Both the position numbers and the translations under genes were made by a program. Below the pieces are notes generated by a model that had not been told where the DNA came from, made no database searches, and saw only the letters and a list, made by a program, of their open reading frames with translations. Shown one piece after another: positions 1 through 25,719 of a stretch of DNA of 25,719 bases. The stretch lies in contig JAPLKR010000077.1 in assembly GCA_026387965.1 (NCBI GenBank), forward strand, positions 1 to 25,719. The letters are read 5' to 3'. Within the stretch, counting starts at the first letter, position 1; each line of letters begins with the position of its first letter. The DNA comes from Fusobacteriota bacterium. GTDB taxonomy: Bacteria > Fusobacteriota > Fusobacteriia > JAPLKR01.

Positions 1-618
1 GATGATTCGTTATCTCTGGCAGTTGATGCGGCAAATGACTGTTTGAAATATTCAGCATATAAAGCCGAAGATATTGAAATGATAATTTGTTGTTCGATTT
101 CAAAATATAAAAACGGGTTGAACCATGTTTACGAACCTGCCTTTTCGATGTTAGTCAAACAAAAATTAGGGAATAAAAAGGCTTTAATTTTCGATATTTC
201 CAATGCCTGTGCAGGAATGATGACGGGTGTGTATATCGCCAATAATTATATTTCGCGCGGAGTTGTAAAAAACTGTCTTGTGGTAAGTGGCGAATACATT
301 ACGGGTTTATGCAGGAATGCAATTAAAAACATTGACTCAGCTCATCACCCCGAAATAGCTTCACTTACGGTTGGAGATGCCGGAGCGGCGGTAATCCTGG
401 ATAAAACAGAATCAACAAACGATAATTTTTTTGCTTTGGAAATGGTTACTTTGAGCCAGTACAGTAATTTGTGTCTTGGCTATCAAAGTACCAGTCAACC
501 GGGAGGAGTGATGAAAACTCAAATGAAAAAAATCCATGATGTTTCCATCGAAAATGCTCCTTTTTCAATTGAAAGCGCGTTGAAAAAAGCGGGTTTGAAG
601 ATGGGGCAAATTATTTAG
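1..618 (+). pseudogene. 3-oxoacyl-ACP synthase III (KAS III/FabH-like), truncated at both ends
   Basis: The frame is open from base 1, so the true start lies outside the window. The protein matches the thiolase-fold KAS III family, which condenses an acyl-CoA with malonyl-ACP or makes related secondary-metabolite precursors. The active-site segment SNACAGMM holds the nucleophilic Cys at about 208-213, and VGDAGAAVIL is a second family block. The reading ends at TAG 616-618, just after AGLKMGQI. That is where the family normally continues into the block with the catalytic His (IPHQ-like) and then the catalytic Asn. Both residues are missing, so the product cannot be a working condensing enzyme. 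Downstream, another frame at once becomes MenD. Base composition looks slightly richer in GC than the rest, but this is weak. The family call is solid; the exact subfamily and substrate are unknown. Confidence 0.8.
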
Positions 619-1589
619 AAGAGTTAGTACACTTTTGCAAAAATAAAGCAGTAGGTATTATTGCCGATCCCCTTTCAAATATAAGAAAGTTCGCCTATAA
701 TGGCATTATCACCACCTATGATGCATTTTTAGATTGGACTGAGGAAGATTTAAGGGCGGATATTATCGTTAGATTTGGTGCATTTCCGCTTTCAAAACGT
801 TTTTTAAACTATTGTCGAAAAAATAAGATTCCTCAAATTGTGATAGATTCCCTTTCGTGTCATAGAAATCCTTTAAAAACAACTATTTTAGAAGTTATCG
901 CTAATGAAAAAAGTGTTATAGAGATTCTTTCTAAATATGTTGAAGTGGACAGAACATTTGTTGAAAGGTGGCGTAAATTCGAACAGATACAAAAAGAGCG
1001 TTTTTCGAGAGTGGAAACGCTTCGAGAGTACGAAGGGTGGTTCGTACGTGAAATACTTCGAAGTAGTGCAGAAGCTATTTTTGTTTCAAGCAGTATGAGC
1101 GTTCGTTATCTCGATTATTTTTATAGCGAACCTTTTAATAAAATGGTTTTTTGTAATCGTGGTGTAAATGGTATAGATGGAACATTTTCGACAGCTTTAG
1201 GGGTTTCTACACGCAAAAAAGGAAACACGATTCTAATAACTGGCGATTTAGCCTTTATTCATGATATGAATGGGATGGTACTCGCAAAAACACATGAGCT
1301 ACCTCTTGTAGTGGTTCTTTTTAATAATGATGGAGGAGGAATTTTTAATTATTTACCTCAAAGTGGAACTGAAACGTTTAATTACTTATTTACGACCTCA
1401 CATGGCTTAGAATTTGAATCGATTATAAGAGGGTATGGCCATCACTATAAAGCACTATCTCAAGGAGAAAATTTTTTAGAAGTTTTGAATATTGCTCTTG
1501 AAAGAAAAAGCGTGACAGTAATTGAAATTAAAACGGATAGAGAAAAAAGTGTGGAGACAACAAAAAAGTTAATCCGAGGTGAAATGTGA
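600..1589 (+). pseudogene. menD: MenD (SEPHCHC synthase), N-terminal half missing
   Basis: MenD is a thiamine-diphosphate enzyme that joins 2-oxoglutarate to isochorismate in menaquinone synthesis. The frame holding the large open region is continuous from about 573 but has no ATG, GTG or TTG before GTG 840. Homology begins near 606 (YLEELVHF), through the middle-domain block IIADPLSN, and runs to the end. The C-terminal ThDP-binding domain is well preserved: GIDGTFSTALG, GDLAFIHDMNG and NNDGGGIFNYLPQ are signature MenD blocks. Roughly the first 200 residues of a normal MenD, including the pyrimidine-binding domain, are absent and replaced by KAS III sequence in another frame. Translation from GTG 840 would give 249 residues that cannot form a complete active site. 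The stop overlaps the start of menH. Read as a headless gene or as one side of an assembly join. Confidence 0.85.
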
Positions 1590-2389
1590 AAAAATGCATT
1601 GAAGTTGGGAATGCTAGGTTTTATGTGGAGATATGCTCGCCAAAACTAATGGAAAAAACATCAAAAACAGTTGTGTTTTTTCATGGGTTTTCGCAAACAC
1701 ATGAGACATTTTATCCCCTTCTTTCAAAGCTGACTGAATATCAAGTAGTATTGATTGATTTGTTAGGACACGGGAAGAGTGAATCATGCGATTCAAATTA
1801 TTCTTTTGAGCTATTAGTTGAGCTATTAAATAAAGTGTTTGAACAACTTCAATTAAACGAGTTTGAACTCTATGGATATTCTATGGGCGCACGAATTGCC
1901 ATGCATTATGTCAGGAGTTATCCGAAAAAAGTGAGTAAGCTTTATATAGAGAGTAGTTCCTCAGGATTAAATACTATGGCGGAAAAAACACAAAGAATTC
2001 TTTTAGATAAGCGAATCGAGGAGGTAATTTTGACTGGGTTGTGTGAGTTTGATGCATTTTGGCGCGCACTACCTCTCTTTTCAAGACTAAAACGGCTTCC
2101 AATAGCTGTGCAAGAGCACATTTCTAAGATGCGTTGCTCTCATAGTCAAATAGAATTAGTAAAAGCATTGAGGGGGTTTTCAATTTCAAGTCAAGAAACA
2201 TTAATTAATAAGTTAGCATTTAAACCCGTTGAATTGATAGTTGGAGAGTGCGATGAAAAATACCTTCCAATTATGGTAGAGATGGCGAATATGTGGAATG
2301 CTCCTTTGAATATTGTTGCGAATGCTGGTCATAATGTTCATGTCGAACAACCAGAAGAAGTAGTGAAAATTATTCGAAGAGAGGTATAA
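1586..2389 (+). CDS. menH: MenH-like SHCHC synthase, alpha/beta hydrolase
   Basis: A 267-residue alpha/beta-hydrolase-fold protein. MenH removes pyruvate from the MenD product to give SHCHC in the menaquinone pathway. Visible motifs are the oxyanion-hole segment FFHGFSQT, the nucleophile elbow GYSMGAR (Ser about residue 98), the acid region VGECDEKYL and the catalytic His in AGHNVHVEQP. The elbow followed by Arg and the GECDxKY acid segment are typical of MenH within this broad fold. It starts at GTG 1586, and its first bases overlap the menD stop (GTGA), which implies translational coupling. menD-menH adjacency is the common arrangement and supports the call. With menD truncated, its role here is uncertain. 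No menB, menE, menC or menF lies nearby. An unrelated esterase is the alternative. Confidence 0.8.
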   Translation: MKKCIEVGNARFYVEICSPKLMEKTSKTVVFFHGFSQTHETFYPLLSKLTEYQVVLIDLLGHGKSESCDSNYSFELLVELLNKVFEQLQLNEFELYGYSMGARIAMHYVRSYPKKVSKLYIESSSSGLNTMAEKTQRILLDKRIEEVILTGLCEFDAFWRALPLFSRLKRLPIAVQEHISKMRCSHSQIELVKALRGFSISSQETLINKLAFKPVELIVGECDEKYLPIMVEMANMWNAPLNIVANAGHNVHVEQPEEVVKIIRREV

Positions 2390-2443
2390 AAATATTTTTG
2401 ATAGTGCTGTAACGGCTGCAATATATGTGTTTGGGAGGTAGAT

Positions 2444-3214
2444 GTGCAAGAACAAGATACGATGGAAAATATTTCAACAATTTTAAACTTTTTAGGGCGG
2501 AGAGATCTGTGTGAAAGGGAGTTGTTTCAAGAGAAATTTGATTTGATTATTGTTCTTGGAAGTAGCTTTTATGAAAGTGTACAACTTGGTGAGAAACTTC
2601 TTGAATTAGGGGTATCCCCCTATATGTTGCTATCGGGGGGAATAGGTCATTCAACATTTTATCTCGAAAAGCGATTAGCAAAGAATTTAGGTGTTGAGTT
2701 AGTTAATGGAAAGTCTGAAAGTGAATATTTTTACGATTTGATTTCACCAGAAATTAAGAATAAAGTATGGATTGAAAATGAATCTACCAATTGTGGAGAA
2801 AATGCTATTTTTTCACTTCGATATGTAAATCGCCTTATTGAATCTGGAGAGCTACCGATACTTAAAAAAATTCTCTTGATACAAGACCCTACGATGCAAA
2901 GAAGAACTCATGCAACCTACGAACATGTTTGGAAGAATATGAACTGCGAATTTAAGAGCTTCACGCCACTAGAAATGGCTATAAGTGGTGAAATTGAATA
3001 TACGAATCAAAGTGTTTTAAATTATTTTAGTTTTGAGAGAGTGCTAGAGTTAGTCCTAGGGGAAATTGTCAGAGTGAAGGATGATGAACAAGGTTATGGA
3101 CCAAAGGGTAAAAATTTTATAGCTCATGTTGATGTTCCTATCGAGGTTGAGAAGGCATTTAGTAGTATTGTAAAGAAGTATCCGAAATTTAAGAGCTGGC
3201 AAAAAAGAAGTTAG
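2444..3214 (+). CDS. ydcF: YdcF family protein (DUF218/SanA-like)
   Basis: A 256-residue protein resembling E. coli YdcF along its whole length. YdcF binds S-adenosylmethionine in vitro, but its physiological role is unknown. Recognisable blocks are FDLIIVLGSS near the start, LLSGGIGHST, the DUF218 core WIENESTNCGENAIFS, IQDPTMQRRTHATYEH, and the tail block DDEQGYGPKGKNFIAHVD. The last separates YdcF from the vancomycin-resistance SanA branch. There is no signal peptide or membrane segment, so it should be cytoplasmic. The start is GTG 2444, with GGAGG at 2434-2438 five bases upstream. An ATG at 2442 is out of frame, and ATG 2462 is possible but lacks its own SD. It lies 54 bases after menH and 19 bases before a methyltransferase gene. 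Confidence 0.85.
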   Translation: MQEQDTMENISTILNFLGRRDLCERELFQEKFDLIIVLGSSFYESVQLGEKLLELGVSPYMLLSGGIGHSTFYLEKRLAKNLGVELVNGKSESEYFYDLISPEIKNKVWIENESTNCGENAIFSLRYVNRLIESGELPILKKILLIQDPTMQRRTHATYEHVWKNMNCEFKSFTPLEMAISGEIEYTNQSVLNYFSFERVLELVLGEIVRVKDDEQGYGPKGKNFIAHVDVPIEVEKAFSSIVKKYPKFKSWQKRS

Positions 3215-3233
3215 TATTTGGTGAGAGGCAGAA

Positions 3234-3836
3234 ATGATTATGGAAAATTTAGAAATCAACGCAATTGGTCAAAAATATGACCAAATTGCACAATCTTTTA
3301 GAGAGATTAGGAAGCAGTTTGAAACAGAAAAAAAATATTTGGATATATTTATGGAGTATCTTCCAAAAAACGGCCTGATTTTAGATTTAGGATGCGGATG
3401 TGGCACACCGATAGATTCCTATCTTGTAAAAAATGGCTTTGATGTAGTAGGAATGGATGATAGCGAAGCTATGCTAGTTCTCGCAGCGAATGATGTTCCA
3501 GAGATGCGTGTACTATGGGCGGATATGAAGGAAGCGTATTTTGAACCTGAATTTGATGGGATCATTGAGTGGTTTTCTCTATTTCATTTAGAGGTATGTG
3601 AGCAAAAAAAGCTACTTCAAAATAGCATCCATTGGCTAGAAAAAGGTGGTGTGCTGCAATTTACCACCGGGAGTTACGCATATGAAGATAAAGAAAACGA
3701 TATGTTTGGGATTGAACTGCCATTTTTTAGTGCGACTAAAGAAGAGTATGCCCAGTGGATTGAAGAAGTTGGATATAAAATTATTTTGTGTGAGAACGAT
3801 CAAGAGGATCATTTAGTTTGGATAGCACAAAAATAA
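3234..3836 (+). CDS. Class I SAM-dependent methyltransferase
   Basis: A 200-residue single-domain protein. The SAM-binding motif I is clear (DLGCGCGTP, residues 51-59). The acidic end of strand beta-2 follows in VVGMDDSEAM, and an adenine-contacting segment in LWADMKEA. The catalytic loop region FDGIIEWFSLFHL and a C-terminal beta hairpin complete the Rossmann-like fold. Such proteins methylate small molecules, proteins or nucleic acids, and nothing here fixes the substrate. The length and lack of extra domains fit the Methyltransf_11/25 type. ATG 3234 is preceded by GAGAGG. It sits between ydcF and the marC-like gene with short gaps, probably in one transcript. Confident for the fold, not for the function. 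Confidence 0.85.
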   Translation: MIMENLEINAIGQKYDQIAQSFREIRKQFETEKKYLDIFMEYLPKNGLILDLGCGCGTPIDSYLVKNGFDVVGMDDSEAMLVLAANDVPEMRVLWADMKEAYFEPEFDGIIEWFSLFHLEVCEQKKLLQNSIHWLEKGGVLQFTTGSYAYEDKENDMFGIELPFFSATKEEYAQWIEEVGYKIILCENDQEDHLVWIAQK

Positions 3837-3863
3837 TTAAAATTTACGCAGATAGGAGATGAA

Positions 3864-4454
3864 GTGAATTATATTTTAATGACAGGCATTACATTGTTTT
3901 TCATAATGGATCCTTTAGGAAATATTCCGGTTTTTGTGAGTATTCTTAATAAAGTTCCTCAGGAAAGACGTGAGAGAGTTTTAAGACGTGAGCTTTTGAT
4001 TGCACTAATTGTAGCGTTGATTTTTTTCTTTTTTGGAGGTTCCATTGTTAAATTATTGGGACTAGAACCCAATGCTATTAGCATTGGTGGGGGTGTTGTT
4101 CTTTTTATTATTGGAATAAAAATGATATTTCCCGATGATAAAGAAGAGAAGGATTCAGATAAAGAGGAACCTTTCATCGTTCCTCTTGCGATACCGATGT
4201 TTGTCGGCCCATCGATATTGGCCGTAATAATACTGATTCAAAGCCGCGGACCTCAGTATTATATTCCGAATCTTATTGCTATTGTAGGGGCGTGGGCGGT
4301 TTCCGCATTTATACTGTTTTTTTCAAATAAAATCAATAAAATTTTAGGAAAAAAAGGTCTGATTGCGACCGAGCGTTTAATGGGAATGCTTTTGATTATT
4401 ATTGCAGTTCAGATGCTTCTAGAGGGTGTTTCAAAGTATGTTTTTATTCATTAA
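3864..4454 (+). CDS. MarC family (UPF0056) integral membrane protein
   Basis: A 196-residue protein with about six hydrophobic segments. The first bears the family block FFIMDPLGNIPVFVSIL. The second half carries PFIVPLAIPMFVGPSILAV, the internal-repeat counterpart (FxxMDPxGN and PLAxPxxxGP) typical of MarC/YhgN/YchE proteins. A short charged loop (DDKEEKDSDKEE) lies between the halves, probably cytoplasmic. The family is found in inner membranes and has no agreed function; early links to multiple antibiotic resistance were not upheld. The start is GTG 3864 with AGGAGAT upstream. It is the last gene of the run that begins with menH. No convincing intrinsic terminator follows directly. Confidence 0.85.
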   Translation: MNYILMTGITLFFIMDPLGNIPVFVSILNKVPQERRERVLRRELLIALIVALIFFFFGGSIVKLLGLEPNAISIGGGVVLFIIGIKMIFPDDKEEKDSDKEEPFIVPLAIPMFVGPSILAVIILIQSRGPQYYIPNLIAIVGAWAVSAFILFFSNKINKILGKKGLIATERLMGMLLIIIAVQMLLEGVSKYVFIH

Positions 4455-4505
4455 AAAAAGTGCTTATCATTCAAATGAAAAAAAGACTTTGCTAAAATTA
4501 AAAAA

Positions 4506-4541
4506 GATAGCTATGATGAGTGATGGCGCATCATACTTATC
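4506..4541 (+). repeat. Imperfect inverted repeat in the marC-ptsI gap
   Basis: Arms of 13 bases at 4506-4518 and 4529-4541 pair at 11 of 13 positions around a 10-base loop. No T-run follows directly, so this is not a standard intrinsic terminator. It may be an mRNA 3'-end structure for the upstream operon or a protein-binding site. The rest of the 255-base gap (4455-4709) holds a seven-C tract, a second inverted repeat and a promoter, with no gene. Confidence 0.4.
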
Positions 4542-4586
4542 CGTTTGTTAGAATTGCTAATATTTTTTAATTATTTCAACCCCCCC

Positions 4587-4635
4587 TTGTTAAAACATCG
4601 TTAATAAGAGCCCTATTCGCTGAGTTTTTTAACAA
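4587..4635 (+). promoter_or_regulatory. Inverted repeat upstream of ptsI promoter, possible operator
   Basis: TTGTTAAAA at 4587-4595 is matched by its exact reverse complement TTTTAACAA at 4627-4635, 31 bases apart. The pair lies 35-83 bases upstream of the -35 box of the ptsI promoter. The wide spacing argues against one simple dimer site, but two half-sites or an RNA structure are possible. No regulator is identifiable from the window. Confidence 0.3.
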
Positions 4636-4669
4636 CAAAAATATATTTTATCTTTTTTCAAATATATTG

Positions 4670-4698
4670 TTGAAAAAAAATTAATTTTTTGTTATAAT
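4670..4698 (+). promoter_or_regulatory. Sigma-70/A-type promoter for ptsI-ptsG
   Basis: TTGAAA at 4670-4675 and a perfect TATAAT at 4693-4698 are separated by 17 bases. Transcription would start near 4705, about 35 bases before the TTG start of ptsI. This makes the upstream ATG 4710 almost leaderless and so an unlikely start. An alternative -35, TTGTTG at 4667-4672, would give a 20-base spacer and is less good. Confidence 0.75.
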
Positions 4699-4739
4699 GA
4701 GAATACACAATGTTAATAAGGATAAATCTAGGAGGAAAA

Positions 4740-6470
4740 TTGCGTGAGATAAAAGGTGTCGTTGCTTCAGAAGGCATTGCTATTGGGCGAGCCTTGGTGG
4801 TGAAACCCATTAATTTTAAAAATTATTTTAAAGGCATAGCCTTTGAAGAAGTTGCCCAAGAAAAATCTCTTTTTAAGTCAGCCATAAAGGTCTCGCAAGA
4901 GCAGATTGAGGAGATTAGACTTAAGACATTAAAGAGCCTTGGTGAAGAAAAGGCTGCAATTTTTGAAGGACATATTATGCTTCTTGAAGACGAGAGCTTA
5001 GAAGAAGAAGTATTCGAAGAGATTGAAACTAATGGAAAAAATGCTGCTTATGCAGTAGATTCTGTGATTGATAGACAATTTATTGAGCTTTCACAAATTG
5101 ATGATGAGTATTTAAAAGAGAGAGCTTTCGATATAAGAGATATTGGAGACAGGCTTCTTAAAAATATTTTAGGACTAAAAGTAAATAGTTTTGAACTTGA
5201 AAATCCACAAATTCTCGTAGTAATGGATATTACGCCGTCAGATATTGCACAGCTTGACATTACAAAAGTACTTGGAATAGTAAGTGTTCATGGAGGCAAA
5301 ACATCTCACTCTGCAATCATTGCAAGGTCTTATGGTATCCCATCACTTTGTGGTATTTCACAGGCATTAGAGACCATCGAAAGTGGCGAAAAAATGGTGC
5401 TTGATGCGCAAAATGGGATGCTTTTTATTGAGCCAAGCAGTGAACTAGAAGTAAAATATGAAAAGAAATTAGAAGAAATTAAAATATTTCAAGAGAGACT
5501 TACTTTGCTTAAAGGTAAAGAAACCATTACACTTGATGGAAGAAAAGTATTGCTCGAAGGTAACATTGGTGTTCCGAGTGATATCGCTAATGTATTAAAA
5601 AATGACGCTGAAGGAATTGGCCTTTTTAGAACAGAATTTCAATATATGGATAGAAGTGCGTTTCCAACAGAAGAAGAGCAATTTCAATCTTATAAAGAAG
5701 TAGCTGTGGGAATGAAAGGGAAACCAGTTATCATTAGGACGCTTGACATTGGTGGAGACAAAGAACTTTCATATTTTGATATTCCTAAAGAGGAAAATCC
5801 TTTTTTAGGGTGGCGTGCCGTTAGAATATGTCTTGATATTCCAGAAATTATTAGAACCCAGCTTCGTGCACTGCTACGAGCAAGTGCTTTTGGAAAAGTA
5901 AAAATTATGTTTCCAATGATTATTTCAAAATCTGAGATCATGGAGTTAAAAGCTATTGCAAAAGAAGAAATGGCAAAGCTTGGTGCTGAAGGTATAGCAT
6001 ATGATAAAGAGGTTGAGTTCGGCATAATGATCGAGACTCCAGCGGCAGCAGTAATGGCTGATGTTTTCTGTCAGTATATTGATTTTTTTAGTATTGGAAC
6101 AAATGATTTGACACAATATACGTTGGCAGTGGATAGAGGAAACCAAAAAATCGAGAAACTTTATAACTCATTTAATCCTGGAGTTCTTAAAATGATTGAC
6201 ATGAGTATTCGAGCGGGAAGAAGAGCGGGCATAGAAACAGGAATGTGTGGAGAGTTTGCAGGAGATATTAAATCAGTGGTACTTCTTCTAGGAATGGGAC
6301 TAGATAATTTCTCAATGTCACCTTCGAGTGTCTTAAAAGTAAAAGATGTTATATTAAAACTTAACTATGAGGAGGCAAAAAAGATTACTAAGCAAGCGCT
6401 TCAATTAGAAGAAGCACATGAGGTTATTGAGCTTGTTACAGAATTTTTAAAATCAAAAAAAATTATTTAA
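4740..6470 (+). CDS. ptsI: PTS enzyme I (phosphoenolpyruvate-protein phosphotransferase)
   Basis: Enzyme I takes phosphate from phosphoenolpyruvate and passes it to HPr, the first step of PTS sugar uptake in the cytoplasm. The domain order is normal: an N-terminal HPr-binding part beginning GVVASEGIAIGRAL; the phosphohistidine swivel domain with GGKTSHSAI (His190); then the PEP-binding barrel with GIGLFRTEF, ILDI-like RTLDIGGDKEL, IMIETPAAA, SIGTNDLTQY and the active-site Cys in GMCGEFAGD. I place the start at TTG 4740. AGGAGG at 4730-4735 would lie inside the coding region if ATG 4710 were used, and family members begin a few residues before GVVAS. This gives 576 residues, close to the usual 570-575. 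It is followed after 25 bases by ptsG. ptsH is not in the window. Confidence 0.95.
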   Translation: MREIKGVVASEGIAIGRALVVKPINFKNYFKGIAFEEVAQEKSLFKSAIKVSQEQIEEIRLKTLKSLGEEKAAIFEGHIMLLEDESLEEEVFEEIETNGKNAAYAVDSVIDRQFIELSQIDDEYLKERAFDIRDIGDRLLKNILGLKVNSFELENPQILVVMDITPSDIAQLDITKVLGIVSVHGGKTSHSAIIARSYGIPSLCGISQALETIESGEKMVLDAQNGMLFIEPSSELEVKYEKKLEEIKIFQERLTLLKGKETITLDGRKVLLEGNIGVPSDIANVLKNDAEGIGLFRTEFQYMDRSAFPTEEEQFQSYKEVAVGMKGKPVIIRTLDIGGDKELSYFDIPKEENPFLGWRAVRICLDIPEIIRTQLRALLRASAFGKVKIMFPMIISKSEIMELKAIAKEEMAKLGAEGIAYDKEVEFGIMIETPAAAVMADVFCQYIDFFSIGTNDLTQYTLAVDRGNQKIEKLYNSFNPGVLKMIDMSIRAGRRAGIETGMCGEFAGDIKSVVLLLGMGLDNFSMSPSSVLKVKDVILKLNYEEAKKITKQALQLEEAHEVIELVTEFLKSKKII

Positions 6471-6495
6471 AATAAAAAAAATTAAGGAGTTAACA

Positions 6496-8004
6496 ATGTT
6501 TAAAAATTCATTTGCGTCGATTTCAAAAGTGGGTCGATCGTTACAACTGCCAATCGCAGTACTACCAATTGCGGGTCTTTTACTACGTTTTGGGCAACCA
6601 GATTTACTGGGGAATCCTCATTTATTCTATGGTAACTTAAGTTTTCTAGCTGCAATGGGGCAAGCCATTTTTTCAAATATGGCAATTCTTTTTGCAGTGG
6701 GTGTTGCTATCGGGTTTGCTTTTGATGGCGGCGGAGCAGCCGCTTTAGCAGCAGTAGTTGGTTTTTATACTATGATGGCTGGAACTACAGCCTTTGCTAC
6801 CATGCTTTTTGGTGCAAAAGTTGCAGCAAGCTTAAACCCTGGAGTGTTTGCAGGGATTTGTATAGGTATTACGGCAGGGATCTTATACAATAAGTACCAT
6901 AATATTAAGCTGCCTGAGTTTTTAGCTTTTTTTGGAGGGAAACGTTTTGTTCCAATTGTGACAGGTATTGTATCAGTTTTATGGGCCCTTTTCTTTGGTT
7001 ATCTATGGCCAACACTTCAAGGTTATATTCAAGCATTCGGGGACTGGATTGTACATGCAGGTGCATTTGGTTTTTTCCTCTATGGATTTGTAAACAGAAT
7101 TTTACTTGTTTTTGGTCTTCATATGGTACTTAATACGTATGTATGGTTTCAATATGGAAGTTTCGTAAAAAATGGTATAACTTATAATGGGGACATCTCA
7201 CGTTATTTTGCTGGAGATCCTACAGCGGGATACTTCCAATCAGGATTTTTCTTAGTTATGATGTTTGGACTACCAGCAGCTTGTCTAGCAATGTATAAAA
7301 CCGTTCCTAAAGCAAGAAGACCGTATGTAATGGGACTTTATTTTTCAATTGCTTTGACAGCTTTTTTAACGGGAGTAACAGAGCCAATCGAGTATTCATT
7401 CATGTTCGTAGCGCCAGTTCTCTATGCAATACACGCGTTAATGACTGGACTTGCAATGGCGATTACCTATTCACTGCACATTAGAATTGGATTCACATTC
7501 TCGGCAGGAGCGGTTGACTTCGTACTTAATAACAAGTTTGGAAGTGCATATAACTGGCTAAAGATTCTGCCTCTTGGAGTTATTTATTTCGTAGCTTATT
7601 ACATTATCTTCTACTTTGGTGTTAAAATTCTAGACTCTAAAGTACCTGGAAGAGAAGATAATTTTGAAGCTGTGACTAAGTCAAAGAATGATGATGGGTC
7701 AGTGAAAACGACTGCGTACACTTACATCTATGCACTTGGTGGAAAAGAGAACTTAGTACAAGTAAACAACTGTATCACACGTCTGCGTTTAACGGTAAAA
7801 GATAATAAAATTATTAATGAAGATATCTTGAAAAAACTTGGAATGAGAGGAATAGTTAGACCTACTCCTGAGTCAGTTCAAGTAATTATTGGAGCAAGAG
7901 CAGAAATTGTTGCTGGCGAAATCAACGAATATTTAGCAGGCTATTCAACCAAAGAAGGTGAAGAAGCGGTAAGAAAAAAGGTTGGTGATAGTTTTATAAA
8001 ATAA
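6496..8004 (+). CDS. ptsG: PTS glucose-family EIICB permease
   Basis: A membrane sugar transporter that takes up and phosphorylates its substrate using phosphate relayed from enzyme I and HPr. The 502 residues split into an N-terminal EIIC domain (about 1-390), starting with the glucose-family block LQLPIAVLPIAGLLLR and carrying GVTEPIEYSFMF (the conserved GxTEPxEF-like sugar-site motif), and a C-terminal EIIB domain. In EIIB the phosphorylated Cys is in NNCITRLRL (Cys426). No EIIA domain is present, so a separate EIIA-Glc must exist elsewhere. The glucose, N-acetylglucosamine and maltose branches are close, so the substrate is inferred and gene symbol ptsG is the best guess. AAGGAG precedes ATG 6496 at normal spacing. 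It is co-transcribed with ptsI and ends at a strong terminator. Confidence 0.88.
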   Translation: MFKNSFASISKVGRSLQLPIAVLPIAGLLLRFGQPDLLGNPHLFYGNLSFLAAMGQAIFSNMAILFAVGVAIGFAFDGGGAAALAAVVGFYTMMAGTTAFATMLFGAKVAASLNPGVFAGICIGITAGILYNKYHNIKLPEFLAFFGGKRFVPIVTGIVSVLWALFFGYLWPTLQGYIQAFGDWIVHAGAFGFFLYGFVNRILLVFGLHMVLNTYVWFQYGSFVKNGITYNGDISRYFAGDPTAGYFQSGFFLVMMFGLPAACLAMYKTVPKARRPYVMGLYFSIALTAFLTGVTEPIEYSFMFVAPVLYAIHALMTGLAMAITYSLHIRIGFTFSAGAVDFVLNNKFGSAYNWLKILPLGVIYFVAYYIIFYFGVKILDSKVPGREDNFEAVTKSKNDDGSVKTTAYTYIYALGGKENLVQVNNCITRLRLTVKDNKIINEDILKKLGMRGIVRPTPESVQVIIGARAEIVAGEINEYLAGYSTKEGEEAVRKKVGDSFIK

Positions 8005-8037
8005 TATAAAAAGGAGGGAGTCCCCTCCTTTTTATAT
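8004..8037 (+). terminator. Rho-independent terminator after ptsG
   Basis: A perfect inverted repeat with 14-base arms (8004-8017 and 8024-8037) and a loop of about six bases starts at the last base of the ptsG stop codon. The GGAGG/CCTCC core is flanked by five As on the left and five Ts on the right, so the transcript ends in a U-rich tail. It closes the ptsI-ptsG unit and could work on both strands. Confidence 0.9.
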
Positions 8038-8114
8038 AATAAAATATTAAGTAAAACTGATAAATGTATTTTATTATGTTTGATAGAATTTTGGGGTTGC
8101 AAAAGGTGGGGGAG

Positions 8115-9341
8115 ATGCAGAAAAGAGAATTTAAACAATCGTTGATACTTTATTATTCGCTCTTTTTACTTAATGTTATTTCATATTTTGTACTGAATAG
8201 CGTGATTGAAACACAAACGAGCCGTGTGAAAGAATTATATATTCATTTAGATGTCATCAGCATGATAACTTTGATTGTTATTATGATTATTATGATACTA
8301 CTTTCGTTTAAAATGCGATTTTATGGGAAAAAATTTTTTTTGATTGGCATTTTTATAGAAATAAGTATTCCGATTTTGGTATTGTTTTCGCACCGCCCCT
8401 ATATATTAATAATCATTGTAATACTAAATGCAGTTGCGACAGCGATTATGAATGTGAGTATCTATATAGAAATAAGTAAAATTGCACTAAGAGAAAAAAG
8501 GCACGCAAAAGTAATACTAACCTTATTTTTATTTTCGACGATGTCGATTCTTTTTTGTGCCGTGATAAATAATATTGGATTAAATTATCCAATTAAATTG
8601 TGGATAATTTCTCTTGTGATCATAATTCTCGAACTTATTAACGTGTACTGTGTCGTAAAAGTTTTTCCAAGGGAAGATTTTAGATATTTTTATCGTCACA
8701 GAAGAGTATGGTTTATGAAAAGTAAGTCGCCTTCACTTTTAGGTGTAATGCTGACAGCTTTTTGTATGATACTTATAGCCTCTTTTGTGCTTCAAATATA
8801 CCTTCGTTGGCTGCCTAATATAATGGAGGTAATATACAATGTACCGAGAGAAAACATTAAAATCACAACAGTATATTTTTATTTTTCGGTGATTATAAGC
8901 ATATTATTTTCAAGAAAATTTGTGGATAAAATTCATCCTGTAAAATTATTGATGTTTATGCAAATTGGGCTTATTCTCTCAGTACTATTAATGAAATATT
9001 TTTTAAATATTGCTTTGTGGAGCCCGAGTGAGTATGTTCATTATATATGGCAATATAATATTATAGTTGTTGCTATAGGTTTTTTTATTGGTTCATCAGT
9101 TCCTCTTATTATGTCAACGGCGTTAACTGCGTATAGATTAAATCAACAGCATGTTGTAGCATCAGTCTTAGTATTGGGATTTGTACTTGGAACTTTTTTA
9201 GGTCGTGATATTTTTGAAGAGTTTATAGGAATTCCTATGATAACATCTATTTTAGCACCCGTTATTATTTTGTTTTTAATGGTAATATATTATGACTATC
9301 TTAGAAAAATGCAAATTAAAAGGATAAAGCAAAATGAATAA
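8115..9341 (+). CDS. Unknown polytopic membrane protein, MFS-like layout
   Basis: About 408 residues and strongly hydrophobic, with roughly 12 predicted membrane segments. A charged loop in the middle (about residues 187-205, with a run RYFYRHRRVW) resembles the central loop between the two halves of a major facilitator transporter. I see no classic MFS loop 2-3 signature, no ATPase motif and no enzyme motif, so no substrate can be named. ATG 8115 is preceded by AGGTGG with five bases between. The in-frame ATG 8064 has no SD and lies only 27 bases beyond the terminator. Its last codons overlap the start of comEC by eight bases, so the two are translationally coupled. It heads the cluster comEC-mltG-SpoIID-domain gene. 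Function unknown; a transporter or lipid-handling protein is plausible. Confidence 0.7.
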   Translation: MQKREFKQSLILYYSLFLLNVISYFVLNSVIETQTSRVKELYIHLDVISMITLIVIMIIMILLSFKMRFYGKKFFLIGIFIEISIPILVLFSHRPYILIIIVILNAVATAIMNVSIYIEISKIALREKRHAKVILTLFLFSTMSILFCAVINNIGLNYPIKLWIISLVIIILELINVYCVVKVFPREDFRYFYRHRRVWFMKSKSPSLLGVMLTAFCMILIASFVLQIYLRWLPNIMEVIYNVPRENIKITTVYFYFSVIISILFSRKFVDKIHPVKLLMFMQIGLILSVLLMKYFLNIALWSPSEYVHYIWQYNIIVVAIGFFIGSSVPLIMSTALTAYRLNQQHVVASVLVLGFVLGTFLGRDIFEEFIGIPMITSILAPVIILFLMVIYYDYLRKMQIKRIKQNE

Positions 9342-10632
9342 AATCGTTTTGAGCGCAACGTTTGCTGCGCTTTTTTTTGCGTATTATAAATGCAATTTAT
9401 ATCTTTGGATTTTTTTAATAATGCTTTTGGGAATATGTATTGTTGCAAAAAAAATTGAATTTGCAGTGGCAGTTGGCTTTATTATCCTTATTTCATTTAC
9501 GAGCCTTTCTAATTATTATATGAATGAATTAAGAATTGGGAGTTCATACACAGTTATGGTGGAACCTGTTCAAGGGGGGAAACTAAGACTTTTAAGTATG
9601 GATGGGAAAAAGCTTCGCAGAGTGACACTGATTAAAACAGATGTTTCAGTATCAAATGTATCGCGTTTATACGGAGAATTGTCGAATGTATCATATGAAA
9701 ATGGATTTACTATAGTAGAGTTTCATGTGGTAACGTCAAAAGAGTCTGCGCCCATATTTAGGCAGTTCCTATCTTCAAGAATTACCAGAATTAGTCACAG
9801 GGAAAATGATTTGAATGGATTTTTACAAGCTGCTATTTTAGGCGATTCACAGTACCTTTCAAAATCTTTTTATACAGAAATGAAAGATGTAAATGGGCTT
9901 CATTTAATTACGATTTCCGGAATGCATGTATCCATGATTCTACTGCTCGTAATTTATTTTCTATCGATACTTCAACTCCCTTACTTAGCGCGTTATTCTA
10001 TCGCGCTAGGGGTGTTAACACTCTATATTTTAGCAGTAAATTTTTCTGTATCTGTAGAGAGGGCTTATATAATGGGACTTATATTTTTAATTGCAAAGCT
10101 TGTATTTTCTGAATATGATTCGAAGAAAAGCTTAAAAATTGCTTATATTTTATCTCTTACTGTTGCGCCCCTTGACCTGTTTTCGCCATCATTTCAGCTC
10201 AGTTACGTAGCTCTTTTTGCTATAATTTATTTTTTTCCTTATTGTCAAAAAATGGTTAAAAACACTTTTTTACAGTTTTTGCTGCTATCATTGATAATAC
10301 AACTTTGCTTACAGCCCATTTTTTTGGCAACATTCAAACAGATGAATCTTTTAGGGTTTCTCAATAATATTATTTTGATTCCATTTGGGAGCTTAATAAT
10401 TGGGTTTGGATTTATAACACTGATGCTATCAATTCCATTTTATCCTATTATATATATATTTTCCCCTATATTAGGTATGATATTTAAAAGTTTTGAATTT
10501 TATCTGGGATTTCTGACTCTATTTGGGAAATTTACATTTAGTTTTGATACTCCATATAATGGAACTATATTGTGGATTTTCTTTATTATGATTTTAATTT
10601 TTATGTGGTATAATGATGAAGAAAGATGTTAA
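9334..10632 (+). CDS. comEC: Short ComEC/Rec2-type competence channel protein
   Basis: ComEC forms the inner-membrane channel for single-stranded DNA during natural transformation. The 432 residues show N-terminal membrane segments (about 1-60), a small soluble region of about 100 residues in the place of the DUF4131/OB-like domain, and then the competence domain with GLHLITISGMHVSMILL, the hallmark HLxxISGxHV motif. About eight more membrane segments follow. The C-terminal metallo-beta-lactamase domain of full-length ComEC (usually 700-800 residues) is absent. The stop at 10630-10632 is clean, followed by the SD and start of mltG, so this is not an obvious frameshift. ATG 9334 overlaps the previous gene by eight bases. 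Whether it still moves DNA is not known. The family call is firm. Confidence 0.88.
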   Translation: MNKIVLSATFAALFFAYYKCNLYLWIFLIMLLGICIVAKKIEFAVAVGFIILISFTSLSNYYMNELRIGSSYTVMVEPVQGGKLRLLSMDGKKLRRVTLIKTDVSVSNVSRLYGELSNVSYENGFTIVEFHVVTSKESAPIFRQFLSSRITRISHRENDLNGFLQAAILGDSQYLSKSFYTEMKDVNGLHLITISGMHVSMILLLVIYFLSILQLPYLARYSIALGVLTLYILAVNFSVSVERAYIMGLIFLIAKLVFSEYDSKKSLKIAYILSLTVAPLDLFSPSFQLSYVALFAIIYFFPYCQKMVKNTFLQFLLLSLIIQLCLQPIFLATFKQMNLLGFLNNIILIPFGSLIIGFGFITLMLSIPFYPIIYIFSPILGMIFKSFEFYLGFLTLFGKFTFSFDTPYNGTILWIFFIMILIFMWYNDEERC

Positions 10633-10645
10633 GAGGAGAACACAA

Positions 10646-11650
10646 ATGAAGGGTAAATCCAAAAAAAATAATATAAAAAAATCGAGAATAAAGAGTAGTT
10701 TTTATAAATTGAAAATTACTGGTGTAGTACTCATAGTAGCTCTTATTTTTGGTGGAATCCCCCTTTTTAATTACTATGTTGTACCAAAAAAAGTCAACAC
10801 TTCTTTGATGGTAACTTCCGGAATGAGCTTAAATCAAATTAGAGCAGAGATGGGATTTGATAATCGAATCTTGAATAAAATTTATGATATGCTTACTTTT
10901 AAATCACGCGTAGATATGGGGTATTATGAATTTAACTCAAGTGAATCTTTTATTACAGTAACCAGTAAGTTGACGAATGGAAATTTTGGTAAAATCAGAA
11001 TCACATTTCCTGAGGGAGATAGTGTATTTCAAATCGAGCAACTACTCGTTTCAAAAGGGATCATTACAACTTCTCAGTTTTCTCAAGCTTTATTAGGTAT
11101 AAAGGATTTTCCGTATCCAACACCTGGAGGGAATTTTGAGGGATATTTTTTTCCAAGCACGTATGCTTTCTACCCATCAGAGCCCAAAAAGTATGTTATT
11201 TTAACATTTTTACAAGAGTTTGAGGCACTCTATTCGCCTACAAAATACAGCGATACAAAAGCATTTTATAGGCGCCTTATTATTGCATCAATAGTTCAAA
11301 AAGAGGTAAATCAAAATACTGCAATGCCAATGGTAGCGGGGGTTTTTTACAATCGTCTTGCCATTGGGATGCGGTTACAGTCTGATGCAACGGTTACCTA
11401 TGCAACTGGGGATCAAACACTCAATCTTACAAAGTCTGATCTATCCTATAATTCGCCTTATAATACGTATCGTGTTTCAGGGCTACCGCCCACTCCGATT
11501 TGCAATCCAGGCAGCCCAGCCATTGACGGTGCTATTCATCCTTTAAGTAGTAATTATTTCTTTTTTTTGACAACTCCAAATGGTGAGGTTATTTATGCTA
11601 CAACGTATAGCCAGCAGCTTGCCAATGAAGCTGAGTATTTAGGGAAGTAG
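10646..11650 (+). CDS. mltG: MltG/YceG endolytic murein transglycosylase
   Basis: MltG is a membrane-anchored lytic transglycosylase that cuts nascent glycan strands and sets their length. The 334 residues begin with a lysine-rich cytoplasmic tail, then one membrane segment (about residues 27-46). A LysM-like part and the YceG catalytic domain follow. The catalytic-Glu block is IIASIVQKEV, followed by VAGVFYNRLAIGMRLQSDATV and the C-terminal SPYNTYRVSGLPPTPICNPG, all diagnostic. I prefer ATG 10646, where AGAGGAG at 10632-10638 sits seven bases upstream. The earlier in-frame ATGs at 10613 and 10616 lie inside comEC without SD. It follows comEC directly and is 13 bases before the SpoIID-domain gene, which also encodes a predicted glycan-strand-cutting enzyme. 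Confidence 0.93.
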   Translation: MKGKSKKNNIKKSRIKSSFYKLKITGVVLIVALIFGGIPLFNYYVVPKKVNTSLMVTSGMSLNQIRAEMGFDNRILNKIYDMLTFKSRVDMGYYEFNSSESFITVTSKLTNGNFGKIRITFPEGDSVFQIEQLLVSKGIITTSQFSQALLGIKDFPYPTPGGNFEGYFFPSTYAFYPSEPKKYVILTFLQEFEALYSPTKYSDTKAFYRRLIIASIVQKEVNQNTAMPMVAGVFYNRLAIGMRLQSDATVTYATGDQTLNLTKSDLSYNSPYNTYRVSGLPPTPICNPGSPAIDGAIHPLSSNYFFFLTTPNGEVIYATTYSQQLANEAEYLGK

Positions 11651-11663
11651 GGAGAGAAGAGTT

Positions 11664-12824
11664 ATGAAAAAAATTATTTTATGCATTTTTTTATGTACAA
11701 CGACGCTGCTTTTTGCGGCGACGGAAGATATTGATTTTAATAATATTATAGATAATAGTTTAGGGCAAAATATTAACGTGGGGATTACAAAGTATCAAGC
11801 GTCTACCGTTTATGCTCAGATTCAAGGGGGTAGTGCATTTCTAAAGGCTGGACAGACATACGTTACACTCCCAACAGGAACCACCATTACCTTGACGAGT
11901 AGCGGTGGAATGGTAGGTTATAATGGGAAACTCTATGCTCAAGTCTATCTTGTAAAATCGAGTGTATTAACTCTCATTGGACTTAGTAAGGACGGAAAAA
12001 ATTTTAGCAGTTATCGTGGGGATTTTCTTTTTATAATAGAAAATGGCAACATTATTCCTATTGATACAATTACAACCGAAGAATATCTCTATAGCGTGGT
12101 TCCGTCAGAAATTGGTACCTCATTCCCAACAGAAGCGATAAAAGCTCAGGCAGTAGCTGCCCGAACGTATCTATATTATAATTTAGAGCATTCGAAGTAC
12201 CAAAATTATGATGTTAAAGATTCTACAGATTCACAAATGTATTTAGGGTATGCCAGAGAAAACAAAATGGTAAATAGTTGTGTTAATGCAACAACTAATC
12301 AGGTGATGCTTTATAATGGACAACCAATACAAGCCTTTTTTTCGTCGGATGCAGGACCTTATACCGCAGATCCCTTATATGTATGGGGAAGTTCGATACC
12401 ATATTTAAAGCCAGTTGACGATACAAATTTTCAAGGGTACTCTCCAAAACCCACTTGGAACTACTCTATTTCCTTGGCGAGCTTAAGTTCTATGTTCGGA
12501 TTTCAAGTTACCAATTTGCAAATTTTAGGAAAAAACAATGGGCGTGTAATCAAAGTACTCATTAATGGCGCTTACTCAAAAACATTGACAGGGCAACAAT
12601 TTAGAGAGAAACTGGGATACACAAACATTAAATCAACCCAATTTGACATTTCTACATCGTCCCAAGGGGTAGTGTTTAATGGGTGTGGATTTGGTCATGG
12701 AGTTGGAATGTCACAGTGGGGAGCTTATGGTATGGCTAAAAAAGGCTATACCTATCCGCAAATATTAATGCACTATTATTCAAATATTACACTTCAACCG
12801 ATAAATAATTGGAAAAATTTGTGA
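11664..12824 (+). CDS. SpoIID/LytB-domain protein, probable secreted peptidoglycan lytic transglycosylase
   Basis: The 386-residue protein starts with a signal peptide (KK, hydrophobic core, LLFAATE, with cleavage likely after FAA or so). The SpoIID domain covers about 130-380. VVPSEIGTSFPTEAIKAQAV is the catalytic-Glu region, AARTYLYY follows, and GFGHGVGMSQWGAYGMA is the C-terminal family signature. SpoIID enzymes cleave denuded glycan during engulfment in endospore formers, but relatives occur in many non-sporulating bacteria, so this is not evidence of sporulation. The usual HSTSGGxT-like segment reads FSSDAGPYT here, a mild deviation. GGGAGAG precedes ATG 11664. It is the last gene of the membrane protein-comEC-mltG run, and the promoter of the next operon overlaps its end. 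Confidence 0.88.
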   Translation: MKKIILCIFLCTTTLLFAATEDIDFNNIIDNSLGQNINVGITKYQASTVYAQIQGGSAFLKAGQTYVTLPTGTTITLTSSGGMVGYNGKLYAQVYLVKSSVLTLIGLSKDGKNFSSYRGDFLFIIENGNIIPIDTITTEEYLYSVVPSEIGTSFPTEAIKAQAVAARTYLYYNLEHSKYQNYDVKDSTDSQMYLGYARENKMVNSCVNATTNQVMLYNGQPIQAFFSSDAGPYTADPLYVWGSSIPYLKPVDDTNFQGYSPKPTWNYSISLASLSSMFGFQVTNLQILGKNNGRVIKVLINGAYSKTLTGQQFREKLGYTNIKSTQFDISTSSQGVVFNGCGFGHGVGMSQWGAYGMAKKGYTYPQILMHYYSNITLQPINNWKNL

Positions 12825-12837
12825 AAAATGGTATAAT
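12809..12837 (+). promoter_or_regulatory. Sigma-70/A-type promoter for glycosyltransferase-tilS-ftsH
   Basis: TTGGAA at 12809-12814 and a perfect TATAAT at 12832-12837 are 17 bases apart. The -35 box lies within the last codons of the SpoIID-domain gene, whose stop is 12822-12824. Transcription would begin near 12844, giving a leader of about 30 bases with AAAGGAA before ATG 12875. Confidence 0.75.
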
Positions 12838-12874
12838 AGAGTAATTATATATTAAAAACAAAGGAAATAAACTT

Positions 12875-14134
12875 ATGAATATTGGGATATTTACCGATAC
12901 ATATAAACCAAATATAAATGGTGTTGTGACTTCTATAGAAAATAAAAAACAAGAGCTTGAAAAATTAGGGCACATGGTCTATATTTTTTCTCCGAAGGAG
13001 CCAGGTTATACTGAAACAGAGAAGAATGTGTTTTCTATTCCATCCATCAAATTTATTTTACAACCAGAGTATAGATTAACGAGCCCCATTGATCCTAAAC
13101 TGGTTAAATTGGTAAAAAAATTAAAGTTGAATATCATCCATGTTGAGACGCCTTTTACAGTAGGGTCAGTAGGAAGAATGATTGCAAGAAAGTTAAAAAT
13201 TCCTGTGGTTCATACATATCACACTCTGTTTCCTGAATATGTTCACTACTTAAGATTGCCTGTTGCGATTACAAAACCCTTTGCAGAAAAACTTTCAGCA
13301 CATTTTTGCAATAAATGTGATTATATCATTTCACCTTCAACAGACGTGAAGACACAGCTATTGCGTTATGGAGTAAAAAAGCCTATTACAGTGGTTCCTA
13401 GTGGTATCAGTTTTGACATTACATATAAATGTTTTGACAGAAGCTTGAGAGAGTCGTTGGGGATAAAGACAGAGGAAAAAGTGCTATTGTTTGTGGGGCG
13501 ATTAGGGAAAGAAAAAAATATTGAGTTTTTGATTGACTCATTTTCAAAGCTAAAAAAAATGAATCATGCTCTAAAACTACTTCTTGTTGGAAATGGGCCT
13601 TATAAAGGAGTTCTAGAAGCTCAAGTGAAGCGTTTAGGTCTTGAAAATGAAGTGATTTTTGCAGGGTATATTCCAAGAGTTGCAGTATACCGCTACTATG
13701 CAACAGCTGATATGTTTGTATTTGCCTCAGTAACGGAAACACAAGGTTTAGTTATATTAGAAGCCATGTTTTGTGGACTCCCAGTGGTGGCCGTAAAAGC
13801 AAGCGGTGTGGAAGATATGGTTGAAGATGGTATCTCAGGGTTCTTAACTCCGCTTGATATCAATTTATTTAATGAAAAAATATTGCAAGTTATTGGAAAT
13901 CTCGAACTACAAAAAACATTTATTGTAAATGGTGAAAAAAGAGCTCAAGATTTTTCGCCTGAAAATACAGTTAGAAAAATATTTGACATTTATCAAGGGT
14001 GTATTGATGAAAAACATTTGAAAAAAATTCGCGGTGTAATGAAAAAATTAGAAAGTGGTATATTCCATGTACTTGTTAGACAGCCAAGAAAACGAAAAAA
14101 AGACTATAGTAAAAAACGTCATAGAAGATATTAG
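12875..14134 (+). CDS. GT4 glycosyltransferase, probable glycolipid synthase
   Basis: The 419-residue protein has the two Rossmann domains of GT-B enzymes. The N-terminal domain opens with GIFTDTYKPNINGVVTSI and contains HVETPFTVG and VVHTYHTLFPEYV. The C-terminal domain has LLFVGRLGKEKNIEFL and the nucleotide-sugar EX7E motif in SVTETQGLVILEAMFCGLP. The N-terminal blocks resemble diacylglycerol glucosyltransferases and PimB-like mannosyltransferases, so addition of a hexose to a membrane lipid is the most likely role. The acceptor is inferred, not shown. The C-terminus is very basic (RQPRKRKKDYSKKRHRRY) and may hold the protein at the membrane. The last 68 bases overlap the start of tilS in another frame. 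ATG 12875 has AAAGGAA upstream. Confidence 0.85.
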   Translation: MNIGIFTDTYKPNINGVVTSIENKKQELEKLGHMVYIFSPKEPGYTETEKNVFSIPSIKFILQPEYRLTSPIDPKLVKLVKKLKLNIIHVETPFTVGSVGRMIARKLKIPVVHTYHTLFPEYVHYLRLPVAITKPFAEKLSAHFCNKCDYIISPSTDVKTQLLRYGVKKPITVVPSGISFDITYKCFDRSLRESLGIKTEEKVLLFVGRLGKEKNIEFLIDSFSKLKKMNHALKLLLVGNGPYKGVLEAQVKRLGLENEVIFAGYIPRVAVYRYYATADMFVFASVTETQGLVILEAMFCGLPVVAVKASGVEDMVEDGISGFLTPLDINLFNEKILQVIGNLELQKTFIVNGEKRAQDFSPENTVRKIFDIYQGCIDEKHLKKIRGVMKKLESGIFHVLVRQPRKRKKDYSKKRHRRY

Positions 14135-15422
14135 TAAGTATAAATTGATTGAAGAGGGTGATAGCGTATTAATTGGATTTTCTGGTGGTCCAGACTCGCG
14201 TTTTTTACTTGAAGTTTTACGCCATTATCAAAAAAGCCTTTATTTCTCGATTACTCTATGTCATATCAATCATAATTTGAGAGTTGATGCGAAAAATGAT
14301 GAGAATTTTTGCCGAGAATTAGCCTCAAAATTGCACCTGCCAATTTATGTGTTAAGCATTGATGTAGAAAAGCTTTCAAGAGAGAGAAAAGAGAGTATTG
14401 AACTATGTGCTAGAGAGGTTCGTTACCAGTATTTCAATGAAATTCTAGAAAAAGAAAAAATCAGTAAAATTGCTACTGCACACCATCTTAATGACAATGT
14501 TGAGACCTTCTTATATCGTTTTTCAAGGGGGAGCTCAATTTATGGTCTTAGAGGCATGTCTTTGCAAGAAGGTATAAAAATTCGTCCATTGATTCATAGT
14601 CAAAAAAAGAATATTTTAGAATATTTACATGAAAATGATATTATGTATTGTAGTGATTTGAGTAATTTAGAAAATATCTACACACGAAATAAAATTCGAA
14701 ATAAAGTGGTGCCCCTTCTAGAAAAAATTGAAATAAATACACAAGTCAAGATATCGCACATACAAGATGAACTTTCACAAATACATGAAGATATAGAAAA
14801 ATTTTTACCTTCACCAATTATAAGAGAGGGATTAAGCTTACATATATTGAAAAAATTTACACCTTATGTTGCAAAATATTTTATTTCTAAAGAGTGTTTT
14901 AAATATCGTATCTCTCTCTCGAGAACTAAGCTCGAACAGATATATCTATCGATTTTTAAAGAGGGCACATTAAAACATGAAGTAAAAAAATATTTTGTGA
15001 TTAAAGAGTACGCGCACTTAAGAGTTGAAGAGAAAAATAAGTTTCAAAGTGAAGCGATTTTATTTCGAATCGGAAACACTCAAAGTTATAATGGATATGA
15101 AATATCAAGTTGTATTGCGAGCAAAAAAGAGAAAAAAGCGGGAAGTTTTTATTTAGCACTTTCTAAACTGCAGGGAAAAAAAATTGTCATTCGTTCAAGA
15201 GAAGAGGGAGATTATATTGTTCCTCAAGGTATGAATTCAAAAAAGAAATTGAAAGAAGTGATGATTAATGATAAAATACCACTAAGATTGAGAGAACGTG
15301 TACCCCTTTTGTGTTGTGAGAAAGAGGTTATAGCGATGTTTTCAAGGAGAGTATCACAAAACTATGTAGTATTGGGGGGCACAGAAGAGTGTGTTGAGCT
15401 AATTATTAAGGAGGAAAGCTAG
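14067..15422 (+). CDS. tilS: TilS, tRNA(Ile)-lysidine synthetase
   Basis: TilS joins lysine to C34 of tRNA-Ile(CAU) using ATP, which changes its decoding from AUG to AUA; it is essential. The PP-loop ATP motif is GFSGGPDS (residues 37-44 from ATG 14067). LCHINHNLR, AREVRYQYF and IATAHHLNDNVETFLYR follow, typical of TilS. A C-terminal TilS domain ends the protein (IVIRSREEGDYI, KKLKEVMINDKIP, RERVPLL). The length of about 451 residues is normal. The start is uncertain: ATG 14067 has AGAAAGTGG upstream, while GTG 14055 is also open. Either choice lies inside the glycosyltransferase gene, an overlap of 68-80 bases. Its stop TAG shares one base with the GTG start of ftsH. tilS-ftsH adjacency is widespread. 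Confidence 0.93.
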   Translation: MYLLDSQENEKKTIVKNVIEDISKYKLIEEGDSVLIGFSGGPDSRFLLEVLRHYQKSLYFSITLCHINHNLRVDAKNDENFCRELASKLHLPIYVLSIDVEKLSRERKESIELCAREVRYQYFNEILEKEKISKIATAHHLNDNVETFLYRFSRGSSIYGLRGMSLQEGIKIRPLIHSQKKNILEYLHENDIMYCSDLSNLENIYTRNKIRNKVVPLLEKIEINTQVKISHIQDELSQIHEDIEKFLPSPIIREGLSLHILKKFTPYVAKYFISKECFKYRISLSRTKLEQIYLSIFKEGTLKHEVKKYFVIKEYAHLRVEEKNKFQSEAILFRIGNTQSYNGYEISSCIASKKEKKAGSFYLALSKLQGKKIVIRSREEGDYIVPQGMNSKKKLKEVMINDKIPLRLRERVPLLCCEKEVIAMFSRRVSQNYVVLGGTEECVELIIKEES

Positions 15423-17545
15423 TGGAAGAAAAAAAAGAGGAGCTTTCTGAAGAAAATTCAGAAAAATCTTTAGAGCAAGAGAGTGAAGAAAATGAGGAGA
15501 GTACAACACATACTCAGAATCCTCAAAAAGAGGTAGAGGAGTTTATACAAAAAAAAATGGATGAGAAAAAAAACCAAAATAGTGGAGGGCCAAAAGGTCC
15601 TAGTGGATTTAATTTTAAATACTTAGTTCTTCTAATTTTTATTGTTATTATTGTACTATCGATTCCTGGACTTTTTAAAAATGGAAGTGCCTTTTCAAGT
15701 AGCCAACAAATTGTAGTAAAAGATATTTCTTACTCGCAATTTAAAGAACTTGTTGCTACAAATAAAATTAATGAAGTCATTCAGCAAACACCTTTTTTAA
15801 TAGGTTATGTATCTGAAAATCAAACAAGTGGTGGTAGTGTGCTTTCTGACACGTCTACTTCAACAGTTCCTAAAGGAACTAAACAAGATCCAACGGTTGA
15901 ATACAGAACAAGACTACTAGGAACTTATGTAACAAATGATCCACAAATGATGGCTGCAATTGAAAGTGGAAATGCCAATTTATGGAGTAAAAGTCCACAA
16001 AGTATGCCACTTATTTTAAGAATTTTACTTTCGTCATGGCTTCCTCTTTTAATATTGGTATTTGTATGGTTTTATTTTATGAAGTCTATGGGAAAAGGTG
16101 GTGGCGGTGGACCGTCTCAAATTTTCTCTATGGGTAAAACTAAAGCAAGTAGTGTAGAAAAATCAGAAGTTAGGTTTACAGATGTAGCAGGTGTTGATGA
16201 AGCAAAGCAAGAGCTTGCAGAAGTTGTAGAGTTCTTAAAAGTACCAGAAAAATTCAAAAAATTAGGGGCAAAAATTCCTAAAGGTGTTCTACTTCTTGGA
16301 AGTCCTGGTACAGGCAAGACGCTTCTTGCCAAGGCCGTAGCGGGGGAAGCTGATGTACCATTCTTCAGCATTTCAGGTTCGGATTTCGTAGAAATGTTTG
16401 TAGGTGTAGGGGCGTCACGTGTAAGAGATCTTTTTGGAAAAGCTAAGAAAAACTCGCCATGTATCGTATTTATTGATGAGATTGATGCAGTTGCACGTCA
16501 ACGTGGAGCAGGTCTTGGTGGTGGAAATGATGAGAGAGAGCAGACCCTTAATCAACTTCTTGTTGAAATGGATGGATTTGGAACTGACCAAAATATCATT
16601 GTTATTGCAGCAACCAACAGACCAGACGTACTAGATCCAGCAATTATGCGTGCAGGACGTTTTGATAGGCAAGTTGTCGTTGATAGACCAGATATTAAAG
16701 CACGAGAACAAATCCTTACCGTTCATGCGAAAAATAAGAAAATGGATCCATCGGTTGATTTAAAAGTCATTGCACGTAAAACCGCTGGTTTTGTGGGAGC
16801 CGATCTTGCCAATGTACTAAATGAAGCGGCAATAATGGCTGCAAGAGCTAACAGAGAGACCATTATGATGGAAGATATCGAAGAAGCAAGTGAAAAAATT
16901 ATTGCAGGTGTTGAGAGAAAAACACGTGTAATTACGCTTAAAGAGAGAAATATCATTGCCTACCATGAAGCAGGACATGCACTCGCTGCTTGGCTTATTG
17001 ATGGGGCTGATCCAGTGCATAAAATTTCAATCATCCCAAGAGGTATTGGAGCACTTGGGTACACAATGCAACTACCAACGGAAGATAGATTCTTAAAATC
17101 AAGAACAGAATTTTACAACGATATCAAAATTTTATTGGGCGGACGTGCCGCAGAGCAAATTATTTTCAATGAGATTACTTCAGGTGCTTCAAATGATATA
17201 CAAAGAGCAACAGTCATTGCAAGAAATATGGTAACTAAATATGGAATGAGCAGTGTGGTTGGGCCACAAGTACTTGGATCAGAAGAGGATCAACCATTCC
17301 TTGGAAGAACTATTACAAAAGATAGAAACTATAGTGAAGAGACTGCAATTTTAATTGATAAAGAAGTATTTGCAACCATTAATGGAACCTATGAAAAAGT
17401 TATTGAGATGATGACAATACATAGAAGCTTATTAGAGAGATTGACCGCAGAACTTCTTGAAAAAGAAGTTGTAAACGGAGAAGAGATGGAAGCGATGTTT
17501 GCAGAGGAACTTGGTAAATTGAATCAGGTTGAAATTATATCATAG
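15422..17545 (+). CDS. ftsH: FtsH, ATP-dependent zinc metalloprotease
   Basis: FtsH degrades misassembled membrane proteins and regulators as a membrane-bound hexamer. In the 707 residues the order is: an acidic N-terminal extension (about 1-65, with 17 Glu in the first 50), membrane segment 1 (67-84), an extracytoplasmic domain, membrane segment 2 (about 196-220), and a Gly-rich linker. The AAA domain has Walker A GSPGTGKT (293-300; Ser where Pro is usual), Walker B CIVFIDE (347-353) and the second region of homology [20 protein letters not shown]. The protease domain carries HEAGH (515-519) and the later Asp zinc ligand in [11 protein letters not shown]. All catalytic residues are present. 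It starts at GTG 15422 with AAGGAGG at 15408-15414, last gene of its operon, followed by a terminator. Confidence 0.97.
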
Positions 17546-17548
17546 TTT

Positions 17549-17584
17549 ATAAAAGCCTAAGTTGACTTAGGCTTTTATTTTTTT
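17549..17584 (+). terminator. Rho-independent terminator after ftsH
   Basis: Arms at 17549-17562 and 17565-17578 are perfect reverse complements of 14 bases (core AAAGCCTAAGT/ACTTAGGCTTT); the innermost pairs would open to form the loop. Seven Ts follow at 17578-17584. It starts four bases after the ftsH stop codon. Confidence 0.92.
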
Positions 17585-17893
17585 ATGTAGATATTCTGTG
17601 TTCGTTAAACTGCAAGTGATATTTAATATAAATTTGTTGAGAAGATAAATTTATGATATACTGAAAGACAGAAAAACATATTTTGGAAGTAGAGATATTA
17701 AAGGGAAGTATTATACCATATTTTTACTCTCAGTTGATAAACGAATGGTCTTAGAGGAAAAAAATTCTATATCGCGAATTATTTAGGATTTCATAGGTCA
17801 AATTCCTCTTTTAAATGCCTTTAAGTAGTATTTTGAGACTTTTCTACAAGATTATTAAAAAAATGTGCTTTACACGTCAAAACAGGAGCGACT
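17585..17893 (+). other. Non-coding gap between ftsH terminator and fetA
   Basis: About 309 bases with no convincing gene on either strand. A weak promoter candidate is TTGTTG at 17634-17639 with TATACT at 17657-17662 (17-base spacer), which would leave a leader of about 225 bases before fetA. Inside it AGAGGAA (17753-17759) can pair with TTCCTCT (17803-17809), the latter followed by a short T-run. A second promoter candidate nearer the gene is TTGAGA at 17833-17838 with TAAAAA at 17856-17861. I recognise no riboswitch class. Short open stretches (for example around 17695-17787) have no starts with SD and match nothing I know. Confidence 0.4.
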
Positions 17894-18511
17894 ATGCTAT
17901 TTAAATTCGAAAAAATTCAGACTAAATTCGGTTTAAAAATTAAAGATTTTGAGATTTCAAAAGATAAAGTGACATTTATTATGGGGCGCAGTGGAATTGG
18001 AAAAAGTAGCGCTCTGAAGTTATTGAATAGAACTGAGAGTATCCAAAAAGGAAATATTTATTATGAGAGCAAAAATATTATACATTATGATCCTATTTTT
18101 CTGAGAAAAGAGGTGCTTTTAGTGAGTCAATCAAGTTATCTCTTTTTAGGAAGTATTCAGAATAATTTTGATAAATTTAGAAAGCTTAGAGGCTCCACAC
18201 CTATTCAATCAGAGCAGATGCAAAGTTATCTCTCTTTGTGTGCTCTAGATCTTCCCTTAGAGGCATTAAGTCAAAATTTATCTGGAGGAGAAAAACATCG
18301 CGTCTACTTAGCCATTTTTATATCTTTCTTACCTAAGGTACTTTTGGTTGATGAACCCACAGCGGCATTAGATGAAAAAACTGGAGATCAGCTCATTTCA
18401 AATATCAAAACTTTTTGTTTAAATAAAGGAATAAAATTAATTGTGGTGACTCATGAAAGAACATTGGCAGAAAAATTTGGAGAAGAACTTTTAGAGATGG
18501 AGGAGAGATGA
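17894..18511 (+). CDS. fetA: FetA/YbbL-like ABC transporter ATP-binding protein
   Basis: The ATPase partner of a UPF0014 permease. FetAB in E. coli is an iron exporter linked to oxidative-stress resistance. The 205 residues show Walker A GRSGIGKSS (31-39), a Q-loop in VLLVSQSSYLF, the ABC signature LSGGEKHRVYLA, Walker B VLLVDEP followed by TAALDE, and the switch His in VVTHE. It is short, as is usual for this family. Pairing with the following permease gene is what fixes the family, since the ATPase alone could serve many substrates. ATG 17894 follows CAGGAGCG with good spacing. The stop overlaps the fetB start by four bases (ATGA). The metal specificity is inferred from homology. Confidence 0.85.
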   Translation: MLFKFEKIQTKFGLKIKDFEISKDKVTFIMGRSGIGKSSALKLLNRTESIQKGNIYYESKNIIHYDPIFLRKEVLLVSQSSYLFLGSIQNNFDKFRKLRGSTPIQSEQMQSYLSLCALDLPLEALSQNLSGGEKHRVYLAIFISFLPKVLLVDEPTAALDEKTGDQLISNIKTFCLNKGIKLIVVTHERTLAEKFGEELLEMEER

Positions 18512-19290
18512 GTGGGATTGTAGATTTATCTGTTATTCGGTTTGCTATGATTTATCTGCTGCTTTTGGTGGTCCTTTTTATCATGAAAAAAGCGCATATT
18601 GCTCAAAGCAGGCTTTTGCTAGTGGCCAGTATTCGAATGACTGTACAGCTTGTCATTGTAGGATTTGTATTAGAATATATAATTTATACTAAAAATCCCA
18701 TTTACACATTACTATTCTTAGCTTTGATGATAGGTTTTTCCATCTATTTAATGCTAAAAAACCAAAAAAAACTACCGAGATATTTCAAATGGGCAATGTC
18801 ACTTGCACTTTTGATTTCAGGGGTTTTGATACTGATTTTTTTTGTTGTAGGTGTCGTTAAACAGTCTTTTTTTAATGGACAGTATACTATTCCGCTTGCT
18901 GGAATGATTATTGGTAACTCTATGACGGGAATTAACATTGCTGTGAAGAGCTTTGTGGAGAGTGTTGATCAAGAGCGTTTGAAAATACAAACCTTACTTA
19001 ATTTAGGGATAGAACCGGAAGCGATACTTAGACCTATGGCAAATAGAGCATTAGAAACAGCACTCATCCCAACATTAAACTCTATGCTTGGGTTAGGTAT
19101 TATTTTTTTACCTGGAATGATGACGGGGCAGATATTATCTGGAACGCTTCCTACAACTGCTATTATGTATCAAATAGCCATTATGATAGCAATCGCTGCT
19201 TCTGTGTGCATCGCTGTTTTTTTTGCGCTATATATAGGGTTGAAATCTTTATATAATTCGGAAAAACAGTTTATCCCTATTGAGAACTAA
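18508..19290 (+). CDS. fetB: FetB/YbbM-like UPF0014 ABC permease
   Basis: The 260-residue membrane protein has about seven hydrophobic segments. UPF0014 signatures are clear: PLAGMIIGNSMTGINIAV in the middle, ESVDQERLKIQTLLNLG, then the cytoplasmic coupling segment EAILRPMANRALETALIPT and LPGMMTGQILSGTLPTTAI. With FetA it would form an efflux transporter, iron in the E. coli pair; the substrate here is inferred. It is translationally coupled to fetA through an ATGA overlap. No clear intrinsic terminator follows. Downstream come a 14-base AT palindrome (19315-19328) and a decayed guaB end. Confidence 0.87.
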   Translation: MSGIVDLSVIRFAMIYLLLLVVLFIMKKAHIAQSRLLLVASIRMTVQLVIVGFVLEYIIYTKNPIYTLLFLALMIGFSIYLMLKNQKKLPRYFKWAMSLALLISGVLILIFFVVGVVKQSFFNGQYTIPLAGMIIGNSMTGINIAVKSFVESVDQERLKIQTLLNLGIEPEAILRPMANRALETALIPTLNSMLGLGIIFLPGMMTGQILSGTLPTTAIMYQIAIMIAIAASVCIAVFFALYIGLKSLYNSEKQFIPIEN

Positions 19291-19366
19291 ATAAGATAGT
19301 GGAATAATTCAAGATATATTTAAATATAGTCTAAAATTGCTTAAGCTTTTAAAAAGAGTGTCTTGA

Positions 19367-19517
19367 CTTCGCTCCATTATAGGTGTATGCAGGATGTGCC
19401 TCAATAGAAGAACTGCACAAAGAGGTAAAGCTGATTAAAATTACATCAGCAGGACTGAAAGAATCACATTCACACTCGGCTACGATTTCAAAGCAACCCT
19501 CTAATTATAATATTTAA
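19367..19517 (+). pseudogene. guaB: Remnant of the 3' end of guaB (IMP dehydrogenase)
   Basis: From 19383 to the stop at 19515-19517 one frame reads VYAGCASIEELHK, then KLIKITSAGLKESHSHS, and ends KQPSNYNI. This matches the conserved C-terminus of IMP dehydrogenase, normally of the form (R/K)ITGAGLRESHPHD followed by EAPNY. Just upstream, in the next frame, 19367-19375 reads LRS, the expected preceding block (GGLRSxMGY), so a one-base frameshift separates them. A TAG at 19380-19382 blocks the main frame. There is no start codon with SD and no remainder of the gene: about 440 residues of a normal GuaB are absent. Several conserved positions are already changed (HD to HS, EAP to QPS). This is a decayed fragment, not a gene. 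IMP dehydrogenase makes XMP for GTP synthesis, so a complete copy should exist elsewhere unless purines are salvaged. Confidence 0.78.
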
Positions 19518-19573
19518 TCTGAAACTGAGGTAAATATTTCTCATAATGGACATAATTTCATCTTAATAGTAAG

Positions 19574-19602
19574 TTGACAAAGGATTAAAAACTTGTTAAA
19601 AT
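19574..19602 (+). promoter_or_regulatory. Sigma-70/A-type promoter of the pyr operon
   Basis: A perfect TTGACA at 19574-19579 and TAAAAT at 19597-19602 are separated by 17 bases. Transcription should start near 19609, giving a leader of about 200 bases before pyrB that contains a small ORF and an intrinsic terminator. It is among the strongest-looking promoters in the window, as expected of an operon controlled downstream by attenuation. Confidence 0.82.
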
Positions 19603-19632
19603 ATTAAAGATAAATGCTTAAAGGAGAGGTCG

Positions 19633-19764
19633 ATGCGATATCAGTATAGTATGGAAAAACGAAAGCAGATGTTTCTGAGATCGACTCTATTAATTGCATT
19701 TATTTTTGATTTTATTGTTGTTTTACAAGTTTTTATTTTACCTTTAGTACTTATCGGACAGTAG
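19633..19764 (+). CDS. 43-residue U-rich pyr leader peptide
   Basis: A small ORF lies between the pyr promoter and pyrB. It starts at ATG 19633 behind AAAGGAGAGG (19619-19628) and ends at TAG 19762-19764, which lies inside the left arm of the attenuator. Codons are mostly Phe, Ile, Leu and Val because the strand is T-rich: 32 of the 50 bases at 19691-19740 are T. The peptide is basic at first (MEKRKQ) and then hydrophobic. By analogy with the enterobacterial pyrBI leader (44 residues), the act of translation rather than the peptide would matter. When UTP is scarce, RNA polymerase pauses in the U-rich stretch, the ribosome closes up, and it masks the terminator's left arm. A genuine small membrane protein is the alternative reading. 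Confidence 0.72.
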   Translation: MRYQYSMEKRKQMFLRSTLLIAFIFDFIVVLQVFILPLVLIGQ

Positions 19765-19788
19765 CTTTTGCTATTGTCCTTTTTTTTT
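19756..19788 (+). terminator. pyr operon attenuator (intrinsic terminator upstream of pyrB)
   Basis: GGACAGTAGC (19756-19765) pairs with GCTATTGTCC (19770-19779) over ten positions with one G-U pair and a TTTT loop, followed directly by nine Ts (19780-19788). The stop codon of the leader ORF is within the left arm, so a ribosome finishing the leader would cover that arm and prevent the hairpin. pyrB begins 24 bases after the T-run. I saw no competing antiterminator helix and no PyrR-binding loop. Confidence 0.88.
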
Positions 19789-19811
19789 ATAAAATTTTTA
19801 GGAGGTAAGTG

Positions 19812-20879
19812 ATGAGAGAGAACAAAAGGGATATTATTACATTAAGAGAGTTTGACAAAGAGGAGATTTTATATATTCTACATAGTGCGTTAAAAATATC
19901 ACAAGAGTCAGAACCTCTGCTTAAAAGTCATATCATATCAACACTTTTTTTTGAACCCTCAACAAGAACACGAACTTCATTTCAAACGGCTGCACTAAGA
20001 CTTGGAGCTTCTGTAAATGGTTTTGATTCAAGTAGTGGAATTTCTGTACAAAAGGGCGAGAATTTTTCAGATACCATCCGCATGATGGAGTATTATAGTG
20101 ACTGTTTAGTTATAAGAAGCCCCCATGATGGGGCAGCAAAGCTTGCCTCGACATTGAGCAGCAAGCCGGTGATAAATGCCGGAGATGGAGTGAATCAGCA
20201 CCCAAGCCAAACGCTTTTAGATCTCTACACTATTCTTGAAGAGAAGCAAACTCTGGAGAATTTAGAAATTGCCTGTGTTGGAGATTTGAAAAATGGCCGA
20301 ACCGTACACTCACTGATAGAAGCGTTGAAGCATTTCAGCCCTAAATTATATTTTATTGCCCCAGAAAGTCTACAAATTCCCCAAAAATATTTGGAAAAAT
20401 TAGATAACTTGAAAATCTCCTATGAACTTCATAGTGAGTTTGAATCAACGCTTGAAAATTATGATGTCTTATATATGACACGTGTTCAAAAAGAGCGATT
20501 CGACAGTGAAGTTGAATATGAAAAAGTGGCCCATTCATTTCAGCTGACGAAAGAGAATATCGTTGGGAAATGTAAGTCCGATATGATGATACTGCATCCC
20601 CTTCCACGAATTGAGGAGATAGCGCGTGATTTAGATGATACACCGCATGCTTTTTATTTTAAGCAAGCTGGAAATGGAATACCAATTAGAAAAGCGATGC
20701 TAGCCTTGGTACTTGGAAAATATTCGAAATTAGAGGCAAAAAATAGTGATGTGGTAGAAATAAATACGGATTTTAAGTGTCATAACGCCCGATGTATATC
20801 GAATGTAAAAACGGAGTATGTCGCACATCGAGCTATTATAAAAAGTGGGAATAAGCAGTGTTTCTTTTGCGAAAAGTAA
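19812..20879 (+). CDS. pyrB: Aspartate carbamoyltransferase with C-terminal PyrI-type zinc tail
   Basis: Catalyses carbamoyl phosphate plus aspartate to carbamoyl aspartate, the committed step of pyrimidine synthesis. The catalytic part (about 1-305) has FFEPSTRTRTSFQ (48-57 region), the lysine loop SVQKGEN, HPSQTLLDLY (130-139) and LHPLPR (261-266), all intact. After it comes a tail of about 45 residues with Cys at 323, 328, 350 and 353 (C-x4-C-x21-C-x2-C, CHNARC and CFFC). This is the zinc-site pattern of the regulatory chain PyrI, which in E. coli contacts PyrB. The nucleotide-binding half of PyrI is not present. ATG 19812 has AGGAGG (19800-19805) six bases upstream; GTG 19809 is too close. 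It heads the operon, 90 bases before pyrK. Confidence 0.95.
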   Translation: MRENKRDIITLREFDKEEILYILHSALKISQESEPLLKSHIISTLFFEPSTRTRTSFQTAALRLGASVNGFDSSSGISVQKGENFSDTIRMMEYYSDCLVIRSPHDGAAKLASTLSSKPVINAGDGVNQHPSQTLLDLYTILEEKQTLENLEIACVGDLKNGRTVHSLIEALKHFSPKLYFIAPESLQIPQKYLEKLDNLKISYELHSEFESTLENYDVLYMTRVQKERFDSEVEYEKVAHSFQLTKENIVGKCKSDMMILHPLPRIEEIARDLDDTPHAFYFKQAGNGIPIRKAMLALVLGKYSKLEAKNSDVVEINTDFKCHNARCISNVKTEYVAHRAIIKSGNKQCFFCEK

Positions 20880-20969
20880 ATTTGTTAAGATTCAGATTAA
20901 GAAGCTTATTTGTGGAAAACAAATTAGACTACACCAAAATAATCAAAAATAGAAAAATTAGGAGAATTT

Positions 20970-21749
20970 ATGTGCCATAATGCCAAAATTGCACTTCATG
21001 AAGTGATTGAAAACCGAAAAATTGCCAAAAACATGTATCTGTTGAGTGTAAAATACGCCGGTCTTGAAAAATCACGTTCAGGTCGATTCTATATGATTTC
21101 ACCTGAAAATTCAAATAATTTTTTAAGTCGCCCCATCTCGCTCTTTTCAGAAAGTTCAGAAGGGAATTTAACATTTTACTATTTAGTTAAAGGAAGTGGA
21201 ACAGAGGCATTAGCAAGGTTAAAAGTGGGTGAGATGGCTCTTGTGCAAGGTCCTTTGGGAAACAGTTTTTCAAAAACAAATGGGCGTGTGCTTTTAGTGG
21301 CAGGTGGCGTGGGCATCGCCCCATTTTATAGCCTAATTGAAAGTTTTGAGAGGCAAGTGAGTTTTGATCTACTGGTAGGATCCAAAAGCGCTGAAGGGCT
21401 AGAAATTATAAAAGAGTTTTCCCAGCTATCAGAGGATTTTAAAGAAAGAGTGAGTGTAGCCACAGATGATGGAAGTTTAGGAAAGAAGGGCTTTGTAACA
21501 GAGTTAGTTGAAGAATTTCTTGAAAAAAAACAGTATGACTCTGTGATTGTATGTGGACCAATGGTTATGATGAAAGCAGTTTCAGAGTTTTGTTATAAAA
21601 AGGGTGTACATTGTGTGGTCTCATTAGAAGAGGCTATGGCATGTGGGGTAGGTGCGTGTGTAGGGTGTAGTATCAAAACTCCGTCTAAAATGAAAAGAGT
21701 GTGTAAAGAGGGACCAATTTTTGATGCTTCGGAGGTGTTTTATGAATAA
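20970..21749 (+). CDS. pyrK: PyrK, electron-transfer subunit of dihydroorotate dehydrogenase B
   Basis: PyrK carries FAD and a 2Fe-2S cluster and passes electrons from PyrD to NAD+. The 259 residues contain the FAD-binding block LSRPISLFS, a ferredoxin-reductase-like NAD domain with LLVAGGVGIAPF and VIVCGPMVMMKAV, and a C-terminal cluster site in EEAMACGVGACVGC. The Cys spacing is C-x4-C-x2-C-x11-C, with the last Cys in KRVCKEG. ATG 20970 follows AGGAG. The 90-base gap after pyrB contains a small hairpin (ATTTGT/ACAAAT) and no gene. The end overlaps pyrD by eight bases. Presence of PyrK assigns the neighbouring PyrD to class 1B. Confidence 0.95.
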   Translation: MCHNAKIALHEVIENRKIAKNMYLLSVKYAGLEKSRSGRFYMISPENSNNFLSRPISLFSESSEGNLTFYYLVKGSGTEALARLKVGEMALVQGPLGNSFSKTNGRVLLVAGGVGIAPFYSLIESFERQVSFDLLVGSKSAEGLEIIKEFSQLSEDFKERVSVATDDGSLGKKGFVTELVEEFLEKKQYDSVIVCGPMVMMKAVSEFCYKKGVHCVVSLEEAMACGVGACVGCSIKTPSKMKRVCKEGPIFDASEVFYE

Positions 21750-22662
21750 ATTAGAAGTCAATATTGCCGGTCTGAAATTGAAAAACCCTATATGTTCTGC
21801 GTCAGGGTGCTTCGGATTTGGGTTTGAATATCAGGAATATTTTAATCCAAATCGTTTAGGGGCCATAGTACTAAAAGGCATAACGCCAGAAGAACGAAGC
21901 GGAAATTTAGGAAGGCGTATTGTTGAGACCCCAAGTGGGATGCTCAATTCTGTTGGACTTCAAAACCCTGGAATAGAAAAATTTCTTAGTGAGTATTCAA
22001 GTGAAATTGAAAAAGAACTAACCGAGAGTGTGGTAATTGCTAACATTAATGGAAAAACGGTTGAGGAGTTTATATTTTTAGCCACTCAGTTAGAACCGCT
22101 CAGATATATTCAAGCGATTGAAGTCAATGTGTCATGTCCTAATATTAAACAGGGTGGAATGAGCTTTGGCGTGATTTCAGATTTGATAAAAAAAGTCACT
22201 CAAGAGGTAAAAAAAGTAAGTAGCAAAAGCATTATTGTAAAGCTTACTCCAAATGTAACGAGCATTGCGGAGATGGCCAAAGCGGCTGAGGAGGGTGGAG
22301 CCGATGTACTTTCGCTTATTAATACCGTTCAAGCCTTGGCCATTGATATGGAGAGTAAAAAGTTGGTTCTCGGCAATGGGATTGGAGGACTCTCTGGACC
22401 AGCGGTGAAGCCGATTGCGCTTAGATGTATATACCAAGTTAGTGAGGCTGTGAAAATCCCTATTATTGGAATGGGCGGAGTTTCAAATTGGCGTGATGTG
22501 GTCGAATTTATGATGGCAGGAGCGTCAGCGGTGGCAATAGGGAGTGCAAGTTTTAGAAATCCGATGATTTTTCCTGAAATCATTTCAGAGTTAGAAAATT
22601 ATGTAAAGCGAGAAAAATTAACTTCAATTTCAGATATTGTAGGGTGTATTCATACTAATTAG
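21742..22662 (+). CDS. pyrD: Dihydroorotate dehydrogenase class 1B, catalytic subunit
   Basis: Oxidises dihydroorotate to orotate with FMN and works as a PyrD2K2 complex. The 306-residue TIM barrel contains NPICSASGCFGFG, VLKGITPEERSGN, the substrate block GMLNSVGLQNPG, the active-site Cys in VNVSCPN (Cys, as expected for class 1B, where class 2 has Ser), VKLTPNV, and the FMN-phosphate blocks GMGGVSNW and AVAIGSASF. ATG 21742 has GGAGG upstream and overlaps the pyrK stop by eight bases. An in-frame TTG 21721 would put seven extra residues ahead and has no SD. It is nine bases before pyrF. Confidence 0.96.
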   Translation: MNKLEVNIAGLKLKNPICSASGCFGFGFEYQEYFNPNRLGAIVLKGITPEERSGNLGRRIVETPSGMLNSVGLQNPGIEKFLSEYSSEIEKELTESVVIANINGKTVEEFIFLATQLEPLRYIQAIEVNVSCPNIKQGGMSFGVISDLIKKVTQEVKKVSSKSIIVKLTPNVTSIAEMAKAAEEGGADVLSLINTVQALAIDMESKKLVLGNGIGGLSGPAVKPIALRCIYQVSEAVKIPIIGMGGVSNWRDVVEFMMAGASAVAIGSASFRNPMIFPEIISELENYVKREKLTSISDIVGCIHTN

Positions 22663-22670
22663 GAGGAAAA

Positions 22671-23369
22671 ATGTTAAGACCAATTATTGTAGCACTGGAT
22701 TTTCCAACATTTGATGAAGCGAAAGTATGTGTAGACAACTTGAAAAGTGAAATTGATATTTTCAAAGTGGGATTAGAACTCTTTTTAAACACAAAAGGAG
22801 AAATTGTTGAGTATATCCACTCTAAAGGGCGTGAAGTTTTTTTAGATCTGAAATTTCACGATATTCCTAATACCACAGAGCAAGCTGCAAAATTTGCCAT
22901 ATCTCAAAATGTGTTTCTTTACAATATTCATGCCAGTGGTGGAATGGAGATGATGAAGCGTGTGGCAAAGGTAAGTCGGGAGAGCGAAAAGAGCAGAGTA
23001 ATAGGCGTTACCATATTAACTAGCTTAGAAAATAGTGATATGCATGAGGGATTTTTAACCGATGCAACGGTAGGTGACGTTGCAACAAAGCTCGCTAAGA
23101 ATGCTTGTGACAGTGGACTTCATGGCGTGGTCTGTTCACCACATGAAGCGGCGTCCATTAAGGCAGTTTGCGGAAAAGAGTTTCTGACAGTTTGCCCGGG
23201 TATTCGATTAGAGAGTGGAGATCTTCAAGATCAAAAACGTGTAGCAACGCCTCGTTGGGCAGTAAAAAATGGTGTAGATTTTATGGTAATAGGACGGCCT
23301 ATTACCAAGGCAGAAAATCCCTTGGAAGTGATAAAAAATATTTATAAGGAAATAGGCTATGGGAAATAG
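22671..23369 (+). CDS. pyrF: Orotidine 5'-phosphate decarboxylase
   Basis: Last step to UMP: decarboxylation of OMP. The 232 residues fit the short type-1 family. Motifs are PIIVALDF at the start, FKVGLELF, the catalytic D-x-K-x-x-D in DLKFHD (59-64), NIHASGG, GVTILTSL and the phosphate-binding loop FMVIGRPIT. All catalytic residues are present. ATG 22671 follows AGGAGG. The last 11 bases overlap the pyrC start, consistent with translational coupling inside the operon. Confidence 0.96.
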   Translation: MLRPIIVALDFPTFDEAKVCVDNLKSEIDIFKVGLELFLNTKGEIVEYIHSKGREVFLDLKFHDIPNTTEQAAKFAISQNVFLYNIHASGGMEMMKRVAKVSRESEKSRVIGVTILTSLENSDMHEGFLTDATVGDVATKLAKNACDSGLHGVVCSPHEAASIKAVCGKEFLTVCPGIRLESGDLQDQKRVATPRWAVKNGVDFMVIGRPITKAENPLEVIKNIYKEIGYGK

Positions 23370-24528
23370 TGTGCTGATAAAAAATGTTCAAATTGTAGAG
23401 TATGAAAATCACTTTAAGAGATGTGATGTTCGAATTATTAACGGACGAGTACAAGAAATGGGGAATTTATCCGCTTTAATTGGAGAAGAGGTGTATAACG
23501 GCGAGGGAAATATGCTTTTTCCAGGTGTGATAGATCCGCATGTGCATATGAGAACTCCGGGGTTTACCCACAAGGAGGATTTTGAAACGGGGAGTAAAGC
23601 GGCACTAAAAGGTGGGGTAACTCGAATATTTGATATGCCCAATACTCAACCAGCTACCATTACAAAAGAAGCGTTAGAAGAGAAAATACTACTTGCTGAA
23701 AAATATTCGAATGTTAAAATGGGATTTTATTTTGGCACAGTGGCAAGTGAAGAGGTACTGGAAAAGTGTGTTGGAGCAAAACTTTTTCTCTCTGAAACAA
23801 CAGGCTCTATGATTGAAAAAGAGCAGAGTAGAATAGACAATTTTTTCAACATGAAAACCCTTATTGCGGTACATGCGGAAGAAGAGAAGATGCAAGAGGC
23901 TATTTCTTATTTTCATAAAGGGAGTGCAAATGCACTCTATCTCTGCCATGTTGCAAGTGAAAAAGAGTTAGATTATATTAAAGTTGCAAAATCGAAAAAC
24001 AGTAAAATTTATGCAGAAGTTGCGCCTCACCATCTTTTTTTTATAGAGCAGGATTTGGAAAAAAATTCCCTACTCTATATGAAGCCTATGTTAAAGAGCA
24101 GTAGCGATAGAGAAGCACTAAGACAAGCCCTCTCAGATAGTCTGTTTGATACCATTGGAAGCGACCATGCCCCGCATACACTAGATGAAAAAATGGGGAG
24201 GAAAAGCTTTGGTGTGCCAGGAGTGCAGTACCTTTTTCCATTAACGTTGGAGTTGGTGACAGAAGGGGTGATTACTTATGAGCAGGCCCAACGCCTTTGT
24301 AGTGAGAATGCAGCTAAAATTTTCAATCTTGAGAAGTGTGGCAAAATTCAAGTGGGATACTGTGCGGATTTAACCCTGGTTTCGAAAAAAACATGGAAAA
24401 TTTCAAGGGAAGATGTGGCATCAAAATGTGGTTGGACGCCTTATGAAGGGATGAAGCTCTCCCACTGTGTTGAAGCGACATGGGTAGAGGGGAAATTAGC
24501 CTTTGAAAGAGAGAGGTCGACAAAATGA
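23359..24528 (+). CDS. pyrC: Dihydroorotase
   Basis: Cyclises carbamoyl aspartate to dihydroorotate, the step between PyrB and PyrDK. The 389-residue amidohydrolase starts with a short beta region, then the zinc motif DPHVHMR (59-65) and FDMPNTQP. Further metal-ligand candidates are His in AVHAEEE and in LCHVASE, and Asp/His in IGSDHAPH. The segment AKLFLSETTGSM is where the carboxylated Lys would be expected in this branch; that assignment is an inference. It is a class I type, somewhat shorter than the 420-430 residues common in Bacilli. GVPGVQYLFPL and TLVSKKTW near the end are normal for the family. The start overlaps pyrF by 11 bases, and the stop overlaps pyrE by four (ATGA). Confidence 0.94.
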   Translation: MGNSVLIKNVQIVEYENHFKRCDVRIINGRVQEMGNLSALIGEEVYNGEGNMLFPGVIDPHVHMRTPGFTHKEDFETGSKAALKGGVTRIFDMPNTQPATITKEALEEKILLAEKYSNVKMGFYFGTVASEEVLEKCVGAKLFLSETTGSMIEKEQSRIDNFFNMKTLIAVHAEEEKMQEAISYFHKGSANALYLCHVASEKELDYIKVAKSKNSKIYAEVAPHHLFFIEQDLEKNSLLYMKPMLKSSSDREALRQALSDSLFDTIGSDHAPHTLDEKMGRKSFGVPGVQYLFPLTLELVTEGVITYEQAQRLCSENAAKIFNLEKCGKIQVGYCADLTLVSKKTWKISREDVASKCGWTPYEGMKLSHCVEATWVEGKLAFERERSTK

Positions 24529-25136
24529 AGAGAGTAGCAGAAGCACTGCTTAAAACAGGGTCAGTGAAAATTCAAGTGGAGAACCATTTCACATTTGTAT
24601 CGGGAATTAAAAGCCCCATTTATTGTGACAATCGAAAACTTTTAGGGCATTTAGAGCGTGAGTGGGTCATAGAGGGATTTATGGAGAATTTAAAAAACTC
24701 TGAATATGATGTTGTGGCCGGTACTGCGACCGCTGGAATTCCTTGGTCTAGTTTTATTGCCGATAGAGCCAAGAAACCACTCGCCTATGTGAGAAACAAA
24801 CCTAAAGAGCATGGGGCAGGCAATCAAATTGAAGGGGCTGATATTAAAGGCAAGTCAGTGATTTTAATTGAGGATTTAATTTCGACGGGGGGCAGTTCAG
24901 TAAAAGCCGCTGAGGCGCTTCTAAATGCCGGGGCAAAGTCTGTCAAAGTACTTTCAATATTTACCTATGAATTTCTTGAGGCAAAGGAAAAATTTTCCAT
25001 AGCTAAAATTGAGTATGAGGCACTTTCGAATTTCTCAACTTTGATAGGACTTGCTAAAGAGATTGGGTATATTAGCGAAAGCGAGTATGAGCTAGCGAAG
25101 AGTTGGAATGCTGCACCTAATGCTTGGAAAAATTAA
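24525..25136 (+). CDS. pyrE: Orotate phosphoribosyltransferase
   Basis: Joins orotate to PRPP to form OMP, the substrate of PyrF. The 203 residues contain FTFVSGIKSPIYCDNR near the N-terminus, VVAGTATAGIPW, the flexible catalytic loop region RNKPKEHGAGNQIEG and the PRPP-binding motif VILIEDLISTGGSS (112-125). Length and order are normal. The ATG at 24525 overlaps the pyrC stop as ATGA, so translation is probably coupled; no separate strong SD is needed. carA follows after 15 bases. Confidence 0.96.
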   Translation: MKRVAEALLKTGSVKIQVENHFTFVSGIKSPIYCDNRKLLGHLEREWVIEGFMENLKNSEYDVVAGTATAGIPWSSFIADRAKKPLAYVRNKPKEHGAGNQIEGADIKGKSVILIEDLISTGGSSVKAAEALLNAGAKSVKVLSIFTYEFLEAKEKFSIAKIEYEALSNFSTLIGLAKEIGYISESEYELAKSWNAAPNAWKN

Positions 25137-25151
25137 AACGAGGAGGTATAA

Positions 25152-25719
25152 GTGAAAGGACATTTGATATTAGAAAATGGTATGATTTTTGAAGGAAAAC
25201 TTTTTGGGGCTGTAGATCAAACCGTTGTGGGCGAGGTGGTATTCAATACTTCGATGACAGGATATCAAGAGATATTAACCGACCCCTCTTATTTTGGACA
25301 AATGGTCACTCTTACCTATCCACTGATTGGAAATTATGGGGTGAATGTCGAGGATGTAGAGTCAAATGGAATCAAGGCGCGTGCACTTATTATAAAAGAG
25401 CCAGCTAAACTTCCTAATAACTATCGATGTGAGATGCCACTTTCTTATTATTTAAAACAAAATGGCGTGATTGGGCTTAAAGGGATTGATACCCGTGAAT
25501 TGACAAAAGTTTTAAGAGATGTTGGAACGATGAAGGGTATTATTACAAAAAAAAGTTTAACGCAAAAAGAGGTTAAAGAGCGATTTTCGACATTTTCTAA
25601 TAAAGCAGCAGTGGAGTGCGTGACGACTAAAGCACCTTATGAACTTTTACCAAAAGGTGACTATAAATTTCATATTGCTGTCTGGGATTTTGGTGTAAAA
25701 ACAAATATTTTAACAAATT
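25152..25719 (+). CDS. carA: Carbamoyl-phosphate synthase small subunit (partial, runs off the window)
   Basis: CarA supplies ammonia from glutamine to CarB for carbamoyl phosphate, the substrate of PyrB and of arginine synthesis. GTG 25152 has AGGAGG (25141-25146) upstream. The frame stays open for about 189 codons to the window end. The N-terminal small-chain domain is clear: LILENGMIFEGKLFG, VVFNTSMTGYQEILTDPSY, VTLTYPLIGNYG and GIDTRELTKVLRD. The glutamine amidotransferase domain just begins (HIAVWDFGVKTNIL). The catalytic Cys and His lie beyond the end, so activity cannot be judged. carB is expected next. Placement in the pyr operon suggests pyrimidine rather than arginine control. Confidence 0.95.
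   Translation, partial: MKGHLILENGMIFEGKLFGAVDQTVVGEVVFNTSMTGYQEILTDPSYFGQMVTLTYPLIGNYGVNVEDVESNGIKARALIIKEPAKLPNNYRCEMPLSYYLKQNGVIGLKGIDTRELTKVLRDVGTMKGIITKKSLTQKEVKERFSTFSNKAAVECVTTKAPYELLPKGDYKFHIAVWDFGVKTNILTN

What the first reader, a model, noticed from the sequence alone, without database searches (positions are those of the whole stretch)
19574..19814. Enterobacterial-style UTP-sensing attenuator on a PyrK-type pyr operon
Seen directly: a consensus promoter, a 43-codon ORF with SD, a T-rich coding stretch (32 T in 50 bases at 19691-19740), and a ten-pair terminator with nine Ts whose left arm contains the ORF's stop codon, then pyrB 24 bases on. Established knowledge: E. coli pyrBI uses a 44-residue leader, U-rich pausing and ribosome masking of a terminator to sense UTP, whereas most Firmicutes use PyrR. 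Inference: the same logic works here, probably by convergence, with no PyrR loop or antiterminator visible. If it holds across the relatives, it is a separate lineage-wide solution to pyr control.
Basis: partly seen in the sequence, partly recalled or inferred. Interest (0 to 1): 0.72.

Follow-up and report, generated by a model that had tools for sequence, protein, structure and literature searches.

The report
Leader-peptide switch before Fusobacteria pyrimidine genes
A short throw-away reading frame, rich in U and ending inside a transcription stop signal, sits in front of the pyrimidine-making genes in 17 of the 24 genera tested in this bacterial class, and most likely turns those genes down when the cell already has enough UTP, a trick proven so far in E. 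coli and its relatives.

Summary
In the window, a sigma-70 promoter, a Shine-Dalgarno site, a 43-codon ORF with a U-rich tract, and a terminator holding the ORF's stop codon precede pyrB. Of 98 genomes in the class, 88 could be tested; at least 61, in 17 genera, carry the same arrangement before pyrB, carA or pyrK (in two genomes also before a uracil permease), at the head of the operon. In 567 kb of Fusobacteriia DNA taken around pyr loci, all 48 strict hits precede pyrB, carA or pyrK. Shuffled leaders give 0.1 such ORFs where 74 are seen. Synonymous codons are biased towards T (mean z +1.46; hydrophobic controls -0.19), so U in the RNA looks selected. No antiterminator is detectable. PyrR and its RNA site occur only in one genus, which has a different pyrB and no such leader. 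Best explanation: UTP-sensing attenuation by transcription-translation coupling, working like E. coli pyrBI but probably of independent origin and regulon-wide. UTP as the signal is inferred. No experiment was done, or found in the open literature searched.

The parts
19574..19602 (+). sigma-70 promoter TTGACA-17-TAAAAT
   Evidence: 11 of 12 consensus matches; promoter-like sequence at the same place before leaders of relatives, by eye
19621..19629 (+). Shine-Dalgarno site of the leader ORF (AAGGAGAGG)
   Evidence: ORF plus SD ending in hairpin in 0.065% of shuffles
19633..19764 (+). leader ORF, 43 codons, MRYQYSMEKRKQMFLRSTLLIAFIFDFIVVLQVFILPLVLIGQ
   Evidence: no Pfam or NCBIfam match
19691..19740 (+). 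U-rich tract, proposed UTP-dependent RNA polymerase pause region (32 T of 50)
   Evidence: synonymous codons chosen for T, P=0.005; class-wide
19756..19788 (+). intrinsic terminator (attenuator): ten-pair hairpin 19756-19779 plus T9 19780-19788; ORF stop TAG 19762-19764 in left arm
19812..20879 (+). pyrB, aspartate carbamoyltransferase with C-terminal PyrI-type zinc domain
20970..21749 (+). pyrK, dihydroorotate dehydrogenase electron transfer subunit
21742..22662 (+). pyrD (class 1B)
22671..23369 (+). pyrF by sequence and place in operon
   Evidence: family not scanned
23359..24528 (+). pyrC by sequence and place in operon
   Evidence: family not scanned
24525..25136 (+). pyrE
25152..25719 (+). 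carA, cut by contig end
   Evidence: 54-65% identity to complete homologues of about 350-400 codons that lie directly before carB-like ORFs

Best explanation
This is a transcription attenuator governed by coupling of transcription to translation. RNA polymerase starts about 25 nt before the leader ORF. Through the U-rich stretch its speed depends on UTP. When UTP is short it pauses there, the ribosome translating the leader ORF catches up, reaches the stop codon inside the terminator hairpin and covers the hairpin, so transcription reads on into pyrBKDFCE-carA. When UTP is ample, polymerase runs ahead, the hairpin forms behind it and transcription stops before pyrB. The peptide is a by-product; what is selected is that the frame is translated up to the hairpin and that its RNA is rich in U. 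Shown: anatomy, class-wide conservation at the head of pyrimidine operons, bias to T at synonymous sites, absence of PyrR and of a detectable antiterminator. Inferred: that the leader is translated, that termination is conditional, and that UTP is the signal.
For: Same architecture before pyrB, carA or pyrK in at least 61 of 88 genomes tested, 17 of 24 genera, and as two or more separate leaders in 31 genomes. It moves with the operon head: where pyrB follows carAB, the leader is before carA instead; in genus g16 separate leaders head carA and pyrK; in g9 one heads a uracil permease. 48 of 48 strict hits in 567 kb of Fusobacteriia DNA precede pyrB, carA or pyrK. 74 SD-ORFs end in hairpins at 107 sites against 0.1 in shuffles. 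T fraction before the hairpin 0.53 against 0.29 in CDS; synonymous T bias in 80 of 88 leaders, mean z +1.46, against -0.19 in hydrophobic CDS windows. T peaks 21-40 nt before the hairpin; stop inside hairpin in 70 of 85. No antiterminator: duplex z 0.02. PyrR gene over cut-off only in genus g5, and RF00515 there too, which lacks the leader. E. coli pyrL has the same order of parts, with its U cluster about 20 nt before the hairpin.
Against: No expression data. Genus g23 (13 genomes), g14 and a few others have no recognisable leader and no PyrR. Synonymous T bias is absent in g8, g22 and g26. Genomes within a genus are not independent. Phe codons are 3.8-fold enriched, as an amino-acid attenuator would show, though Phe has no link to the pathway. 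Gap lengths divisible by three (37 of 46) are partly circular because both members of a pair were chosen as ORFs. Codon-position differences 35/26/39% show only weak constraint on the peptide.
Confidence: 0.8

Rival explanations
1. An amino-acid attenuator: the ribosome stalls at Phe (or Ile, Leu, Asn) codons when the charged tRNA is short, and an alternative RNA structure decides termination.
For: Phe is 3.8-fold and Asn 2-fold enriched in leaders.
Against: No region upstream pairs with the terminator arm better than shuffled sequence (z 0.02), so there is no sign of an antiterminator; the enriched residues are those with U-rich or A/U codons; extra T at synonymous positions is not predicted; the genes behind it are pyrimidine genes, not Phe genes.
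Confidence: 0.05
2. The leader ORF makes a functional small membrane protein, and the terminator is an ordinary one with constant readthrough.
For: The window peptide has a hydrophobic stretch; leaders of congeners are similar in sequence.
Against: Peptides differ between genera in length (25-71 codons) and sequence, and the window peptide has no family match; codon positions 1, 2, 3 change almost equally; synonymous sites are biased to T; the stop falls inside the hairpin in 70 of 85; two or more different leaders exist in one genome.
Confidence: 0.05
3. A protein-binding or metabolite-binding attenuator (PyrR-type or an unknown aptamer).
For: PyrR attenuators are common on Firmicutes pyr operons, and one genus in this class has one. 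Upstream leader folding is slightly better than shuffled (mean z -1.06, 17 of 88 below -2), so a weak structural role is not fully excluded.
Against: No PyrR over cut-off in this genome or in any genome with the leader, and no RF00515 match over its cut-off there (one leader genome, G039, has a sub-threshold match elsewhere); no Rfam match in leaders scanned; no antiterminator.
Confidence: 0.06
4. The stop-in-hairpin leader couples to the next gene for translation reinitiation or mRNA stability rather than attenuation.
For: Short leader ORFs close to genes can raise translation by reinitiation (proposed in PMC4833913).
Against: In the window the stop lies 47 nt before pyrB, which has its own strong Shine-Dalgarno site, with a canonical terminator and T9 between them; a terminator is not needed for reinitiation.
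Confidence: 0.04

Closest known systems
E. coli pyrBI attenuator with pyrL leader
   Same: SD plus leader ORF of about 44 codons, U-rich coding tract about 20 nt before a terminator hairpin, hairpin overlapped by the ORF, aspartate carbamoyltransferase gene directly after, no regulatory protein (PMC3641672).
   Different: E. coli ORF reads through the hairpin and stops 27 nt after it; here the stop is usually inside. No sequence likeness of the peptides was seen. In Fusobacteriia the element also heads carA, pyrK and a uracil permease. Fusobacteriia PyrB is not nested in the gammaproteobacterial clade.
PyrR-controlled attenuator (Rfam RF00515), Firmicutes
   Same: Control of pyr operons by a leader terminator; one genus of this class (g5) has it.
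   Different: Needs PyrR and an antiterminator; neither is found here.
Amino-acid leader attenuators such as trpL and pheL
   Same: Short translated leader before a terminator.
   Different: Those use mutually exclusive RNA helices and runs of one cognate codon; no such helices here.
E. coli carAB, codBA and upp pyrimidine control by reiterative transcription or start-site choice (PMC6245113)
   Same: UTP-dependent control without a repressor.
   Different: Acts at initiation, not at a leader terminator. PMC6245113 describes pyrimidine control of E. coli carAB at promoter P1, whereas carA has a leader terminator here.

Membership tests
pyrBI-type UTP-sensing attenuator (as a mechanism) | Leader ORF with ribosome-binding site upstream of the pyr gene | tested here: met
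pyrBI-type UTP-sensing attenuator (as a mechanism) | Intrinsic terminator between leader and first gene, overlapped or abutted by the ORF so a ribosome can mask it | tested here: met
   stop inside hairpin in 70 of 85
pyrBI-type UTP-sensing attenuator (as a mechanism) | U-rich tract within the ORF shortly before the hairpin | tested here: met
pyrBI-type UTP-sensing attenuator (as a mechanism) | No antiterminator and no regulatory protein | tested here: met
   (no antiterminator detected, no PyrR); an unknown protein is not excluded
pyrBI-type UTP-sensing attenuator (as a mechanism) | UTP-dependent pausing and readthrough that requires leader translation | not testable with these tools
   needs transcription assays or RNA-seq
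Homologue of enterobacterial pyrL-pyrBI leader | Common descent with the gammaproteobacterial leader | tested here: inconclusive
   PyrB tree does not nest Fusobacteriia within Gammaproteobacteria; leader peptides look unrelated by eye, too short and biased for a homology test
PyrR attenuator (RF00515) | pyrR gene in the genome | tested here: not met
   only HPRT hits below cut-off in G000 (95.5% complete)
PyrR attenuator (RF00515) | PyrR-binding RNA in the leader | tested here: not met
Amino-acid attenuator | Antiterminator helix competing with the terminator | tested here: not met

The most novel reading that the evidence does not exclude
Fusobacteriia control their whole pyrimidine regulon (carAB, pyrB, pyrKDFCE, in places uracil uptake) by a protein-free UTP sensor made only of RNA polymerase pausing and ribosome position, evolved independently of the enterobacterial one, ancestral to the class, and replaced in one genus by a horizontally acquired PyrR operon.
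Probability: 0.6. Interest if true: 0.75.

Novelty: new variant of a known kind. Interest (0 to 1): 0.66.

Why it matters
UTP-sensing leader attenuation is documented in enterobacteria; finding it as the main pyr control of another phylum, at several operons per genome, would show that coupling-based nucleotide sensing evolves repeatedly and would give a set of more than 80 natural variants for working out which parts (U tract, spacing, stop position) matter. It also requires that the ribosome follows RNA polymerase closely in Fusobacteria. That is an open question of general interest, because coupling is reported to be absent or loose in B. subtilis (from general knowledge, not checked here).

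Tried and rejected
Searches restricted to genus, family and order returned only the window's own genome, so the class was used. A single-sequence scan of genome contigs found nothing; the alignment scan gave only two Fusobacteriia records but these named the class. Genus g23 was checked for a leader at pyrB: none found. Bacteroidota, archaea and candidate phyla as a control gave 6 of 62 loose hits, Gammaproteobacteria (one betaproteobacterium among them) 10 of 16, so loose criteria carry about 10% background; strict criteria were used for the main specificity claim. Amino-acid attenuation, a PyrR or Rfam element and a plain small-protein gene were considered and rejected for the reasons given under rivals. 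Literature: no description of a pyr attenuator in Fusobacteria in the open papers searched; the 2010 premature-terminator survey (PMC2965389) and the 2024 F. nucleatum transcriptome paper (PMC11005410) do not mention it in their main text; supplements and subscription journals could not be read.

Full report
Observation. Promoter TTGACA-17-TAAAAT at 19574-19602; Shine-Dalgarno site at 19621-19629; a 43-codon ORF 19633-19764; 32 T in 50 bases at 19691-19740; a ten-pair hairpin 19756-19779 with T9; TAG stop at 19762-19764 in the left arm; pyrB ATG at 19812. No other part of the window's + strand has a 50-mer as T-rich, and the combination of SD and an ORF of at least 40 codons ending in the hairpin appears in 0.065% of dinucleotide shuffles. 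Given the peptide, 17 codons of the tract carry 33 T where synonymous recoding with local codon usage gives 28.3, P=0.005.

Where it comes from. The window is contig C23 of a 1.79-Mb draft genome that is alone in its genus, family and order in the collection. Its class holds 98 genomes. The operon is pyrB-pyrK-pyrD-pyrF-pyrC-pyrE-carA.

Conservation. Sequence upstream of pyrB was taken from class members with a hit, upstream of carA from most of those with a close carA, and upstream of pyrK from three genomes where it heads its own operon. Reading these leaders shows the same order of parts again and again: promoter-like sequence, strong SD, ORF of 25-71 codons (median 46), U-rich second half, hairpin with long T tract, structural gene. 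With a uniform caller, 61 of 88 genomes in 17 of 24 genera have at least one such leader and 31 have two or more; leaders with a weak SD are missed, while loose criteria carry some background. Where pyrB lies behind carAB, the leader is before carA and not before pyrB. In genus g16 both carA and pyrK operons have one, and their peptides share a DVPY motif, so they look like paralogues. In genus g9 a uracil permease gene has one. A strict scan of 567 kb of Fusobacteriia DNA, both strands, gave 48 hits, all directly before pyrB, carA or pyrK. These loci were chosen around pyr genes and one or two genomes occur twice, so this measures specificity against the many neighbouring genes, not against whole genomes.

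Chance. Of 107 pyr-gene sites with a terminator within 170 nt, 74 have an SD-ORF of at least 25 codons ending in the hairpin (or within 25 nt after it); shuffling the 240 nt before the hairpin gives 0.1.

What is selected. In the last 20 codons before the hairpin T makes up 0.53 of bases against 0.29 in coding sequence of the same loci; synonymous codon choice is shifted to T in 80 of 88 leaders (mean z +1.46; by genus, 12 of 15 means are positive by my reading of that table). The same test on 5,632 ordinary CDS windows gives z 0.01, and on 245 hydrophobic windows -0.19, so a hydrophobic peptide does not explain it. The T excess peaks 21-40 nt before the hairpin, where a polymerase would pause just before making the terminator. 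In 70 of 85 distinct leaders the stop codon is inside the hairpin, so a terminating ribosome, which by general knowledge covers about 30 nt, would cover it. The amino-acid sequence itself is weakly constrained: differences at codon positions 1, 2 and 3 are 35, 26 and 39%.

What is absent. No upstream segment pairs with the terminator arm better than shuffled sequence (mean z 0.02, 3 of 88 below -2), so there is no sign of an antiterminator of the trp or PyrR kind. PyrR is over its cut-off in only 3 of 98 genomes, all genus g5; the PyrR-binding RNA is found in the same three, plus one weak match in G039. Those three have a distant pyrB (36-38% identity; the one placed in the tree falls far outside the clade) and no such leader at pyrB. 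In the window's genome the PyrR-model hits are hypoxanthine phosphoribosyltransferases below cut-off. No Rfam family matches the leader.

Mechanism. The anatomy fits the pyrBI model: low UTP slows polymerase in the U tract, the leader ribosome closes up, reaches the stop in the hairpin and blocks it; high UTP lets the hairpin form. PMC3641672 describes the E. [quoted passage not shown] E. coli K-12 pyrL taken directly from its genome has its U cluster about 20 nt before the hairpin, but its ORF runs on 27 nt past the hairpin. The order of parts is the same; the stop position differs. That termination is conditional, that the ORF is translated, and that UTP is the signal are inferences.

Origin. 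Fusobacteriia PyrB sequences of the leader type, the window included, form one clade that is not nested in Gammaproteobacteria (FastTree, midpoint rooted, a sample of sequences, no formal test). With the leader in the window's order, in family f3 and in family f6, the simplest reading is that it was present in the ancestor of these lineages and arose independently of the enterobacterial leader. Ancestral presence in both phyla or early transfer is not excluded.

Verdict. As a mechanism it is a known kind; as a class-wide, multi-operon system in Fusobacteriia it appears undescribed in the open literature searched.

Noticed in passing
window 19812-20879: PyrB here and in several Fusobacteriaceae carries a C-terminal extension resembling only the zinc domain of PyrI (PF02748, below cut-off, E 0.002-0.16), and the window's genome has no match to the PyrI nucleotide-binding domain (PF01948). 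The enzyme may lack nucleotide feedback, leaving control to transcription.
   Followed up: partly
L087, L088, L090 (genomes G016-G018, genus g5): One genus has pyrR, a PyrR-binding RNA and a distant pyrB, apparently a replacement of the native pyr operon by horizontal transfer.
   Followed up: partly
L025, L026, L030, L037, L048, L052, L054 (genus g23): Thirteen genomes of one genus have pyrB behind what looks like a promoter with a short leader, and neither a leader ORF nor PyrR; how they control pyr genes is open.
   Followed up: no
L257 and L262, minus strand, about 1400 in reverse coordinates (genomes G041, G040): The same leader-terminator element precedes a uracil-permease-like gene; G040 has no pyrB hit at all.
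   Followed up: partly
L188 7813-7852 (genome G068): Terminator before carA with stop-in-hairpin ORF but no U-rich tract (T 0.18); either a miscalled ORF or a degenerate leader.
   Followed up: no
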